A stretch of DNA of 64,000 nucleotides from NCBI RefSeq assembly GCF_020164485.1, contig NZ_JAIQZA010000009.1, forward strand, positions 62,001-126,000, read 5' to 3'. Below the pieces are notes generated by a model. It ran no database searches, was not told where the DNA came from, and saw nothing but the letters and a program-made list of their open reading frames with translations. Source of the stretch: Salegentibacter tibetensis. GTDB lineage: Bacteria; Bacteroidota; Bacteroidia; Flavobacteriales; Flavobacteriaceae. Of the stretch, positions 1 to 64,000 are shown in pieces; position 1 is the first letter of the stretch; every line of letters begins with the position of its first letter. Position numbers and translations under genes: made by a program.

Positions 1-1
1 A

Positions 2-526
2 AAAAATGGAGAATATTATTTTATCCACGGTTTGGATGATCTTGCTTCCCAGTTAAGTGAACTTATAAGAAAAAGGTTTGCCACCTACAAGGATTTTGCA
101 GGTAAAACTGTCCAAGAAATTTTTACTAGTAAAGAACTCGAAACGGCTTCTAAGAGGGAAGTGCATTCCCTGGCTTCCGGATACCTGGAAAATAATAACG
201 GAAAATTTACTTTTAGAGAATTTGATTTGCAGCTGCAAGTAGCGCCTATAAGAGCAATGTTAAAATATGATTTTAATAAAGATGGTACCGAAGAAGTATT
301 GATAGGGGGCAATTATTTTGGGGTTACCCCTTATCACGGCAGGTTTGATGCTTTTGGCGGAGCCCTTCTAATTAATTCAGATAAAATTCTGAATTCCAAT
401 GAAATTGGTTTAAATTTGTCACAAAAATCTGTCAAAGATTTTTCTATAATCGAAATACAGCAGCAATCTTATTTATTAATAACAATAAATGATGGGAAAA
501 CTGAACTGTATAAATTGAATTATTAA
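2..526 (+). CDS. C-terminal end of a VCBS/FG-GAP-like exported protein (5' truncated)
   Basis: The reading frame is open to the left edge, so this is the end of a longer gene; a TTG at 32 is only the first possible start inside the window. The visible part includes DFNKDGTEEVLIGGNYFG, which looks like a Ca-binding FG-GAP/VCBS blade (DxNxDG), followed by a Gly-rich stretch. In Bacteroidota, ASPIC/UnbV-type VCBS proteins often precede vanadium haloperoxidase-like lipoproteins. Here the next gene is exactly that, starting 1 nt after this stop, so the two are probably one transcript. The role is unknown beyond probable extracellular or outer-membrane location. The family call rests on one motif and the context. 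Confidence 0.6.
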   Translation, partial: KNGEYYFIHGLDDLASQLSELIRKRFATYKDFAGKTVQEIFTSKELETASKREVHSLASGYLENNNGKFTFREFDLQLQVAPIRAMLKYDFNKDGTEEVLIGGNYFGVTPYHGRFDAFGGALLINSDKILNSNEIGLNLSQKSVKDFSIIEIQQQSYLLITINDGKTELYKLNY

Positions 527-527
527 T

Positions 528-1874
528 ATGAAGAAATTTATATTACTTATTTTCTCCTCCATTCTTATCATTTCATGTGAAAAGAAGGCTGAAAAAATAG
601 AAATCACTTCAGAAGATTTTCATGCGGCGAATGATCATCTTACAAAGGTAATGGTGCATGATATATTTTCTCCACCCGTTGCAAGTCGTGTCTATTCGTA
701 TTCAAATATAGCTGCCTACGAGGTTATGGCGCAGTTTGACTCTGAATATAAAAGTCTTGCCGGGCAATTAACAGGGCTTGATCCTGTTCCCGAGTCTACT
801 TCAGAACTAACAAATCCTGAAATAGCTGCACTGGTTGCATTTTACGAAATTGGTAAGAACCTTGTTTTTTCAGAAGAAAGGCTTACAGTTAAAAGCGATA
901 GTATTTTTGAAAGCTGGGAAGCCAGGGATGAACAAACCTTTAAAGCTTCTGAAGCTTATGGTTTGCAAATAGCAAGCCATATTAAAGATTGGATGTCCAG
1001 GGATAATTATTCCGAAACACGTACTATGCCCAAATTTTCTGTGCATACAGAAGATGAAAGCCGATGGCAACCCACCCCACCATCTTATATGGATGGGATA
1101 GAGCCACATTGGAGCAAAATACGACCATTTGCTATTAATACTGCCAATCAATTTAAGCCGGTGCCACCGCCGGAGTTTTCCATGGAGCCCGGAAGCCGTT
1201 TTCATACTGAATTGATGGAAGTCTATAATGTTCGGGAAGAGATTGCTAAAGATGAAGAGAATAGTGAAAAGATGGCTATTGCTAAATTTTGGGACTGTAA
1301 TCCTTATGTTTCCATTACAAGGGGACATTTAATGTTCGCAACAAAAAAAATAACTCCAGGGGGTCATTGGATGGGGATTACAAAAATAGCCTGTCAGAAA
1401 TCAGAAGCCGATTTCAGTAAATCTATATATGCTTACACTAAAGTAGCCATAGTACTTTCCGATGGTTTTATTAGCTGTTGGGATGAAAAATATCGCAGTA
1501 CACTGGTACGTCCTGAGACTTTAATCAATAAGTATATTGATGAGAGTTGGACTTCAGTGTTGCAAACCCCGCCATTTCCTGAATATACCAGCGGCCATTC
1601 GGTAGTTTCAGGCGCTGCGGCTATTGCACTTACTGATGTTTTTGGAAACGATTTTAGTTTCGATGATGATACTGAAGTGGAATATGGTCTACCAGTTCGA
1701 AGTTTTAATTCGTTTAAAGAAGCCTCTACTGAAGCTGCCGAGAGTAGGTTATATGGAGGAATTCATTACAGGGCAGCTATTGAAGTAGGACTTGACCAGG
1801 GTGAGGCACTTGGACACTTTATAATTAATAAGCTGGAAATGACTAATTCCCAGGGTAAGCTCGCAGCCCAGTAG
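528..1874 (+). CDS. Vanadium-dependent haloperoxidase / PAP2-superfamily lipoprotein
   Basis: A lipoprotein of 448 residues: hydrophobic N-terminus ending in IISC (Cys17), so probably anchored in an envelope membrane. The three conserved blocks of the vanadate/phosphate pocket are present in order: K-YRSTLVRP near residue 321, the SGH block (PEYTSGHSVVSG) near 354, and R-LYGGIHYR near 408. Family members are either vanadium haloperoxidases or acid phosphatases of the PAP2 fold, and sequence alone does not separate the two. It follows the VCBS-like gene with a 1-nt gap and precedes the GyrI-like gene by 3 nt, so the three look like one operon. Domain call is secure; substrate is not. Confidence 0.85.
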   Translation: MKKFILLIFSSILIISCEKKAEKIEITSEDFHAANDHLTKVMVHDIFSPPVASRVYSYSNIAAYEVMAQFDSEYKSLAGQLTGLDPVPESTSELTNPEIAALVAFYEIGKNLVFSEERLTVKSDSIFESWEARDEQTFKASEAYGLQIASHIKDWMSRDNYSETRTMPKFSVHTEDESRWQPTPPSYMDGIEPHWSKIRPFAINTANQFKPVPPPEFSMEPGSRFHTELMEVYNVREEIAKDEENSEKMAIAKFWDCNPYVSITRGHLMFATKKITPGGHWMGITKIACQKSEADFSKSIYAYTKVAIVLSDGFISCWDEKYRSTLVRPETLINKYIDESWTSVLQTPPFPEYTSGHSVVSGAAAIALTDVFGNDFSFDDDTEVEYGLPVRSFNSFKEASTEAAESRLYGGIHYRAAIEVGLDQGEALGHFIINKLEMTNSQGKLAAQ

Positions 1875-1877
1875 TCT

Positions 1878-2801
1878 ATGAAAAAAATTTTTTTGTTATT
1901 CCTGACGCTGGTGCTCTTGGGATTGATCTGGTTTCTATTTATAAAGAAATATGATTACCAGTTTAGGATGGAAGCCAAATATGGTCCTGGTACTGTATAT
2001 CATGAAATATCAGAATGGAAAAGATTGAACTCAGGAATTTCCGAAGATAACATTGTGGTCACACAAAGTGAGCCTTTCAAAAATCTGACACAAAAAGTAT
2101 ATTCTTATAGTGATTCCCCAATAGAATTTTATTGGGAATTTGAAAAAAGAAATGATAGCATTACAGAAGTTATTCTAAATTTAAGATCTGAAGAAAATTC
2201 ACTTGCAAATCGTCTGGATATTATTAATCCATTTGTGAAAAGTATTTATTTAGACAGTCTAAAGCAACATCTATTAGCTTTTAGACATAAATTAAAAAGT
2301 GAACAAAAGGCCTATCGTATTCAAATTCCGGATAGCATTGTTATTTCACCTGCCATGGATTGTATTTGTCATACTTCTGAAAATATTCCGGTCAAAGGCA
2401 AAGCAATAGAAATGGTCCAAACTATTGATATTCTGGAAGATTACATTTTGAGTCGTGATCTCAAATTAACGGGGAATCCATTTGTGAAGATCATTAAATG
2501 GAATAGGGAGGAGAATATGATAGATTTTGAATTTTGTTTTCCGGTAAATCTTGCCCAGGATATAAGGCCCTATGGTAAAGTTGAGTTCAGGCAAGTCAGA
2601 TCCTCAACCTCCTTGAAAGCGGTATTTAATGGTAACTATAGGTTATCTCATAAGGCCTGGTACGATCTTCTTTATGAAGCTGAAGAAAAAGGTTTGAAAA
2701 CCAATCAATTACCCTTGGAGATTTTTTTTAATAATCCCAATATAGAAAGTAATCCATCACCTACCTGGAAAGCAGAAATCTATATGCCGGTAGTAGAATA
2801 A
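1878..2801 (+). CDS. Membrane-anchored protein with a GyrI-like effector-binding domain
   Basis: 307 residues with one N-terminal hydrophobic segment (about residues 3-22) and no lipobox Cys. The last 150 residues resemble the GyrI/AraC effector-binding fold: VEFRQVRSSTSLKAVFNG, then a Y-LLYEAEEKGLKTNQLPLEIFF-like block and a final WKAEIYMPV. The middle may be a degenerate SRPBCC-like domain. Such anchored GyrI-like proteins of Bacteroidota have no established function. It is the last gene of a tight group with the haloperoxidase and ends 9 nt from the convergent lipid kinase gene. No other family was recognised. Confidence 0.5.
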   Translation: MKKIFLLFLTLVLLGLIWFLFIKKYDYQFRMEAKYGPGTVYHEISEWKRLNSGISEDNIVVTQSEPFKNLTQKVYSYSDSPIEFYWEFEKRNDSITEVILNLRSEENSLANRLDIINPFVKSIYLDSLKQHLLAFRHKLKSEQKAYRIQIPDSIVISPAMDCICHTSENIPVKGKAIEMVQTIDILEDYILSRDLKLTGNPFVKIIKWNREENMIDFEFCFPVNLAQDIRPYGKVEFRQVRSSTSLKAVFNGNYRLSHKAWYDLLYEAEEKGLKTNQLPLEIFFNNPNIESNPSPTWKAEIYMPVVE

Positions 2802-2810
2802 ATGTGTTTG

Positions 2811-3701
2811 TTAGATATTATTTTTAGTAGGAACGGCAATTTTTAATTTTTCCTTTAACAACCTTATTTCAATACTGGTTACTTTACCAATATATTCTCC
2901 ATCAACTTGAAACGCGATCGGTTTTTTACAAAAAACGCGAGCTTTTTTAACCGGGATTATCTCTACAAATTCAGAATTCACATCGGTTTCATTTCGTAAT
3001 GTTTTTAGTATCTCAAGGATATCGAAATCTTTAAATATTAGAATTTCAAAAACTCCGTCATCCATTTTTCCTTTCGGATTTACATTAGCCCCGGTACCAT
3101 ATTTTTTAGCGTTGGCAAAGGCCAGCAGAATTCCTTTTCTTGATAGTTTTTTATCGTCTATTTGAATTTCAAATTTAAATGGATACTTACTTTCCCATAA
3201 CGTTGGAATTGACTGAAGGAGGTAGCCCATTTTTCCCCTTATCCTGGAATTGTGGTAGTTTTTAATTAATTCGGCATTCAGGCCAAGATCGCTGATGTGC
3301 AAACAGAGCTCTCCGTTAATCTCAAGCATATTCATCTGAGTTACACAATTTCCCAATGCGATTTTTATTTGTTCATCAAGATTCTTTGAAATTCCTAAAT
3401 TCATTGCAAGACCATTGGCAGAACCGGCCGGGATTATAGCAATTGGAATATCAAAATCCTTTAAAGCTTCAGCTACAACTTTATTTGTTCCATCCCCGCC
3501 AGCGATTAAAACCCGGTCAAAATCACTTTCAGAAATCAATTTCTGAATTTTTTCCCGATCGTTCTCGCCGCTTGTTCTATAGGTTTTTAACTGGGCATCA
3601 ATTTTTTTAACCTCAATTTCAACCCTTTGAATAATATTTTCTTTATTTAGATCTCCCGAAATAGGATTTACAACAAGTAATACCTTCTGTATTTCTTTCA
3701 T
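2811..3701 (-). CDS. Diacylglycerol kinase-like lipid kinase (YegS/BmrU family)
   Basis: 296 residues, the usual length of soluble DAGK-catalytic-domain lipid kinases. The opening strand VLLVVNPISG (7-16) and the nucleotide-binding GGDGT (68-72) followed by NKVVAEAL are diagnostic. The second family signature, PAGSANGLAMNLG, is also visible. Members phosphorylate diacylglycerol, sphingosine-like or other lipids with ATP at the inner membrane; the actual substrate cannot be read from sequence. Its start lies only 68 bp from the divergent App1-domain phosphatase, so a kinase and a predicted phosphatidate phosphatase share one promoter region. Confidence 0.9.
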   Translation of the reverse strand: MKEIQKVLLVVNPISGDLNKENIIQRVEIEVKKIDAQLKTYRTSGENDREKIQKLISESDFDRVLIAGGDGTNKVVAEALKDFDIPIAIIPAGSANGLAMNLGISKNLDEQIKIALGNCVTQMNMLEINGELCLHISDLGLNAELIKNYHNSRIRGKMGYLLQSIPTLWESKYPFKFEIQIDDKKLSRKGILLAFANAKKYGTGANVNPKGKMDDGVFEILIFKDFDILEILKTLRNETDVNSEFVEIIPVKKARVFCKKPIAFQVDGEYIGKVTSIEIRLLKEKLKIAVPTKNNI

Positions 3702-3769
3702 ATAGCTTCTATAATATGCTTAAATTTAATTATTTTGGAATAAGAAAAATTCAATAAAAATCTAAAATT

Positions 3770-4735
3770 TTGAAATTAGACCTAAAACTCTATCGTGGTT
3801 ATGTAAATAACCAGGAACTTAATGTATACGGCCATTTATTTAAATCCTGGGCACCAGATAAATATAGATTAGATAGAAAAGGGCTGAAGCATGCGGTGGC
3901 AATTATTCACATGTTTCGAATTAGTCCTTTAAAAAACAGGGAGATCACCCTGAAATTTCAAAATACAGAGGTTACTACTAAAACTTTAGACGATGGTTAT
4001 TTTAGGTTTACAATCCCGTTTTCGGAAAAATTAGAAAGTGGCTGGCACGAATATGAAGTAAGTTGCAATATTAAGAATTTCGGGATGATAGAAAAGGGGG
4101 AGTTATTAAAACCGCACCCTTCCAAATACGGAATAATTTCAGATATTGACGATACTTTTCTTATTTCCCACAGCAATAGTGTATTTAGAAAGCTTTATGT
4201 AATGCTTTCAAGAAACATCCACAGACGCAAGATTTTTGATGATGTGGTAGAGCATTACAAAGAATTGAGCAGTGCCGGACAGGATTCTCAACAAGCCTCA
4301 AATTCCTTTTTCTATGTTTCCAGCAGCGAGTGGAATTTATATGAATTCATTAATGAATTCGCTAAAATTCACGAATTACCGAAAGCAGTAATTAAACTTA
4401 AGAAGATCAAAACCGGGATTTCAGATTTTCTCTTTACCGGTCGCGGGAGCCACGATCATAAATTTGAAAAGATAAAGGACATTATCTCTTTCTATCCCAA
4501 TATTCCATATGTACTACTAGGGGACGATTCGCAAAAAGATGCACATATTTACGAGCGAATTTGCAAGATTTTCCCGAAGAGCTTAAAAGCCGTTTATATT
4601 AGGCAGACAGGAAATAGACAAAAACCTGAAATCACTAAAATCCTCAGAAACATAGAAAGCCTGGGCGTAAGTGTTTGTTACTTTAAACATAGCAACAAGG
4701 CTATAAAACATTCCCGGGATGAAGGGATTATTTGA
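3770..4735 (+). CDS. App1-family phosphatidate phosphatase-like protein (DUF2183)
   Basis: 321 residues with a TTG start; the next in-frame Met is residue 48, which would cut the conserved N-terminal beta domain. The HAD-type catalytic motif SDIDDTF (DxDxT at 125-129) is followed by a lysine-rich middle and TGRGSHDHK, then LLGDDSQKD, which fits motif IV of the HAD fold. Yeast App1p is a Mg-dependent phosphatidate phosphatase; bacterial members are inferred to act on similar phospholipid products. No signal peptide is visible, so it is probably cytoplasmic. The divergent neighbour is a DAG kinase-like enzyme, suggesting the pair adjusts phosphatidate/diacylglycerol. Confidence 0.85.
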   Translation: MKLDLKLYRGYVNNQELNVYGHLFKSWAPDKYRLDRKGLKHAVAIIHMFRISPLKNREITLKFQNTEVTTKTLDDGYFRFTIPFSEKLESGWHEYEVSCNIKNFGMIEKGELLKPHPSKYGIISDIDDTFLISHSNSVFRKLYVMLSRNIHRRKIFDDVVEHYKELSSAGQDSQQASNSFFYVSSSEWNLYEFINEFAKIHELPKAVIKLKKIKTGISDFLFTGRGSHDHKFEKIKDIISFYPNIPYVLLGDDSQKDAHIYERICKIFPKSLKAVYIRQTGNRQKPEITKILRNIESLGVSVCYFKHSNKAIKHSRDEGII

Positions 4736-4833
4736 GGTTTTTGAACCTTATATTTGCTGAAATCTACCTAACAGGCGAGCTTTTTATTAAGCTGAAGCTA
4801 AAGTGAAATTAAATTAATCTGAAATTCCAATAA

Positions 4834-6960
4834 TTGAACGTACAGAACTATATACAATCCAGGGCGCAATTGCCCGCCAAAAGCATACATAATACCATCA
4901 CGCTATTAGAAGCCGATGCTACGATACCCTTTATTTCCCGCTACCGTAAGGAAGCCACCGGGAATTTAGATGAAGTCGCAGTCGAAAAGATCGCGCTGCT
5001 GCTTAATTCTTTTAATGAGCTGGAAAAGCGAAAAACGGCAATTATTAAAGCCATAAAAGCGCAAAATGAGCTAACGGAAACTTTAGCTGAAAAAATTGAA
5101 AAAGCAACAACTTTAACTGAAGTTGAAGATCTTTATCTACCCTATAAAAAGAAAAGAAAGACAAAAGCTGATTCTGCCCGGGAAGCCGGTTTAGAACCCC
5201 TTGCTAAAATTTTAATGGCACAGAATACGCCAAATATTGAGCAGTCAGCAAAACAATTTCTTTCGGATAAGGTAAAAACCAAAGAAGAAGCATTTACCGG
5301 TGCAGGCCATATTATTGCTGAATGGATCAATGAAAATACTTATGTTAGAAATTCCCTTAGGAAATTATATGCGAGAAAAGCGCAGCTAATCACAAAATGG
5401 ATAAAAACAGAAGAAGAGCATCCGGAAGCTTCAAAATTCACACAGTTTGAAAAATGGGAAGAACCGCTTAAAAGAATTCCTTCACACAGGTTTTTAGCCA
5501 TTCACCGTGCCGAAAAATTAGGAATAATTAAGCTGAAAATTGAAGTTGAAAAATCTGAGGCACTAAACCTTATAGAGAAAGCGGTAATTAAAAACCCTGG
5601 TTTTTCCGGAATAAAATATGTAAAAGAAGCCATTGAGGATGCTTTTACCCGATTGCTAAAAAAATCTTTCGCAACAGAATTTCTAAATGAAGCCAAAGAT
5701 AAAGCCGATGAAGATGCCATAGCCGTATTCGCCTCAAACCTTGAACAGTTACTGATGGAAGCTCCTTTAGGCAGCAAACGTATTCTCTCACTAGATCCGG
5801 GCTTTAAATCGGGTTGTAAATTGGTTTGTTTAGATGAGCAGGGAAATTTGTTGCATAACGAGGCGATATTTCCTCACCCGCCGCAGAAGAAAACAGATGC
5901 GGCTTCCGCAAAAATTAAAAGCCTGGTAAATGCTTATAAAATTGAAGCCATTGCAATAGGAAATGGAACCGCTGCGAGGGAAACTGAGCAGTTTATTAAA
6001 AATGTTTATTTGCCGAAAGAAGTATCGGTTTTTACGGTAAATGAAGCAGGTGCTTCGGTGTATTCCGCCTCTAAAATTGCCAGGGATGAATTTCCTAATT
6101 ATGATGTAACTGTGCGTGGTGCGGTTTCTATTGGCAGAAGATTGAGTGACCCGCTGGCAGAACTGGTAAAAATAGATCCAAAATCAATAGGAGTAGGGCA
6201 GTACCAGCACGAGGTAGATCAAACCAAATTAAAGGAAAAACTGGATGTGGTAGTAATGCGTTGTGTGAATAAAATAGGCGTAAACTTAAATACCGCAAGT
6301 AAGGAATTACTGGCTTATGTCTCCGGAATAGGTCCGGGATTGGCACAAAATATCCTGGACTATAGAAAGGAAAATAAACGTTTTGCAAGCCGAAAAGAAT
6401 TACTGAAAGTAACACGTCTGGGAGAAAAAGCCTTTGAGCAATCTGCCGGATTCTTACGAATTAGAAATGCCAAAAACCCATTAGATAATTCTGCAGTGCA
6501 TCCTGAAAGTTATTTTGTAGTAGAAAAAATGGCTAAAAATAATGCTTTAAAACCGGAAGAACTTATTGGAAATACAGAAGTTCTCAAAAAAATAAAACCG
6601 GAAGAATATATTTCCGGAAGTCTTGGTTTGCCGAGTTTAAAAGATATTTTAGAGGAATTAAAAAAACCGGGCGCCGATCCCAGGGCAAAGAAAAAACCAT
6701 TTAGTTTTGATCCTTTTGTAAAAACCATCGGTGATCTAAAGCCGGGTATGAAACTCCCCGGAATAGTAAACAATATCACCAATTTTGGCTGTTTTGTTGA
6801 TATAGGAATCAAAGAAAGCGGTCTCATCCATATCTCTAAACTCGCCAATGAATTTATTAGTGATGTAAACTCTGTTGTAAAGCTAAATCAGGAACTGGAG
6901 GTTACCGTTCTTTCAGTTGATGAAGAAAAAAAGCGGGTTCAACTTTCTTTAGTTGACTAA
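4834..6960 (+). CDS. tex: Tex-family RNA-binding transcription accessory protein
   Basis: 708 residues, normal for Tex. Visible in order: the helical N-terminal domain with IPFISRYRKEATGNLDE (family signature), a YqgF/RNase H-like domain from about 320 (RILSLDPGFKSGCKL, then EAGASVYSAS), a helix-hairpin-helix region (NLNTASKELLAYVSGIGPGL), and a C-terminal S1 RNA-binding domain from about 633 (GIVNNITNFGCFVDIG). A TTG start at 4834 gives VQNYIQ, the expected family beginning, and no upstream ATG fits. Tex binds RNA and affects transcription and cell fitness in several bacteria. It ends at the left terminal repeat of the non-coding element at 6961-7429. Confidence 0.95.
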   Translation: MNVQNYIQSRAQLPAKSIHNTITLLEADATIPFISRYRKEATGNLDEVAVEKIALLLNSFNELEKRKTAIIKAIKAQNELTETLAEKIEKATTLTEVEDLYLPYKKKRKTKADSAREAGLEPLAKILMAQNTPNIEQSAKQFLSDKVKTKEEAFTGAGHIIAEWINENTYVRNSLRKLYARKAQLITKWIKTEEEHPEASKFTQFEKWEEPLKRIPSHRFLAIHRAEKLGIIKLKIEVEKSEALNLIEKAVIKNPGFSGIKYVKEAIEDAFTRLLKKSFATEFLNEAKDKADEDAIAVFASNLEQLLMEAPLGSKRILSLDPGFKSGCKLVCLDEQGNLLHNEAIFPHPPQKKTDAASAKIKSLVNAYKIEAIAIGNGTAARETEQFIKNVYLPKEVSVFTVNEAGASVYSASKIARDEFPNYDVTVRGAVSIGRRLSDPLAELVKIDPKSIGVGQYQHEVDQTKLKEKLDVVVMRCVNKIGVNLNTASKELLAYVSGIGPGLAQNILDYRKENKRFASRKELLKVTRLGEKAFEQSAGFLRIRNAKNPLDNSAVHPESYFVVEKMAKNNALKPEELIGNTEVLKKIKPEEYISGSLGLPSLKDILEELKKPGADPRAKKKPFSFDPFVKTIGDLKPGMKLPGIVNNITNFGCFVDIGIKESGLIHISKLANEFISDVNSVVKLNQELEVTVLSVDEEKKRVQLSLVD

Positions 6961-7429
6961 CTAAAAGAGGCCGTCTAAAAAAATCTGGTTTCGTCAAGCT
7001 GAACTTGTTTCAGCCTCTAATATGTTTAATTATCAGAATTTTAGATTCTGAAATAAATTACCATTGACGTATTTTTAAAATCCTGTTATTCAGGCTTGTT
7101 TTTATAATTCAAAATGAAACTTAACTGGTATGGAAGTTTCATTTTTTGTGTGTATTCCTCTCACTCCGTTCGTCGGATACAATTAAAACGAAACAAAAAA
7201 GGGCGTCCTATGTGGAGGTGTTTTTTTGGCAACAGGGCCAAAAAATCGCAAATCAGCAGCTAAATTTTTTCCAGGGCTTCAAAAATTATTAACGCTGCTG
7301 ATTTTCTACACTCACACACGGAGTTTAAAACTCGCTTTGCTCGAAAACGTCATTTTCCTCCGCTAGGTAATTTTTTTATCACGGGTCTCAGAATGACGAT
7401 TTAAAAAACTTTTCAGACGCCTCTTTTAG
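6961..7429. repeat. 470-bp non-coding element with terminal inverted repeats
   Basis: The whole gap between the convergent tex and PRC-barrel genes. Its ends are inverted copies: CTAAAAGAGGCCGTCTAAAA at 6961-6980, and at 7410-7429 the complement of CTAAAAGAGGCGTCTGAAAA. Further in lie a partial inverted pair of REP-like words (TCGTCAAGCTGAAC near 6991; TCTCAGAATGACGA near 7387), a perfect hairpin at 7111-7145, and a 10-bp inverted repeat AATCAGCAGC / GCTGCTGATT at 7251-7260 and 7294-7303. No ORF of note. It could be a MITE-like element or a composite of dispersed repeats that ended up as a bidirectional terminator. No clear target-site duplication was seen. Confidence 0.6.
7111..7145. terminator. 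Bidirectional hairpin inside the tex / PRC gap
   Basis: AAAATGAAACTT (7111-7122) and AAGTTTCATTTT (7134-7145) form a perfect 12-bp stem with an 11-nt loop. A-runs and T-runs flank it, so it can end transcription from either side. It lies between two convergent genes, where a shared terminator is expected. Confidence 0.6.
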
Positions 7430-7439
7430 CTTAAGACTT

Positions 7440-8093
7440 CTAATCCCTTTTCCTAAAATTTGCTCCGTCAAACTCTTCCCGGTCATAAAACTCGTCATCA
7501 GAATAGTGCTCTTTATTACGACGTTCCGTATCATAATTCTCATCGTCTATAATATTTGTCTCATCATTTCGTCTGGAAATAGATTTATCGGCATATTCTT
7601 CTTCCTTACGGCGTTTAATATGTTCATCTTCTCTTTCGGCAGGGGACGGGCGATTATAAGAGCTTAATACTGTTTCTTCATATTGCCTGTCCAGATCAGC
7701 ACCTCTTTCGATTCGTTTTGTTTCAGCAAAGGTTTGGTGGGTTATTCTGGAAGTATAGATATATTTTTCATCCTCTTCCAGCTCTACCAGCCCTATAGGA
7801 ACAATCACGTGATTTTGCCCATCCTTGTTTACAAATTCTTTTATTTCAGGATCTGCAGGTTTTCCGTAAGGGTCATGACGTGAATCTATAATTGTTTGAT
7901 CTACTTCCACATCCACATAAACTACGCGGTCAAGATTTTTATTGATTAATAAATTATCAACTTTTCCTACTACACGTTTATCGGCATCTCTTACTACCCA
8001 ACCCCGAATATCGGGATAACCTCCTGCAATTTTATAGTCTTTCAATTCACTTAAATAAATTAAATTTTTATTCTTGATATCTGGTTTACTCAT
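7440..8093 (-). CDS. PRC-barrel domain protein with charged tail (module copy 1)
   Basis: 217 residues. Residues about 12-115 form a PRC-barrel-like domain: LIYLSELKDYKIAGG, DIRGWVVRDADKRVVGKVD, VVYVDVEVD and HVIVPIGLVEL are the recognisable strands. The remainder (about 130-217) is highly charged, rich in Arg, Glu and Asp, and probably disordered. No signal peptide. It follows the 79-residue membrane protein by 17 bp. The pair is a second copy of the larger pair at 8541-10181: the PRC halves align along their first 150 residues, and only the tails differ. PRC barrels occur in RimM and photosynthetic H-subunits, and the stand-alone Bacteroidota forms have no assigned job. Confidence 0.8.
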   Translation of the reverse strand: MSKPDIKNKNLIYLSELKDYKIAGGYPDIRGWVVRDADKRVVGKVDNLLINKNLDRVVYVDVEVDQTIIDSRHDPYGKPADPEIKEFVNKDGQNHVIVPIGLVELEEDEKYIYTSRITHQTFAETKRIERGADLDRQYEETVLSSYNRPSPAEREDEHIKRRKEEEYADKSISRRNDETNIIDDENYDTERRNKEHYSDDEFYDREEFDGANFRKRD

Positions 8094-8110
8094 AATGCTT
8101 AGTTTTTTTG

Positions 8111-8350
8111 TTATGAAATCAATTCTTTGTTGGTAAAAAAGCTTATTTTATCTTTTCCCATAAAATTGATGGCTGAAGTATCATTTAGCTCCTCAATATC
8201 ATCGGTATCATCGGTATCATCAATGTCATCCACATCGTCATTGTTGTCATCATAAGCGAATACGTAAAATAATATTCCAAGAATGATGATTGCTATTAAA
8301 AGAATCCACGGCCAAATTGGTTTTTTCTTTTCAACTTTAATCTCTGCCAT
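8111..8350 (-). CDS. Small membrane anchor with acidic tail (short paralogue)
   Basis: 79 residues: MAEIKVEKKKPIWPW, one transmembrane segment (about 14-32), then an Asp-rich stretch with DDIDDTDDTDD. The first 32 residues are nearly the same as those of the 212-residue protein at 9543-10181, and the DNA around both starts is also very similar. The long helical C-terminal region of the paralogue is absent here, so this is a shortened duplicate, although the ORF is intact and ends cleanly before the next gene. It has no known function and probably anchors or partners the PRC-barrel protein encoded 17 bp downstream. Confidence 0.7.
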   Translation of the reverse strand: MAEIKVEKKKPIWPWILLIAIIILGILFYVFAYDDNNDDVDDIDDTDDTDDIEELNDTSAINFMGKDKISFFTNKELIS

Positions 8351-8444
8351 AATATTGTTTGATTGGTTAGTGTATTAAAAATAATCAATAATGTTTTTTA
8401 ATATTGCTAAGGTTACCACAAACAATTGTTAATAGGTCATAAGC

Positions 8445-8473
8445 AAAAGGACATCCACTTAGAATGCCCTTTT
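8445..8473 (-). terminator. Terminator after the long PRC-barrel gene
   Basis: AAAAGGACAT (8445-8454) pairs with ATGCCCTTTT (8464-8473) with one mismatch, followed by a T-run on either strand. It lies about 70 bp past the stop of the 8541-9524 gene and before the start of the short anchor gene, so the two duplicated modules are likely separate transcripts. Confidence 0.55.
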
Positions 8474-8540
8474 TTAAAAAGATATTTTAAAAGTAATTTG
8501 TTGGATAAACCACAACACTTTTTGACTGCCTCTTTGATAA

Positions 8541-9524
8541 TTACTTCTTTTTTCGAAAATTTTTATCATCGAATTCCTTTTTGTTATAGAAGTCTTCTTC
8601 ATTATTATTTTCTCTGTCTCTTTTTGAGGTACCGCTTTTTTCTGATCCTGAATTCTTAGGATTGGAATCTCTATCGCTGTCGCTCGAGAAACTTGTTTTT
8701 TCAGTATTTTTAGGATTAAAATCATCTTTGATTTGACCTCTTTCACTATCTTTATTATGACTTGTAGCGCCGGTATGTGAAACATCTGAGTCTCCGATAT
8801 CTTTATCCCGTTGGTTACGTTTTTCAGGTGCGGTATCTTCAGCCAATTTTTTTTGCCTGTCTTCGCCTTTGTTGCGATCACCTGTAACAGCGTTTTTGTC
8901 TTTTGGAGTTTTGTTGTGTTCACCTGTATCTGCCTTCTTGTCTTTTGAGGCTTTATTGCGATCACCTGGATCTGCCTTTGTCTCTGTTGAGGTTTTGTAG
9001 CGTTCACTCGTAACTGCGTTCTTGTCTTTGGAGGTTTTGTTACGATCACTGGAGGAATTAGTATCCCGATTATAAGATTCCAAGACAACTTTTTCATATT
9101 CCCTGTTTACATTAGAGCCTTTCTTCATTCTTTTAGTCTGGGCAAAAGTTTTGTGGTTGACTTTGTCTGTATAAACAAACTTGTTGTCATCGTTTAATTT
9201 TACCAGACCAATAGGGATTATGATATGGTCTTCACCATCTTTATTCATAAATTCATGAACCCCTTCGCTTGAACCAGACCTGTAGGGATCGTGTTTTGCT
9301 TCAATTATACTTTTGTCAACTTCTACATCCAGGTAAACAACGCGTTCTGTATTTTTATTTACGAGAAGATTTTCTACTTTTCCTATCACACGGTCGTCAG
9401 CATCTTTTACTTCCCAGCCTCGAACATCTGGATCATCACTTGAAACTTTATAATCTGAAAGTTCATTTAAATAGAACAAATTTTTATCCGTATTCCTTTT
9501 ATTGTTATCATCATTATTTGCCAT
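8541..9524 (-). CDS. PRC-barrel domain protein with repetitive hydrophilic tail (module copy 2)
   Basis: 327 residues. The first 150 are a PRC-barrel-like domain matching the shorter paralogue at 7440-8093 (LFYLNELSDYKVSSD, DVRGWEVKDADDRVIGKVE, HIIIPIGLVKL). From residue 160 to 215 there are four 14-residue repeats of the type DRNKTSKDKNAVTG. The rest is Lys/Asp/Glu/Ser-rich low-complexity sequence ending in KNFRKKK, like the KDDxNFRKxK-type end of the paralogue. The tail is strongly hydrophilic and probably disordered, which recalls LEA-like desiccation proteins in composition only. It lies 18 bp after the 212-residue anchor gene in one transcription unit. Confidence 0.8.
   Translation of the reverse strand: MANNDDNNKRNTDKNLFYLNELSDYKVSSDDPDVRGWEVKDADDRVIGKVENLLVNKNTERVVYLDVEVDKSIIEAKHDPYRSGSSEGVHEFMNKDGEDHIIIPIGLVKLNDDNKFVYTDKVNHKTFAQTKRMKKGSNVNREYEKVVLESYNRDTNSSSDRNKTSKDKNAVTSERYKTSTETKADPGDRNKASKDKKADTGEHNKTPKDKNAVTGDRNKGEDRQKKLAEDTAPEKRNQRDKDIGDSDVSHTGATSHNKDSERGQIKDDFNPKNTEKTSFSSDSDRDSNPKNSGSEKSGTSKRDRENNNEEDFYNKKEFDDKNFRKKK
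8880..9047 (-). repeat. Four 42-bp in-frame repeats in the PRC-protein tail
   Basis: Encodes four successive 14-residue units: DRNKTSKDKNAVTS, ERYKTSTETKADPG, DRNKASKDKKADTG and EHNKTPKDKNAVTG, plus the beginning of a fifth. The repetition also creates a long spurious ORF in another frame (8474-9097). Copy number at such loci usually varies between strains. Confidence 0.8.
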
Positions 9525-9542
9525 GATCTTTTTATTTTTTTA

Positions 9543-10181
9543 TTAGCTCATTTTCATTTTCTCCAATACATCACCTGCTTCTTTATAAAAAGAATTCACT
9601 GCATCCTTTTGATCAAGCGTGGGGGTTGATGGCTCTATATTTTGTAATGCCATTCTTACTTCCTGAACATCTTGTGAGATATCTGGAAATTTTTCATTCT
9701 GCATTTTTTCCATCAAGTCAACTATTTTTGTTCCCACATCGTTAATCGTATTCGCATGGGTAAGAGAATCTGGATTCTCTTTAATGTCTCTTACATTATT
9801 TTTTAATTCCTGAATTTCGACCTGAGTATTTATGTTAGCCTCTTCTGCTCTGTTTTCGAGAGCATTGATAAGATATATTAGCGCTTCGCTACTATATTCG
9901 TGGTCTATTCCCATTTTCTCCTGGTCACCAATATGTGTCAGATATTTTGAAACGCTTTCATCTCCAGAAAGGTTATCCTCTTCCCAGGTTGCAGTTTCAA
10001 AATCATCCTCATCGTCAGTTTCCATAGGTGTAGCAACCTGTTCGGTATTTTCCTCTTCACTAAAATCATCATCATCCTCGTTATCGGCGATTACAAAGTA
10101 TAATATAACCGCGAGGATTATTAATCCAACGAGAACCCAGGGCCAAATGGGTTTTTTCTTTTCAATCTTTATTTCTGCCAT
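9543..10181 (-). CDS. Membrane-anchored acidic/helical protein (long paralogue)
   Basis: 212 residues: MAEIKIEKKKPIWPW, one transmembrane segment (about 14-33), an acidic linker rich in Asp and Glu (34-75), then a helical domain of about 130 residues (ALIYLINALENRAEEA, VEIQELKNNVRDIKE, VRMALQNIEP). The charge pattern places the N-terminus inside and the helical part outside the membrane. No known family was recognised. It is the first gene of the unit with the long PRC-barrel protein and has a shortened paralogue at 8111-8350, so the anchor/PRC pair was duplicated as a module. Function is unknown, possibly envelope stress. Confidence 0.7.
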   Translation of the reverse strand: MAEIKIEKKKPIWPWVLVGLIILAVILYFVIADNEDDDDFSEEENTEQVATPMETDDEDDFETATWEEDNLSGDESVSKYLTHIGDQEKMGIDHEYSSEALIYLINALENRAEEANINTQVEIQELKNNVRDIKENPDSLTHANTINDVGTKIVDLMEKMQNEKFPDISQDVQEVRMALQNIEPSTPTLDQKDAVNSFYKEAGDVLEKMKMS

Positions 10182-10492
10182 AATTTTTTGGTTTTTAATT
10201 AGTATAGTTTAACTAGTTGAAATTACACTTTGTGCTCACCTATCACTATTAATAATTGGCTAAATAAAAGTTAAATAACAATTAAAAAATAAATATTTAT
10301 TATAAAAAATTATTATTTATATAGTGAATTTATAAAAAAAAGAAAGAAATTGGTGTATGTTGTCGCTATTTTTTTGCCTTTTATAAAGCCTTGTTAACGG
10401 TGGGTGACTTATAAAAAGGTTGTACTATCTGCTGAAAATATTAATGAGATGTCCAGGGAAATGGGAAGATGATATTTGTTTATATAAAAAAC
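10182..10492. other. AT-rich intergenic region upstream of the anchor/PRC unit
   Basis: About 310 bp with no supported gene. Positions 10255-10345 are almost pure A/T. The part next to 10181 must hold the promoter of the minus-strand anchor gene, but no clear promoter boxes were picked out. The right end runs into the terminator of the S9 peptidase gene. Confidence 0.5.
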
Positions 10493-10524
10493 GAAATCCG
10501 GAAACGAAGAGGTTTCCGGATTTC
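10493..10524 (-). terminator. Intrinsic terminator of the S9 peptidase gene
   Basis: Perfect 13-bp stem GAAATCCGGAAAC / GTTTCCGGATTTC with a 6-nt loop, followed on the minus strand by a T-run. It lies 20 bp past the peptidase stop codon. Confidence 0.85.
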
Positions 10525-10544
10525 AATATTGACTACTTAAAAAT

Positions 10545-12560
10545 TTATTTTTCTTTATATTTTTCAAACCAGGCCAGAATGGAAGCAATTTTAGCCATTA
10601 AATTGCTGGGGGTACTTGCTATCCCATGCGATGCTCCCGGAATTCTAACCATTGCGGTCTCTACACCTTCAATTTTTAGTGCCGCATAAAACTGCTCAGA
10701 TTCAGCAATTGGTGTACGGTAATCCTCTTCTCCCGTTAATAACATAGTTGGGGTTTTTACATTGGCAACATAGGTTAAAGGAGATCTTTTTAAATAATTT
10801 TCCGGATCTTCCCATGGCTTTTTGCCGAACCAATACTTATAAAAATATCCGGGATTATCTGCATACAGGACAAAACTGTACCAGTTTATAACCGGTTTTG
10901 CTACAACGGCTGCTTTAAAACGGTCTGTTTTTCCAACTATCCAGGCTGTTAAAACTCCGCCTCCGCTACCGCCGGTAACAAAAAGTTTTTCTTCATCTAT
11001 GTACCCCTTTTTAATTAGTGCATCTACTCCAGACATTAAATCATCGTAGTCATTATTTGGATAATCATGATGAATCAAGTTACCAAATTCCTCTCCATAA
11101 CCTGAACTTCCTCTGGGATTAGTATATAACACAACATATCCTGCAGCTGCCATCAACTGTATTTCTGCAGCAAAAACATTACCATAACTGGCAAAAGGGC
11201 CTCCATGAATCTCAAGAATCATGGGATATTTTTTGGAAGGGTCAAAATTGGGAGGGGTAACTATCCACCCCTGCATTTCTCTTTGGTCAAAAGATGACTC
11301 CCATCTTATCTCTTCTACATTTCCTAAATTTTTAAATGAAAATAGATCTTCATTAACGTTGGTAATTACCCTTGTATTTCCTTTACTTCCCACGGCCAGT
11401 TCTGCAGGCATTGCCTCTTTGCCTGATGTGAAAGCGTAATTTCCATTTGAGGCAAGGCTGAAAGATGCTGCATTATAAGGTCTTCCTTGAGAAAGCCCAC
11501 CTAAATCTGCAGTTAGATCAGAAACTTTACCTGAAAGATCAATTTTTGCAAGTTTAGTACTTCCCTGATCATCATAAAAAAAATAGATCTCTTTAGAATT
11601 CTTTCCCCATTGGATGCCATTGATATCCCTGTCAAACCCTGAAGAAATCAAGGTTTTATCGGTGCCATCTGTATTCATTATATAAAGGTTATTTAGCTGA
11701 TAACCCTGTAATTTATCATCAAATCCTAAGTAAGCTAATTTATCTCCATTGGGGGAAACAATAGGCTTAGAATCTGGACCCTGTCTATCTGTAAGAGCTG
11801 TAAGTTTTCCCGTTGAAATATCCATTTTATATATTTCAGAATTCAAGGGATCAAGTTCACGGTCGTCGTGCATGTTTGATGAAAAATATATCGTCTTACC
11901 ATCTTTTCCCCAAACCGGTTTTTCATAATCAAATTCAGAACTGGTAATTTGTCTGGGAGTTCCTCCGTTGGTGGAGATTACAAAAATCTGCGAACTGCCG
12001 CTTTTCAAATAACCTGAGCCATCACCACGATAATTCATTTCTGAAATGTATTTTGGACCATCGTTCCATTCTGCTCCTTCAGGTTTTTCTGGAAGTTTAA
12101 TTATAGATGCTTTTTCTGAGGGAACAAATTTGGTGAATACGATTTGTTCTCCGTCGGGACTCCAGGAGATATCCCCGGGAGACTCTTTGGCATCACTAAG
12201 TATCATCTTCTGCTTTGTATCCATCCACATCAAATAAAGCTTCATTTCTCCATCCATATTAGATTTAAAAAGGACCTTGCTGCCATCGGGAGACCAAATA
12301 GGATTAAAATCCCTGTTTTTTCCTGTTGTCAGCGGCCTGTTTTTCGATCCATCAAAATCGGCAATCCAAAGATTAGACAAATTTTTATCTGTCATAATAT
12401 CTTTAAAGTTTCTAACATAGATTACCTGTTTTCCATCAGGTGAAATTTGAGGATCAGAAACATATTCCAGGTCATAGATATCTATCAATTCGAGATTTGT
12501 CTTGTCTTGGGCCACAAAACTTTGGCTTGTAAGTAAAAGCAGAAGTAATATTCTTTTCAT
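10545..12560 (-). CDS. S9-family serine peptidase (acylaminoacyl-peptidase / DPP-like), exported
   Basis: 671 residues with a cleavable signal peptide (MKRILLLLLLTSQSFVAQ). The first 400 residues are TolB/WD40-like beta-propeller repeats, seen as recurring ISPDGKQVIYV, WSPDGSKVLF and SPDGEQIVF motifs. The C-terminal alpha/beta-hydrolase has the nucleophile elbow GGSGGG (Ser near 531), an Asp in LLTGEEDYRTP (about 613) and the His in GASHGI (about 641). S9C-like enzymes remove acylated residues or dipeptides from short peptides, here probably in the periplasm. It is followed by two further exported hydrolase genes on the same strand upstream, but the gaps of 30-36 bp do not prove one operon. 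Confidence 0.9.
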   Translation of the reverse strand: MKRILLLLLLTSQSFVAQDKTNLELIDIYDLEYVSDPQISPDGKQVIYVRNFKDIMTDKNLSNLWIADFDGSKNRPLTTGKNRDFNPIWSPDGSKVLFKSNMDGEMKLYLMWMDTKQKMILSDAKESPGDISWSPDGEQIVFTKFVPSEKASIIKLPEKPEGAEWNDGPKYISEMNYRGDGSGYLKSGSSQIFVISTNGGTPRQITSSEFDYEKPVWGKDGKTIYFSSNMHDDRELDPLNSEIYKMDISTGKLTALTDRQGPDSKPIVSPNGDKLAYLGFDDKLQGYQLNNLYIMNTDGTDKTLISSGFDRDINGIQWGKNSKEIYFFYDDQGSTKLAKIDLSGKVSDLTADLGGLSQGRPYNAASFSLASNGNYAFTSGKEAMPAELAVGSKGNTRVITNVNEDLFSFKNLGNVEEIRWESSFDQREMQGWIVTPPNFDPSKKYPMILEIHGGPFASYGNVFAAEIQLMAAAGYVVLYTNPRGSSGYGEEFGNLIHHDYPNNDYDDLMSGVDALIKKGYIDEEKLFVTGGSGGGVLTAWIVGKTDRFKAAVVAKPVINWYSFVLYADNPGYFYKYWFGKKPWEDPENYLKRSPLTYVANVKTPTMLLTGEEDYRTPIAESEQFYAALKIEGVETAMVRIPGASHGIASTPSNLMAKIASILAWFEKYKEK

Positions 12561-12590
12561 ATAGGGTTTGTTTTGAATGAAACAAAAATT

Positions 12591-13448
12591 TTATAGAAGT
12601 TCCAGTAATCGATTCCAGGCTTTATCGTGAGCCTCTTTATTTGCTTTTTCAGCATCGGGTTGGTGACCGCTACGCATAAAAGCGTGGCCGGCTCCGTCGT
12701 ATATTTCATGTTCGTAAATTTTCCCCGCTTCCTCCATCATTTTTTCACTCGCTTCAATCGTAGAATTTACTCTATTGTCATCGCCTCCGTAATAGCCATA
12801 AACAGGAGCCGAAATATTTGAGATAGCTTCAGGGTCCCCAGGGCCGGTCCCGTAGAATACGTGCGCAGAAGAGATTCCCTCATTATTGGTAGCATACCTA
12901 AAAGTTTGCGAACCACCCCAGCAAAAGCCAACGACTGCAACTTCTCCAGTAGAAGCTGAATCGTTTTTAATATAATTAAAAGCAGCATCAAGATCGGCGG
13001 TAACCTGTTCGGGATCTAAAGCATAAATGGCGTCCCTGGCAGAATCCGGATTGTCAAAATCGGTGGTGCGGCGTTTTCCCTGTGTATTTGAGATCAAATC
13101 TGGGGCAATTACTAAATAACCGGCTTCTGCCAGTTTATCGGTAAATAATCTTGCCCAATCGTTTAAACCACGATTTTCGTGAATTACGATCACAGATTTT
13201 GTGGCCTCATCAGTTTCGGGATAAGCAACAAATGCCTGAAATTCCCTTTCCCCGTGGGATAAAGTAACCCATTCGTGATGTCGTGGTGAATCTGAAAGTT
13301 CCTCGGCTTCAGTTTTTTGAGTTACTGTGGTATCTGTTGCTACCTGGGACTGCTCGCTGGTTTCTTCTTTTTTATTCTTTTTATTTCCGCAGGAAAAAAG
13401 ACAGAAAGCAAATAAAAACAGTATCGGTAGGTGGTTTAAATTTTTCAT
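12591..13448 (-). CDS. Dienelactone hydrolase-family lipoprotein
   Basis: 285 residues with a lipoprotein signal ending LFSC (Cys20), then a Lys/Glu/Thr-rich linker to about residue 55. The alpha/beta-hydrolase shows the Cys nucleophile elbow GFCWGGS (Cys near 175), YYGGDDNRVN carrying the acidic residue and GAGHAF with the His: the Cys-Asp-His triad of dienelactone hydrolases. The true substrate of these anchored bacterial members is unknown; they are general carboxylester hydrolases by family. It lies between the S9 peptidase and the M28 peptidase, all on the minus strand and all exported. Confidence 0.85.
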   Translation of the reverse strand: MKNLNHLPILFLFAFCLFSCGNKKNKKEETSEQSQVATDTTVTQKTEAEELSDSPRHHEWVTLSHGEREFQAFVAYPETDEATKSVIVIHENRGLNDWARLFTDKLAEAGYLVIAPDLISNTQGKRRTTDFDNPDSARDAIYALDPEQVTADLDAAFNYIKNDSASTGEVAVVGFCWGGSQTFRYATNNEGISSAHVFYGTGPGDPEAISNISAPVYGYYGGDDNRVNSTIEASEKMMEEAGKIYEHEIYDGAGHAFMRSGHQPDAEKANKEAHDKAWNRLLELL

Positions 13449-13484
13449 ATTTATGAAATTTCAATTGAAGATTCTTTCAATAAC

Positions 13485-14834
13485 CTATCTGAAAACTCCT
13501 GAAGGAAAAACCACTACACTTTCGTGGCCATCTTTTCCAACGGCTGCAACACCGAAAAAGAAGTTGTCTATGACAATTCCGTCCAGAGTAAATTCATTTA
13601 CATCACCTACAAAGCGGGAATATTGCCATTGCGCTTCAGTAGTTTCTCTCCAGTAAATTTTATAACCGGCAATATCGCCTTCAACTTTTTCCCATCTTAA
13701 TTTTGCTGAAGGTTCCACAATCCCACCTATGGCAACATTTTTAGGTGCTGGGGGCGCCCAGGCCAGACTGGCCATATTGATTGCGTTTACAGCAGTAAGT
13801 TTTTTGGCATAATCGAAATTTACGCCTTCTACAACATCGCCATATTCAATACCGTCTTCGGTTCTTATATCCTGATGTTGGCGATTATAATTTTCGTGTG
13901 CTTCCATAATCCTTATTCCAGCAAAGCCCAGGTCATTAAATGGGCGGTGGTGGCCACCACGACCAAACCTGTCTAAACGGTAGATCATCATTGGGTTCAT
14001 TTCAGGCATATAGGTTTCTGTAGTTTTATTAACATATCGGGCTAACTGACGGGAAATTCCGTCTACTTCACCCCCGTAAAACCTACGCATGTTTCGTTCC
14101 CTTTCGGTTTCATTTGGAGGAACGGGTTCAGAAAATATTCTGAATGTGCGATTATCAATCACACCATCTACACCTTCAATATTCCCTATCATATCGTTAT
14201 TTAAAATTCCAATGATCTCCCAATTGTTTTCTTTGGCATACTCGGCAAGTCCTTTACCGCCGAAGAGACCCTGTTCCTCACCGGAAAGTCCAACGTACAC
14301 AACACTGCTTTCAAATTCATACTGAGACAAAACCCTGGCAGCTTCTATAGCGCCGGCCATTCCACTGGCATTATCGTTTGCTCCGGGAGCATCGGTTTCA
14401 AAATCCATAGTATTACTTGCGCGGGAATCTATATCGCCGCTCATTATTATGTAGCGGTTTGGGTATTTTGTTCCTTTTTGAACTGCTACAACGTTCACCA
14501 CCCAGGCATCGTGGGGGATTCGTTCTCCGTCTTCGGTAGTTACAAAGTCTTTTTGATAAAAAACATCCAGACAATTATCACAATTGCTGGAAATATCATC
14601 GAATTCAGATTTTATCCATCTTCGAGCTGCGCCAATTCCGCGGGTATCAGAAACGGTGTCGCTAAAAGTGTTCCTGGTGCCAAAACCGGCAAGTTTTCTA
14701 ATATCGGCCTCAATTCTATCAGCTGAAACCTTATCTATTATTTCATAAATACGCTGGTCTGTTTGGGCATTTGTTTGTTGAAAAACTAATCCTGTAAAAA
14801 GGAGCAAGGCAAGAGTTGGTAAATTTTTAATCAT
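13485..14834 (-). CDS. M28-family zinc peptidase with C-terminal fibronectin III-like domain
   Basis: 449 residues with signal peptide (to about 23). The M28 core shows GANDNASG (Asp154), GLSGEEQGLFG (Glu186/187), NDMIGN and a late HENYNRQHQD. The position normally held by the first His ligand (HxDS) reads SGDIDSR here, so Asp replaces His; the fold is clear but metal binding may differ. Residues from about 352 to the end are a beta-sandwich resembling a fibronectin type III module (AKLRWEKVEGDIAGYKIYWR). Members are aminopeptidases or carboxypeptidases acting outside the cytoplasm. It is the most upstream of three exported hydrolase genes. Confidence 0.85.
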   Translation of the reverse strand: MIKNLPTLALLLFTGLVFQQTNAQTDQRIYEIIDKVSADRIEADIRKLAGFGTRNTFSDTVSDTRGIGAARRWIKSEFDDISSNCDNCLDVFYQKDFVTTEDGERIPHDAWVVNVVAVQKGTKYPNRYIIMSGDIDSRASNTMDFETDAPGANDNASGMAGAIEAARVLSQYEFESSVVYVGLSGEEQGLFGGKGLAEYAKENNWEIIGILNNDMIGNIEGVDGVIDNRTFRIFSEPVPPNETERERNMRRFYGGEVDGISRQLARYVNKTTETYMPEMNPMMIYRLDRFGRGGHHRPFNDLGFAGIRIMEAHENYNRQHQDIRTEDGIEYGDVVEGVNFDYAKKLTAVNAINMASLAWAPPAPKNVAIGGIVEPSAKLRWEKVEGDIAGYKIYWRETTEAQWQYSRFVGDVNEFTLDGIVIDNFFFGVAAVGKDGHESVVVFPSGVFR

Positions 14835-14924
14835 ATAATAATATTATTTTAGGCTTCTAAAATACCCAAAGTTTACGTGATATCACAATTAAATATTTTT
14901 TTTTGCAGGATTATAAAACAAAAA

Positions 14925-14948
14925 AATCCCGACAAAGTTGCCGGGATT
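14925..14948 (-). terminator. Terminator of the YtxH gene
   Basis: AATCCCG and CGGGATT pair around a 10-nt loop that can itself pair CAA/TTG. On the minus strand it is followed by a T-run, 27 bp past the YtxH stop. Confidence 0.75.
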
Positions 14949-14975
14949 CTGTATTGTATTCTAATTAACTACAAT

Positions 14976-15257
14976 CTAGCTTTTTTTCATATCATGAATT
15001 TCAGCTTTTGCTTCGTTTACTTTTTTCTCAGCGTTTGTAAGACTGGCTTTCGTCTTATTTTTTAAAGTATCAACTTTGTGGCTTAAAGAGTCAGAGAATT
15101 CGTTAAATTTCCCTTTTGTTCCTTGTATAGCTTCATTGCTTGAATCTGAAATCGCCTTTCTTGTATCTGCACCTTTTTTAGGAGCAAATAATAATCCTAA
15201 TGCTGCTCCTGCAGCTGCTCCTGATATTAATCCTAATAACATTTTTCCTGATTTCAT
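14976..15257 (-). CDS. YtxH-like small stress protein
   Basis: 93 residues. The N-terminal glycine-zipper-like membrane segment LLGLISGAAAGAALGLLFAP is followed by KKGADTRK, the typical YtxH signature. The rest is a charged amphipathic helix with Lys/Ala/Glu repeats (NKTKASLTNAEKKVNEAK). The family is linked to general stress and envelope; the molecular role is unknown. It is a single gene with its own terminator, next to the trehalose and MscS genes, in keeping with the osmotic theme of this stretch. Confidence 0.85.
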   Translation of the reverse strand: MKSGKMLLGLISGAAAGAALGLLFAPKKGADTRKAISDSSNEAIQGTKGKFNEFSDSLSHKVDTLKNKTKASLTNAEKKVNEAKAEIHDMKKS

Positions 15258-15395
15258 CGATCTAAGTTTTAAGTTTTGGTTCGTATTTTAATTCAGTGTA
15301 AAATTAAAGTATAATCGAACGTTTGCAATATTTTTGTAGTTAAGTTAAGCATAAACTTTTAAAAAAAATGTAAAGGATTTTAACAGTTTTAAGCC

Positions 15396-17609
15396 TTAAG
15401 AATTGTTAGCGAATTTATTAAGAATATCCCTTACTTTAGAAGTGTCTTCTACGTAGTAACGTGCACTGGTTTTTTTCATTCCAACTTTAACAGTATAAGA
15501 TTCTTCGGGGAGTTCTTCAAACATGTATTCATCTGTCCAATCGTCTCCAATTGCAAAAATGAAATCGTAATCTTTGCCTACTAATTTTTTATTAGAAGCT
15601 TTTCCCTTATTCACCCCGCTACTTTTTATTTCCAATACTTTATTTCCTTCTAAAACACTAAGGCCGCGATTGGAAATTAATTCTTTTAAAACATTAGAAA
15701 GCTCGTTAGCTCTAATTTCACCAAGTTCTGGATCGGCTTTTCTATAATGCCAGGCCAGGGAATAGTTTTTATCTTCAATAAAAGTACCGGGGGTTCTGTC
15801 TACAAAAGTTTCAATTACAGGACGCACTGCACTCATCCAGTCGTTATTCACATTTTCTGAAAGTTCCCATTCGCTGTTTTTCTGGCGCATCCAAACTCCG
15901 TGTTCAGAAATAAGTTCAACGGGAATTTCTTTCCACCAGGTACCAAGCGTGTCTTTATCTCTCCCGCTAATCAATATCACATTGGTGTTTTCAGACTGGT
16001 TTAATTTATGGACCAGATCTATTAATTCCTGGTCCGGTTTTGCTTTTTCAGGTTTATCGGTAAAGTTTACAAGCGTACCGTCGTAATCAAGGAATAGAAT
16101 CCTGTTCTTTGCGTTTTTAAATTTCTCCAGAATATCATCTGAAACTTTAGAAGAAACCCGTGTCGCTTTAAAAGCATCACGACCCTGGCTGGTATCTTTT
16201 AGTGCTTGCATAAAATCGCTCGCCCATTTTTCAACACTATAGCGTTTCAATCGCTTTTGAAGCGTTTTATTGCGTTGTTGTTGCTCTTCTTCCGGCATTT
16301 CTATAGCCTGAATTAAAGCTTCTGAAATTTGTTCAAAATTATTAGGATTAATAATTAGCGCCTCATTCATTTCGTGTGCTGCACCGGCCATTTCGCTTAA
16401 AATAAGTACCCCGGTTTGGTTTACTCGGGTGGCCACAAATTCTTTGGCAACGAGGTTCATTCCGTCCCTAATTGGAGTTAATAAGGCAATATCACAGCTT
16501 GTATACAGATCAATTAAGTTTTCAAAAGGCATGGAACGGTAAAAATACCAGATAGGCGTCCAGCTCACGGTAGAGAATTTTCCGTTAATTCTACCTACCA
16601 GTTCATCTATTTCCCGCTTTAGACGTTTGTACTGGGGAACATTAGACCTTGATGGAACGGCAAGCATCACTAATCTTACTTTTTCAATAAACTCCGGATG
16701 TTTGTCAAGGAAATATTCAAAAGCACGAATCCTGTTTGCGATACCTTTGGTGTAATCTAAACGGTCTATACTTAATATAAGTTTAGCTTCAGGTGTTTCA
16801 TTAGAATGATGGTCTAATCTTCGTTGTAATTCGGTACGCTGTTCTTCGGTGTTTTTATGATGGTTCAGTGCAGCATTTTCAAATTTATTATAATCTATTC
16901 CCATTGGAAAAGAATCTACTTTTACGATTCTCTCCGGAAGTGTGATTTCGTTGAAATTTACCTGATGGCGTAAAATACGGCTTACTGAACTTAAAAAATG
17001 CCTTTCATAATCGTAGGTGTGAAAACCAATCAAATCGGCACCAAGCACTCCTTTTAAAACTTCATCACGCCAGGGTAAGGTTCTAAAAACTTCGTAAGAA
17101 GGAAACGGAATATGATTAAAGAAACCGATAATTGCATCAGGTTGTTGTTCCCTAATCATATTGGGTACTAACAGCAATTGATAATCGTGCACCCAAATAT
17201 GATCTCCATCTTTATAATGTTTCAGGACTTCCTCGGCATATTTTTTATTTACGCTTTTATAGGTTTCCCAGTGGTTTTTATCGGCTTCGGTATATTCCAT
17301 AAAATAATGGAAAAGCGGCCAGATGGTACGGTTACTAAACCCGTAATAAAATCCTTCAATTTCATCTTCGCTAAGATTTACAGCAACACAAGCTTCTTTG
17401 CGGGCTTTTTCTTTAACATCTTCTAAAAGATTTTCAGGGATCTCCTCTTCGGTAAGACCGCTCCAACCAATCCAGATACTATCACCATCCTTATGGAATG
17501 ATTTTAAGCCAGTTGCGAGTCCGCCTACGCTTGGCGTGACTTCCAGGTTGTTATCTTCTAAGCTAATTTGTAATGGTAATCGGTTGGAAATTATTATTGT
17601 CTTACTCAT
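15396..17609 (-). CDS. otsAB: Fused trehalose-6-phosphate synthase / phosphatase
   Basis: 737 residues: an OtsA-type GT20 domain (about 1-470) and an OtsB-type HAD phosphatase (about 495-737). The synthase shows SNRLPLQ at the start, HDYQLLLVPNMIRE, FFNHIPFPSYE, SIDRLDYTKGI and the nucleotide-sugar region LTPIRDGMNLVAKEFVA. The phosphatase shows LFLDYDGTLVNF (DxDGT) near 501 and GDDWTDEYMF. The product makes trehalose from UDP-glucose and glucose-6-phosphate in one chain. It is divergent from the GH15 gene, with 96 bp between starts. Bifunctional OtsAB fusions are common in Bacteroidota. Likely role: compatible solute production. Confidence 0.95.
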   Translation of the reverse strand: MSKTIIISNRLPLQISLEDNNLEVTPSVGGLATGLKSFHKDGDSIWIGWSGLTEEEIPENLLEDVKEKARKEACVAVNLSEDEIEGFYYGFSNRTIWPLFHYFMEYTEADKNHWETYKSVNKKYAEEVLKHYKDGDHIWVHDYQLLLVPNMIREQQPDAIIGFFNHIPFPSYEVFRTLPWRDEVLKGVLGADLIGFHTYDYERHFLSSVSRILRHQVNFNEITLPERIVKVDSFPMGIDYNKFENAALNHHKNTEEQRTELQRRLDHHSNETPEAKLILSIDRLDYTKGIANRIRAFEYFLDKHPEFIEKVRLVMLAVPSRSNVPQYKRLKREIDELVGRINGKFSTVSWTPIWYFYRSMPFENLIDLYTSCDIALLTPIRDGMNLVAKEFVATRVNQTGVLILSEMAGAAHEMNEALIINPNNFEQISEALIQAIEMPEEEQQQRNKTLQKRLKRYSVEKWASDFMQALKDTSQGRDAFKATRVSSKVSDDILEKFKNAKNRILFLDYDGTLVNFTDKPEKAKPDQELIDLVHKLNQSENTNVILISGRDKDTLGTWWKEIPVELISEHGVWMRQKNSEWELSENVNNDWMSAVRPVIETFVDRTPGTFIEDKNYSLAWHYRKADPELGEIRANELSNVLKELISNRGLSVLEGNKVLEIKSSGVNKGKASNKKLVGKDYDFIFAIGDDWTDEYMFEELPEESYTVKVGMKKTSARYYVEDTSKVRDILNKFANNS

Positions 17610-17705
17610 AATTATATGTGAATGCTGTTGTTTCGATATTGATTTTTATTAAATTTCCGAAAATCATTTAACACGACAAGTTTTTTTAAAGAATTTTTAG
17701 AGTAT
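17610..17705. promoter_or_regulatory. Divergent promoter region otsAB / GH15
   Basis: 96 bp shared by the two divergent trehalose genes. It is AT-rich, with T-runs at 17680-17700; no defined operator or hairpin was recognised. Confidence 0.4.
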
Positions 17706-19505
17706 ATGGATAATTTAGATTACGGAATTATAGGGAATTGCAAAAGTGCTGCGTTAATTTCAAAAACAGGTTCACTTGAATGGTGTTGTTTACCAAATTT
17801 TGCTTCGGCGGCTGTTTTTGCAAAACTCCTGGATGAAAAACGCGGTGGAAGTTTTGAATTTATTTTAGATGATTCCTATAAAATCACCCAGGAATATCTT
17901 TGGGAAACCAACATTTTAAATACTGAATTTACCGACGGTGAAAATTCCTTTCAGGTCATAGACTTTATGCCACGTTACCAGCGGGAAGATGGTACTTACT
18001 ACGCTCCGCCAGATGTGATTAGATTTATACGTTTAATTAGCGGAAAACCTAAGTTTAAGGTGAAGTATGATCCCCGTTTAGATTTTGCAAGGGAAAAAAC
18101 ATATAATGACCATAAAGGAAATTATATAAAAAGTTATACCAAAGAAGGTAAATACGATTCACTTTTTCTTTACTCTAATTTAGACCTAAATGACGTTTTA
18201 GAGCAAAATGAAATTGAATTAACCGGAAACGCTTATTTTCTGCTTGGTTATCACGAAAAGCTCATCACTCAATCTTTAGATCGCTCTTATTTAAAATTTC
18301 AGCGTACTAAGACCTATTGGATGAATTGGAGCGCGAAGACTACTCGTTACACCCATTATGAAAACGAAATAATGCGTAGCGCTTTGGTTTTAAAATGTCT
18401 TAGTTACAAGAAATCGGGTGCAGTTTTAGCAGCGGCAACAACTTCTTTGCCTGAAACTATTGGGGAAGAACGCAACTGGGATTATCGTTTTTGCTGGATT
18501 CGCGATGCTTCAATGGTAATTAAGGTGATGGCGGGTCTTGGTCATATAAAATCGGCTAAAGATTTTCTTCAATTTATCATTGATATTATTCCTGATAAAG
18601 ATGAGAAAATCCAGATTATGTACGGAATTGACGGGGAGAAGGAGCTTACCGAACATATCCTGGATCACTTATCTGGTTATAAAGATTCCCATCCTGTAAG
18701 GACTGGAAATGCTGCTTATATCCAAAAGCAAAACGATATCTACGGAATTTTGATGGAGGTGATCTATCAGCAATTCAACCAATTTGAAACTTCTTTGGAA
18801 AATTCTGAAGAACTCTGGACCGTAGTGCGAGGAATTGTCAAAATTGTAGAAGAAAACTGGCAAAAACCAGATAAAGGAATATGGGAATTACGTACCGAAG
18901 ACCGGCATTTTGTATTTTCAAAACTCCTGTGTTGGGTAGCAATAGATCGTGCGATAAAGATCGGGGAAGTATTAAGAATGGGAATAAACGATACTCATTG
19001 GAAATCTTTACGCGCCGAAATTTACAACGATATTTATAATAATGGCTGGAATGAGGAAGTTCAGGCTTATACCCAATATTACGGATCTAAAGACCTGGAT
19101 GCTTCAACTTTATTGATGGAGCAATATGGGTTTATTGAGGCTAAAGATCCACGTTTTGTAAGTACGGTTCAAGCCACTGAAAGGGAATTATGCAAAGACG
19201 GACTGATGTATCGCTATAAAAATAAAGACGACTTTGGAGAACCAAGTTCTTCTTTTACTATTTGTACGTTTTGGCTTATAGACAGCTTGTTCAAAATAGG
19301 TGAGAAGAAGAAAGCAAAACAGATGTTCGATCAGTTGCTTTCGTATAGTAATCATTTAGGCTTGTTTAGTGAGGATATAGATTTTGAAACCAAAAGGTTA
19401 CTGGGTAATTTTCCGCAGGCTTATTCTCATTTGGCGTTAATAGAAACCGCCGCTAATTTTAGTATGGGAACTAGCTCTGAAGAAACCTGGCTTAGCGAGT
19501 TTTAA
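17706..19505 (+). CDS. Glycoside hydrolase family 15 (trehalase / glucoamylase-like)
   Basis: 599 residues, the usual length for cytoplasmic GH15 proteins related to the mycobacterial trehalase. Visible: the N-terminal GIIGNCKSAALISKTGSLEW beta domain, ERNWDYRFCWIRDAS at the start of the (alpha/alpha)6 barrel, GIWELR near 391 with the putative general acid Glu, and FSEDID followed by LLGNFPQAYSH near 560 with the putative base. No signal peptide. Divergent from otsAB, it could degrade the trehalose that OtsAB makes, but GH15 also includes glucoamylases and dextranases, so the substrate is inferred from context. The stop codon overlaps that of the convergent MscS gene by 4 nt. Confidence 0.85.
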   Translation: MDNLDYGIIGNCKSAALISKTGSLEWCCLPNFASAAVFAKLLDEKRGGSFEFILDDSYKITQEYLWETNILNTEFTDGENSFQVIDFMPRYQREDGTYYAPPDVIRFIRLISGKPKFKVKYDPRLDFAREKTYNDHKGNYIKSYTKEGKYDSLFLYSNLDLNDVLEQNEIELTGNAYFLLGYHEKLITQSLDRSYLKFQRTKTYWMNWSAKTTRYTHYENEIMRSALVLKCLSYKKSGAVLAAATTSLPETIGEERNWDYRFCWIRDASMVIKVMAGLGHIKSAKDFLQFIIDIIPDKDEKIQIMYGIDGEKELTEHILDHLSGYKDSHPVRTGNAAYIQKQNDIYGILMEVIYQQFNQFETSLENSEELWTVVRGIVKIVEENWQKPDKGIWELRTEDRHFVFSKLLCWVAIDRAIKIGEVLRMGINDTHWKSLRAEIYNDIYNNGWNEEVQAYTQYYGSKDLDASTLLMEQYGFIEAKDPRFVSTVQATERELCKDGLMYRYKNKDDFGEPSSSFTICTFWLIDSLFKIGEKKKAKQMFDQLLSYSNHLGLFSEDIDFETKRLLGNFPQAYSHLALIETAANFSMGTSSEETWLSEF

Positions 19506-20563
19506 AAATTCGACTGCTTATCATCATCTTTATTGATTTGTACGCGGCTTTTAGGGAGACTCTCCGGATAATTCTCTTTGAGGAAATCTATGAGTTTCTC
19601 CCTAATAAATACGCGTAAATCAAAAGCTGTGGGGGAATCTTTCGCACTTACCAAAACCCTTATTTCCATAGACCTGTCGGTTGCATCGGTCACCTGAACT
19701 ACTTTGGCTTGTTTATCCCAAAGTGGAGTGATTTCAAGTAATCTGTCCAGTTCTTCCCTAATTTTATCTACCGGAACGGTATAATCGGTGTAAATGAATA
19801 CAGTTCCTAAAAGATCAGCAGAATTTTTAGTCCAGTTTTGAAAAGGGGTTTCTATAAAATAAGTAGAGGGAACTACCAATCTTCTTTTATCCCATATTTT
19901 TATCACAACGTAAGTAAGGGTGATCTCTTCAATCCAACCCCATTCGTTTTCCACAATTACTGCATCCTGTAATCTTATAGGTTGTGTAAATGCAATTTGT
20001 ATTCCCGCAAGTAAAGTTCCAATAGCTTTTTGCGCAGAAAAACCTATAATAATTCCTGCAATCCCTGCTGAAGTTAAAACGCTTACCCCAACAGAACGTA
20101 TACTATCAAAGCTCATTAATGCAATTCCAATAGCCAAAATCACAATAATGAAAATGATAGTATTCTCCAGGATATTAAACTGTGTATAAATTTTTCTGGC
20201 CTTTAAGTTATCCGAAGTATTTACATCATAACGCTTCAGCACATGGGTCTTGAGAATTTTAAGAGTGAGAATAATTAACCACGTAGCGCTTAGAATTATT
20301 GCCAGGGTACTTAATGGTTGAAGAAGATCATAGGTGTATTCATATCTAAAAATCTTGCTTAATAATGCAACTTTCAAAATTAAAGCAGCCAGGAATATTA
20401 ATAATGGCACCCAAACCCTATGCGCGAAATTTCCTGGTAGGATATTTTTTGGATCTTTTCCTATTTTCTTCAGTATATAAAAGGCGATAAAAAAACATAC
20501 TAGAAGGATAATTACACCAATGAGAATGTATCTGAGCATTAAAGGGTCTGAGGTCATAAACAA
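19502..20563 (-). CDS. MscS-family mechanosensitive channel (short paralogue)
   Basis: 353 residues with several N-terminal transmembrane segments (about 9-29, 48-70, 83-105, 130-155) and an MscS core near 160-330: SVLTSAGIAGIIIGFSAQKA matches the Ala/Gly-rich pore helix, then DAVIVENEWGWIEEITLTYV is the beta domain. The channel opens on membrane tension to release solutes after osmotic downshift. It starts 2 bp after the stop of the larger MscS gene and is therefore co-transcribed with it. It converges on GH15 with a 4-nt overlap of the coding ends. Confidence 0.9.
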   Translation of the reverse strand: MFMTSDPLMLRYILIGVIILLVCFFIAFYILKKIGKDPKNILPGNFAHRVWVPLLIFLAALILKVALLSKIFRYEYTYDLLQPLSTLAIILSATWLIILTLKILKTHVLKRYDVNTSDNLKARKIYTQFNILENTIIFIIVILAIGIALMSFDSIRSVGVSVLTSAGIAGIIIGFSAQKAIGTLLAGIQIAFTQPIRLQDAVIVENEWGWIEEITLTYVVIKIWDKRRLVVPSTYFIETPFQNWTKNSADLLGTVFIYTDYTVPVDKIREELDRLLEITPLWDKQAKVVQVTDATDRSMEIRVLVSAKDSPTAFDLRVFIREKLIDFLKENYPESLPKSRVQINKDDDKQSNF

Positions 20564-20565
20564 TT

Positions 20566-22338
20566 TTATTTATTTGACTTTTGAGGATTTTCTGCCTTAA
20601 AATGGGGCTCTTTTAATTCTACTCGCGAGCGTGTAAAGTATATACCTTCTTCCAGTTCCTTAATATAAGCAACCATCTGTTCCCTTAATTTGCAATGAAG
20701 TTCCCAGGCGATAACACCCGTCCTTGCACTACAAATTGCCCTTAGTTTCAAGGATTTTTCGGTCATGTCGGTAACATGTAGCATTGGAGGATGTTCTTCG
20801 TCCCATTCTTCAGAATTTTCAAGTAATTCTTTAAATTTCAGTCTAAGTTTTTCTACATCAACACGGTAATCTACATAGAGTTCAATTTCATTAATAGTAT
20901 TCGGACTCGTTATTGAAAGATTTTCAAAAGTATCTGAGATTACTGTTTTTAGAGGAACAATCAACCTTCTAAGGTCCCAGGTTCTCACTATCATATAGGT
21001 GAACCTAATGTCTTCTACATAACCCCAGCGATCATCAATTATAACAGTATCTCCAATTCTTGCAGGTTTGGTAATTGCAATTTGGACTCCTGCAATAATA
21101 TTTCCCAAAGTGCTTTGGGCAGCAATACCTAAAATTATGGTGGCCAATCCCGCGGAAGCCAGCATAGAAACACCCAGTTTTTCCAAAGAGCGGAATTGTG
21201 AAAGAATAACTGCTGTACCAACAATCACTACAGTAAAGGTTAGAATTCTTCTGGCCACGGATAAATATGTTAAGAGTTGGCGGGATTCGTGACTGTCTTC
21301 TGAAGTCACATCGCCAATCTTATTTTCAGCAACATAGCGCATAAAGAAATCTAAAATCCGCATAAAAAACCAGGTGCCTGAAGCAATAACAATGGCTAGT
21401 AGAATGGCGTAAACAGTACTGGAAAAAGCGCCGGAATAAGAAATAAGGTTATTAAGACTAATATAAAAAAACAAAACCCCGGTAGCCAAAGCCGCGGGAA
21501 CACCCAGTCGTTTAGACAAATCCAGGATTAAGGGCTTATCAAAAGCTTTAGCAATTCTTCTTATTAAAATTATTACAACTCTTCCCAAAATATAGGAAAC
21601 TATCATCAGCAAAAAAGTAAGAACGGGCTTCCATAAAGGGACGGAGCCAATTTGCACTTGTGACCAGGTTGGCATATATCGGTCTAGAAATGTTGGGCCG
21701 TAAATCTGGTAAAGTTCTTCGGTATTTTCAACGGTATTTGCAGAAATTAACCAAAAAGCTCCATAATCTCTATATTTCACTCTTTGCACTCTAAAAATTA
21801 TATCCCGGTTTTCTATCTGTGTTTCTCCAAAAACAACACTTCTTCTAGGCTGTCCCGCTACCGCTTGATTAGTTGTGGTCATAATATCTATTTGTCCGTC
21901 AGGACGGTCTGATAAGGCATCCCAGCTAATGGCTATCCGTTGGTCCATCACAAAATAGAGTTTCTTGGCCATATCAATTGCCTCTTTCTCGGTTATAGTG
22001 TTAGGCATTAAATTAAGGTTTAGGGCATAGGCAGCATCTTTGAAATTTTTATTTCTACAACTTATTACAAAATGTTCCAGCGTAGCTTGCGGAGTTTGTA
22101 GATTGAATTTATTTGGCGGAAAACCCAAAGGATTATTCAATCTGGTTATGAGGTAATAAGCTTCATTATAATCTTTTAAACTATTGGGTAGATAATCAGA
22201 TTGAGTAGTATCACCTATTTTTTCTGTGGATGGAAGTTCATCTTCAGTGCTTGTGGAATCCTGTTGGAAAGCAAAAGCTGAAATTTGCAGTAAGAATATA
22301 CTGAAACCTAAAAAGAGCAATCTTACACGGTTTTCCAT
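20566..22338 (-). CDS. MscS-family mechanosensitive channel with exported N-terminal domain
   Basis: 590 residues: signal peptide (about 1-24, ending FAF), a periplasmic domain of about 180 residues containing ATLEHFVISCRNKNF, then at least four membrane segments from about 215, the pore helix SMLASAGLATIILGIAAQ and the beta domain DTVIIDDRWGYVEDIRFTYM. Both MscS genes share these motifs and are tandem paralogues of different size. The large form resembles MscK/YbdG-like channels with extra domains. Located beside trehalose genes, it probably serves osmotic downshift. No promoter was identified in the 60 bp before its start. Confidence 0.9.
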   Translation of the reverse strand: MENRVRLLFLGFSIFLLQISAFAFQQDSTSTEDELPSTEKIGDTTQSDYLPNSLKDYNEAYYLITRLNNPLGFPPNKFNLQTPQATLEHFVISCRNKNFKDAAYALNLNLMPNTITEKEAIDMAKKLYFVMDQRIAISWDALSDRPDGQIDIMTTTNQAVAGQPRRSVVFGETQIENRDIIFRVQRVKYRDYGAFWLISANTVENTEELYQIYGPTFLDRYMPTWSQVQIGSVPLWKPVLTFLLMIVSYILGRVVIILIRRIAKAFDKPLILDLSKRLGVPAALATGVLFFYISLNNLISYSGAFSSTVYAILLAIVIASGTWFFMRILDFFMRYVAENKIGDVTSEDSHESRQLLTYLSVARRILTFTVVIVGTAVILSQFRSLEKLGVSMLASAGLATIILGIAAQSTLGNIIAGVQIAITKPARIGDTVIIDDRWGYVEDIRFTYMIVRTWDLRRLIVPLKTVISDTFENLSITSPNTINEIELYVDYRVDVEKLRLKFKELLENSEEWDEEHPPMLHVTDMTEKSLKLRAICSARTGVIAWELHCKLREQMVAYIKELEEGIYFTRSRVELKEPHFKAENPQKSNK

Positions 22339-22399
22339 ACTTTATATTTGAAATCAATTCGAAATTGACGAGTGGAATAATTCTAAAAATAGGGAATAA

Positions 22400-22430
22400 A
22401 AAAAGACCGTCTAAATTTGACGGCCTTTTT
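22400..22430 (-). terminator. Terminator of the fadNAE operon
   Basis: AAAAAGACCGTC and GACGGCCTTTTT form an 11/12-bp stem with a short loop and T-runs. It lies 22 bp past the acyl-CoA dehydrogenase stop codon and before the MscS promoter. Confidence 0.8.
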
Positions 22431-22451
22431 AAAACAGATTTATCAGAAATT

Positions 22452-24266
22452 TTAGAAACAATACTTATTTTCTGAAGTCAGTTTTTCAGCAATAGTGTTT
22501 CTTAATTCTACTACGTTTGGCATTCTATCATATTTAGTGAAACGCTTTAGACCCATTAGCATCATACGTTGTTCATCACCTTCGGCAAAAGAAGCAATTC
22601 CCTCTTTCGCTTTCTGGTTTACGGTATCTACAGCGTGATATAAATATAATTTTGCCATTGCGATTTGCTCTTTTTGAGCATCTTCACCAAAACGTTTTAC
22701 ATTTTTTTCGGCTCTTAGAATAGCAGATTCAGCCATATAAGCTTCTATAAGAATATCTGAAGCAGCCAAAAGCAATTGCTGGTGTTCTTCCAGATCCTGA
22801 CCAAATTTCTGAACTGCGCTTCCCGCTACCATCAAAAAAACTTTTTTCAGTTTCTTGATCATATCCTTTTCTTCAGCGAATAACTCATTAAAATCTGGTT
22901 TATCCATAGAAGGGATTCCGGTAAGTTCTTCTCCAACAGCCTGTGCCGGGCCCAAAAGATCTACGTGACCTTTCATCGCCTTTTTAATCAGCATTCCAAC
23001 GGCTAACATTCGGTTTATCTCGTTAGTACCTTCATAAATCCTGGCAATTCTTGCATCTCTCCAGGCAGATTCCATAGGGGTGTCTGCTGAAAAGCCCATT
23101 CCACCTAAAACTTGTATACCTTCATCACTACAGTTTTGAACATCTTCAGAGCAAGCCACTTTAAGAATTGAGCATTCTATTGCGTATTCCTCAAAAGTCT
23201 TTAACTCAGCATCAGCATGCGATTCTCCGGCTTCCATACGAAGATTGATTCGATCTTCAATATTCTTTGCTACACGGTAACTTGCTGCTTCACCAACCCA
23301 GGCTGAAGTAGCCATTTCAGCAAGTTTCAATTTTATGGCACCAAACTTTGCAATTGGTGTTTTAAACTGAACCCTGTCATTCGCATATTTTACAGCAACA
23401 TCGGTTACTCTTCGCTGAGCTTCAAGAGAAGCTGCGGCAAGTTTAATTCGTCCAACGTTTAGGGCATTCATGGCGATTTTAAATCCGTTTCCTCTTTCTG
23501 AAAGCATATTTTCAGCAGGTATCACGGTGTCGTTAAAAAATACCTGACGGGTAGAGGAAGCGTGGATTCCCAGTTTCTTCTCTTCTTCGCCAAAAGTAAT
23601 TCCGTTAGGATTTTCCTTATCGTATTCTACAATAAATCCGGTAATATTTTTATCGTCTTGAATTCGGGCAAAAACAATAAAAACAGTTGCAAACCCCGCA
23701 TTGGAGATCCACATTTTTTGTCCGTTTATCTTGTAATTTTTTCTGTCGTCGGTAAGCTCAGCTTTGGTTTTACCCGAATTGGCATCACTTCCGGCTCCCG
23801 GTTCGGTAAGACAGTAAGCGCCAAACCACTCTCCGGTAGCTAACTTCGGAATATACTTTTTGCGTTGTTCTTCATTTCCATAAAGCAGGATTGGCAAAGT
23901 CCCAATTCCAGTATGTGCTCCAAAAGCGGTAGCGATAGAACCGGTTGCTCCTGAAATATAATCGCAAACCAGCATTGTGGAAACGAAGCCCATTCCAAGG
24001 CCGTCGTATTCTTCCGGCACAGCTACCCCAAGAAATCCAAGTTCCCCGGCTTTGCCCATTACTTCTTCAGTAAGTGCGTAATTTTTCTTTTCGAATTCTT
24101 CCTTTTTCGGCCAGATCTCGCGATCAACAAATTCCTTAACCGAATCACGCATCATTTTTTGCTCCTCCGTAAAATCTTCCGGAGTAAATATATCTTCCGC
24201 CTTGGTTTCCTTTACCAGGAATTGCCCACCGCGGAGGAGTTTATCTTCTTTAATTGATTTTTCCAT
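22452..24266 (-). CDS. fadE: Acyl-CoA dehydrogenase
   Basis: 604 residues, longer than the 380-residue short/medium-chain enzymes and similar to B. subtilis FadE and very-long-chain types with an extra C-terminal helical domain. Motifs: FGAYCLTEPGAGSDANS (flavin-binding loop), MWISNAGFA, and ARIYEGTNEINRMLAVG with the FAD/substrate contacts. It catalyses the first step of beta-oxidation, forming trans-2-enoyl-CoA. It is the last gene of the fadN-fadA-fadE unit and is separated from fadA by a four-helix-bundle cassette whose left repeat array ends 32 bp before this start codon. The symbol is by order and similarity to Bacillus fadNAE. Confidence 0.9.
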   Translation of the reverse strand: MEKSIKEDKLLRGGQFLVKETKAEDIFTPEDFTEEQKMMRDSVKEFVDREIWPKKEEFEKKNYALTEEVMGKAGELGFLGVAVPEEYDGLGMGFVSTMLVCDYISGATGSIATAFGAHTGIGTLPILLYGNEEQRKKYIPKLATGEWFGAYCLTEPGAGSDANSGKTKAELTDDRKNYKINGQKMWISNAGFATVFIVFARIQDDKNITGFIVEYDKENPNGITFGEEEKKLGIHASSTRQVFFNDTVIPAENMLSERGNGFKIAMNALNVGRIKLAAASLEAQRRVTDVAVKYANDRVQFKTPIAKFGAIKLKLAEMATSAWVGEAASYRVAKNIEDRINLRMEAGESHADAELKTFEEYAIECSILKVACSEDVQNCSDEGIQVLGGMGFSADTPMESAWRDARIARIYEGTNEINRMLAVGMLIKKAMKGHVDLLGPAQAVGEELTGIPSMDKPDFNELFAEEKDMIKKLKKVFLMVAGSAVQKFGQDLEEHQQLLLAASDILIEAYMAESAILRAEKNVKRFGEDAQKEQIAMAKLYLYHAVDTVNQKAKEGIASFAEGDEQRMMLMGLKRFTKYDRMPNVVELRNTIAEKLTSENKYCF

Positions 24267-24298
24267 TATTTATATTGTTGTTTTATTTTTTTTGAAAT

Positions 24299-24333
24299 AA
24301 GAATCAGGAAACAAGATTCAAGATTCAAGACTT
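24299..24333. repeat. Left heptamer array of cassette 1
   Basis: Five consecutive 7-bp units on the plus strand: AAGAATC, AGGAAAC, AAGATTC, AAGATTC, AAGACTT. About 26 of 35 positions agree with the reverse complement of the right array, 18 of 19-21 in the inner three units. The stop codon of the cassette gene lies in this array. Confidence 0.8.
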
Positions 24334-24687
24334 TTCTAATCCGTCTATAAATCCTGATATCATTTTCTGTATTTCCTGAATTTTTAATTCAAATGCTTTA
24401 AATTTTTCTTCTGAAATATGTTCTTCTGAATAGGCAATTATTAATTGTGTTTCCCATTCAAAAGCCGAACCGAGACTATTTTCAAGATATTGGGTAAAAT
24501 GCTTATCGGTTCTTTTGCTCGTCCCCTCAGCAATATTTGAAGGAATAGAAACCGCACATCTTATTAATTGGGACACAAGATTAAATTTTTCAAAATCAGG
24601 AAAATTTCTAACCATTTTATAAGTTTCTCTAGTAAGAAACATTCCTTCTTTCCAAATTTTTAATTTTTTAAAATTGTGCCTTTGCAT
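24325..24687 (-). CDS. Four-helix-bundle protein (IVP/S23 family), cassette 1
   Basis: 120 residues, predicted all-helical. Starts with HNFKKLKIWKEGM and contains the family signature IRCAVSIPSNIAEGTSK, the hallmark of proteins encoded by 23S rRNA intervening sequences and related to the DGR accessory protein bAvd. The family forms barrel-like pentamers with a basic surface that can bind nucleic acid; the cellular role is not settled. It lies between fadA and fadE on the same strand with no own terminator, so it is co-transcribed. It shares only the family pattern with the cassette 2 protein, about one third identical by eye, so the two are not a recent duplication. Confidence 0.9.
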   Translation of the reverse strand: MQRHNFKKLKIWKEGMFLTRETYKMVRNFPDFEKFNLVSQLIRCAVSIPSNIAEGTSKRTDKHFTQYLENSLGSAFEWETQLIIAYSEEHISEEKFKAFELKIQEIQKMISGFIDGLEKS

Positions 24688-24706
24688 CTCTGGAGTTCTC
24701 GTTATA

Positions 24707-24741
24707 GTCTTGTATCTTGACTCTTAATTCTTGGATCTAAC
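24707..24741. repeat. Right heptamer array of cassette 1
   Basis: On the plus strand GTCTTGT, ATCTTGA, CTCTTAA, TTCTTGG and ATCTAAC, i.e. on the coding strand GTTAGAT, CCAAGAA, TTAAGAG, TCAAGAT, ACAAGAC. The first coding-strand unit contains the TAG stop codon of fadA (24737-24739). Confidence 0.75.
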
Positions 24742-25930
24742 TAAGAAACTCGTAAACCCCAGCAGCTCCCTGTCCGGTTCCTACGCACATGGTTACCATT
24801 GCGTATTTGTCTTTAAGGTTGCGTTTGCGCATTTCATCAAAGATCTGCACCGAAAGTTTTGCTCCTGTACAGCCCAGCGGATGGCCCATAGAAATAGCGC
24901 CTCCATTAGGATTCAAGGTCTCCGGATTTAAACCGAGTTCTCTTATTACTGCCAGTGATTGTGAAGCAAAAGCTTCATTCAATTCAATAAGTTGCATATC
25001 GTCCTGTTTCAATCCGGCTTGTTTTAAAGCCTTTGGAATAGCGTGAACCGGACCAATCCCCATAATTCTTGGATCTACACCAACCGGTGCATAACTCACC
25101 ATTCTCGCGATAGGTTCCAGGTTTAATTCTTTGACCATTTCTTCGCTCATTACCATTACAAAGGCAGCACCATCACTCATTTGTGAGGAATTACCAGCTG
25201 TCACACTTCCACCTTCAGCAAAAACCGGTCTTAGTTTGCCTAAAGCTTCTTTAGAAGTATCGGCACGCGGACCTTCATCTTTGTTTACCGTATATGTTTT
25301 GGTTTGTTTTTTTCCGTCTTTTCCCACAAAAGTTTCTTCCACATCTATCGGTACAATCTGACCCTGAAAACGATCTTCTTCTTGTGCTTTCAATGCTTTT
25401 TGATGGGAATTAAAAGCAAATTCATCCTGGTCTTCCCTTGAAACTTTGTATTTCTCGGCTACGGCTTCCGCGGTAAGTCCCATGCCCCAGTAATAATCTT
25501 CGTTGCCTTCTTTGGCAGTTTTATAATTGGGAACCGGTTTATAACCGCCCATCGGGATGTAACTCATACTTTCGGCCCCACCGGCGATAATACAATCGGC
25601 CATTCCGCTTTGGATCTTAGCCGAAGCAATCGCAATGGTTTCCAATCCTGAGGCACAATAACGGTTAACCGTCATCCCCGGAACCTTATCGGTATCCAAA
25701 CTCATTAATGAGATCAAACGCCCAACGTTTAAACCTTGTTCGGCTTCGGGCATTGCGTTTCCTACAATTACATCATCGATCCTTGTTTTATCAAAATCGG
25801 GTAATTGCTTCATCATATATTCTATGGTTTCTGCCGCCAGATCATCGGGCCGCTTAAACCTGAACACACCCCGGGGAGCTTTCCCCACGGCTGTTCTGTA
25901 TGCTTTTACTATGTATGCTGTTTTGTTCAT
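24737..25930 (-). CDS. fadA: Acetyl-CoA C-acyltransferase (3-ketoacyl-CoA thiolase)
   Basis: 397 residues, a standard thiolase. Active-site Cys92 in NRYCASGLE, the His in SMGHPLGCTGA (about 350), and the second Cys in MCVGTGQGAAG near 384. It cleaves 3-ketoacyl-CoA with CoA to give acetyl-CoA in the last step of beta-oxidation. It lies second in the fadN-fadA-fadE order. The ATG is only 4 nt from the left heptamer array of cassette 2, so the array is its mRNA leader and no Shine-Dalgarno sequence is present. The stop codon is the first TAG of the cassette 1 array. Confidence 0.95.
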   Translation of the reverse strand: MNKTAYIVKAYRTAVGKAPRGVFRFKRPDDLAAETIEYMMKQLPDFDKTRIDDVIVGNAMPEAEQGLNVGRLISLMSLDTDKVPGMTVNRYCASGLETIAIASAKIQSGMADCIIAGGAESMSYIPMGGYKPVPNYKTAKEGNEDYYWGMGLTAEAVAEKYKVSREDQDEFAFNSHQKALKAQEEDRFQGQIVPIDVEETFVGKDGKKQTKTYTVNKDEGPRADTSKEALGKLRPVFAEGGSVTAGNSSQMSDGAAFVMVMSEEMVKELNLEPIARMVSYAPVGVDPRIMGIGPVHAIPKALKQAGLKQDDMQLIELNEAFASQSLAVIRELGLNPETLNPNGGAISMGHPLGCTGAKLSVQIFDEMRKRNLKDKYAMVTMCVGTGQGAAGVYEFLS

Positions 25931-25934
25931 TTTT

Positions 25935-25969
25935 TAGTATTTAGATGTTAGTATTGAGTATTGAGAAAA
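25935..25969. repeat. Left heptamer array of cassette 2
   Basis: Five units on the plus strand: TAGTATT, TAGATGT, TAGTATT, GAGTATT, GAGAAAA. By eye 26 of 35 positions match the reverse complement of the right array. The cassette stop codon follows 1 nt inward and the fadA start codon lies 4 nt outward. Confidence 0.8.
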
Positions 25970-25970
25970 C

Positions 25971-26324
25971 TCAAACAGCTAACGATTTCATTAATGCATA
26001 ATTCATTTTTTGAACCTCAATCACTTCAGATAAAATTGGTGCAACTTTTTCTTGATCCACCAAATTCAATCTATGAGAAAGTAATAATTGAGTATAAAGT
26101 TCATAAGAAGATCCGCTTGCTATGCCTAAGAAATTTTTAAATTCTCCTTTGGTATTTCTACCGGCTCTTTCGGCAATATTAGAAGGAACTGAAACAGCAC
26201 TTCTTCTTATTTGACTCGTTAAACCAAACTTTTCTTCAGCTGGAAAATTAGCAGAGAGTAGGTAAGTTTTTTCAGCAATATCCATTGCTTTATTCCAAAT
26301 TTTTAAATCATTTAATTTGTGCAT
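25971..26324 (-). CDS. Four-helix-bundle protein (IVP/S23 family), cassette 2
   Basis: 117 residues from the ATG at 26324 (MHKLNDLKIWNKAMD), chosen because it matches the beginning of the cassette 1 protein (FKKLKIWKEGM). An in-frame GTG at 26348 would add 8 residues encoded inside the repeat array and is unlikely. Family signature: IRRSAVSVPSNIAERAGR; all-helical. It is the second IVP-like gene in the same operon. Sequence differs widely from cassette 1, apart from the family positions. Probably co-transcribed with fadN and fadA; the biological role of this family outside rRNA insertions is unknown. Confidence 0.9.
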   Translation of the reverse strand: MHKLNDLKIWNKAMDIAEKTYLLSANFPAEEKFGLTSQIRRSAVSVPSNIAERAGRNTKGEFKNFLGIASGSSYELYTQLLLSHRLNLVDQEKVAPILSEVIEVQKMNYALMKSLAV

Positions 26325-26339
26325 ATTTCTGATTTTTAG

Positions 26340-26374
26340 ATTACTCACTACTCTATACTAAATACTCACTACTA
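26340..26374. repeat. Right heptamer array of cassette 2
   Basis: On the plus strand ATTACTC, ACTACTC, TATACTA, AATACTC, ACTACTA; on the coding strand TAGTAGT, GAGTATT, TAGTATA, GAGTAGT, GAGTAAT. The first coding-strand unit supplies the TAG stop of fadN, with two further in-frame stops directly after it. Confidence 0.8.
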
Positions 26375-28777
26375 ATTTCTTAGCGGTTTCCCTTTCTTCA
26401 ACATATGCTGAAGGCGTTCTAAGGTTTTGCGTTCTCCGGTTAGGGAAAGAAATGCTTCTCTTTCCAGATCTAAAAGGTATTGTTCGCTTACCATTTGTGG
26501 TTCTGAAAGATCACCACCGGCCATTACATAAGCCAGTTTGTTGGCAATTTTCTTATCGTGGTCGCTAATGTATTTTCCGGCATTCATCTGGTCGGTTCCT
26601 ACTAAGAATGCGCCTAAGGCCTGTTTTCCGAGGACTTTGATATCGGTACGGTGAATTGGCTTTGTATAACCATTTTCGGCCATTAACAACGCGTGTTTCT
26701 TAGCGATGGTGAGTTGCCGTTCCTGATTTATCACTACGATATCTTTTCCTTTCTGAAGAATATTCAAATCGAAAGCTTCGTGGGCCGAGGTAGAAACTTT
26801 TGCCATCCCAATGGTTAGGAAATGTTCCCTTAAACGGTTCAGTTCTACATCATCTTTTTCAAAAGTGTCAGCTGCGCGAACGGTCATTTCTTTAGAACCC
26901 CCACCGCCGGGAATTACCCCAACACCAAATTCAACTAAACCAATATAAGTTTCGGCTGCTGCCACAACTTTATCGGCGTGAAGTGAAAGTTCACACCCGC
27001 CACCAAGCGTCATAGAGTGTGGTGCGGCTACGGTTGGAATGGAGGAGTAACGCATACGCATCATCGTATCCTGGAAATATTTAATCGCCATATTCAACTC
27101 TTCGTATTCCTGCTCTACGGCCATCATAAAGATCATCCCGATATTGGCGCCCACAGAGAAATTTTTCCCATTGTTGGCAACAACTAATCCCTGGTAATCT
27201 TTTTCGGCCATATCTATGGCTTTGTTAATTCCATCCAGTACATCGCCGCCGATCGCGTTCATTTTACTTCGGAATTCAACATTAAGGATTCCATCACCAA
27301 GATCTTCAACCACAACTCCGCTGTTACTGAAAACCTCTTTTGACTCACGAATATTATCTAAAATGATAAACGCATCCTGACCTGGAATTTTTGTGTAATC
27401 TTTTTTCTGAATATCGTAAAAATAGGTATTGCCTTCTTTTACTGTATAGAAAGATTCTTTTCCGTTTTCCAGCATTTCATTTACCCAGGCCGCAGGTTCT
27501 GTACCTTCGGCTTTCATCATTTCAATACCTTTCTTCACGCCAATGGCATCCCAAATTTGAAACGGACCGTGCTCCCAACCAAATCCGGCTTTTACTCCGT
27601 CATCAATTTTGTAAAGTTCATCGGAGATTTCAGGGATCCTATTAGAAACATAAGCGAAAAGTGCAGAAAAATTCTTGCGGTAAAATTCACCCGCTTTGTC
27701 TTTTCCGTTTATTAAAACTTCAAAACGATCGGCTACATTATCTATACTTTTAGTTTCCTCTAAAGTCGCGAAAGAAGCTTTTTTCTGGTCACGATATTCC
27801 ATCGTTTCCAGATCCAGTGATTTAATCGTGCTGGAACCATCTTCATTCTTAATTTTCTTGTAAAAACCTTGTCCGCTTTTGCTCCCGTACCATTCGTTAT
27901 CCATCATTGTTTGGATAAAATCGGGCAGGGCAAAAAGGTCGTGGGCTTCATCGTTTGGTACGCCTTTGTGAAGGCCGTTGGCCACGTGTACCAAAGTATC
28001 TAAACCAACAACATCTACCGTACGGAAAGTCGCCGATTTTTGTCGGCCAATTACGGGACCGGTAAGTTTATCGACTTCCTCAATGGTCATATCCATATCT
28101 TTTATCATATGGAAAAGGCTCATAATGCTGAAAATACCAATTCGGTTTCCGATAAATGCGGGAGTATCTTTTGCTACTACCGATTTCTTTCCGAGGAATT
28201 TTTCGCCATATTCATTCAGGAACTCCAACACTTCCGGTTTGGTATCGGGTCCTGGGATAATTTCGAATAATTTCAGGTAGCGCGGTGGGTTAAAAAAGTG
28301 GGTTCCACAGAAATGCTGCTGAAAATCCTCGCTTCTTCCTTCGTTCATTTGCTGAATAGGAATTCCCGATGTGTTGGAAGAAATAAGCGTTCCTTTTTTA
28401 CGGTGTTTTTCTAAATTATCAAACACCTGTTTTTTAATATCCAGGCGTTCTACCACTACCTCGATAATCCAATCGGCTTCAGAAACTTTAGAAATATCGT
28501 CTTCCATATTTCCGGTTTCTATGCGATTGGCAAAATCTTTATGATAAATAGGAGAGGGCTTAGACTTTAAAGCCGACTGTAAAGATTCGTTTACCAGGCG
28601 GTCTCTTACCTCTTTATCTTCTAAAGTAAGACCTTTTTTCTTTTCTTTCTCGTTGAGTTCCCGCGGGACAATATCCAGCAAAAGAACTTCTACGCCAATG
28701 TTGGCGAAGTGGCAGGCAATACCGCTTCCCATAATTCCGGAGCCGATTACCGCTACTTTATTAATTCTTCTCTTCAT
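26372..28777 (-). CDS. fadN: 3-hydroxyacyl-CoA dehydrogenase / enoyl-CoA hydratase (FadN type)
   Basis: 801 residues with the dehydrogenase first: VAVIGSGIMGSGIACHFA (NAD-binding, 8-25), then IEVVVERLDIKKQVF, SSNTSGIPI, HFFNPPRYLKLFEI and PAFIGNRIG. The enoyl-CoA hydratase/isomerase domain follows from about 490 (NGKNFSVGAN, GGGCELSLHAD, GVGVIPGGGGSKEM). This domain order is that of B. subtilis FadN and the reverse of E. coli FadB. The enzyme hydrates enoyl-CoA and oxidises 3-hydroxyacyl-CoA. First gene of the fadN-fadA-fadE unit; the next gene upstream is a MarR regulator 175 bp away, in the same direction. Confidence 0.92.
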   Translation of the reverse strand: MKRRINKVAVIGSGIMGSGIACHFANIGVEVLLLDIVPRELNEKEKKKGLTLEDKEVRDRLVNESLQSALKSKPSPIYHKDFANRIETGNMEDDISKVSEADWIIEVVVERLDIKKQVFDNLEKHRKKGTLISSNTSGIPIQQMNEGRSEDFQQHFCGTHFFNPPRYLKLFEIIPGPDTKPEVLEFLNEYGEKFLGKKSVVAKDTPAFIGNRIGIFSIMSLFHMIKDMDMTIEEVDKLTGPVIGRQKSATFRTVDVVGLDTLVHVANGLHKGVPNDEAHDLFALPDFIQTMMDNEWYGSKSGQGFYKKIKNEDGSSTIKSLDLETMEYRDQKKASFATLEETKSIDNVADRFEVLINGKDKAGEFYRKNFSALFAYVSNRIPEISDELYKIDDGVKAGFGWEHGPFQIWDAIGVKKGIEMMKAEGTEPAAWVNEMLENGKESFYTVKEGNTYFYDIQKKDYTKIPGQDAFIILDNIRESKEVFSNSGVVVEDLGDGILNVEFRSKMNAIGGDVLDGINKAIDMAEKDYQGLVVANNGKNFSVGANIGMIFMMAVEQEYEELNMAIKYFQDTMMRMRYSSIPTVAAPHSMTLGGGCELSLHADKVVAAAETYIGLVEFGVGVIPGGGGSKEMTVRAADTFEKDDVELNRLREHFLTIGMAKVSTSAHEAFDLNILQKGKDIVVINQERQLTIAKKHALLMAENGYTKPIHRTDIKVLGKQALGAFLVGTDQMNAGKYISDHDKKIANKLAYVMAGGDLSEPQMVSEQYLLDLEREAFLSLTGERKTLERLQHMLKKGKPLRN

Positions 28778-28845
28778 AATTTTTTCTGGTTTTTACTATA
28801 AGGTTTTCGATTATTCATGAACTTTATTTCACAAATTGCTAAATT

Positions 28846-28923
28846 CGTCATTGCGAGGGACGAAGCAATCTGCAAATTGTTGATAAACGACTATGAGATT
28901 ACTTTACTTCGTTCGTAATGACG
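28846..28923. repeat. REP-like inverted repeat (CGTCATTGCGAGG type)
   Basis: CGTCATTGCGAGGGACGAAG at the left is mirrored imperfectly by CTTCGTTCGTAATGACG at the right, with ATC near both inner ends. This word family (GTCATTGCGAGG...CGAAGCAATC) is widely dispersed in unrelated genomes. It lies between marR and fadN and could form a long imperfect hairpin in their transcript. Confidence 0.75.
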
Positions 28924-28952
28924 TTTCGATTTTGAGATAATATTATTTTACT

Positions 28953-29405
28953 CTATTTTATTTTAATTTCTTCTTTATAAATTTTCTTTTCAGAAATAAG
29001 ATTCAAAATCGTGTTTGCAACTTCTGTGAAGGTTTTTAGATCTTCTTCTGAAACGTTTTCTTTTACCGCTTCATCAAAGCGCAATACCACTTTTTTAGAA
29101 TATTCCCGCATTTCCTGTCCAAAATCGGTTAAATAGATAAGGACGCTGCGCCCATCTTTTGGATTCTTTTTTCTAACTATTAGTCCCTTATCTTCCATAG
29201 TCTTTAGGATTCTGGATAAGCTTGTGGCTTCCATTCCCATCTTGGGGCCCAGTGAGGTAGAAGGGGTACCACTTTCGGGGTCGATACTTAAAAGGGCAAA
29301 ACCGGTAGACATTGTACTTCCGGCCTTTCCGGCCTCTTCATTATACATTTTAGAAACCGCCATCCATGTGGCCCTTAATACATAATCTATTGTCTTTTCC
29401 TTCAT
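28953..29405 (-). CDS. MarR-family transcriptional regulator
   Basis: 150 residues, the family's usual size. The winged helix shows LGPKMGMEATSLSRILKTME (recognition helix) and KGLIVRKKNPKDGRSVLIYLTDFG (wing, with the characteristic DGR). It lies directly upstream of fadN in the same direction and downstream of the acyl-CoA ligase gene, and is the natural candidate for control of fatty-acid degradation, as TetR-type FadR does in Bacillus. A perfect palindrome 35 bp upstream of its start codon (29440-29457) may be its own operator. Ligand is unknown, perhaps an acyl-CoA. Confidence 0.88.
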   Translation of the reverse strand: MKEKTIDYVLRATWMAVSKMYNEEAGKAGSTMSTGFALLSIDPESGTPSTSLGPKMGMEATSLSRILKTMEDKGLIVRKKNPKDGRSVLIYLTDFGQEMREYSKKVVLRFDEAVKENVSEEDLKTFTEVANTILNLISEKKIYKEEIKIK

Positions 29406-29439
29406 TTTCGAATGTTGATTCTCAAAGTTAAGAAAAATA

Positions 29440-29457
29440 TATTATGCACGCATAATA
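29440..29457. promoter_or_regulatory. Palindrome upstream of marR, candidate operator
   Basis: TATTATGC-AC-GCATAATA: 8-bp arms, 2-bp centre. MarR proteins bind 16-20 bp palindromes, and the position 35-52 bp before the start codon suits autoregulation. Confidence 0.5.
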
Positions 29458-29498
29458 AAATCGAATAAATAATCAGGTCTTAGTATTTATTACTTAAA

Positions 29499-29517
29499 TT
29501 TATGCGAAATGCATAAA
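29499..29517. promoter_or_regulatory. Second ATGC/GCAT inverted repeat near marR
   Basis: TTTATGC-GAAAT-GCATAAA: 7-bp arms, same half-site as the palindrome at 29440 but with a 5-bp centre. It lies about 95 bp before the marR start and overlaps by a few bases the A-run of the ligase terminator, so it may be a secondary operator site or chance. Confidence 0.35.
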
Positions 29518-29542
29518 AAAACCCTTCTCAGGGAAGGGTTTT
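29518..29542 (-). terminator. Terminator of the acyl-CoA ligase gene
   Basis: Perfect 10-bp stem AAAACCCTTC / GAAGGGTTTT with a 5-nt loop, 25 bp past the ligase stop codon, followed by a T-run on the minus strand. It separates the ligase from the marR-fadNAE transcript. Confidence 0.85.
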
Positions 29543-29567
29543 AACTTTAATTTTAAATAATTAGTAA

Positions 29568-31349
29568 TTAGGAAGGTCTGTAAATCTTCTCATACAGTTT
29601 CATATACCGTTCTTTTATATTTCTACGCTTCAATTTCATCGTAGGGGTGAGGTGTCCTTCTTCAATCCCCCAAACTTCAGGTGTTAGTTCAACAACTTTT
29701 ATACGTTCCCATTTTCCGAACTTCTCGTTATAAAAATCTACTTCCTCCTGAATACGTTCTTTAACCTGGGTATTTTCAGCGATAGCCTTTTCAGAACCAT
29801 CTTGAATATCAATATTTTTGCGTTTGGCCCATTCCTGAACAAATTCAAAATTTGGTTGAATAAGTGCTGCCGGCATTTTTTCGCCATCACCAATTACCAT
29901 TATTTGCTCGATAAAACGGGATTGTTTCATCGTATTTTCGAGGATTTGTGGGGCTACATATTTTCCTCCCGAAGTTTTAAACATTTCCTTCTTACGGTCG
30001 GTGATTTTAAGGAAACCGTCTTTGTCCAGTTCCCCAATGTCGCCGGTATGGAAAAAATGATCTCCGTTTAAAACCTCTTCGGTTTTTTGCGGTTCCTTAT
30101 AATAACCAAGCATTACGTTTGGTCCTTTGGCAAGAATTTCACCGTCTTCGGCAATTTTTACCGTTACATTATCTATCGGCCTACCTACCGTCCCAATTCT
30201 AAAACCTTCATTTCTTTGATCGTTTACCGCGATTACGGGTGAAGTTTCAGTTAATCCATAACCTTCCATTACCGGAATATCAGCTGCGGCAAAAACACGT
30301 GCCAAACGTGGTTGGAGTGCGGCAGATCCGGAAACGATCAATTCAATATTTCCGCCCAAACCTTCTTTCCATTTAGAGAAAATAAGTTTTCTGGCGAGTT
30401 TAAGTCTGGTTTCATACCACCAACCATTTGCGCCGTATGGTTCGTATTCTAATCCAAGTTCCACAGCCCAGAAAAATAACTTTTGCTTAACCCCACCAAC
30501 GGTAGAACCTTTAGCGATAATTTTATCGTAAACCTTCTCTAAAAGTCTTGGAACGGCGGTAATTACGTGTGGTTTTACCTCTTTAAGGTTATCGCTTATT
30601 TTTTCTATTGATTCCGCAAAATGAATAGAAACCGAATAGTACTGATATAGATAAAGAATCATTCGCTCAAAAACGTGGCAAACCGGTAAAAAACTGAGCG
30701 CTACATAAGTTCCCCTTTCAAAAGGAACGCGAGGAGCGCTGTCTAAAACATTACTTACTATATTATTATGAGAGAGCATAACGCCTTTTGGTCTGCCTGT
30801 GGTTCCCGAGGTATAGATTAAAGTAGCAAGATCGTCCGGTTTAACGGCTTTCTTTAATTGTTCAACTTCATCCTGATTTCCTTTATCATCTCCCAGCTCA
30901 AGAACTTCGGTCCAGTTTTTCGCACCTTCTATTTCATCAAAAGTATAGACCTCTTTTAGTTTGGTATCATGCTTAATGGAATTTAGCTTATCCAGCACTT
31001 CTTTATCAGAAACAAAGCAAAATACAGATTCACTATGATCCAGCACATATTGATAATCCTCTTCCGAAATCGTAGGATAAATTGGGACAGTTTGGGCACC
31101 GGTTTGTAAAACACCAATATCCATAATATTCCATTCAGTTCGGTTACTGGTAGAAATTATGGCTATTTTATCGTTTGGTTTTATGCCCAGGCGCAATAAT
31201 CCGCGGCTTATCGCATTTGCTTTATCTATATATTCCTGGGTAGAAGTAGCTTTCCAGGTCCCGTTATATTTAGTGACCAGGGCCTTATCTAAAGCGTGTT
31301 TTTCCAGTTGAAAATAAGGAAAGTCAAATAGTCTTGTTGGTTTATCCAT
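29568..31349 (-). CDS. Long-chain fatty-acid-CoA ligase (AMP-forming)
   Basis: 593 residues. Motifs of the ANL superfamily: LIYTSGTTGRPKGVMLSHNN (P-loop), EGYGLTETSPVIAVN, FHTGDIGELDKDGFLKITDR and KEMFKTSGGKYVAP with the A10-like Lys nearby. It resembles long-chain ligases of the FAA1/FadD15 type more than E. coli FadD. It activates fatty acids to acyl-CoA with ATP, feeding the adjacent fadNAE genes. No signal peptide. It has its own terminator and lies upstream of marR in the same direction, so it is a separate unit in a fatty-acid degradation cluster. Confidence 0.92.
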   Translation of the reverse strand: MDKPTRLFDFPYFQLEKHALDKALVTKYNGTWKATSTQEYIDKANAISRGLLRLGIKPNDKIAIISTSNRTEWNIMDIGVLQTGAQTVPIYPTISEEDYQYVLDHSESVFCFVSDKEVLDKLNSIKHDTKLKEVYTFDEIEGAKNWTEVLELGDDKGNQDEVEQLKKAVKPDDLATLIYTSGTTGRPKGVMLSHNNIVSNVLDSAPRVPFERGTYVALSFLPVCHVFERMILYLYQYYSVSIHFAESIEKISDNLKEVKPHVITAVPRLLEKVYDKIIAKGSTVGGVKQKLFFWAVELGLEYEPYGANGWWYETRLKLARKLIFSKWKEGLGGNIELIVSGSAALQPRLARVFAAADIPVMEGYGLTETSPVIAVNDQRNEGFRIGTVGRPIDNVTVKIAEDGEILAKGPNVMLGYYKEPQKTEEVLNGDHFFHTGDIGELDKDGFLKITDRKKEMFKTSGGKYVAPQILENTMKQSRFIEQIMVIGDGEKMPAALIQPNFEFVQEWAKRKNIDIQDGSEKAIAENTQVKERIQEEVDFYNEKFGKWERIKVVELTPEVWGIEEGHLTPTMKLKRRNIKERYMKLYEKIYRPS

Positions 31350-31542
31350 TAGGGTGTAGCATTATTATATACTTTGCAAAATAACAAATTTATAGACTAT
31401 TTCAAATTGAAATATTAAAATATACACAGATATATTAATAAGAATATAAAATCTTTAATTAAAATCAGCTATTTAGATTATAAGGAAAGTGAATTGAATA
31501 GTATTTTACTGAATTGATAATCATTGGATTAATTGAAAAATG

Positions 31543-31580
31543 AAAACGCCCGACAATAAAAAAATATCATCGGGCGTTTT
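31543..31580 (-). terminator. Terminator of purL
   Basis: Perfect 11-bp stem AAAACGCCCGA / TCGGGCGTTTT with a 16-nt A-rich loop, 21 bp past the purL stop codon. Confidence 0.85.
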
Positions 31581-31600
31581 AAAGAAATTTTAGTGAAAAA

Positions 31601-34600
31601 TTATTTTTCCTCCAGCCATTTTCTGGCATTTATAAAAGCTTCCAGCCAGGGACTTACTTTATCGTCTTTCCTATCTTTTGGGTAATATGCCCAGTTCCAG
31701 GGGAATGTAGAACGCTCTAAATGCGGCATCATCACCAAATGCCTTCCGGTATCATCGGTTAGCATCGCGGTGTTGTGATTAGATCCGTTGGGATTGGCGG
31801 GGTATTTATCATAGCCATATTCTCCAACGATGTTATAATGTTCTTTTTTATATGGAAAACTGAATTTCCCTTCCCCGTGTGCAGCCCAAATACCAAGTTT
31901 ACTTCCAGAAAGAGTAGAAAGCATCACCGAGTTATTTTCCATAATTTCTACGGAAGTAAAATTACACTCAAACTTATGCGAGGCATTATGAAGCATTTTA
32001 GGTTTCTTTTCGTGATGAGGATTTATTAACCCTAACTCCACAAAAAGCTGGCAACCATTACATACGCCAAGTGACAAAGTATCCTCTCTTTTAAAGAAAT
32101 TATCCAGCGCGGTTTTGGCTTTTTCGTTATACAAGAAAGCTCCTGCCCAACCTTTGGCACTTCCCAAAACATCTGAATTTGAGAACCCACCAACCGCAGC
32201 GATAAACTTAATGTCTTCCAGCGTTTCCCTACCCGATATCAAATCGGTCATATGTACATCTTTTACGTCAAAACCGGCTAAGTGCATTGCACGAGCCATT
32301 TCACGTTCAGAATTGGAACCTTTTTCACGAATAATCGCAGCTTTAATAGGTTCGCCGGGCTTCTCCATTAAGCTGGATTGAGCAGGAAGTTGACCGGTAA
32401 ATCCATAAGGAAATTTAAATTCCAGCGGCTGATTCTTATAATTGTTGAATCGCTCCGTAGCTTTGTCTATCCCACTTTGCTTTTGGTCTAAAAGGAATGA
32501 AGTTTTGTACCAAACATCCCGCAAATCAGGAATATTCAAACTGAGGTTTTCTGAACCGTTCTTGATTTTTAGTTCATTTCCTTCGGTTACTTTTCCAATT
32601 TTAAAGAATTCAACTTTATTATCGGTAAGTACTTTTTCGGCTGTTTCGTCTTTCGCCTGGAAAACAATTCCGCAGTTTTCGTTAAACAGCAATTTTACGC
32701 TGTCTTTCTCATTTAAGGCTGAAAGATCTAGTTCTGCACCGAGATTGGTATCTGCAAAACACATTTCCAGAAGCGTAGTAATTAATCCACCTGAAGCCAC
32801 ATCGTGACCGGCCTGGATTAAATCCTGCTTAATTAGGCCCTGAATGTTATAAAAAGCATTAGCGAATTTCTTATCGTCTTTTATTGTAGGGACTTCTTTC
32901 CCCACTTTATTCAGGATTTGTGCAAAAGAAGATCCGCCAAGTTTAAACTTGTCCTGAGATAAATTGATGTAATAAATATCGCCGCCATTTTTCTGAAAAA
33001 CAGGTTCTACAACTTTCGTTATATCGTCGCAATGTCCTGCAGCCGAAATTATAACCGTTCCGGGAGAAAGTACCTCGCCGTCTTTATAACGCTGTTTCAT
33101 GGAAAGTGAATCTTTTCCGGTAGGAACATTTATTCCCAGGGAAATGGCGAAATCTGAAACGGCCTGCACAGCTTCATAAAGCCTGGCATCTTCGCCCTCA
33201 TTATTACAAGGCCACATCCAGTTTGCTGAAAGCGAAATAGATTTTAAACCTTTTTCCAGCGGTGCCCATACGATATTTGAAAGCGCTTCACCAATTGAAT
33301 TTTTAGAACCAGCAACCGGATCTACCAAAGCCGAAACCGGAGAGTGGCCAATAGAAGTCGCCACCCCTTCTTTCCCGTTATAATCCAGCGACATTACGCC
33401 GCAATTATTTAGCGGAAGCTGCAATGGCCCGGCTGTCTGTTGTTTTGCAACGCGTCCGGTTACACAACGGTCTACTTTGTTGGTTAACCAGTCTTTACAG
33501 GCCACGGCTTCCAATTGAAGCAACTGCGTTAGATAATCTTTTATATTTTCTGAAGAATAAACTACATCGTCATAAGTTCGGTTTACCGATTTATCTTTCA
33601 TTATGGTTTTTGGCGAGCTGCCAAACATATCTGAAAGCTCCAGATCCATTGGTTTTTGACCGGATTTTGAACCTTCAAAAGTAAACCTGTGATCGCCGGT
33701 AACATCACCAACCTGGTAAATTGGCGAGCGTTCACGTTCTGAAACTCTTTTTAAGATTTCATAATTTTTACCGCCAATAACAAGCCCCATTCGTTCCTGA
33801 GATTCGTTACCGATAATCTCCTTAGCCGAAAGGGTAGGATCGCCTACCGGAAGTTTATCTAAATCAATTTTCCCGCCGGTTTCTTCAACCAGTTCACTAA
33901 GGCAGTTTAAATGTCCGCCGGCACCGTGATCGTGAATGGAAACAATTGGATTTTCTTCACTTTCTACCATTCCGCGTACCGCGTTGGAGGCACGTTTTTG
34001 CATTTCAGGGTTGGCCCTTTGGATGGCGTTTAATTCTATACCACTTCCTAATTCACCGGTATCTGCTGAAGAAACCGCGGCACCGCCCATTCCTATCCGG
34101 TAATTTTCACCACCTAGGATTACAATTTTATCGCCCTTTTTTGGGATATCTTTTTGCGCCTGGCTTGCTTTTCCGTAACCAATTCCACCGGCAAGCATAA
34201 TTACTTTATCGTAGCCTAAACTTCTTTGATGCTCAGAATGCTCAAAAGTAAGCACCGAGCCCGAAATTAAAGGTTGCCCGAATTTATTTCCAAAATCTGA
34301 AGCCCCGTTGGAAGCCTTTATCAAAATATCCATCGGGGTTTGGTATAACCAATCACGTTCTTTCATCCCATTTTCCCATTTCCGATCTTTATCGAGTCTG
34401 GAATAGGAAGTCATATAAACTGCGGTTCCGGCCAAAGGCAAAGAACCTTTTCCGCCGGCAAGCCTGTCGCGAATTTCCCCACCGCTTCCGGTAGCTGCGC
34501 CATTAAAAGGCTCCACCGTGGTTGGGAAATTATGGGTTTCGGCTTTTATGGAAATAACCGAATCAAAATCTTTGTTTTCGTAAAATTCAGGAACATCGGG

Positions 34601-35278
34601 AAGTTTCGGTGCAAATTGCTGCACTCGCGGGCCATTAATAAAGGCCACGTTATCCTTATATGCCGAAACAATCTCGTTTGGGTTTTCTTCGGAAGTTTTC
34701 CTGATTAATTTAAATAATGAACTCGGTTTTTCTTCTCCATCAATCACAAAAGTACCGTTGAAAATCTTATGACGGCAATGTTCAGAATTCACCTGCGAGA
34801 ATCCAAAAACTTCAGAATCGGTTAGTTTTCGACCTAATTTATTGGCTAAGCCTTGCAAATAAGCGACCTCTTCAACGTTAAGCGCTAATCCTTCCTGTTG
34901 GTTATAGGCATCAATATCATCAATTTCAATGATAGGCTCGGGATTGACATGAATATCAAAAATATCCTGATCCAGACCTTCATATTTCTGGGAAAGCATC
35001 GGGTCAAAATCGTGGTAATTCTTGTCTATTCGCAAGAATTCCTCAATTCTGATTATTCCCTTAACACCCATATTTTCGGTAATTTCTACCGCGTTGGTAC
35101 TCCAGGGGGTAATCATTGCGGCACGGGGACCAACAAAAAAATCTGCCAGAGCAGATTTATCGATTTGTTGTGTATTCCCAAAAAGCCAGTTTAATTTTGT
35201 GATGTCATGTGCCGTAAGGTTGGTATGCGTTTCTACCGCAAAAACCTTAGTGGTTTGGTCTCCAAAGAAAAGGATCAT
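31601..35278 (-). CDS. purL: Phosphoribosylformylglycinamidine synthase, single-chain
   Basis: 1225 residues: the large Gram-negative/eukaryotic-type FGAM synthase with synthetase and glutaminase in one chain. Early FGARAT linker motif SEVFGFSQVNSEHCRHKIF; synthetase motifs SIKAETHNFPTTVEPFNGAA, GAATGSGGEIRDR and SIHDHGAGGHLNCL; the second half-domain has PTGKDSLSMK. The C-terminal glutamine amidotransferase shows LGVCNGCQL with the Cys nucleophile near 1074 and MMPHLERSTFPW with the late catalytic residues. It converts FGAR to FGAM in purine synthesis. It stands alone, away from other pur genes. No riboswitch-like structure was recognised upstream. Confidence 0.97.
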   Translation of the reverse strand: MILFFGDQTTKVFAVETHTNLTAHDITKLNWLFGNTQQIDKSALADFFVGPRAAMITPWSTNAVEITENMGVKGIIRIEEFLRIDKNYHDFDPMLSQKYEGLDQDIFDIHVNPEPIIEIDDIDAYNQQEGLALNVEEVAYLQGLANKLGRKLTDSEVFGFSQVNSEHCRHKIFNGTFVIDGEEKPSSLFKLIRKTSEENPNEIVSAYKDNVAFINGPRVQQFAPKLPDVPEFYENKDFDSVISIKAETHNFPTTVEPFNGAATGSGGEIRDRLAGGKGSLPLAGTAVYMTSYSRLDKDRKWENGMKERDWLYQTPMDILIKASNGASDFGNKFGQPLISGSVLTFEHSEHQRSLGYDKVIMLAGGIGYGKASQAQKDIPKKGDKIVILGGENYRIGMGGAAVSSADTGELGSGIELNAIQRANPEMQKRASNAVRGMVESEENPIVSIHDHGAGGHLNCLSELVEETGGKIDLDKLPVGDPTLSAKEIIGNESQERMGLVIGGKNYEILKRVSERERSPIYQVGDVTGDHRFTFEGSKSGQKPMDLELSDMFGSSPKTIMKDKSVNRTYDDVVYSSENIKDYLTQLLQLEAVACKDWLTNKVDRCVTGRVAKQQTAGPLQLPLNNCGVMSLDYNGKEGVATSIGHSPVSALVDPVAGSKNSIGEALSNIVWAPLEKGLKSISLSANWMWPCNNEGEDARLYEAVQAVSDFAISLGINVPTGKDSLSMKQRYKDGEVLSPGTVIISAAGHCDDITKVVEPVFQKNGGDIYYINLSQDKFKLGGSSFAQILNKVGKEVPTIKDDKKFANAFYNIQGLIKQDLIQAGHDVASGGLITTLLEMCFADTNLGAELDLSALNEKDSVKLLFNENCGIVFQAKDETAEKVLTDNKVEFFKIGKVTEGNELKIKNGSENLSLNIPDLRDVWYKTSFLLDQKQSGIDKATERFNNYKNQPLEFKFPYGFTGQLPAQSSLMEKPGEPIKAAIIREKGSNSEREMARAMHLAGFDVKDVHMTDLISGRETLEDIKFIAAVGGFSNSDVLGSAKGWAGAFLYNEKAKTALDNFFKREDTLSLGVCNGCQLFVELGLINPHHEKKPKMLHNASHKFECNFTSVEIMENNSVMLSTLSGSKLGIWAAHGEGKFSFPYKKEHYNIVGEYGYDKYPANPNGSNHNTAMLTDDTGRHLVMMPHLERSTFPWNWAYYPKDRKDDKVSPWLEAFINARKWLEEK

Positions 35279-35375
35279 TCTATGTTATTTTGTGTTGTTC
35301 GAGAAAGCACAAATTTAGGTTTTTTAAAGGGAATATTTTATGATGTGAATGAAGAAATAAATTGAAAAAAAAATA

Positions 35376-35517
35376 CCACGAATTGACGAATAATTTATGC
35401 TGATGAAAAAATTCTCGTTGAAAGCTTAAGTTTTTTAATTAAATTATCATTGCTTTTTAGATAGAAAGAGAATTCTTGACTAACTTCCTGCAAGGTTTAC
35501 AAAACCTTGTAGGTCTG
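35376..35517. repeat. Dispersed repeat, copy 1 (CCACGAATT ... CCTGCAAGG/CTTGTAGG)
   Basis: Two recognisable parts: CCACGAATTGACGAAT at 35376-35391, and CCTGCAAGGTTT-ACA-AAACCTTGTAGG at 35487-35513 followed by TCTG, an imperfect palindrome. The same two parts in the same relative order occur at 58471-58640 in inverted orientation. The gap between purL and the lamin-tail gene (35279-35600) holds nothing else recognisable. Confidence 0.7.
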
Positions 35518-35600
35518 AGTAGTTTTCAAACCTAAGAGGTATAAAAAAACCTCGCAGGAGGTGGGTGCGATAAATCTCTATAAAATACGGTAGCTTGAAT

Positions 35601-36170
35601 TTAATATTCACCCAACCCATCTACGGTATTCATTTCAAAAACATCCCAGTCATCAGGATTGTATTCAAGAGAAGGTTCTGTTATTGTTTTCTTTCTTCTT
35701 AGTGTTTGGTCTTTGGCAAAATCTTCGGGATCATCAAAGTGGCCAATGATGTCTATCAACTCCCCGTTTTTAAAAAGTCCGATAGGGTCGTTGCCGTTAA
35801 AATCCAGCGGTGCTCCCGTTTTTAATTGATTTGATTTCGAAATTATTTCAGAAATATCGGCAGATTCATTTCCAATCACAAAAGTTTCATTGTGTGCCAG
35901 ATCGCCTTCCAGTAAAACTTCTGCCATCCAATCGCCGGCGCCATTAGATTGTTTTCTTATGGAATAAGCTTCAGCTTCGAGGTCTAAATTTTCTCCGGTA
36001 AGATTTACGATTTCAAGCGCTTTGTTAAAAGAAGTCCCTTCTACATATTCTGAAAAGAAAATTTCACTTGAAAAATTATTTTCCAGCGGAAGATCTTCAG
36101 GATACGAGGTGTCGTCTTCTGAACAGGAATAAAGAAGTATTAAAAGGAATAAAAAGTAGTAATTTTTCAT
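35601..36170 (-). CDS. Lamin-tail-domain lipoprotein
   Basis: 189 residues with a lipoprotein signal (LLYSC, Cys16). The rest fits a lamin tail domain: IFFSEYVEGTSFNKALEIVN opens it, YSIRKQSNG, ETFVIGNESAD and NGNDPIGLFKNGELIDIIGH are the typical later strands, and TLRRKKTITEP is the usual end block. In Bacteroidota this domain is found alone or fused to nucleases and is thought to bind DNA or act as a structural module; this copy has no enzymatic partner. Single gene, 74 bp from the methyltransferase stop. Confidence 0.8.
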   Translation of the reverse strand: MKNYYFLFLLILLYSCSEDDTSYPEDLPLENNFSSEIFFSEYVEGTSFNKALEIVNLTGENLDLEAEAYSIRKQSNGAGDWMAEVLLEGDLAHNETFVIGNESADISEIISKSNQLKTGAPLDFNGNDPIGLFKNGELIDIIGHFDDPEDFAKDQTLRRKKTITEPSLEYNPDDWDVFEMNTVDGLGEY

Positions 36171-36244
36171 AGAGAGTCAATTTCAGGGAAAATAACAGGA
36201 TTTTACCTGAAATTGATTCAATCAAAAAATTTGGGGAGAAACCC

Positions 36245-37462
36245 TTAAGGTTTTTTCTCTAAAAGCGCCATATAAAAACCGTCATAGCCGGTTTCAGAAG
36301 AAAGTATTTTCTTATCTCTAAGCAATCTGAATTGTTTTCCTTCTTCAGTATTCTTCAGGAAGTTTTCTACTTGCTTTTTATTTTCAGAAGGTAAAACCGA
36401 ACAGGTCGCGTAAACCATTTTTCCGCCGGGTTTAACGATACGGGAATAGGTTTCGATAATTTCAGCCTGGGTTTTAATAAGGTTGTCTATAAATTCCGGC
36501 TGCAGTTTCCATTTAGCATCAGGGTTTCGACTTAAAACTCCGAGTCCGCTACAGGGTGAATCTATAAGCACGCGATCTGCAGTGCCATAAAGTTTCTTGA
36601 TTACTTTCGTGGTGTCAATTGCACGTGGATCAATATTGTGTGCACCGGCTCTTTTGGCGCGGCGCTTTAATTCTTTGAGCTTATTTCCGTAGATATCGGT
36701 AGCGATAATCTGGCCTTTATTTTCCATAAGCGCGGCAAGGTGAAGCGTTTTTCCTCCGGCACCGGCGCAGGTATCTACCACGCGCATTCCCGGCTCTACC
36801 TCAAGAAATTCCGCTACTAACTGGGAAGACGCATCCTGAACTTCAAAGAAACCATCTTTAAAAGCCTGGGTTCTAAAAACGTTGCCACGTTCTGCCAGTT
36901 TTAAAGCGTCTTTATAACCTTTTATAGGTTCAGAAATTATTTCTTCGTCCTTAAGAACACTGCGTAAATTATCTTTAGTTGTTTTAAGCGTGTTGGCCCT
37001 AAGTATAACAGGTGCCTGCATATTGAGGGCAGCGATTTCTTTTTCCCAGACTTTTTCGCCCAATTCTTTAACTCCCAGTTCATCCATCCAATCTGGGATA
37101 GATTCACGGTATTTTCTAATCTTGCTTAAACTGTCAAATTTCCCTTTTATTCTTCGGGTTGGAGTGTTTTCAAATTGTGGCCAGTCTGGTAGGGCAATTC
37201 CACGTAAAGTAGCCCAGACGGTGAATAATCTAAATAGATTTTCGCGATCGAACGGCTCTTTTACTTCAGCAATTTCGGCATAAAGTCTTTTCCAGCGAAC
37301 AATATCGTAAACGGTTTCGGCAATAAAACTACGGTCTCTTGAGCCCCAACGTTTGTCGCGTTTTAAGGTTTGCTCAATAACCTTATCGGCATATTTACCA
37401 TTATTAAAAATTTCATTTAAGGCATCCATGGTTGCAAAAACCAAATTCCTGTGTAACCGCAT
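36245..37462 (-). CDS. RsmB/NOP-family RNA (cytosine-5) methyltransferase
   Basis: 405 residues from the ATG at 37462 (MRLHRNLVFATMDAL), the usual family start; an upstream in-frame ATG at 37483 would add seven residues. N-terminal NusB-like region, then SAM motifs VDTCAGAGGKTLHLAALM (motif I), IATDIYGNKLKELKRRAKRA, DSPCSGLGVLSRNPDAKWKL (catalytic PC motif) and MVYATCSVLPSENKKQVENF (catalytic TC motif). It methylates cytosine C5 in rRNA or tRNA; whether it is RsmB itself is uncertain. Divergent from the BNR-like lipoprotein, sharing a 198-bp region that carries two copies of the CTCGATAATCGAG palindrome. Confidence 0.88.
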   Translation of the reverse strand: MRLHRNLVFATMDALNEIFNNGKYADKVIEQTLKRDKRWGSRDRSFIAETVYDIVRWKRLYAEIAEVKEPFDRENLFRLFTVWATLRGIALPDWPQFENTPTRRIKGKFDSLSKIRKYRESIPDWMDELGVKELGEKVWEKEIAALNMQAPVILRANTLKTTKDNLRSVLKDEEIISEPIKGYKDALKLAERGNVFRTQAFKDGFFEVQDASSQLVAEFLEVEPGMRVVDTCAGAGGKTLHLAALMENKGQIIATDIYGNKLKELKRRAKRAGAHNIDPRAIDTTKVIKKLYGTADRVLIDSPCSGLGVLSRNPDAKWKLQPEFIDNLIKTQAEIIETYSRIVKPGGKMVYATCSVLPSENKKQVENFLKNTEEGKQFRLLRDKKILSSETGYDGFYMALLEKKP

Positions 37463-37497
37463 AACTAAATTTTGAATTTGCAAAGGTAAGTTTTTTA

Positions 37498-37622
37498 CTC
37501 GATAATCGAGATTTAATGCTCGGGGGCTTTCTTCGAAATTAAAATAGTATTTTCTTTCAATGCTTTCTAAGCTTTCTGAGTATTTTACTTCGTAAAAATT
37601 TACCTTTGACTCGATAATCGAG
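37498..37622. repeat. Two CTCGATAATCGAG palindromes in a divergent promoter region
   Basis: CTCGATAATCGAG at 37498-37510 and again at 37610-37622, between the RsmB-like and BNR-like genes. The second is followed by GTAGTTTACT, the same tail that follows the repeat at 56982-57047. Further copies lie at 45035, 56982 (last base changed) and 60523. Confidence 0.75.
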
Positions 37623-37660
37623 GTAGTTTACTGGATTTATAAAACGATAAAACCCAACCT

Positions 37661-38740
37661 ATGAACAGATTTATAGTTTTTTTCCTGCTTTTAATATTTA
37701 GCGCCTGCAAAAATGAAAAAGAAGCTGAAAATGAAGAACAGGCTAAAGCTGAAATAGATTTTGCTTCAGTAGCAATAGAACCCATTCTGGAAGATGATTC
37801 CTTAAGTATTCGCGCAATTGAAATTATTGGGAATAACCTCGCTTTTGCGTCTAATAATGCCACCTTTGGAATGTATAATTTTGAAAACAAAACCTGGCGG
37901 ACCAATACCCAAAAATACGATACGCTGGTTCCAGAGTTTAGAGCAGTAGCTTCTACCGATACAGATTTCTTTATGCTGAGCGTAGGTAGTCCTGCTTTAC
38001 TTTATAAAACCGGAGATTCCGGGGCGATGGAACTGGTCTATAAAGAGGAGAACGAAAAAGCTTTTTACGATGCCATGGCTTTTTGGAACAACCAGGAAGG
38101 AATCGCGATGGGCGACCCAACCAATAATTGTATTTCTATAAATTGTATTTCTATAATTATTACACGTGACGGCGGAAAATCCTGGGAAAAATTAGACTGC
38201 GAAGTATTGCCTGAAGTTATAGAAGGTGAAGCGGCTTTTGCGGCCAGTAATTCTAATATCGCTATTCAAGGAGATAAAACCTGGATCTTAACCGGCGGAA
38301 TAAAATCCCGAATTTATTTCTCACCAGATAAAGGTGAAACCTGGGAGGTTTTTGATACTCCCTTAATAGACGGGGAAGCGACAACCGGCGGCTATAGTGT
38401 GGATTTTTATGATGAGAATTTTGGGATTATCATGGGTGGAGATTATACTAATCCAGATGGAAATATGGGTAACAAGGCCATTACTAAAGATGGTGGCAAA
38501 ACCTGGGTATTAGTTGCAGAAGGGGAGGATCCCGGTTATAAGAGTAGTGTAAAGTTTGTACCCAATAGTGGAGGAGAAAAGATAATTGCAACCGGATTTA
38601 GTGGGATTTCATACACTAAAGATTCAGGTAAAACCTGGGAAGAGCTTTCTAAAGAAGGTTTTTATACTTTAAAGTTTAAAAACGATTCGGTAGCATTTGC
38701 TGCCGGAAAAGGCCGAATTTCAAAACTAACTTTTAGATAA
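37661..38740 (+). CDS. BNR/Ycf48-like beta-propeller lipoprotein
   Basis: 359 residues, lipoprotein signal FSAC (Cys16). The body carries BNR-type Asp boxes: ITRDGGKSWEK, FSPDKGETWEVF, ITKDGGKTWVLV and YTKDSGKTWEEL, as in sialidase-like and Ycf48-like propellers. Flavobacterial relatives are often labelled oxidoreductase or glycosyl hydrolase without evidence. At residues 156-165 the sequence NCISINCISI comes from a perfect 15-bp tandem duplication. Divergent from the RsmB-like gene, with a CTCGATAATCGAG palindrome 38 bp before the start codon. Confidence 0.75.
   Translation: MNRFIVFFLLLIFSACKNEKEAENEEQAKAEIDFASVAIEPILEDDSLSIRAIEIIGNNLAFASNNATFGMYNFENKTWRTNTQKYDTLVPEFRAVASTDTDFFMLSVGSPALLYKTGDSGAMELVYKEENEKAFYDAMAFWNNQEGIAMGDPTNNCISINCISIIITRDGGKSWEKLDCEVLPEVIEGEAAFAASNSNIAIQGDKTWILTGGIKSRIYFSPDKGETWEVFDTPLIDGEATTGGYSVDFYDENFGIIMGGDYTNPDGNMGNKAITKDGGKTWVLVAEGEDPGYKSSVKFVPNSGGEKIIATGFSGISYTKDSGKTWEELSKEGFYTLKFKNDSVAFAAGKGRISKLTFR
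38126..38155 (+). repeat. 15-bp in-frame tandem duplication
   Basis: AATTGTATTTCTATA occurs twice in direct succession, adding NCISI to the BNR-like lipoprotein. Perfect identity suggests recent slippage. Confidence 0.9.
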
Positions 38741-38744
38741 AAGA

Positions 38745-38772
38745 ATCCCGGAAAGCCTAAGCCAACCGGGAT
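38745..38772 (+). terminator. Hairpin after the BNR-like gene
   Basis: ATCCCGG / CCGGGAT with a 14-nt loop, 4 bp past the stop codon. There is no good T-run, so termination is only probable. Confidence 0.5.
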
Positions 38773-38886
38773 ACTAACTACTAACTAACCAAAAAACTAA
38801 ATCTGAAACTCACTTAGTGAGATTTTTAATACCTCGATTTTACACCGAAGTATTTATTTTTTTCTGTGGACTCGCAAGAAGTTAAC

Positions 38887-39336
38887 TTACTCTTCTTCCC
38901 GCTTTTCACGTTCTTTTCGTGCACGGTATTCTTTAATCAATTTTTTATGAAATTCGCCTTCAAGTTTATGAAGTTTAATAATTTCCTGTGCGGTCATTAT
39001 TTCTTTCAAGTCCTTAAAAAGCTTCTGTTTTAAAATATAATCCTGTTTTTCTATCGTCACATATTCGGCTAACATTTCTTCGGCATCATCTTCTGTTATG
39101 CATTCCAGATTAGGAAGGTCTCTATGCTCACGTTTTCTTAGCTCGTGCATTTTTGATTCATATTCATTATAAATCGGCCAGAATTGCTGCGCTTTTTTCT
39201 TATCGAGATTTAATTCCTGAGTGAAAAACGCAGTTTTTAGCTCCTTAATTTTTTCACGATGAGAATCGTCACGTTCCTGTGATTGCATTTGCCACAATCC
39301 AGAAAACATAAATATTATAAGTATAAGTTTTTTCAT
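38887..39336 (-). CDS. Periplasmic sensor-like protein of an ECF sigma operon
   Basis: 149 residues with a signal peptide (MKKLILIIFMFSGLWQMQSQ). The mature part is a charged helical protein with an LTxxQ-like pattern: LDKKKAQQFWPIYNEYESKM resembles Spy/CpxP-like and sensor-of-ECF-type-sigma proteins of flavobacteria. It starts 2 bp after the stop of the anti-sigma-like gene, so sigma, membrane protein and this protein form an operon. It is likely a periplasmic partner that detects envelope stress and modulates the anti-sigma factor; this role is inferred from operon position. Confidence 0.7.
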   Translation of the reverse strand: MKKLILIIFMFSGLWQMQSQERDDSHREKIKELKTAFFTQELNLDKKKAQQFWPIYNEYESKMHELRKREHRDLPNLECITEDDAEEMLAEYVTIEKQDYILKQKLFKDLKEIMTAQEIIKLHKLEGEFHKKLIKEYRARKEREKREEE

Positions 39337-39338
39337 AT

Positions 39339-39860
39339 TTAATTTTCATCTAATATATAAAGGGGATCTTCTATATTTTCATCAAGATAATTCATCATCG
39401 CTTCAGAATTTATTGTATTTAAATCGGCATCGTCAATAATATAGCCTTGTTGAAAAATATAATTTGACATTTCCCCGGTAGAGAAATCTATATTATTATC
39501 ATCTATATAGTTTTCCATTACTGAAAGTTCGAGATTTTCCCAACTGGTTTGTGTTTCGGGGTTTATATAGAAAGTACTGGCAAAAGCTATAACCATAGCC
39601 GCGATGCTCGCTGCATAAAGGAAAACTTCTTTCGTAAATAAGGTTCTTACTTTTGGTTCCTTTTTAGATACTTTTTCAAGCAACTCATCTTCCAGCCCGT
39701 CAAAATATCCTTTAGGCGTGGTAAAACCGGTTGATTTCTTTTCTCCCAGATTTTCTGAAAGTTTCACCATATCCAATAGTTCGTCCTCCAAACCCTCAAA
39801 ATATTTTGATGGGGCTTTAAAACCTGACTTGGGATTATATGATAAACTATTCTTCTTCAT
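39339..39860 (-). CDS. Single-pass membrane protein, probable anti-sigma factor
   Basis: 173 residues. The cytoplasmic half carries an internal duplication: GFKAPSKYFEGLEDELLD and GFTTPKGYFDGLEDELLE, about 32 residues apart. One transmembrane segment follows at about 79-100, then an acidic periplasmic tail of about 70 residues rich in Asp, Asn and Tyr with DDNNIDFSTGEMSNYIF. No classical zinc anti-sigma motif is present. It starts 32 bp after the ECF sigma stop. The duplicated FxxPxxYFxGLEDELL motif is frequent in Bacteroidota proteins encoded beside ECF sigma genes and may contact sigma. Confidence 0.7.
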   Translation of the reverse strand: MKKNSLSYNPKSGFKAPSKYFEGLEDELLDMVKLSENLGEKKSTGFTTPKGYFDGLEDELLEKVSKKEPKVRTLFTKEVFLYAASIAAMVIAFASTFYINPETQTSWENLELSVMENYIDDNNIDFSTGEMSNYIFQQGYIIDDADLNTINSEAMMNYLDENIEDPLYILDEN

Positions 39861-39892
39861 TTGTTTATTTGACTATGAAAAGTACAAAAGGT

Positions 39893-40489
39893 TTAATTGG
39901 TTTTTAAGTATTCCTCTATTTTTTTGACCGCGTGATGGTAGGAGGCTTTTAACGCTCCTTCACTGGTTTCCAGAATTTCTGAGATCTCCCGGTATTTTAA
40001 TTCCTGGAAATATTTCATATTAAAAACCTGTTGCTGTTTAGCCGGAAGACTGGCAATAGCCTGTTGCAATTTTAGTTGAATTTCATCTCCTTCAAAATAA
40101 ACGTCGCTTTCCAAATTTGAAATAAGCTGCTGTTGTAAATCCTCTGAAGTAATATGATTTCGTTTAGCCCTTTTATTTAGAAAGCTAATCGATTCGTTAG
40201 TAGCTATACGATACATCCAGGAAAACAATTTACTTTCTCCTTTAAAATTATGAATATTTCTAAATACTTTTATAAAAGTATTTTGAAGCACATCATGCGC
40301 ATCTTCATGGTCCTTGACCATGTTACGTATGTGCCAGTATAAGCGCTCTTTATATAAAGATACCAGTTCTTTAAAAGCTTCTGAAGAAGTCTTTTTATCC
40401 TGTAAGCGTTTAATAAGGAGATTTTCGGACGTTTTCAAAGGGATGCTAGTCTTAATACTTTTTGGTGAATCCCGTGTAACGGAAGTCAA
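39893..40489 (-). CDS. ECF-type RNA polymerase sigma factor
   Basis: 198 residues. Region 2: DVLQNTFIKVFRNIHNF and FSWMYRIATNESISFLNKR; region 4: LPAKQQQVFNMKYFQELKYR, then EISEILETSEGALKASYHHA, a typical helix-turn-helix. The first 30 residues are poorly conserved in such proteins, so the exact start is less sure, but there is no other good Met before residue 57. First gene of a three-gene operon with the membrane anti-sigma-like and periplasmic proteins. The promoter lies in the long gap shared with serBA; ECF units often drive themselves. Confidence 0.92.
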   Translation of the reverse strand: MTSVTRDSPKSIKTSIPLKTSENLLIKRLQDKKTSSEAFKELVSLYKERLYWHIRNMVKDHEDAHDVLQNTFIKVFRNIHNFKGESKLFSWMYRIATNESISFLNKRAKRNHITSEDLQQQLISNLESDVYFEGDEIQLKLQQAIASLPAKQQQVFNMKYFQELKYREISEILETSEGALKASYHHAVKKIEEYLKTN

Positions 40490-40613
40490 AGGTAATTAAA
40501 ACTTTATTCTTCTTAAAGTCAGTGCATAAAAGAATTTAAGGAAGAAATCCTTTTCACCTTAAAGTGCATTTCATCGATTAAATGCATAAAAAACGGATAA
40601 AAAGCACTTTTTG

Positions 40614-40645
40614 TTTGATAAATAGGTTTTTTTAATATACTTTTA
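40614..40645 (+). promoter_or_regulatory. Candidate flavobacterial promoter before the orphan terminator
   Basis: TTTG at 40614-40617 and TACTTTTA at 40638-40645, 20 bp apart, resemble the Bacteroidota promoter pattern TTTG-N~20-TAnnTTTG. A start near 40652 would make a transcript of about 120 nt ending at the terminator at 40737-40770. Confidence 0.35.
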
Positions 40646-40651
40646 CATTAT

Positions 40652-40772
40652 CAAAATGATTTAATCTTTTTTGCCCCAAATGAAAATGAATTAAGTCTTT
40701 TATTCTTATTTGCCCCAAAATGAGAGTAATTCTAAGAAAAGGATGGAGTTTTTTACTTCATCCTTTTTTTGT
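40652..40772 (+). ncRNA. Candidate small RNA
   Basis: Inferred from a promoter-like sequence, no supported ORF, and a strong terminator, all in the gap between the divergent ECF sigma and serBA genes. Inside are two similar words: TTTTTTGCCCCAAATGAAAA near 40668 and TATTTGCCCCAAAATGAGAG near 40707, spaced about 40 nt. It may instead be an attenuated leader of serBA, but the terminator is about 300 bp before that start codon. No Rfam family was recognised. Confidence 0.35.
40737..40770 (+). terminator. Strong terminator with no upstream gene on its strand
   Basis: AAAAGGATGGAG (40737-40748) pairs with CTTCATCCTTTT (40756-40767) with one G-T pair, followed by a T-run to 40770. The only upstream gene runs the other way, which implies an unannotated short transcript. 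Confidence 0.75.
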
Positions 40773-40960
40773 GTTTAATTCCTATCCTAATATAAGCCGG
40801 GAGACGGTTGAAAACAAAAACGGACAATTAAATAAAGAACCTAATTTTTATTGAAAAGACTTTTTTATTTTTAAAACCAAGAAAGTTTCATTTTTAAGAC
40901 TTAATTTTCACTTGATTTTATCAGCTCCACATTTTATAGCGCTTCATTTTATGAAATATT

Positions 40961-40986
40961 GAAAATCTTCGGTTAATAAGATTTTC
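40961..40986 (+). promoter_or_regulatory. Hairpin and flanking direct repeat in the serBA upstream region
   Basis: GAAAATCTT / AAGATTTTC form a perfect 9-bp stem with an 8-nt loop. On either side lies a similar word: GCGCTTCATTTTATGAAATA just before and ACGCTTTATTTTACTGAAAT just after. It is 80-105 bp before the serBA start codon and could be a leader structure or an operator. The rest of 40490-41066 is AT-rich without recognised signals. Confidence 0.4.
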
Positions 40987-41066
40987 GACGCTTTATTTTA
41001 CTGAAATAAGTTAATTAAGATTCCTAAAAATAGTAGTTTTAGGGCTCATTTTAGAGTACCTTAACT

Positions 41067-42959
41067 ATGAGTGAAAACAAGCACTTTGTAATTGATTTCG
41101 ACAGCACATTTACCCAGGTAGAAGCCCTGGATGTTTTGGGAGAAATATCCCTGGCCAACGATCCCGACAGAAAAAAGAACCTCGATGAGGTAGAAGCCCT
41201 AACCGATAGGGGAATGAACGGAGAAATCTCTTTTAGAGAATCGTTGGTAGAGCGGATAAGGCTTTTAAAAGCGAATAAAAGTGATTTACCAAAATTAGTA
41301 GAAAATTTAAGTGAAAGGGTTTCCTCTTCATTTGTTAGAAACCGGGAATTTTTTAATGATCATCACGAAAATATCTATATCGTATCCAACGGTTTTAAGG
41401 AATTTATAGTTCCAATAGTAGAACCTTACGGCATTAAAGCCGAGAATGTTTTCGCCAATACATTTGAGTTCGATGAAAGTGGCGGAATTGTTGGTTTTGA
41501 TAAAGACAATGTGCTTTCTTCCAGTAACGGGAAAGTAGAACAACTTAAAAAACTAAAATTAAAAGGTGATGTTTATGTAATTGGCGATGGTTACAACGAT
41601 TATGAAATAAAAGCCGCGGGACTTGCCAATAAGTTTTATGCCTTTACCGAAAATGTGGAAAGGGCAAATATTCTTGAAAAGGCAGACCATATAACACCAA
41701 GTTTAGACGAATTTTTATTTGTACACAATATGAACAAAGCGATCTCTTATCCTAAAAACCGAATTAACGTGCTTCTTCTTGAAAATGTACACCAGGACGC
41801 GGTAGACATTATGAAGAAAGAAGGTTATAATGTTACTGTACATCCCGGCGCAATGGATGAAGATGAACTTTGTGAGCGTATAAAAGATGTTTCGGTAATT
41901 GGGATTCGGTCTAAAACCCATCTAACTGAAAAAGTTTTGGAAAATGCCAACCGACTAATTGCGGTGGGAGCTTTTTGTATAGGAACCAATCAGATAGATC
42001 TGCAGGCCTGTCTAAAGAAAGGAGTTGCGGTTTTTAACGCGCCTTACAGCAATACGAGATCTGTAGTTGAATTGGCTATAGGGGAGATAATCTTACTTAT
42101 GCGTAACCTACCCGACAAAATGCGCTTAATGCACGAAGGGAAATGGGAGAAATCTGCCACAAACAGCTTTGAAACCAGGGGTAAAAAACTTGGGATTATT
42201 GGCTACGGAAATATTGGTGCACAACTTTCGGTAATGGCAGAATCGGTTGGGTTTGATGTTTATTATTATGATGTTCAGGAAAAACTGCCAATGGGAAATG
42301 TTACCAAGTGCCATTCCCTAAAAGAGCTTTTAGAAACTGTAGACATTGTTACTCTTCATGTAGACGGAAGAATAGAGAACAAGAATATTATCGGCGAGAA
42401 GGAATTTGGTTATATGAAGGAAAACGTGATCTTCCTTAATTTAAGCAGGGGTCACGTAGTAGATATAAAAGCACTTAAAAAGAATATAGAATCCGGAAAA
42501 ATAATGGGGGCGGGGATAGATGTTTATCCGCAGGAACCTAAGACCAATAATGAGGAATTCATCTCTGAATTAAGAAATTTGCCAAATGTGATCTTAACAC
42601 CACATATTGGCGGCAGCACCCTGGAAGCCCAGGAAAATATAGGGAATTTCGTTCCGGGAAAAATCATAGAGTATATTAATACCGGAAGTACGACCAACTC
42701 GGTTAATTTCCCTAATCTACAACTGCCGGTGCTGCTTAATGCGCACAGGCTTATTCATATTCACGAAAACAGGCCGGGAATTTTAGCAGAGATCAACAGG
42801 ATCCTCGCCGGGCATGATATTAATATTGAAGGCCAGTATTTAAAGACCAATGAGACCATTGGTTATGTAATTACCGATATTGATAAGAAATACGATAAAA
42901 AGGTGATAAAAGACCTTAAAGGCCTAAAAGGAACGATACGTTTCAGAGTTTTATACTAG
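41067..42959 (+). CDS. Fused phosphoserine phosphatase / D-3-phosphoglycerate dehydrogenase
   Basis: 630 residues. Residues 1-215 are a SerB-like HAD-IB phosphatase: VIDFDSTFTQVEALDVL (DxDST at 10-14), VSNGFKEFIVP and GDGYNDYEIKAAG. Residues about 230-550 are a SerA-like D-2-hydroxyacid dehydrogenase: SVIGIRSKTHLT, GIIGYGNIGAQLSVMAESVG near 375 (NAD-binding), LNLSRGHVVD, AGIDVYPQEP and LTPHIGGSTLEAQ. Residues about 560-630 are an ACT domain (HENRPGILAEINRILAGHDI), likely sensing serine. The chain holds the first and last steps of serine synthesis but not the transaminase. Such fusions occur in Bacteroidota. Alternatively the HAD part has another phosphatase role. Confidence 0.9.
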   Translation: MSENKHFVIDFDSTFTQVEALDVLGEISLANDPDRKKNLDEVEALTDRGMNGEISFRESLVERIRLLKANKSDLPKLVENLSERVSSSFVRNREFFNDHHENIYIVSNGFKEFIVPIVEPYGIKAENVFANTFEFDESGGIVGFDKDNVLSSSNGKVEQLKKLKLKGDVYVIGDGYNDYEIKAAGLANKFYAFTENVERANILEKADHITPSLDEFLFVHNMNKAISYPKNRINVLLLENVHQDAVDIMKKEGYNVTVHPGAMDEDELCERIKDVSVIGIRSKTHLTEKVLENANRLIAVGAFCIGTNQIDLQACLKKGVAVFNAPYSNTRSVVELAIGEIILLMRNLPDKMRLMHEGKWEKSATNSFETRGKKLGIIGYGNIGAQLSVMAESVGFDVYYYDVQEKLPMGNVTKCHSLKELLETVDIVTLHVDGRIENKNIIGEKEFGYMKENVIFLNLSRGHVVDIKALKKNIESGKIMGAGIDVYPQEPKTNNEEFISELRNLPNVILTPHIGGSTLEAQENIGNFVPGKIIEYINTGSTTNSVNFPNLQLPVLLNAHRLIHIHENRPGILAEINRILAGHDINIEGQYLKTNETIGYVITDIDKKYDKKVIKDLKGLKGTIRFRVLY

Positions 42960-42980
42960 AATAATTTTTTCTGAAAATAT

Positions 42981-43024
42981 ATCCCGGGAGTTATTTCTTT
43001 AAAAAAGGAAAAACGTCCCGGGAT
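42981..43024. terminator. Shared terminator of serBA and the nucleotidase gene
   Basis: ATCCCGGGA / TCCCGGGAT with a 26-nt A-rich loop and T-run on the plus strand. It lies between convergent genes, 22 bp past serBA and 12 bp past the nucleotidase stop. Confidence 0.75.
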
Positions 43025-43035
43025 TTTTTTATTTC

Positions 43036-43557
43036 TTATTTCAAGATTTCTAAAACTTTCTGCCAGTTTTCGGCACGTTTGTGATTATTGAAATTTACGT
43101 TATGAAAAGCGCTAAACATAATGGTTTCCCCTTTAAAATAGTCGAGGTTTTTGAGATGGTCGTCTAACATAATATCTGTGTCTATGATACTTTTATCTCC
43201 GCAAAAAACGATGTTTTTCCAATGAATAAAAGGAAAATGCTCCTCCAGCCAGGCTCTTTTCTCAACCAAACTCTGCGGAAACTCCATTGCAGCTGAAACA
43301 ATATAAATCTCATAATTTTCCTGAAGCTTTTTTACCGCTTCTACAGCCCCATCCATAACGGGAACGGTTCTAAAAAAAATTTCGGTAGAAGCGAATTTCT
43401 TAACCATTCCTTTTTTAGGAAATGCATTTTCTTCACTTTTTCCTTTTAAATCTTGTTTGCTGAATTTTTCGCCATAATCGCGTTCATACCAGCTTATAAA
43501 ATGTGCTTCAACATCGGCTAAAACGCCGTCCATATCTATTGCGATCGATTTTTTCAT
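43036..43557 (-). CDS. 5'(3')-deoxyribonucleotidase-like HAD phosphatase
   Basis: 173 residues from the ATG at 43557 (MKKSIAIDMDGVLADVEAHF). An in-frame upstream start at 43626 would add 23 residues and begin inside a perfect hairpin (43619-43636), so it is rejected. Motif I is DMDGVLAD, motif II SAAMEF and motif IV CGDKSIIDTDIMLDD, as in NT5C-type nucleotidases. It removes phosphate from (d)NMPs, or acts on a related substrate. Single gene after the LuxR regulator; a structured 120-bp region lies in between. Confidence 0.85.
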   Translation of the reverse strand: MKKSIAIDMDGVLADVEAHFISWYERDYGEKFSKQDLKGKSEENAFPKKGMVKKFASTEIFFRTVPVMDGAVEAVKKLQENYEIYIVSAAMEFPQSLVEKRAWLEEHFPFIHWKNIVFCGDKSIIDTDIMLDDHLKNLDYFKGETIMFSAFHNVNFNNHKRAENWQKVLEILK

Positions 43558-43618
43558 AGCATAGTGTTTTTGATGTGAAGTAGCTAAAATAAGCAGTTTT
43601 ATAACCAAAGGCGTTAAT

Positions 43619-43744
43619 ATACCCACTTTTGGGTATTGCGACCTTTGTAGTTATCAGGTATTTTTACTTAGTATTATTTCGTTTAGACTAAAAGGGATGC
43701 GGCTTGGTTTAAGGTAGGGGTTAAACCAGGTAGTTTTCCCTTTT
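43619..43744. other. Structured gap between the LuxR regulator and the nucleotidase
   Basis: Three hairpins: ATACCC-ACTTTT-GGGTAT (43619-43636), TGGTTTAA / TTAAACCA (43705-43712, 43721-43728) and an outer AAAAGGGA / TCCCTTTT (43690-43697, 43737-43744) enclosing the second. The outer pair with its T-run may be a terminator for one strand. The first hairpin is 62 bp before the nucleotidase start codon and could be an operator or leader element. Confidence 0.45.
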
Positions 43745-43748
43745 TATT

Positions 43749-44420
43749 TTATATTAAATCAAAAGCGTAAGCATATTTTGTGAATTCATAAGAGCTTTTT
43801 ATACCTAGTTTTTGCTTAATATTTTTTCTATGAGTAGAAACTGTTTCTACCGAGATAAAAAGTTTTTCAGCAATTTTTACTGAACTTTCCCCCATCGCAA
43901 CCAGTTTTAAGACTTCTTTTTCTCTATCTCCTAAATTTAAAAAATGCTCCAGATTTTGATTGAAAAACATATTTTCTGCCAGTAAACGTTCGGCTTTATT
44001 TGGAATATGTTTCATTTGGTCTATGGGAATAGCGGTAGTACATGTGTGTGTGGGTATACCGTCTTTAGACTGGTGAAATATACGAACGGAACTAAGGTGC
44101 CAAACCCATTCTTTACGTTTTTTGAATTTAACCTGCTGAAAAAAGCTGAAAGTTTCTTCCGGATCCTGATTGGCAAGGAGTGCTTCCATTTTTTTTAAGA
44201 AATTGGTCATATCTTCATTATTAAAGAAACGCTTATGATAATCGGCTCCAATTTCCTGAAGTTCCTTTTGTTTAATTCCCAATTTCGACAAACCTTTTTC
44301 GCTCATATAAATTGGTGTAAAAGGTTCTAATTGATGCACTACCACCACACAGGGCATAAAATCTGCCGTTTCTTTCAATAATTCCATTTTTTCCTCCAGA
44401 ATTGCAGAATCAGTTTCCAT
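43749..44420 (-). CDS. LuxR-type transcriptional regulator with PAS-like sensor domain
   Basis: 223 residues. Residues about 15-135 fit a PAS-like fold (DFMPCVVVVHQLEPFTPIYMS, then FNNEDM and KEWVWHLSSVRIF). The C-terminal LuxR HTH is clear: LGDREKEVLKLVAMGESSVK, IAEKLFISVETVSTHRKNIK, QKLGIKSSYEF. Such PAS-LuxR proteins of Flavobacteriia are soluble regulators with unknown signals. There is no receiver domain. Upstream lies a small lipoprotein in the same direction, 150 bp away; downstream the structured gap and the nucleotidase. Confidence 0.85.
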   Translation of the reverse strand: METDSAILEEKMELLKETADFMPCVVVVHQLEPFTPIYMSEKGLSKLGIKQKELQEIGADYHKRFFNNEDMTNFLKKMEALLANQDPEETFSFFQQVKFKKRKEWVWHLSSVRIFHQSKDGIPTHTCTTAIPIDQMKHIPNKAERLLAENMFFNQNLEHFLNLGDREKEVLKLVAMGESSVKIAEKLFISVETVSTHRKNIKQKLGIKSSYEFTKYAYAFDLI

Positions 44421-44571
44421 CTTTTTTATCGTATTGGTTAGTTGCTACCTAAGATAAAAATTTCTACGTGCAATTAGATTGGTTTTAATTGATTATGTTC
44501 TTGTTTTTGAGGGATACTTAGTAGAATTCTGCTAAGCCTGTCTTAATTTAAAGTAAACGGAGGAGAGGATT

Positions 44572-44967
44572 TTAATCTAGAATAATTTCCAAAGCGCCTG
44601 AAATATAATACACATGGCAGCAATCGACACCGACTTCGTATTCTTGTTCCACCAAAAGATCTTCATCTTGAAATCCCTGAAAAAGAAGACTGATTTCTTC
44701 ATTTTTATATTGGGAAACAAAATTGTCATTAAAGATTGTGTAGAAACCATTCTCAAAATCACTAATTAGATTAAGTTGGCGATCGTTGGTAATATCGGTG
44801 ATGCTAGTGCTGTCTAATACCACGGGATTTCTTTGTGTATCAGTTATCTCAACCGTAATACTCCTAAATTCTTCGGTGCAAATTCCGCTGCATTCCCTGC
44901 TTTTCTCTTTTCCGCAGGAAAAACTGAGAGAAATAATTCCAATAAATAAAATAAATCTGGGTAGCAT
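44572..44967 (-). CDS. Small lipoprotein of unknown function
   Basis: 131 residues with a lipobox SFSC (Cys18). The mature part starts with GKEKSRECSGICTEEFRSI and includes six or so Cys-flanked beta strands: ITVEITDTQRNPVVLDST reads like a carboxypeptidase-regulatory or Ig-like beta sandwich, and VGVDCCHVYYISG closes it. No named family was recognised. Single gene; a palindrome of the CTCGATAATCGAG repeat lies 68 bp upstream of its start. Probably envelope-associated. Confidence 0.65.
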   Translation of the reverse strand: MLPRFILFIGIISLSFSCGKEKSRECSGICTEEFRSITVEITDTQRNPVVLDSTSITDITNDRQLNLISDFENGFYTIFNDNFVSQYKNEEISLLFQGFQDEDLLVEQEYEVGVDCCHVYYISGALEIILD

Positions 44968-45034
44968 GACTAAATCGTTTTCCTGTAAGATGCGGAAAAT
45001 ATCGAATGCTTGCGCTAAATATTAAAAGAATTTA

Positions 45035-45121
45035 CTCGATAATCGAGATTTATCCCGATAAATATCGGGAGCTCCAAGACCTGTCCGAATCATTCAGGCT
45101 GGCTTGCCCCGAGTTAGTTTA
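45035..45121. repeat. Dispersed CTCGATAATCGAG repeat, extended copy
   Basis: Palindrome CTCGATAATCGAG (45035-45047), then ATCCCGATAAATATCGGGA-type hairpin, then CCTGTCCGAATCATTCAGGC with GGCTTGCCCCGAG, and a TAGTTTA tail overlapping the racemase stop codon. Shares parts with copies at 37498, 47672, 53130, 56982 and 60497. Confidence 0.75.
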
Positions 45122-45805
45122 ATAATCCTTCAAAATAAATTCAGTTGCCATTTGCGCATGCAGTTTTGTGGTATCTAAGAGTGGAATTTCTGTATCCGTT
45201 TCTTTGATTAACATGGGAAGTTCTGTACAGCCTAAAATTATGGCTTCGGCGCCGCGCTCTTTAAGCAATTGCATTTGCTCTAAATAGAAATTTTTTGCTG
45301 TATCGGTAAATTTGCCTTGCGTGAGCTCTTTGGAAATAAACCGGTGGGTTTCCTCGATAAAATCTTCAGCAGGAATTAAAGTTTCAATTTGATGTTCTTC
45401 TGCTAATCTTCCCTGAAGAAATTCTCTCGTCATCGTAGGTTTGGTGCCTAAAAGTCCCAGCTTTTTAAAACCTTTCTGTTTGGCTTCCTTTGCGATTGCA
45501 TCAGCGATATGAAGTATAGGAATATTGATTTTTGCCTGCACAAAATCGAAAACCAGATGCGGCGTATTGGCGCAAATTATTATTGCTTTTGCTCCGGAAT
45601 TTTCAAGTTTTTGAGCAATTTCTAAATATGAATTTTTAATTTTTTCAGGATCGTTTTCACGCATCAACTTTACGTTTAGACTGTATAAAAGCAATGGCGG
45701 ATTTTGTTCCGAACCAATTTCTTCACCTACAAGCTCATTTAAAAGTCGGTAATATTCTATGGTAGAGTGCCAGGAGGTACCCCCAATCATTCCCAGTAAA
45801 TTCAT
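45119..45805 (-). CDS. Aspartate/glutamate racemase family protein
   Basis: 228 residues. IGGTSWHSTIEYYRLLN opens the fold; the two catalytic Cys are in IICANTPHLVFD (about residue 79) and ILGCTELPML (about 193). Racemases of this group interconvert L- and D-aspartate or glutamate without cofactor, supplying D-amino acids to the cell wall; related members have other activities (e.g. hydantoin or maleate). The family is sure, the substrate open. The stop codon lies in the tail of a dispersed repeat. The HMA-like gene is upstream in the same direction with a 21-bp gap. Confidence 0.85.
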   Translation of the reverse strand: MNLLGMIGGTSWHSTIEYYRLLNELVGEEIGSEQNPPLLLYSLNVKLMRENDPEKIKNSYLEIAQKLENSGAKAIIICANTPHLVFDFVQAKINIPILHIADAIAKEAKQKGFKKLGLLGTKPTMTREFLQGRLAEEHQIETLIPAEDFIEETHRFISKELTQGKFTDTAKNFYLEQMQLLKERGAEAIILGCTELPMLIKETDTEIPLLDTTKLHAQMATEFILKDY

Positions 45806-45826
45806 AAATTTTAGATTTTTCCTAAA

Positions 45827-46060
45827 TTATGCAATTTTAAGTTCCTGTTTGAATTCTGCTTCTTTTTCCAGTTTACGAAAGCTGCTTAGAATTCCCACAG
45901 CTTCCAATGCCGCACCTTCAGAATCATAGGTGAAGGTGATTTTAGAGGATTTAGTATCAGGTAAAATATCGTGAATATCCTCAATTTTAGAAAGTTCTTT
46001 GGTGACGTATTCAATGCAGTTTCCGCAGTTTAGTTCTTCCAGTAAAATAGTAGCTTTCAT
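45827..46060 (-). CDS. HMA-like small metal-binding protein
   Basis: 77 residues with the heavy-metal-associated ferredoxin-like pattern: ILLEELNCGNCIEYVTKELS contains the CxxC pair (Cys12, Cys15), then SKITFTYDSEGAALEAVGIL as the later strand and helix. Usual HMA proteins have GMTCxxC; here it is LNCGNC, so metal binding is likely but not proven. It may be a copper or zinc chaperone. No P-type ATPase is adjacent. Likely co-transcribed with the racemase 21 bp downstream. Confidence 0.7.
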   Translation of the reverse strand: MKATILLEELNCGNCIEYVTKELSKIEDIHDILPDTKSSKITFTYDSEGAALEAVGILSSFRKLEKEAEFKQELKIA

Positions 46061-46264
46061 AATTTCTAGTTTTTAATTTATACAAAATTAAAGTCAGGGA
46101 TTCAGAAATTCTATGAGGAAGATCAGTTTAGGGTATTTTACTTAAGGAAAACAGGACTCGTTTCTTACTTTTGCAGATTACTTTTAAGAAATGGTTAAAG
46201 GAAAGCTGACAGATTAAGTTAGGATAAAAATTTTGTTTCTTGCAGCGTTAAAATTTCAAAGAAA

Positions 46265-47647
46265 TTGCGAAAGAAAAGACAGCCCATAAAATATACTGAA
46301 GGCAGGATTTTTAGTTCCCTGGCCAACCTGGCCTGGCCTATAATCCTGGCCAATATTTTACAAACAGCCTATCAGTTAATCGATACGTTCTGGCTGGGAA
46401 GACTGGGTGCTGATGCTGTAGCTGCGGTGAGTATTAGTTTCCCCATTCTTTTTCTTATTCTCTCGCTGGGAGCGGGATTAACGCTGGCAGGAACTGTAAT
46501 TGTCTCGCAATACAAAGGCGCTGAAAATCAGGATCAGGTTAATTACAGCTCTTCACAAACCGTTTTTGTGATCTTTTTTATATCGGTTTTACTGGCTGTT
46601 GTAGGATATTTTTCTGCAGCTCCCTTAATGAAGCTCATAGGGGCAGGTCCCGAAATTCTGAGTGACTCCGTAAGCTATTTTAAAGTCTCTTCGCTGGGCT
46701 TTATTTTCCTGTTTATGTTCTACGTCTTCCAGTCGCTTATGCGCGGGATAGGGAATGTACTGCTGCCTATGTATATTGTGCTGGCCACAGTTTTACTAAA
46801 CTTAGTCTTAGACCCGCTTTTTATTTTCGGTTTTGGGCCCATTCCAGGTTTTGGAGTAGCGGGAGCCGCTGTAGCCAGTGTGATCACTCAGGGTTTGTCG
46901 GCTTTAATCGGATTAATAATTCTTTTCCGTGGAAATAAAGGTATAAAAATTAATTTGAGCAGGATGAAATTCGATTTTTCCTGGACGCGAAGTATGTTTA
47001 ATATCGGGATTCCTTCCAGTATAGAAATGTCTACCCGTGCCGGTGGGATGACGGTTATGGTAATGCTGGTAACCAGTTTTGGAAGTGAAGTTGTAGCCGC
47101 TTATGGAATTGGCAGCAGGGTTTTGAGTCTTATTGTAGTGCCCGCACTTGGTTTTGCCATAGCTACCACTACTTTGGTTGGCCAGAATATTGGAGCCGGG
47201 AAAATAAAACGGGCAGAACGAATTGGAAACTTAAGCACTAAAATTGCCTTTTTTGGTCTAACCGGAGTAGGCATGATCCTTTTCTTTTTGGCGGAACCTA
47301 TAACGGCGTTTTTTGTGCCAAACGATCCCGGGGTGATTCGGGACGGCTCTTTGTTTATAAAGATTATGGCGCCCAGTTTTGGCGTACTCGGGGTGCAGCA
47401 GGTTTTAAATGGGGTTTTTAATGGTGCAGGTTTTACAAAGGCGTCGCTGTTAATTTCGGTATTTGCGCTTTGGATTGTTAGATTTCCTACTGCCTTTGTG
47501 TTATCTAATAATACAGATCTTTCTTTTGAAGGAATTTGGTGGGCTTTCCCAATTTCTAATCTTATCGCAGCTATTGTAGCTTTTATCTATTATAAAATGG
47601 GATATTGGAAGTTGAGGACAATTCGTTACCGGCATCGCCAACTTTAA
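46265..47647 (+). CDS. MATE-family efflux transporter
   Basis: 460 residues with 12 predicted transmembrane helices. Starts with TTG at 46265 (RKKRQPIKYTEGRIFSSLA); no ATG is available nearby. Family patterns: LAWPIILANILQTAYQLIDT, FWLGRLGADAVAAVSISFP, and in the second half GIPSSIEMSTRAGGMTVMV. MATE carriers use Na+ or H+ gradients to expel cationic drugs and metabolites. A dispersed palindromic repeat lies immediately after it and an MFS gene follows in the same direction 200 bp away. Confidence 0.9.
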   Translation: MRKKRQPIKYTEGRIFSSLANLAWPIILANILQTAYQLIDTFWLGRLGADAVAAVSISFPILFLILSLGAGLTLAGTVIVSQYKGAENQDQVNYSSSQTVFVIFFISVLLAVVGYFSAAPLMKLIGAGPEILSDSVSYFKVSSLGFIFLFMFYVFQSLMRGIGNVLLPMYIVLATVLLNLVLDPLFIFGFGPIPGFGVAGAAVASVITQGLSALIGLIILFRGNKGIKINLSRMKFDFSWTRSMFNIGIPSSIEMSTRAGGMTVMVMLVTSFGSEVVAAYGIGSRVLSLIVVPALGFAIATTTLVGQNIGAGKIKRAERIGNLSTKIAFFGLTGVGMILFFLAEPITAFFVPNDPGVIRDGSLFIKIMAPSFGVLGVQQVLNGVFNGAGFTKASLLISVFALWIVRFPTAFVLSNNTDLSFEGIWWAFPISNLIAAIVAFIYYKMGYWKLRTIRYRHRQL

Positions 47648-47671
47648 TCCCTCATTGAGGGTTTATTTCCC

Positions 47672-47757
47672 CGAGGCCTGCCCGAATCATTCAGGCGGGC
47701 TTGCCTCGAAATTATAAAATAGTTTTCCAATTCATACCTCGTGGGCTTGCCCTGAGG
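47672..47757. repeat. Dispersed palindromic repeat between the MATE and MFS genes
   Basis: CGAGGCCTGCCCGAAT with ATTCAGGCGGGCTTGCCTCG forms a long hairpin; 35 bp on, CCTCGTGGGCTTGCCCTGAG forms another (47737-47757). Same word family as at 45035, 53130 and 57017. Confidence 0.75.
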
Positions 47758-47846
47758 TTCTTGATTTCTTTCAGTAAAATTTTAATTCTCGAAATTATTT
47801 TTCTGAAGAAATAAATGCGAATTTTATCCTTTTATAAGTTTTAAAA

Positions 47847-48995
47847 ATGAAAACTGAAAACCAGCAACGAATTGCACTTAGCACCTATTTCTTTCTCTCG
47901 GGTTTTTGTTTTTCTACCTGGGCGTCGCGAATTCCTAACATTAAAATGGCTTTCGATTTAAATGAAGCAGAACTGGGAAACCTGCTTATGGTTATGCCGA
48001 TAAGTTCACTTATTGGCCTCCCGGTTTCAGGCTGGTTGGTTTCTCGCTTTGAAAGCAGGTTTCCATTAATTGTATCTTTTGTTTTATTAGCAGCCTCCCT
48101 TAGTATAATCGGGATTGCCGATAGCCTCTTTTTGCTAATCACGGGAATTTTTGCTTTTGCATTTTCTATGCGAATTTTTAATATCGCTATGAATACGCAA
48201 TCCTTAACACTACAGAAAAACTTTAAAAGAAAGATTATTGGTTCTTTTCACGGGCTGTGGAGCACAGGCGGACTTTTAGGGGTTGCGTTTTCCACTTTAC
48301 TAATCAAATTTGATGTTCCTATTTACCAGCATCTACCGGCGGTTGCCATCTTTACTTTTATTTTAGCATTAATTGCTTTTAAATCTTTGCTGAAAAAAGA
48401 TCGTTCTACCCAGGGAAATAAACTGCGCTTCGGAAAACCCGATAAACCAACGATGTATCTTGGCTTTATAGTTTTTCTTGCCGCAATTACCGAAGGAGGA
48501 ATGTTCGATTGGAGTGGAGTGTATTTTAAAGAAGTGGTGAACGAAGATATTTTTACCCTGGGATATTTGATTTTTATGGTCTTTATGGCACTTTCCCGTT
48601 TCTTTTCAGATCGGATTGTGGAAAGAATAGGGATGGAAAAGAATTATATTATAAGCGCTTCCCTGGTATGTTTTGGTGTTTTGCTTATGGTTATATTCCC
48701 ATATTTCTGGCCGGCATTAATCGGGTTTTGTTTGGTAGGGATTGGAGTAGCGGCAGTCATTCCAATGACATTTCTTCTTGCGGGTTCTTCGGAAAAATAT
48801 TCCCCGGGAATGGCGATTTCCATTATTACAACTTATGCTATCGTAGGAATGCTTTTAGGCCCGCCGCTGGTTGGGTATTTAGCACATTTATTTAATCTGA
48901 AAGTATCCTTTATCCTTTTCTTTATTTCAGCATTAATGCTGATTCCTATTTCACAGCTTTTCTTTAAAAAGCAGAAAGAAAATGCTCAGCAATAA
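47847..48995 (+). CDS. MFS transporter
   Basis: 382 residues, about 12 membrane helices. Early motif FLSGFCFSTWASRIPNIK is the signature of the YbjJ/FucP-like MFS subgroup, followed by LNEAELGNLLMVMPISSLIG; the loop KDRSTQGNKLRFGKPDK splits the two halves. Substrate unknown. Only distant from the MATE gene upstream, separated by repeat DNA, so not clearly in the same operon. Confidence 0.85.
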   Translation: MKTENQQRIALSTYFFLSGFCFSTWASRIPNIKMAFDLNEAELGNLLMVMPISSLIGLPVSGWLVSRFESRFPLIVSFVLLAASLSIIGIADSLFLLITGIFAFAFSMRIFNIAMNTQSLTLQKNFKRKIIGSFHGLWSTGGLLGVAFSTLLIKFDVPIYQHLPAVAIFTFILALIAFKSLLKKDRSTQGNKLRFGKPDKPTMYLGFIVFLAAITEGGMFDWSGVYFKEVVNEDIFTLGYLIFMVFMALSRFFSDRIVERIGMEKNYIISASLVCFGVLLMVIFPYFWPALIGFCLVGIGVAAVIPMTFLLAGSSEKYSPGMAISIITTYAIVGMLLGPPLVGYLAHLFNLKVSFILFFISALMLIPISQLFFKKQKENAQQ

Positions 48996-49031
48996 GGGAG
49001 ATATATTTTAAAGAATGAATGCTTTCAATTA

Positions 49032-49625
49032 TTAATCTTTATCAGCCGGTGTGATCATAATATGTGCGCGGTGCGTTCCGGGATCCATTAACCAGGGCAT
49101 TCCGGGAACGTGAGGCTTATCGGGAAGTCCGGTTTCCTCGGTGGTAGCATAAGGCATATAAATCACGTAGCGCAGTTTTGCATCTTTCAATTCCCCGGTT
49201 TCACGGTTTAAATTCGCTTCTTTACCTGAAAGGATGTAAGTCATACTTGGTGCATCGGGCATTTTTAGTTTTCCGCTTTCTACTTCTTGCTGACGTACCG
49301 CCCGGGTTTGCATCATATCCTTGCCTTCAGCTTTTAATTCCCTTCCACGGGACATAAAGTCGTCCAGTTTTTTATTGTAACAACTCACCGAAATACCGTT
49401 CATATTTGGATCGTCCGCAATGCAAACCAGGTTGTTAGTGCCTTCTTTCAGTAAAACAACTTTGCCTTCCCGGTCATAGCCGTAAACGCTCACGGCATTT
49501 CTGTCTTCTTCAGGCGCGGCCATACTGGCCATTTTTATCTGGATTTCTTCAGAAATATATTCTTCCTGGGCTATTCCGTGAAAACCGAAAGCCAGGATTA
49601 CAATGGTGGAAAGTAAATTTTTCAT
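49032..49625 (-). CDS. Exported protein of unknown function
   Basis: 197 residues with a cleavable signal peptide (MKNLLSTIVILAFGFHGIAQ). The mature part has no family recognised by me; blocks such as GTNNLVCIADDPNMNGISVS, DDFMSRGRELKAEGKD and PWLMDPGTHRAHIMITP occur. The end with HAHIMI-like pattern might bind a ligand or metal. Single gene converging on the MFS gene (36 bp between stops), with a REP-like repeat upstream. Confidence 0.65.
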   Translation of the reverse strand: MKNLLSTIVILAFGFHGIAQEEYISEEIQIKMASMAAPEEDRNAVSVYGYDREGKVVLLKEGTNNLVCIADDPNMNGISVSCYNKKLDDFMSRGRELKAEGKDMMQTRAVRQQEVESGKLKMPDAPSMTYILSGKEANLNRETGELKDAKLRYVIYMPYATTEETGLPDKPHVPGMPWLMDPGTHRAHIMITPADKD

Positions 49626-49682
49626 TTTAAACTGATTTTAATTTATAATGCTTGTAGTATAATCTAGTGATAATATTGGAGA

Positions 49683-49789
49683 ACGTCATGCTGAACATGT
49701 TTCAGCATCTAACTTGAAAAGTATTAATCTTATCTTAGACCCCCGATAAAAATCGGGGCAGGCTCTGAAACCGGTTCAGGGTGACGATT
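49683..49789. repeat. REP-like inverted repeat (ACGTCATGCTGAAC type)
   Basis: CGTCATGCTGAACATGTTTC at the left is mirrored by GAAACCGGTTCAGGGTGACG at the right. A perfect hairpin CCCCGAT-AAAA-ATCGGGG lies at 49741-49758. The left word is related to TCGTCAAGCTGAACTTGTTTC at 6990. It fills most of the gap between the exported protein and the ABC permease gene. Confidence 0.7.
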
Positions 49790-49862
49790 CAACTAAATTG
49801 TAAAAGCTAATAACTACTCTTAATTCCATCCTTCATTATCCATTCATCTAAAGTTACATATT

Positions 49863-52412
49863 TTAAGTCACTTCTTTCCTTAAAACTTCTAAAGGTGGTT
49901 TTCTAATTACACTTAAACTATTGCTCAATCCAATGATTAAAACAAGCAATACGATTCCCGGGAATACTACCAAAAATGGAATTAGAGATGGCGTAAACGG
50001 GGATTCAAAAACCAACCAGGCCAATAATTGACTGCTGATTAAAGATAATAAAACACCCGATAATCCGCCAAGAACCCCTAAATAAATATATTCCAGGGCA
50101 GTGATATTCAGTATCTGTTTGCCTTTAGCCCCCAGGGTTCGCAGCAGTACGCTTTCCCGAATTCGTTGATATTTACTGGTTCTTATCGCACCTAATAGCA
50201 CAATAATTCCTGTGAGAATACTAAAGAATGCCATAAAATTAATGATCCAGGAAATTCTTCCTAAAAGCATTTCTATAACATTTAAAACCTGCCTTAAATC
50301 TATAATGGAAACATTGGGGAACTTTTTAACCAATTCCTGCTGTAATGCAGCCGATTTTTCTTCCCCGGGAACTTTGGTGGTTAAAACGTGAAATTGTGGA
50401 GCTTCTTCCAGAACACCTTCAGGAAATACAAGAGAAAAATTTAATTGCATCCTTGACCAGTCAACAGTTCTTACACTGCCTACTACGGCATCAAGTAGAA
50501 CACCCTGAACGTTGAAGGTTAGTTCATCCCCAACATCAACTTTAGCATCTTCAGCAAAATTATCACTTATAGAAACGGGTACTGGTTTAATATCAGCTCC
50601 TTCAGCCGTCCACGATCCACTTTCAATATTTTCCGAAGCAATAAGGGAGTCGCGATAAGTAACCCGGAATTCATGATTTAAAACCCAACTATTAATTTGC
50701 GAAGTTGTATCATTTCTAATCTCGTTAACCGATTTTCCAGCTATGCTTTGTACCCTCATGGTAACAATAGGAATATCGCTTAAAACCGGTAAATTGTTCG
50801 CTTTTATAGTTTGAGCTACGGCTTCTCGCTGTTCACTTTGTACATCCAAAAGAATCATATTCGGGCTATCGGCCTGCGATTCTATAGAAGCCTGTGCCAG
50901 CAACAGATCTTTACTGAAATAAAGCGTACTTATCAAAAAAGTTCCGATGCCAATTGCGAGTACGAGCGTTAAAGTTTGATTTTGTGGCCTAAAAAGGTTC
51001 AAAAGACTTTGCCTGGCCGCAAATCCCCAGCTATGCGGGAAATATTTGCGAATAGCCTGCATAAACAAGTAAGCTACTCCGGCGAGAATAGAAAAGGTAA
51101 CTAAAATGCCACCTACAAAAGCGAGGGAATATTCCCAGTCTTCCAGGAGCCAGAGCGAAAACAAAAAGATGAATAAAAAGATACCTAAAGAAACCAGGAT
51201 AATCGCCTTTCGGGATTTTTTGGATTCTTCTTTTACAACCCTTAATGCCTGTAAGGGAGAAATATAAAGTGTACCGATTAAAGGATATAAAGCGAATAAT
51301 ACCGACATTAAAATCCCTAATAAGATTCCCATTACAATCACCTGTAAAGAGAAAGTGATTTGCACATCTACCGGGAGCAGGCCTTCCAATAGCCATGGAA
51401 ATAATTGCTGTAGGACCAACCCAAGAGCGGTGCCGATAATGCCGCCAATTAGGCCCATAAAAGCCACCTGAATTAAATAAATTAAAAACGTTTGTTTTTT
51501 GCTGGCCCCCAGGCATTTTAAAACCGCTACCGCACGTAATTTTTCTTTGATGTAAATATGAATAGCACTTGCAATACCAACACAACCCAGCAACAGGGCT
51601 ATAAAAGCAACGAGGTTAAGGAATTTCCCGAAATTTTCATAACGCCTACCGAGTCGGTCGCTGGTAGAGGTATGGGTGTCTATATCTGCTTCTTCAGCAT
51701 CAAGAATGGGATCAAGCTCTTCGTCCAGCTTTTCCATATCGGTTTTAGGATCGGCCGTGAAATAAAATTCATAATCTATCCGGCTCCCGGTTTGTACAAG
51801 ACCGGATTCTTCAATAAATCTATATGGAATAAGTACCGGTGGCGCTACGGAACTAAAAATAGCCGTACTACCGGGAACGCTGTTAAGTGCACCGGCAATA
51901 GGTAAAGTAACTTTTCCGATTTTTATGCTGTCTCCAGGTTTTATTCCCAATTGAAGCATCACGGTGGCATCAACCAATGCCGCGCCATCTTCCTGGTAAG
52001 TATTTGCGGCAGCTACCGGTTGAGTCTCCAATTCACCATAAAACGGGAATCCGCCTTCAATTCCTCTAACTTGCATTAACTTGGTGGCTTCGTTTTGCGG
52101 AAAAGCAGCCATAGAAGCAAACTTGATCTCCCGGGCCTCTGCGCCGCCCAGCGAATCCATAATTTGCATTACACGCTCATTGGGGGGATCGTCGCTGTCT
52201 ATTTTAAAATCGGCGCCCATTAGCGCTTTTGATTGTAAGGAAATATTGTCTTTTAGGTTTTCCCCAAAAGATTGTATGGAAACCACTGCGGCAATTCCCA
52301 GCACGATAGAAGCCATAAAAAGCGTTAACTTTTTACCGCTGGCTTTCCCGTCACGCCACGCCATTTTAAAAAGCCAGTTAAAGCCCGGTTTCGAGGTTTT
52401 ATTGTTGCTCAT
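49863..52412 (-). CDS. ABC transporter permease of the FtsX/YbbP type
   Basis: 849 residues, matching YbbP-like proteins with ten membrane segments: one at about 28-50, clusters around 265-385 and 405-450, one near 485 and three near 725-835. Two FtsX domains are recognisable (GCVGIASAIHIYIKEKLRAV with AVLKCLGASKKQ, and FSILTGIIVLLGAIRT, RESVLLRTLGAKGKQI). The large periplasmic loops suggest a MacB-like mechanotransmission or lipid-related function rather than uptake. The start codon overlaps the end of the ATPase gene, and both lie divergently to a TesA-like esterase, as ybbAP-tesA in E. coli. Confidence 0.88.
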   Translation of the reverse strand: MSNNKTSKPGFNWLFKMAWRDGKASGKKLTLFMASIVLGIAAVVSIQSFGENLKDNISLQSKALMGADFKIDSDDPPNERVMQIMDSLGGAEAREIKFASMAAFPQNEATKLMQVRGIEGGFPFYGELETQPVAAANTYQEDGAALVDATVMLQLGIKPGDSIKIGKVTLPIAGALNSVPGSTAIFSSVAPPVLIPYRFIEESGLVQTGSRIDYEFYFTADPKTDMEKLDEELDPILDAEEADIDTHTSTSDRLGRRYENFGKFLNLVAFIALLLGCVGIASAIHIYIKEKLRAVAVLKCLGASKKQTFLIYLIQVAFMGLIGGIIGTALGLVLQQLFPWLLEGLLPVDVQITFSLQVIVMGILLGILMSVLFALYPLIGTLYISPLQALRVVKEESKKSRKAIILVSLGIFLFIFLFSLWLLEDWEYSLAFVGGILVTFSILAGVAYLFMQAIRKYFPHSWGFAARQSLLNLFRPQNQTLTLVLAIGIGTFLISTLYFSKDLLLAQASIESQADSPNMILLDVQSEQREAVAQTIKANNLPVLSDIPIVTMRVQSIAGKSVNEIRNDTTSQINSWVLNHEFRVTYRDSLIASENIESGSWTAEGADIKPVPVSISDNFAEDAKVDVGDELTFNVQGVLLDAVVGSVRTVDWSRMQLNFSLVFPEGVLEEAPQFHVLTTKVPGEEKSAALQQELVKKFPNVSIIDLRQVLNVIEMLLGRISWIINFMAFFSILTGIIVLLGAIRTSKYQRIRESVLLRTLGAKGKQILNITALEYIYLGVLGGLSGVLLSLISSQLLAWLVFESPFTPSLIPFLVVFPGIVLLVLIIGLSNSLSVIRKPPLEVLRKEVT

Positions 52413-53098
52413 TATACGTGCTTTTCCTGGTTTTCAACAATTCGTCCACCTTTTAACCTAAGAATGTGCTGGGTTTTTTCGGCTAATTCAATATCGTGGG
52501 TCACGATAATTAGCGTTGTCCCGGCCTCTTTATTAAGATCGAAAAGCAAGGCTTCTACTTTTTCCCCGGTTTCGGCATCCAGGTTTCCTGTGGGTTCATC
52601 TGCAAATAAGATGGACGGGCGGGTAGAAAAAGCACGGGCCAAAGCTACCCTTTGCTGTTCCCCACCGGAAAGTTGGGAAGGATAATGATTTATACGGTCT
52701 CCCAAACCTACTTTTCCCAGTAATTCTTTACTTATTTTAGAAGCATCTTTATTTCCCTGCAGTTCCAATGGAACGGCCACATTTTCTAAAGCCGTAAGGG
52801 TGGGCAGTAGTTGAAAATCCTGGAAAACAAAACCAATATGCTGATTTCTAAGAAGTGCCCTTTCATCTTCCCCCAGGGTGTTTAGTTCGCTTCCGCATAA
52901 ATTAATAGAACCCGAATCTGGGCTGTCTAATCCGGCACAAAGGCCCAAAAGGGTTGTTTTTCCACTTCCTGAGGGCCCAACGATGGCAAAGGTTTTTCCT
53001 TCTTCAACATCAAAATTAATATCCTGTAATACTTTAAGTTTTTTGGATCCGCTGGAATAGCTTTTCTCCAGGTTGGTAACGTTTAATATCTTTGTCAT
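52412..53098 (-). CDS. ABC transporter ATP-binding protein (YbbA/LolD type)
   Basis: 228 residues: Walker A GPSGSGKTTL, Q-loop GFVFQDFQLLPTLTALENVA, signature LSGGEQQRVALARAF, Walker B ILFADEPTGNLD and the H-loop IVTHDIELA. These belong to the MacB/LolD/FtsE group. It is coupled by a 1-nt overlap to the YbbP-type permease. In E. coli the homologous ybbAP pair is divergent from tesA, and the same layout is present here with the GDSL esterase starting 104 bp upstream. Confidence 0.93.
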   Translation of the reverse strand: MTKILNVTNLEKSYSSGSKKLKVLQDINFDVEEGKTFAIVGPSGSGKTTLLGLCAGLDSPDSGSINLCGSELNTLGEDERALLRNQHIGFVFQDFQLLPTLTALENVAVPLELQGNKDASKISKELLGKVGLGDRINHYPSQLSGGEQQRVALARAFSTRPSILFADEPTGNLDAETGEKVEALLFDLNKEAGTTLIIVTHDIELAEKTQHILRLKGGRIVENQEKHV

Positions 53099-53129
53099 CT
53101 TGGAACTTGATTATTTTCTTTTTTGAATC

Positions 53130-53150
53130 CCTCATGGGTTTGCCCTGAGG
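53130..53150. repeat. Short copy of the dispersed palindromic repeat
   Basis: CCTCATGGGTTTGCCCTGAG, hairpin-forming, followed by TAGTTGATTA. It lies in the divergent gap of the ATPase and the TesA-like gene. Confidence 0.6.
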
Positions 53151-53202
53151 TAGTTGATTAAAGGCAAAATAAGGAAATGATTTGATTATAAACCCCGTTG
53201 CT

Positions 53203-53895
53203 ATGAGAAACTTGATGCGTTATTGCGCGATTCTTTCAATATTTTTGATGTTTTCCTGCGGAGAAAATGCCGGAAAAAAATCGGAGGAAGCTCCCGCTGA
53301 AGAAGCCGAAACTAAAACTGAAGCTGAGGTTGCTGAAAAGGATGTGATCCTTTTCTTCGGAAACAGTTTGACAGCTGGAATGGGTTTGGAACCTTCTGAA
53401 GCTTTTCCGGCACTTATTCAAAACAGACTGGATTCCCTTGGTTATGATTACGAAGTTGTGAACGCCGGGTTAAGCGGGGAAACCACAGCCAGCGGGAAAA
53501 ACAGGATCAACTGGGTTTTAAATCAGGATGTAGATGTTTTTGTTTTAGAATTAGGTGCTAATGATGGCCTACGCGGAATTCCAATAGAAGAAACCAAAAG
53601 GAACCTTCAGGATATCATTACTACGGTAAAAGAGGAAAATCCAGACACCAAGATAGTTTTGGCCGGAATGCAGATTCCCCCTAATATGGGAGAAGAATAC
53701 ACCAGCGAATTCAGGAATATTTTCCCTGAACTTGCCGAAAAAAACGATGTGAAACTTATTCCATTTCTTCTTGAAGGAGTTGCCGGAGATCCTGAATTAA
53801 ATCAGCAGGATGGTATTCACCCCACGGCTGATGGCTATAAAATTGTAACCGAAAATGTTTGGAGTGTACTGGAAGAGGTAGTGGAGAAGAAGTAG
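53203..53895 (+). CDS. TesA-like GDSL-family esterase, lipoprotein
   Basis: 230 residues from the ATG at 53203 (MRNLMRYCAILSIFL); the frame is open further upstream to a TTG at 53182 but the lipoprotein signal begins at MRNL. Lipobox MFSC, then a Glu/Ala/Lys-rich linker. SGNH hydrolase blocks: FFGNSLTAGMG (Ser in block I), NAGLSGETTA (block II, Gly), LELGANDGLRG (block III, Asn) and DGIHPTADGY (block V, Asp-His). TesA-like enzymes hydrolyse thioesters and lysophospholipids. Divergent from the YbbA/YbbP-like genes, the synteny known in Proteobacteria. Confidence 0.88.
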   Translation: MRNLMRYCAILSIFLMFSCGENAGKKSEEAPAEEAETKTEAEVAEKDVILFFGNSLTAGMGLEPSEAFPALIQNRLDSLGYDYEVVNAGLSGETTASGKNRINWVLNQDVDVFVLELGANDGLRGIPIEETKRNLQDIITTVKEENPDTKIVLAGMQIPPNMGEEYTSEFRNIFPELAEKNDVKLIPFLLEGVAGDPELNQQDGIHPTADGYKIVTENVWSVLEEVVEKK

Positions 53896-54020
53896 TCTTG
53901 TAATTAAACCAGGGTTTATATGTAATCCTTCAAAGCATAGTTAATAAAATCATACTTATTCATTTTATAGTGTAAAATGATATAATATTGCCAAGAGTAA
54001 TCCCCTTAAACTTTACTTCT

Positions 54021-54998
54021 ATGACGATATTTGTTATTAGTTCCCTGGTAGCTATTATAGTGTCCTTTTTATGTTCACTTACCGAAGCAACTTTACTGAG
54101 TTTAAATAACGTAAAAATTGAAACCGATAAGCAAAAGGCGATAAAATACGCCGTGATCCTGGATAGGCTAAAAGCCAATATTAACCGCCCCATAGCTGCT
54201 ATTCTCATCCTGAACACCATTGCCCATACCGGCGGCGCTACCATTGCAGGAAGTGCCTTTGATGAAATTTACGGTGATGAGTGGATATGGGTTTTCTCTG
54301 TGGTTTTTACTATTGTGATCCTTTTTGGGACCGAAATTTTACCTAAGGTTATTGGAGTTTCCAATTCAGCTAATTTAGCTAGATATATAGCCCTTCCGTT
54401 AGAAATTACCATTAAAATCCTCTCCCCGCTTATTTATATTACCGATTTATTTAACAGGCTAATTTTGAGAAAAAAAGAAACCTCTAATAAATACTCTTTA
54501 GAGGATATTCAAACCATAGCTAAAGTTGCCCAGGTAGAAAATGTAATCAATAAAGAACAGGAAGAAATTATTGTGAAAACCTCAAAATTAAAAAGTAGAA
54601 AAATTGAAGAGGTAATGGTACCACTTTCAGAAGTAATTTATTTTCCAGAGGCAATTGAAGTAAATGAATTTTTTGATAGTGCTGAACAACATTTACATAC
54701 CCGTTATCCAACAAGTAAGACTAATTCTGCCCAGGATATTTTTGGCTATTTAAACTTAAAAGAAATTGCCCTGCAACGAGATAAGTTGAGTTCTGATAAT
54801 CTTTCTAAGTTTATACGCCCCATACTTTTTGTAAAAGATACGAATAGTATTATCCAGGTTCTTAAAGAGCTGAATGAAAAAAGATATCATCTTGCTATCG
54901 TTGCAAATGAAAAAGGAGATTATATTGGGATGGTAACTTTAGAGGATATTGTAGAAGAAATAGTTGGCCAAATTGCCGATGAATTCGATATAGAATAA
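54021..54998 (+). CDS. CNNM/CBS-domain membrane protein (hemolysin C / CorC-like)
   Basis: 325 residues from the ATG at 54021; an in-frame TTG at 53988 would add 11 residues without a known match. The N-terminal CNNM (DUF21) domain has about four membrane helices (FVISSLVAIIVSFLCSLTEA, TIAHTGGATIAG, FGTEILPKVIG). Two CBS repeats follow from about 195 (VMVPLSEVIYFPEAIEVNEF; FIRPILFVKDTNSIIQVLKE). No CorC_HlyC C-terminal domain is seen, so it is a shorter form ending with YIGMVTLEDIVEEIVGQIAD. Members are linked to Mg/Co efflux or homeostasis. Terminator at 55079-55105. Confidence 0.88.
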   Translation: MTIFVISSLVAIIVSFLCSLTEATLLSLNNVKIETDKQKAIKYAVILDRLKANINRPIAAILILNTIAHTGGATIAGSAFDEIYGDEWIWVFSVVFTIVILFGTEILPKVIGVSNSANLARYIALPLEITIKILSPLIYITDLFNRLILRKKETSNKYSLEDIQTIAKVAQVENVINKEQEEIIVKTSKLKSRKIEEVMVPLSEVIYFPEAIEVNEFFDSAEQHLHTRYPTSKTNSAQDIFGYLNLKEIALQRDKLSSDNLSKFIRPILFVKDTNSIIQVLKELNEKRYHLAIVANEKGDYIGMVTLEDIVEEIVGQIADEFDIE

Positions 54999-55078
54999 CT
55001 TGCCAATTATAATCCACTTTCTAAAAAACACATTTTAAAAAGCGGGATATTTACAAGCTCAATAGAACCTGGCCGAAC

Positions 55079-55105
55079 AGAGGTTTTCTAAATAGAACCT
55101 CTTTT
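55079..55105 (+). terminator. Terminator after the CNNM/CBS gene
   Basis: AGAGGTT / AACCTCT with a 10-nt loop followed by a T-run, about 80 bp past the stop codon. Confidence 0.65.
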
Positions 55106-55230
55106 ACCTCTCCAAAATATTAACACCTAATCCTTCCTGCTTTTTTCAAAACTTCAACCCATCTTCTAATTGGCACGAAAGTTTAAAAAAAAATGCTATT
55201 TTAGGCTTTTATTAAGAATAATGGCTACAG

Positions 55231-55251
55231 AATTGGCTTTATGCCAATTTT
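55231..55251 (+). terminator. Second hairpin with T-run before tldD
   Basis: AATTGGC-TTTAT-GCCAATT followed by TTT, 80 bp before the tldD start codon. It may be a second terminator for the CNNM gene. The rest of 54999-55330 shows nothing else. Confidence 0.5.
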
Positions 55252-55330
55252 TAATAATCTAAGCTGGATTTGATGCTTCTTTTCTTAATATTTCAAGCAA
55301 TTCATTCAATCACAAAACATAAAATTTTTT

Positions 55331-56971
55331 ATGAAAAGAAGAAAGTTCGTTCAATTAACCGGTATGGGCGCAGGGGCTTTAATGGTTCCTTCCTATTTAA
55401 TGGGAAGTAATATTTCTGCCGAAGCACTTTTGCATCCCGGTATGGATATCCTAACCAAAAGAAAGCTCGCCGATGTAGCCTTAAATACAGCTAAATCCCT
55501 GGGCTCTACTTATGCAGATGCCAGGATAGGCCGCTACCTTAACCAGTATGTTTTTACCCGGGAAGATAAAGTTCAAAACGTGGTAAATACCGAATCTTTT
55601 GGTATTGGAATTCGGGTAATTGCTAACGGTACCTGGGGTTTTGCCTCTACCAATAGCGTTACCGAAGAAGGAATTATGAAAGCCACGCAGCAGGCAGTAG
55701 CCATTGCCAAGGCAAATTCTAAAATTCAAAAAGAACCGGTAAAACTGGCACCCGTGCAATCTCACGGCGAGGTTTCCTGGAAAACCCCCATTAAAAAAGA
55801 TTTTAAAGAAGTTCCGGTTTCAGAAAAAGTAGATTTATTACTCAGCGCTAATGCTGCTGCAATGGATAACGGGGCCAATTTTGTGAATTCAGCGCTTTTT
55901 ATGGTGAATGAGCAGAAGTATTTTGCATCTACCGAAGGTTCATACATAGATCAGGATGTACATAGAATTTGGCCAACTTTTGGGGTAACGGCTATAGATC
56001 GTGAAGCCGGAAAATTCAAATCCCGTGATGCGATGAGCGCTCCAATGGGAATGGGCTATGAATATATGGATGGCCTGGAATCTGAAAAACTGGAAGGCCC
56101 TTCGGGATTGAGGTTGTACCGCAACAGTTATGATATGGTAGAAGATGCCACTTTGGCCGCAAAACAAGCCAAAGAAATGCTTTCAGCTAAATCTGTAGAG
56201 CCCGGGAAATATGATTTGGTGCTAGAACCTAATCACTTAGGTTTAACCATTCACGAATCTGTAGGTCACCCTTTAGAACTGGATCGTGTGCTTGGTTATG
56301 AAGCCAATTACGCCGGTACCAGTTTCGCAACTTTAGATAAATGGAAATCTGGAGATTTCCAGTACGGTAGCGATATTGTAAATCTTGTAGCCGATAAAAC
56401 CCAGGTAGGTTCTCTTGGAGCCGTTGGCTTTGATGATGAAGGTGTGAAAACTAAGAAATGGGATCTTGTTAGAAATGGAGTTTTAACCAATTACCAGGCT
56501 ATTCGTGATCAGGTGCATATGATAGATCAAAATGAATCGCACGGCTGCTGTTACGCGCAGAGCTGGAACGATGTTCAGTTTCAACGTATGCCCAATGTTT
56601 CTTTAGAACCGGGTAAAGAGAAGTATTCTATAAACGATATGATTAAAGACGTGGAAAAAGGTATTTATATCGCCGGGCGCGGTTCTTATTCCATAGATCA
56701 GCAACGCTATAATTTCCAGTTTGGCGGTACGGTGTTTTACGAGATCAAAAACGGGGAAATTGTGGGAATGTTAGACGATGTGGCCTACCAGTCCAATACC
56801 CAGGAATTTTGGAATTCCTGTACCAAAATCTGCGATAAGAGCGATTACCGTATGTTCGGATCTTTCTTTGACGGAAAAGGCCAGCCTTCTCAGGTTAGCG
56901 CAGTTTCCCACGGAAGTTCTACCTCCAGGTTTAATGGCGTAAATGTGATCAATACGGGTAGAAGTGTTTAA
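55331..56971 (+). CDS. tldD: TldD-type metalloprotease with Tat-like signal
   Basis: 546 residues. The N-terminus MKRRKFVQLTGMGAGALMVP is a Tat signal with twin Arg and a moderately hydrophobic stretch. The metal-binding motif HESVGH (HExxxH, about residue 316) lies in LGLTIHESVGHPLELDR, followed by the conserved GTVFYEIKNGEIVG end block. TldD pairs with the non-catalytic TldE/PmbA to degrade unfolded peptides or process leader peptides such as microcin B17 and CcdA. Here it is encoded 93 bp before its TldE-like partner. The classical proteins are cytosolic, so export is unusual. Confidence 0.9.
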   Translation: MKRRKFVQLTGMGAGALMVPSYLMGSNISAEALLHPGMDILTKRKLADVALNTAKSLGSTYADARIGRYLNQYVFTREDKVQNVVNTESFGIGIRVIANGTWGFASTNSVTEEGIMKATQQAVAIAKANSKIQKEPVKLAPVQSHGEVSWKTPIKKDFKEVPVSEKVDLLLSANAAAMDNGANFVNSALFMVNEQKYFASTEGSYIDQDVHRIWPTFGVTAIDREAGKFKSRDAMSAPMGMGYEYMDGLESEKLEGPSGLRLYRNSYDMVEDATLAAKQAKEMLSAKSVEPGKYDLVLEPNHLGLTIHESVGHPLELDRVLGYEANYAGTSFATLDKWKSGDFQYGSDIVNLVADKTQVGSLGAVGFDDEGVKTKKWDLVRNGVLTNYQAIRDQVHMIDQNESHGCCYAQSWNDVQFQRMPNVSLEPGKEKYSINDMIKDVEKGIYIAGRGSYSIDQQRYNFQFGGTVFYEIKNGEIVGMLDDVAYQSNTQEFWNSCTKICDKSDYRMFGSFFDGKGQPSQVSAVSHGSSTSRFNGVNVINTGRSV

Positions 56972-56981
56972 TCAAGCTTTA

Positions 56982-57047
56982 CTCGATAATCGAAATTAGA
57001 GTTTTATCCTATACGGCTTCGTGGGCTTGCTCCGAGGTAGTTTACTA
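56982..57047. repeat. Dispersed repeat between tldD and tldE
   Basis: CTCGATAATCGAA (one change from the palindrome) at 56982-56994, then CTTCGTGGGCTTGCTCCGAG (57017-57036) and TAGTTTACTA (57038-57047). The unit fills the gap between two genes that should be co-transcribed and would lie in their mRNA. Confidence 0.7.
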
Positions 57048-57064
57048 AAAAAAGAAATATAGAA

Positions 57065-58378
57065 ATGGCAATATATACCAAAGAAGAAGCCAGGCAAATA
57101 ATGGAGAAAGCAATGAGCTTTTCTACCGCAGACGCCTGTGTAATTAATATGGGAGGTAGCGAAAGTGGAAACATTCGCTATGCCCGAAATACGGTTTCCA
57201 CTTCCGGGCACCGCTCCAATCAAACGCTGGCCGTGGAGGCTAGCTTCGGAAAAAAATCAGGAACGGCTACCGTAGATGAATTTGATGATGAATCGCTGGA
57301 GAGTGTAGTGAAAAGGGCAGAGGAGTTGGCGAAACTTGCTCCTGAAAATCCGGAGTTTATGGTTCCGCTTGGTCCGCAGACATACGATGATTCTATAAGT
57401 TTTGTGGAATCTACCGCGAATATTACGCCGGAACTCAGGGCAGAAGTAGCTGCAAAAAGTATTGATCCTGCTTCTGAAAAGGACGTGACCGCAGCCGGTT
57501 TCCTTAACGATTCTTCTGGCTTTAGCGCGATGATGAATTCCAATGGGCTATTTGCTTACAACAAATCTACCGATGTGGATTTTACGGTAACCATGAGGAC
57601 GAATGATGGGACCGGCTCCGGCTGGGTAACCCGCGACTTCAACGATGTTAATAAATTTGATGCTGAAGAAGCAGCAAAAGTAGCTATAGACAAAGCGGTT
57701 ATGTCCCGTGAAGCAAGGGCCATAGAACCGGGAAAATACACCGTGATTTTAGAACCGGCAGCTTCAGTAGATTTACTTCGGAATATGACTGGCTCATTTA
57801 ATGCCCGTACTGCAGATGAAGGCCGAAGTTTTATGTCTAAAGACGATGGTACCAAAATGGGTGAAAAAATCGTAGATGAACGCGTAAATATTTGGAGCGA
57901 TCCTCTACATCCAGATGTACCAACCTCTACCTGGAACGGCGAGGGAATGCCGCTTAAAAAAATGAAATGGATAGAAAACGGAGTGGTTAAAAACCTTGCT
58001 TATAGCCGATACTGGGCAGGGCAGCAGGGAGTAGATCCGGTGCCATTCCCATCTAATTTTATTATGGAAGGTGGCGACGCCTCACGGGAAGAACTTATAA
58101 AAAGCACCAAAAGGGGTATTCTGGTAACCAGGTTATGGTACATTAGAAGTGTGGATCCGCAAACCTTATTATATACCGGACTTACCCGTGACGGAACGTT
58201 TTACATAGAAAACGGGGAAATAAGATATCCCGTTAAAAACTTCAGGTTTAACGAGAGCCCGATAATTATGCTGAACAACCTGGAAACTCTGGGCGAACAG
58301 GTAAGGATCAACGGAAATTTAATTCCATATATGAAAGTAAGGGACTTTACCTTTACCAGCCTTTCAGACGCAGTTTAA
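57065..58378 (+). CDS. tldE: TldE/PmbA-type partner of TldD
   Basis: 437 residues with the family fold: RYARNTVSTSGHRSNQTLAV, GTATVDEFDDESLESVVKRA, ATGFLNDSS-like block, GLTRDGTFYIENGEIRYPVK and ILNLETLGEQVRI end motif. It lacks the HExxxH motif of TldD, as expected of the PmbA/TldE half. There is no signal peptide, in contrast to the Tat signal of its partner; export as a heterodimer by riding on TldD would be possible. Strong terminator directly downstream (58395-58433). Confidence 0.88.
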   Translation: MAIYTKEEARQIMEKAMSFSTADACVINMGGSESGNIRYARNTVSTSGHRSNQTLAVEASFGKKSGTATVDEFDDESLESVVKRAEELAKLAPENPEFMVPLGPQTYDDSISFVESTANITPELRAEVAAKSIDPASEKDVTAAGFLNDSSGFSAMMNSNGLFAYNKSTDVDFTVTMRTNDGTGSGWVTRDFNDVNKFDAEEAAKVAIDKAVMSREARAIEPGKYTVILEPAASVDLLRNMTGSFNARTADEGRSFMSKDDGTKMGEKIVDERVNIWSDPLHPDVPTSTWNGEGMPLKKMKWIENGVVKNLAYSRYWAGQQGVDPVPFPSNFIMEGGDASREELIKSTKRGILVTRLWYIRSVDPQTLLYTGLTRDGTFYIENGEIRYPVKNFRFNESPIIMLNNLETLGEQVRINGNLIPYMKVRDFTFTSLSDAV

Positions 58379-58394
58379 AATGTAGAGATGTTAA

Positions 58395-58433
58395 AAAACT
58401 GGTTGTAGTGAAATATTCATTACAACCAGTTTT
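58395..58433 (+). terminator. Terminator after tldE
   Basis: AAAACTGGTTGTAGTG pairs with CATTACAACCAGTTTT (15 of 16), 7-nt loop and long T-run, 16 bp past the stop codon. Confidence 0.9.
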
Positions 58434-58470
58434 ATTTTTTTTATAAAATTTTGAAGGTTTTATTTTTTTG

Positions 58471-58640
58471 CAGACCTACAAGATTTCAGAAACCTTGCAG
58501 GAGGTTTAACTGAATTACTTATTTTTCGATAAAAATAAATCAAAAATTGTTTTTTACTTTTCTGAAGTTTCAGGGTCTAATTAGAAAAGAGGAAGTTATT
58601 AATTAGGAAAGGACCTGAAGATCATTCGTGAATTCGTGGC
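58471..58640. repeat. Dispersed repeat, copy 2 (inverted relative to 35376)
   Basis: CAGACCTACAAG-ATTTCAG-AAACCTTGCAGG at 58471-58501 and ATTCGTGAATTCGTGG at 58625-58640. Read on the minus strand the parts occur in the same order as at 35376-35517. The gap 58379-58706 otherwise holds the terminator and, near 58660-58700, three ATTATACA-like words just before the DUF4159 gene. Confidence 0.65.
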
Positions 58641-58706
58641 GACAAAAATCATTATACATGATATAATCTACATTATACAGTTTTAAAAACTACATTATAC
58701 AACAAA

Positions 58707-59324
58707 ATGAATAGCTTTTTCTTTACCAGGCTTCAATATGAATCGGGAGATTGGGATGTGGATCAAAGGATGCCCTCTAATTTGCTGAATTCCCTGGTGG
58801 AGTACACCACGCTGGAAGTTGACACAAAAGAAAATATTGTTCCGCTTAGTAGTGACGAGATTTTTAAATGCCCGTTTTGTTATATTTCAGGACATAAATT
58901 AGTGCAGTTTACCACGAAGGAAAGAGAGAATTTTGAAAAGTATATAAGAAACGGCGGCTTTGTTTTCGCCGATGATTGCAATCACGATATAGACGGACTT
59001 TTCGCCAAATCCTTTGAACGCCAAATGGAAGATATCTTTGGACCGGGAGAGTTGGCAAAGATCCCAAACGATCATGAAATTTATAATGTCTTTTTTGAAT
59101 TTGAAAACGGTCCGCCAACCACTTCGCAGGAATTGAACGGCTGGGGAGATGACCTGGTGCACGAATATTTAAAGGCTATTGTTATAAATGGAAGGATTGG
59201 CGTGCTTTACAGTAATAAAGATTATGGTTGCGAATGGGATTACGATTTTAGGAACAAACGATTTTACAAAATAGATAATACCCGGTTTGGGGTGAATATC
59301 GTGATGTATGCACTTACATCTTAG
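58707..59324 (+). CDS. DUF4159-domain protein
   Basis: 205 residues. FTRLQYESGDWDVDQRMPSN is the DUF4159 opening; IRNGGFVFADDCNHDIDGLF and then HEIYNVFFEFENGPPTTSQE, IGVLYSNKDYGCEWDYDFRN follow. The fold resembles glutamine amidotransferase-like domains but lacks an obvious catalytic Cys. No signal peptide is seen. Genes of this type are often found with MoxR, DUF58 and BatA-like genes, as here (MoxR starts 101 bp downstream). The function of the cluster is unknown, possibly membrane-protein assembly or stress resistance. Confidence 0.85.
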   Translation: MNSFFFTRLQYESGDWDVDQRMPSNLLNSLVEYTTLEVDTKENIVPLSSDEIFKCPFCYISGHKLVQFTTKERENFEKYIRNGGFVFADDCNHDIDGLFAKSFERQMEDIFGPGELAKIPNDHEIYNVFFEFENGPPTTSQELNGWGDDLVHEYLKAIVINGRIGVLYSNKDYGCEWDYDFRNKRFYKIDNTRFGVNIVMYALTS

Positions 59325-59425
59325 CCAGCATGATGCTGGACGCAAAAATTAGCAGGGTTATTACGATTTTTAGCCTGTGATGAATTCCCTTAGTAAGGAG
59401 TTTAAATTTATAATTAGAAGAAATT

Positions 59426-60439
59426 ATGGATCAGCAATTAGCCGATTTAGACCAGGAGGTAAAAACGCTTACCGGTAAACTTAAAGAACTTAAAACCGAG
59501 ATTGCCAAGGTAATCATAGGGCAGGAAGAAACCGTAGACCAGTTACTTATTACTTTTCTGGCAGGGGGGCATGCCCTTTTGGAAGGTGTTCCCGGTTTGG
59601 CGAAAACCCTTATGATACGCAGCCTTTCCCAGGCGATAGACCTGAAATTTAAAAGGATTCAGTTTACCCCAGATTTGATGCCGTCAGATATTATTGGGAC
59701 TGAAATCCTCGAGGAAGACCATACCACGGGTAAGAAATTCTTTGAATTTAATAAGGGACCAATTTTTGCGAATATCATCCTGGCCGATGAGATTAACCGT
59801 ACACCCCCAAAAACCCAGGCCGCACTTTTAGAGGCCATGCAGGAGTTTGAAGTAACCTATTCAGGTACCACTTACGAGCTGGAGCGTCCGTTTTTTATCC
59901 TGGCAACGCAAAACCCTATAGAACAATCGGGGACTTTTCCCTTACCGGAAGCACAGCAGGACAGGTTCCTTTTTTATATAAAAATCGGTTATCCTACCGA
60001 AGCTGAAGAAAACCAGATTTTAAAACATACTACAGGTTCTAAAAAAGCGACGATCAAGCCCGTGCTTACGGGAGCTGAAATTTTAAGACTTCAGGAACTG
60101 GTGAGGGAAGTGCCCATTAGTGATGAGCTTATTTCTTATGTAAATAAACTTATTCGCGCAACCCGGCCTGAAAATAGCAGCAATGAATTTGTAAAAGAAT
60201 GGGTAAGCTGGGGAGCAGGACCAAGGGCAGGACAGGCTTTAATCTTAACCGCGAAAGCCAGGGCCTTGCAGCAGGGTAGGCTGGCCGTTACTCCTGAAGA
60301 TCTGGAGCATTGCGCTTATCCGGTTTTGCGTCACAGGGTGATCGTGAATTTTAAGGCAGAGGCAGAGGGAATAACTTCAGATGAAGTTACCGGGGAATTA
60401 ATGAAATCTATATTTCCGGCAGAAAAAGCGAGAAAATAA
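59426..60439 (+). CDS. MoxR-family AAA+ ATPase
   Basis: 337 residues: Walker A LLEGVPGLAKT (51-61), Walker B IILADEINRTPPKTQAALLE (from about 112), sensor LATQNPIEQSGTFPLPEAQQ and the C-terminal lid FVKEWVSWGAGPRAGQAL. MoxR ATPases act as chaperones for assembling metallo- or membrane complexes, working with vWA-domain partners; here DUF58 and BatA-like genes follow. The stop is 95 bp before DUF58, a gap containing a dispersed palindromic repeat. Confidence 0.93.
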   Translation: MDQQLADLDQEVKTLTGKLKELKTEIAKVIIGQEETVDQLLITFLAGGHALLEGVPGLAKTLMIRSLSQAIDLKFKRIQFTPDLMPSDIIGTEILEEDHTTGKKFFEFNKGPIFANIILADEINRTPPKTQAALLEAMQEFEVTYSGTTYELERPFFILATQNPIEQSGTFPLPEAQQDRFLFYIKIGYPTEAEENQILKHTTGSKKATIKPVLTGAEILRLQELVREVPISDELISYVNKLIRATRPENSSNEFVKEWVSWGAGPRAGQALILTAKARALQQGRLAVTPEDLEHCAYPVLRHRVIVNFKAEAEGITSDEVTGELMKSIFPAEKARK

Positions 60440-60496
60440 GTAAACTGCCTCACAGCAAGCACAAGAGGCATTTATAGTGAAGAATTGTTTAATTTT

Positions 60497-60535
60497 CGAG
60501 GTAAGCCTCGGAGCATCTAAATCTCGATTATCGAG
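60497..60535. repeat. Dispersed repeat that ends at the DUF58 start codon
   Basis: CGAGGTAAGCCTCGG hairpin (60497-60511), then CTCGATTATCGAG (60523-60535), the complement form of the common palindrome. Its last G is the first base of the GTG start codon of the next gene. Confidence 0.75.
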
Positions 60536-61431
60536 TGAAGCAGGATTATCAGCAGTTATTAAAACGGGCGGTTATTAACAGCGTGAGCGGCCTGGCCCTT
60601 ATCGCCCGGGTTATTGTAGATGGTTACCTTTCAGGATTAAACCATAGCCGCAGGCTGGGGCCAGGAATGGAGTTTAGCCAGTATCGCGGTTACGAACCCG
60701 GGGACGATATGCGCCTGCTGGACTGGAAAATGCTGGCCCGTTCCGGGAGGTATTACATCAAACAATCTGAGGTAGAAACCAATATTTCGGTAAAATTTAT
60801 CCTGGATGCCAGCAATTCCATGCAGCACCGCGAGGATGGAATTTCCAAAATGGAATATACGCGGGTTTTAATAGCTTCTTTAGCCTGGCTCGCCCAAAAT
60901 CAAGGCGATGCCGTTGGCCTATTTGCTTTGAACGATAAGGAATTGCACGCGCTTTATCCCCGGGTTCATAAAAAGCATTTTAATCGATTACTGCAGGAAT
61001 TGATCAATATTAAAACTGAAGGAAAATGGCCTAAAAACCCGAAAGCAGCTGAAAAATTGCATGATAGAAGCCATAAAGAACTTATTTTCTTTATTTCAGA
61101 TCTGCACGAGGAAACTTCGGAATTGACTAATGTGATCACCAAATTAAAAACCCCCAGGAATGAAGTAGTTGTTTTGCACCTGCTTGGGAAAAATGAACTG
61201 GAATTTAACCACAAAGGTTCTCTTACTTTTGAAGACCTGGAAACCGGTGCGCGAATGGAGATAGACGCCAAAGAAGCCCGGGCACAATACCTGAAATCCC
61301 TCGAAAAATCGATTAAAACCACCAAAGAGGTTATGCTTGCTAACGCGATTAGCTATCAGCTTTTACGGCTTGATGAGCCAATTGGGGAAGCGCTACAATT
61401 GCTATTGAAGAAACGCAACAATTTAATGTAA
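60535..61431 (+). CDS. DUF58-domain protein
   Basis: 298 residues. The DUF58 signature is clear: RRLGPGMEFSQYRGYEPGDD, MRLLDWKMLARSGRYYIKQ and, in the vWA-like part, ILDASNSMQ (MIDAS-like DxSxS) with later FFISDLHEE. Start is GTG at 60535; an in-frame stop lies upstream at 60502 and no ATG is available. The protein probably works with MoxR, in the membrane-anchored or cytoplasmic complex characteristic of this cluster. The BatA-type gene follows after 1 nt, so the two are translationally linked. Confidence 0.9.
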   Translation: MKQDYQQLLKRAVINSVSGLALIARVIVDGYLSGLNHSRRLGPGMEFSQYRGYEPGDDMRLLDWKMLARSGRYYIKQSEVETNISVKFILDASNSMQHREDGISKMEYTRVLIASLAWLAQNQGDAVGLFALNDKELHALYPRVHKKHFNRLLQELINIKTEGKWPKNPKAAEKLHDRSHKELIFFISDLHEETSELTNVITKLKTPRNEVVVLHLLGKNELEFNHKGSLTFEDLETGARMEIDAKEARAQYLKSLEKSIKTTKEVMLANAISYQLLRLDEPIGEALQLLLKKRNNLM

Positions 61432-61432
61432 T

Positions 61433-62686
61433 ATGTTTTTCCTTAATCCTTCATTCTTATGGGCTTTACTGGGACTCGCCGTTCCGGTGGCAATACATTT
61501 ATGGAGCAAAAAACAGGGGAAAACCATAAAAGTTGGCAGTATAAAATTTTTGCAGGAATCTGATTCCCAGAAAAGCAGGAGCATAAAATTAAACGAACTC
61601 TGGTTATTGTTACTCAGAATGCTCATCATTACAATTTTGGTATCTATTTTGGCTGAACCCCGCTTAAATTATAAAACCGAAAACTCACCCATCACTTATT
61701 TAGTAGAATCTTCTTTGCTCTCTTCTTCGGAAGTAAAAACCCTTACCGATAGTTTAGATAATACCGCTGAGGTACGTTATTTACAAGCTGGTTTTCCTGA
61801 ATATCAAACGGAAATTCCGAAAATCCCTTCTGAAACCCCAAATTACTGGCAACTCGCTGCGGAAATGCAAACTTTAAAAACCGATAGTGTCGTGGTTTTT
61901 ACCAATGCTTTTTTAAGTGGGATTAAAGGAAAACGTCCTGGAACTGGCAAAAACATTAACTGGATCAACCTCAATTCAGGTGAGACAGAAACCAATCTGG
62001 TTGGGGCGGTAAAAAAAGGTGATAGTGTGGAGTTTATTTCAGCGATAAGCGATGCCGAAGGCTTTAAATTTCAGAAAGAAAAACAAAATTTAACTGTTGA
62101 AAATAAAAAAAATGAATTAGAAAATTTTCCTGTAGTGGAAATGGATTCGCTGAGGATAAATATTTTTTCCGAAGAAGAATTTAAGGCAGAAAGCAGGTAT
62201 TTGAAAGCTTCATTTTCTGCTGTTGCGAAGTACGTGGAACAACCAATTGAAATTAGATTTTTTAAAGAGGATAATTTTAAGCCGGCTTCAGATGAATTAT
62301 TGGTTTGGTTAAGCCAAAAACCTGCACCACAGAGCGAAGGGAAAATTTTAAAATTCCGAAGGGATACTTTGGCAAATTCATTAATTGAAGCCGGGAAATC
62401 TAAAAGTGAATACTATTTAACCGACGAATTAACTTCAGAAAATATTGTGGAGGAGCATTTAGCCGAGCAGCTTATAAAAATGCTGGACCTCTATTCTGAA
62501 ATTGAAAGTGAAGCAGAAAAATATGACCGTCGGGTAATGAATTTGGGACTTCTAAAACCAAATTTTGAAGTCGGTTTGGAACCGATTAAAAACCGGAAGG
62601 GAAGGGATATCTCCAAATATTTATGGATACTATTAATAATCCTGATATTATCAGAAAGAGTGCTGGCTAGATATAGAAAACAATGA
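61433..62686 (+). CDS. BatA-domain membrane protein
   Basis: 417 residues. The first 90 residues are the BatA N-terminal module: FLNPSFLWALLGLAVPVAIH, LWSKKQGKTIKVGSIKFLQE, and a second membrane helix LWLLLLRMLIITILVSILAE. The middle (90-385) is a periplasmic region without a recognised fold. A C-terminal membrane helix (YLWILLIILILSERVLARY) closes it. Bat proteins are associated with MoxR and vWA partners. The stop overlaps the next start codon by 4 nt (ATGA). Confidence 0.85.
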   Translation: MFFLNPSFLWALLGLAVPVAIHLWSKKQGKTIKVGSIKFLQESDSQKSRSIKLNELWLLLLRMLIITILVSILAEPRLNYKTENSPITYLVESSLLSSSEVKTLTDSLDNTAEVRYLQAGFPEYQTEIPKIPSETPNYWQLAAEMQTLKTDSVVVFTNAFLSGIKGKRPGTGKNINWINLNSGETETNLVGAVKKGDSVEFISAISDAEGFKFQKEKQNLTVENKKNELENFPVVEMDSLRINIFSEEEFKAESRYLKASFSAVAKYVEQPIEIRFFKEDNFKPASDELLVWLSQKPAPQSEGKILKFRRDTLANSLIEAGKSKSEYYLTDELTSENIVEEHLAEQLIKMLDLYSEIESEAEKYDRRVMNLGLLKPNFEVGLEPIKNRKGRDISKYLWILLIILILSERVLARYRKQ

Positions 62687-64000
62687 GTAGAAAGGGAAAA
62701 GACATATTAAAAAGGTTTCAAAAACGCTGGCAGTTTTTGCTATGGCTGGAAGTTTTCCTTTATGCCACCAGTTCCGCTGTTTTTGTTTGGTTCCTTTCTT
62801 TTAGTTTGCTCCTGAGTATTTTTACTGCTATACTTGTTTTTCTGATCGTAATGGTTTTAGAAAGGCCCTGGAAAATCGATTTAAAAAGGGTGAGCAAATT
62901 TATTGACCAGAAGTCGAATAAACTGGAATACAGCAGCGGATTATTATTGCAACCAACCGAAGGGCTACCGGGATTGGCTAAACTTCAGCAGCAAAAAGTG
63001 GCAAAAGAAGTCGAAGGCGAAAGTAAAAAAATACAGCCGGAAAATAACTTGAAAACCGTTGCGATAACTTCCGTAGTGATGATTGGAATTGGCTTTTGCG
63101 CATTTTATTTTGGATTAACTGAGAGCTACCTTTCAAAAGAAAAAAATATTCCGGAGGAAGAAATTATAGTTTTTAGACCTATAGATTCCACCTTTATAAA
63201 ATCAGAAGTCCCGGTTTTAAAAGAGCAACAGCTAACTATCAATTATCCCGCTTATACGGGCGCTACTGCTTCCATCTCTTCTAAAATGGATATTAAAGCC
63301 GTAGAAGGCTCGCGGGTGAGCTGGAAACTTGGTTTTGAAGGCGCGGTAGACAGCGTAAGCATTGAAAGTATGGGCAGGCGCCGTCCCTTAAAAAACAACA
63401 ATGGCGAATATAGCGGAAGTTCGGTTTTAGAAAATTCCGGGTTTTATAATTTCAGGTTTACCGATACAGCGGGGAACGCATATGTTTCAGATCTTTTTGC
63501 GATAGAAGTTACCAAAGATAAAGCGCCGGTAATTCTGCTGGAAGATTTAAAGCAGTTTACCTCTTTTAATTATGATGACAAAAAATTGATCAATTTTAGC
63601 GCTTCTATTACCGACGATTTTGGTGTTGCCGATGCGTATATTATCGCCACGGTGAGTAAAGGAACGGGGGAATCTGTGAAATTCAGGGAAGAAAAATTGA
63701 GCTTTAATAATTCTGTAATCCGAGGTAAAAAGAAGCTGAATTTGGCTAAAAATATAAATCTGGATCAAATGAAAATGGAGCCCGGGGACGAACTCTATTT
63801 TTACGTGGAAGCCCGGGACCTTAAACAACCGCAAGCCAATATTGCCCGGAGTGAAACCCATTTTGCAGTGATAAAAGATACCGTGGATTATGGTCCCGGC
63901 GTTGAAGGCGGACTTGGAGTAGACCTAATGCCCGATTATTTTAGGAGTCAACGGCAATTGATTATAGATACGGAAAAACTGATCAGCCAGCGCGACGAAC
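62683..64000 (+). CDS. DUF4175-like membrane protein (3' truncated)
   Basis: Starts with the ATG at 62683 that overlaps the previous stop and stays open to the right edge: 439 residues visible. Two membrane helices near 20-60 (WQFLLWLEVFLYATSSAVFV, FLIVMVLERPWKID), a third at about 125-145, then beta-rich exported sequence: ISDLFAIEVTKDKAPVIL-like strands, ITDDFGVADAYIIATVSKG. The latter block is typical of DUF4175 proteins, which are large (about 1000 residues) and end MoxR clusters of Bacteroidota. The rest of the gene lies outside the window. Confidence 0.75.
   Translation, partial: MSRKGKDILKRFQKRWQFLLWLEVFLYATSSAVFVWFLSFSLLLSIFTAILVFLIVMVLERPWKIDLKRVSKFIDQKSNKLEYSSGLLLQPTEGLPGLAKLQQQKVAKEVEGESKKIQPENNLKTVAITSVVMIGIGFCAFYFGLTESYLSKEKNIPEEEIIVFRPIDSTFIKSEVPVLKEQQLTINYPAYTGATASISSKMDIKAVEGSRVSWKLGFEGAVDSVSIESMGRRRPLKNNNGEYSGSSVLENSGFYNFRFTDTAGNAYVSDLFAIEVTKDKAPVILLEDLKQFTSFNYDDKKLINFSASITDDFGVADAYIIATVSKGTGESVKFREEKLSFNNSVIRGKKKLNLAKNINLDQMKMEPGDELYFYVEARDLKQPQANIARSETHFAVIKDTVDYGPGVEGGLGVDLMPDYFRSQRQLIIDTEKLISQRDE

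Follow-up and report, generated by a model that had tools for sequence, protein, structure and literature searches.

Each of two adjacent gaps of a fad operon in the 64 kb window (the whole stretch of DNA that was analysed) holds a gene of the 23S rRNA IVP family enclosed by inverted arrays of short repeats, and this repeat-flanked cassette is a real and general design that turns over in operon gaps. In the reading that we consider probable, the cassette is a small selfish mobile element, consisting of an IVP gene and inverted arrays with an AG core, that resides in the gaps of operons and is a counterpart of the IVP-coding intervening sequences (IVSs) of 23S rRNA. A search of open-licence PMC papers turned up no account of protein operons in which IVP genes are enclosed by inverted 7-mer arrays.

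The fad genes and the two cassettes of the window are listed in Table 1. The original prediction placed one IVP gene in each of the fadN–fadA and fadA–fadE gaps, between inverted 7 bp arrays, and described the two cassettes as nearly equal in length; the profile matches and the alignment of the arms bear this out, with lengths of ∼439 nt for cassette 1 and ∼442 nt for cassette 2. The arms of cassette 1 are inverted over 33 nt with 79% complementarity and those of cassette 2 over 42 nt with 76% complementarity. The IVP frame of cassette 2 is open from a GTG at 26348 [25971–26348(−)], and the internal ATG at 26324 is the more likely start as judged from the sequence. The arrays stand out from their surroundings: the 35 nt stretches of the window with a lag-7 self-identity of at least 0.68 are solely three of the four cassette arms, and the arm-to-arm score is 19 and 22 for the two IVP genes, while a score of at least 16 is reached by one of the 43 other genes in the window. 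A 42/84 bp tandem repeat is located elsewhere in the window (8867–9053).

Table 1. Host genes, IVP genes and array arms of the fad operon in the window
Feature	Coordinates	Strand	Basis or remark
fadN (3-hydroxyacyl-CoA dehydrogenase type), upstream host gene	26372..28777	-	open reading frames
fadA (thiolase), host gene separating both cassettes	24737..25930	-	orthologues in relatives; name from the original prediction and inference
fadE (acyl-CoA dehydrogenase), downstream host gene	22452..24266	-	open reading frames
Cassette 1 (fadA–fadE gap), arm 3' of IVP gene	24300..24332	.	AAGATTC-like unit; covers last codons and stop of the gene
Cassette 1 IVP gene (PF05635/TIGR02436), 120 aa	24325..24687	-	profile matches
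Cassette 1, arm 5' of IVP gene	24706..24738	.	enters fadA stop codon; TAG in 7 nt phase with array
Cassette 2 (fadN–fadA gap), arm 3' of IVP gene	25934..25975	.	AGTATTG-like unit
Cassette 2 IVP gene from likely ATG	25971..26324	-	profile matches, sequence, model
Cassette 2, arm 5' of IVP gene	26334..26375	.	enters fadN stop codon; TAG in 7 nt phase

Both window proteins match Pfam family PF05635 (E = 3.6e-35 for 24325–24687 and 3.9e-36 for 25971–26348; 120.8 and 123.9 bits against a cutoff of 33.8) and TIGR02436 (23S_rRNA_IVP, four helix bundle protein; 110.1 and 118.1 bits against a cutoff of 24). The AlphaFold2 model of the second protein (IVP2) displays four helices, with a pLDDT of 90.6. 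The solved homologues detected by sequence, 2gsc (E = 4.8e-19) and 2rld (E = 2.1e-4), contain five chains each, and the Xanthomonas homologue is described as a toroidal homopentamer (PMC4990558); by analogy with these homologues, IVPs of the window type are probably pentameric. No nuclease, recombinase or transposase domain was recognized in the window IVPs by a search with Pfam and TIGRFAM-type profiles. The related four-helix-bundle fold of the Avd/bAvd proteins of diversity-generating retroelements gives weak profile matches (21–22 bits), and identity with Avd was rejected, the window proteins scoring well below the Avd cutoffs (21.6–21.8 bits against 40 for PF22296 and 21.1–21.2 bits against 80 for NF033474). 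The dN/dS ratio is below 0.5 in all 53 of 53 close pairs (median 0.09), and this purifying selection indicates that the protein does something that is visible to selection. Broken copies of IVP genes also occur.

The family is abundant in the genome to which the window belongs (11 matches to PF05635) and is present in 14 of 15 genomes of the genus and in 90 of 118 genomes sampled from the phylum. The 157 distinct IVP genes from the fetched loci were reduced to 113 by removal of close relatives at 75% identity, and the arms were oriented by the strand of the IVP gene. The mean arm-versus-arm score of these 113 cassettes is 17.7; the controls average 9.9 (arms of different cassettes), 9.5 (shuffles) and 9.1 (outer flanks). 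A score of at least 16 is found in 69 of the 113 nonredundant cassettes (∼61%, leaving roughly four in ten below this threshold) and in 0 of 111 outer flanks. In a contig scan that excludes the window's own genome, the same score is reached by 59 of 80 named loci (∼74%) and by 5 of 71 neighbouring genes; these loci are the best matches to one alignment, and their labels and frequencies have to be read with care. They include contigs labelled Anaerolineaceae, Acidobacteria, Patescibacteria-type and Deltaproteobacteria, the contigs from other phyla being mostly metagenome bins. Periodicity gives the same picture, with a lag-7 identity of at least 0.6 over 35 nt in 60% of the upstream and 73% of the downstream flanks of IVP genes versus less than 1% of the outer flanks. 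Flanking inverted heptamers with a cassette-specific unit, whose recurrence in other genomes had been proposed as a check, are present in both the nonredundant cassettes and the named loci. One 12.5 kb contig (L189; G006 contig C32) carries several IVP genes, one of which scores identically to copies on two other contigs; these copies perhaps represent a repeated assembly region.

Among the 81 cassettes with an arm score of at least 15, the lag-7 identity is 0.575, compared with 0.263 in the outer flanks; 63 of them score best at lag 7, 12 at lag 8 and six at some other lag. The upstream and downstream arms agree in period in most cases (7/7 in 104 and 8/8 in 27); four cases mix 7 and 8, and other lags are involved in 22. 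In the inward direction from each end, the units show an AG core and are poor in C, and G exceeds C in both arms of 116 of the 128 cassettes with an arm score of at least 16. Cassettes differ widely in how many units an arm contains, and five units per arm as a rule can be rejected. The TAG stop upstream of a cassette frequently forms the first repeat. By our own count, the host stop codon 5' of the cassette is TAG in 24 of 42 IVP-bearing fad gaps. Across 193 cassettes, in a count uncorrected for relatedness, TAG terminates 79 of 203 long frames ending near an arm versus 21 of 111 elsewhere, part of this excess being expected since arrays may themselves supply the stop codon. The next AG follows exactly seven bases on in 37 of these 79 TAG frames, the runner-up offset accounting for 10 frames. 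At five loci (L193, L200, L244, L262 and L271) the arm itself is a hairpin of inverted arrays adjoining the IVP gene, on both sides in L193, L244 and L271.

It is distinctly improbable, in our judgment, that the arrays are ordinary slippage-prone intergenic repeats which simply receive IVP genes within or next to them. The window contains no other 7 nt array at threshold level, the lag-7 signal separates the flanks of IVP genes from the outer flanks, the unit and period are common to both arms and the period follows the protein (see below). This explanation would be consistent with the 7-mer direct repeats known from some Bacteroidetes and Cyanobacteria (PMC4679880), and also with arrays and hairpins that exist without an IVP gene. 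Heptamers of the latter kind, which the original prediction had named beforehand as counting against it, do occur in fad gaps, in the fetched loci and in the window's own genome.

By our criterion, an inverted heptamer hairpin is present in 11 of 47 gene-less fad gaps of 35–260 nt, and six of these 11 gaps face an IVP cassette in the other gap of the operon. Five of the six hairpins resemble the unit of that cassette more closely than the average cassette of that gap elsewhere (17 versus 9.7, 15 versus 11.3, 15 versus 10.1, 14 versus 8.6 and 20 versus 10.9); equally scoring rivals number none in two of the five, one cassette in one and five in two. The sixth case, L072, is contrary (6 versus 7.5); its gap, which holds the remnant of an IVP gene, is more like the cassettes of that same gap. 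In the window's own genome the two unit patterns of the window give 17 and 14 matches, compared with 5 and 3 for the backward patterns, several of the matches being the window arms or overlapping. Of 15 other places inspected in this genome, two hold a gene-less hairpin, a clear one at L272 and a weaker one at L292; the remainder have no good inverted partner. The units are not unique to one cassette: the genome has further copies of them, for the most part in solitary arrays. In the fetched loci, gene-less 7-periodic hairpins have a density of 0.36–0.91 per 10 kb, and many are next to cassettes; short hairpins of this kind were rejected as a general background, the window having no more than a single weak, AT-rich example. 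We read the gene-less arrays as non-autonomous copies and remnants, which would leave the solitary arrays without an inverted partner unexplained.

The period of the array is associated with the protein. On a protein tree of 136 rows, a quick tree built from few columns, the period changes 11 times compared with 32.5 times after shuffling; with one cassette per upstream-gene cluster (72 cassettes) there are six changes versus 15.4, a value as low being reached in 0 of 300 shuffles. Period 8 is confined to certain protein lineages, and even at unrelated loci the period tracks the position of the protein in the tree. The columns of the alignment in which period-7 and period-8 proteins differ are mostly in the last helix, a pattern that is confounded with clade. 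For the unit itself, similarity is only weakly correlated with protein identity overall (Spearman coefficient of 0.16, Mantel 1 of 500; 70 cassettes). The 787 pairs with a protein identity of at least 0.58 and no similarity of flanks have a mean unit similarity of 11.7 versus 10.4 for random pairs, and 30 of the 45 listed most similar protein pairs from different loci, which are non-independent, exceed the 95th percentile of random pairs (15.5). Common descent of a moving cassette would account for the link between protein and array and direct binding would do so too; recognition of the array by the IVP appears likely.

Turnover was followed at the fad gaps, with fadA as an anchor (149 genomes from the family, 15 from the genus); the 62 loci examined are a non-random draw, mostly those with the most similar fadA. 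IVP genes are located in 22 fadN–fadA gaps and 20 fadA–fadE gaps, with both occupied in 11, giving 31 of the 62 loci; the IVP cassette is absent from the other 31, and the gaps without an IVP gene are mostly shorter than 135 nt. Empty sites, which the original prediction had called for in relatives, exist at the fad gaps. On the fadA tree of the genus, several inner forks of which are weak, the cassette types at both gaps change independently inside supported clades, and cassette types replace one another at the fad gaps within this one genus. The protein clade typical of the fadA–fadE gap includes the fadN–fadA genes of L060 and L088. The same unit is found at unrelated sites and empty sites exist, as expected of a mobile element. 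The proposed movement of a cassette type between gaps is well supported by the empty sites, the replacement within a genus, the L060/L088 clade and the occurrence of a similar protein and unit at unrelated loci; on these comparisons, mobility of the cassette can be regarded as well supported. Inspection of the fad-gap junctions by eye revealed no clear target duplication, and no insertion event was observed directly. The fadA–fadE gaps of L070, L074, L076, L077 and L079 hold a distant IVP subfamily (∼43–46 bits against our profile), the profile match of L079 being incomplete.

Beyond the fad operon, cassettes favour gaps between co-directional genes. Among the 186 cassettes with sufficient flank, 153 lie between two genes that are co-directional with the IVP gene, eight are antisense between tandem genes and 25 are arranged otherwise; without the fad loci, 106 are sense and eight antisense of 139. 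The 177 upstream genes fall into 86 clusters. For loci not chosen via fadA, the upstream gene is fadN or fadA in 28 of the 142 cassettes with a detected upstream gene, 75 of these 142 having come from a search with fad-gap proteins among the queries. A second hot spot (L206, L210, L223, L229 and others) comprises 17 cassettes after one upstream gene family, in Flavobacterium, Aquimarina and others; octamer arrays flank 14 of the 17. Genes of the IVP family are reported in other flavobacteria too: in F. columnare between the genes for guanylate kinase and nicotinate-nucleotide adenylyltransferase (PMC5524665), and in F. psychrophilum as differentially expressed in the biofilm (PMC5787105).

The occurrence of cassettes after many unrelated genes, their absence from half of the examined fad loci, their replacement by other types within a genus and the widely varying number of units per arm all argue against a domesticated regulator, in which the IVP would bind its own array in the transcript and tune the host operon. 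TRAP is a ring protein that reads spaced triplets, and an IVP acting in this way would fit AG units at a fixed spacing, the purifying selection on the IVP and the presence of cassettes at the fad gaps of many genera. The ring-shaped pentamer described for the Xanthomonas homologue (PMC4990558) would also be compatible. On balance, we give this explanation little probability and retain the selfish mobile element as the preferred one.

The nearest known element is the 23S rRNA IVS, as in Coxiella burnetii. The published Coxiella IVS measures 428–444 nt, has a 28 bp terminal stem that is cut by RNase III and codes for S23p, with two or three tandem heptamers (GACAGAT) before the S23p gene; the same source describes S23p as a protein without known function and the function and origin of the IVS as unclear (PMC4990558). 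The window cassettes resemble this IVS in protein family, size (∼440 nt), terminal inverted repeats and heptamers by the gene with AG every 7 nt. They differ in lying between protein genes and not in rRNA, and in having heptamer arrays at both ends. The published stem is nearly perfect, whereas the window arms, which share only a unit, are imperfect (76–79% complementary) and could form a stem to that extent. AG is expected in a random heptamer about one time in three, so that the AG core alone is weak evidence for a link with the IVS. No Rfam rRNA match was obtained in 30 loci, and insertion inside an rRNA gene does not apply to the window cassettes, located as they are between fad genes. By location they are not rRNA IVSs; judged on the protein, the size and the arrangement, they appear to be elements of one kind with them, and the likeness suggests that the cassettes and the Coxiella IVS form one element family. 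The link to the 23S rRNA IVS, which was part of the original prediction, is strengthened by the tandem heptamers described before the S23p gene (PMC4990558).

Predicted RNA folds pair the arms of both window cassettes (z = −4.3 and −3.1), and the arms of one cassette pair better with each other than with crossed arms in 87% of 191 cassettes. Taken with the strong sense preference (153 versus eight of 186) and the RNase III cleavage of the Coxiella IVS (PMC4990558), this pairing would fit an mRNA intervening sequence, whose arms pair in the polycistronic transcript, where a cut by RNase III separates the cistrons and the processing is maintained by selection. We regard this as unlikely: G.U mismatches are not in excess of A.C mismatches (91 versus 98 and 161 versus 196 in two cassette sets), the energy of the sense duplex is no better than that of the antisense duplex (p = 0.37; 191 cassettes), permutation of the unit order detects a weak register effect (z = 0.27 ± 0.11; 97 cassettes) and half of the 62 fad loci are without any IVP cassette. 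An earlier register test (mean z = 0.83, n = 42) used alignment-cut arms and is superseded by the permutation of the 97 cassettes; in that earlier test, the fad examples L002, L012 and L044 were no better than permuted. RNA-level selection on the stem is thus unsupported by the G.U versus A.C, sense versus antisense and register tests, and we conclude that the match between the arms is due mainly to the common unit. The original description of the heptamers as covarying therefore stands for a unit that is common to both arms and differs between cassettes, and largely falls for base-by-base pairing. The stems that it envisaged in the fad mRNA are likewise retained as predicted pairing of the arms, and the mismatch and duplex-energy tests lend them no support; RNA processing of the cassettes is possible, although the tests made on the sequences do not support it. 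The sense preference is the best remaining hint of a role at the RNA level and is equally explained by the need for a host promoter.

As a selfish mobile element, the cassette would carry a single gene, coding for a four-helix-bundle protein that is probably pentameric, with an inverted array of 7 or 8 nt units on either side. A site between the stop and the start of co-transcribed genes, mostly in the sense orientation, would allow expression from the host transcript with little harm, and the gene and its arms would travel and evolve together. The IVP most likely recognizes its own array, perhaps with one unit per subunit, which would keep both arms on one unit and let gene-less arrays persist or move in trans; we infer the transposition step and any cleavage of RNA. 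A broader proposal, to which we attach rather less than even confidence and which is best regarded as tentative, is that IVPs are the array readers of widespread mRNA-borne selfish elements, with a lineage-specific unit of 7 or 8 nt, gene-less arrays served in trans and insertion or regrowth at stop codons (TAG being the first repeat), and with the rRNA IVS as a special case. The recurrence in many cassettes of a design in which the period follows the protein makes the array a concrete substrate with which to test the function of S23p/IVP. The common annotation 'four helix bundle protein' would then become part of a mobile element, and the cassettes would help to explain the variation in length of operon gaps in Bacteroidota.

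Two other repeat systems are comparable in part. Arrays of the heptanucleotide TAACTGA, described in Beggiatoaceae, Cyanobacteria and some Bacteroidetes including Gramella and Aequorivita, are likewise intergenic 7-mers that are missing from the matching gaps of close relatives; they differ in being described as direct repeats of a single unit that mostly precede start codons, and the text of that report contains no mention of S23, four helix or intervening (PMC4679880). REP/RAYT elements likewise pair a small gene, bordered by palindromic repeats and located in an intergenic gap, with copies that lack the gene, but the IVP has no recognized transposase domain and its units are tandem 7/8-mers that differ from cassette to cassette. 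The fadN–fadA gap of L045 (713 nt) has no IVP gene and holds a gene between GGCGCAAGATTTTGCGCC-type palindromes that we take, by eye, to be RAYT (REP-associated) transposase-like, which implies that this gap also accepts another repeat-flanked element. The IVP-less fad gaps of L046, L058, L081, L097 and L101 and of L048 and L085 contain other hairpins, CCCCCTATCCCCC/CTCCTTTGGAGAGGG repeats and CTGGTCGAGCGCAGTCGAGACC palindromes.
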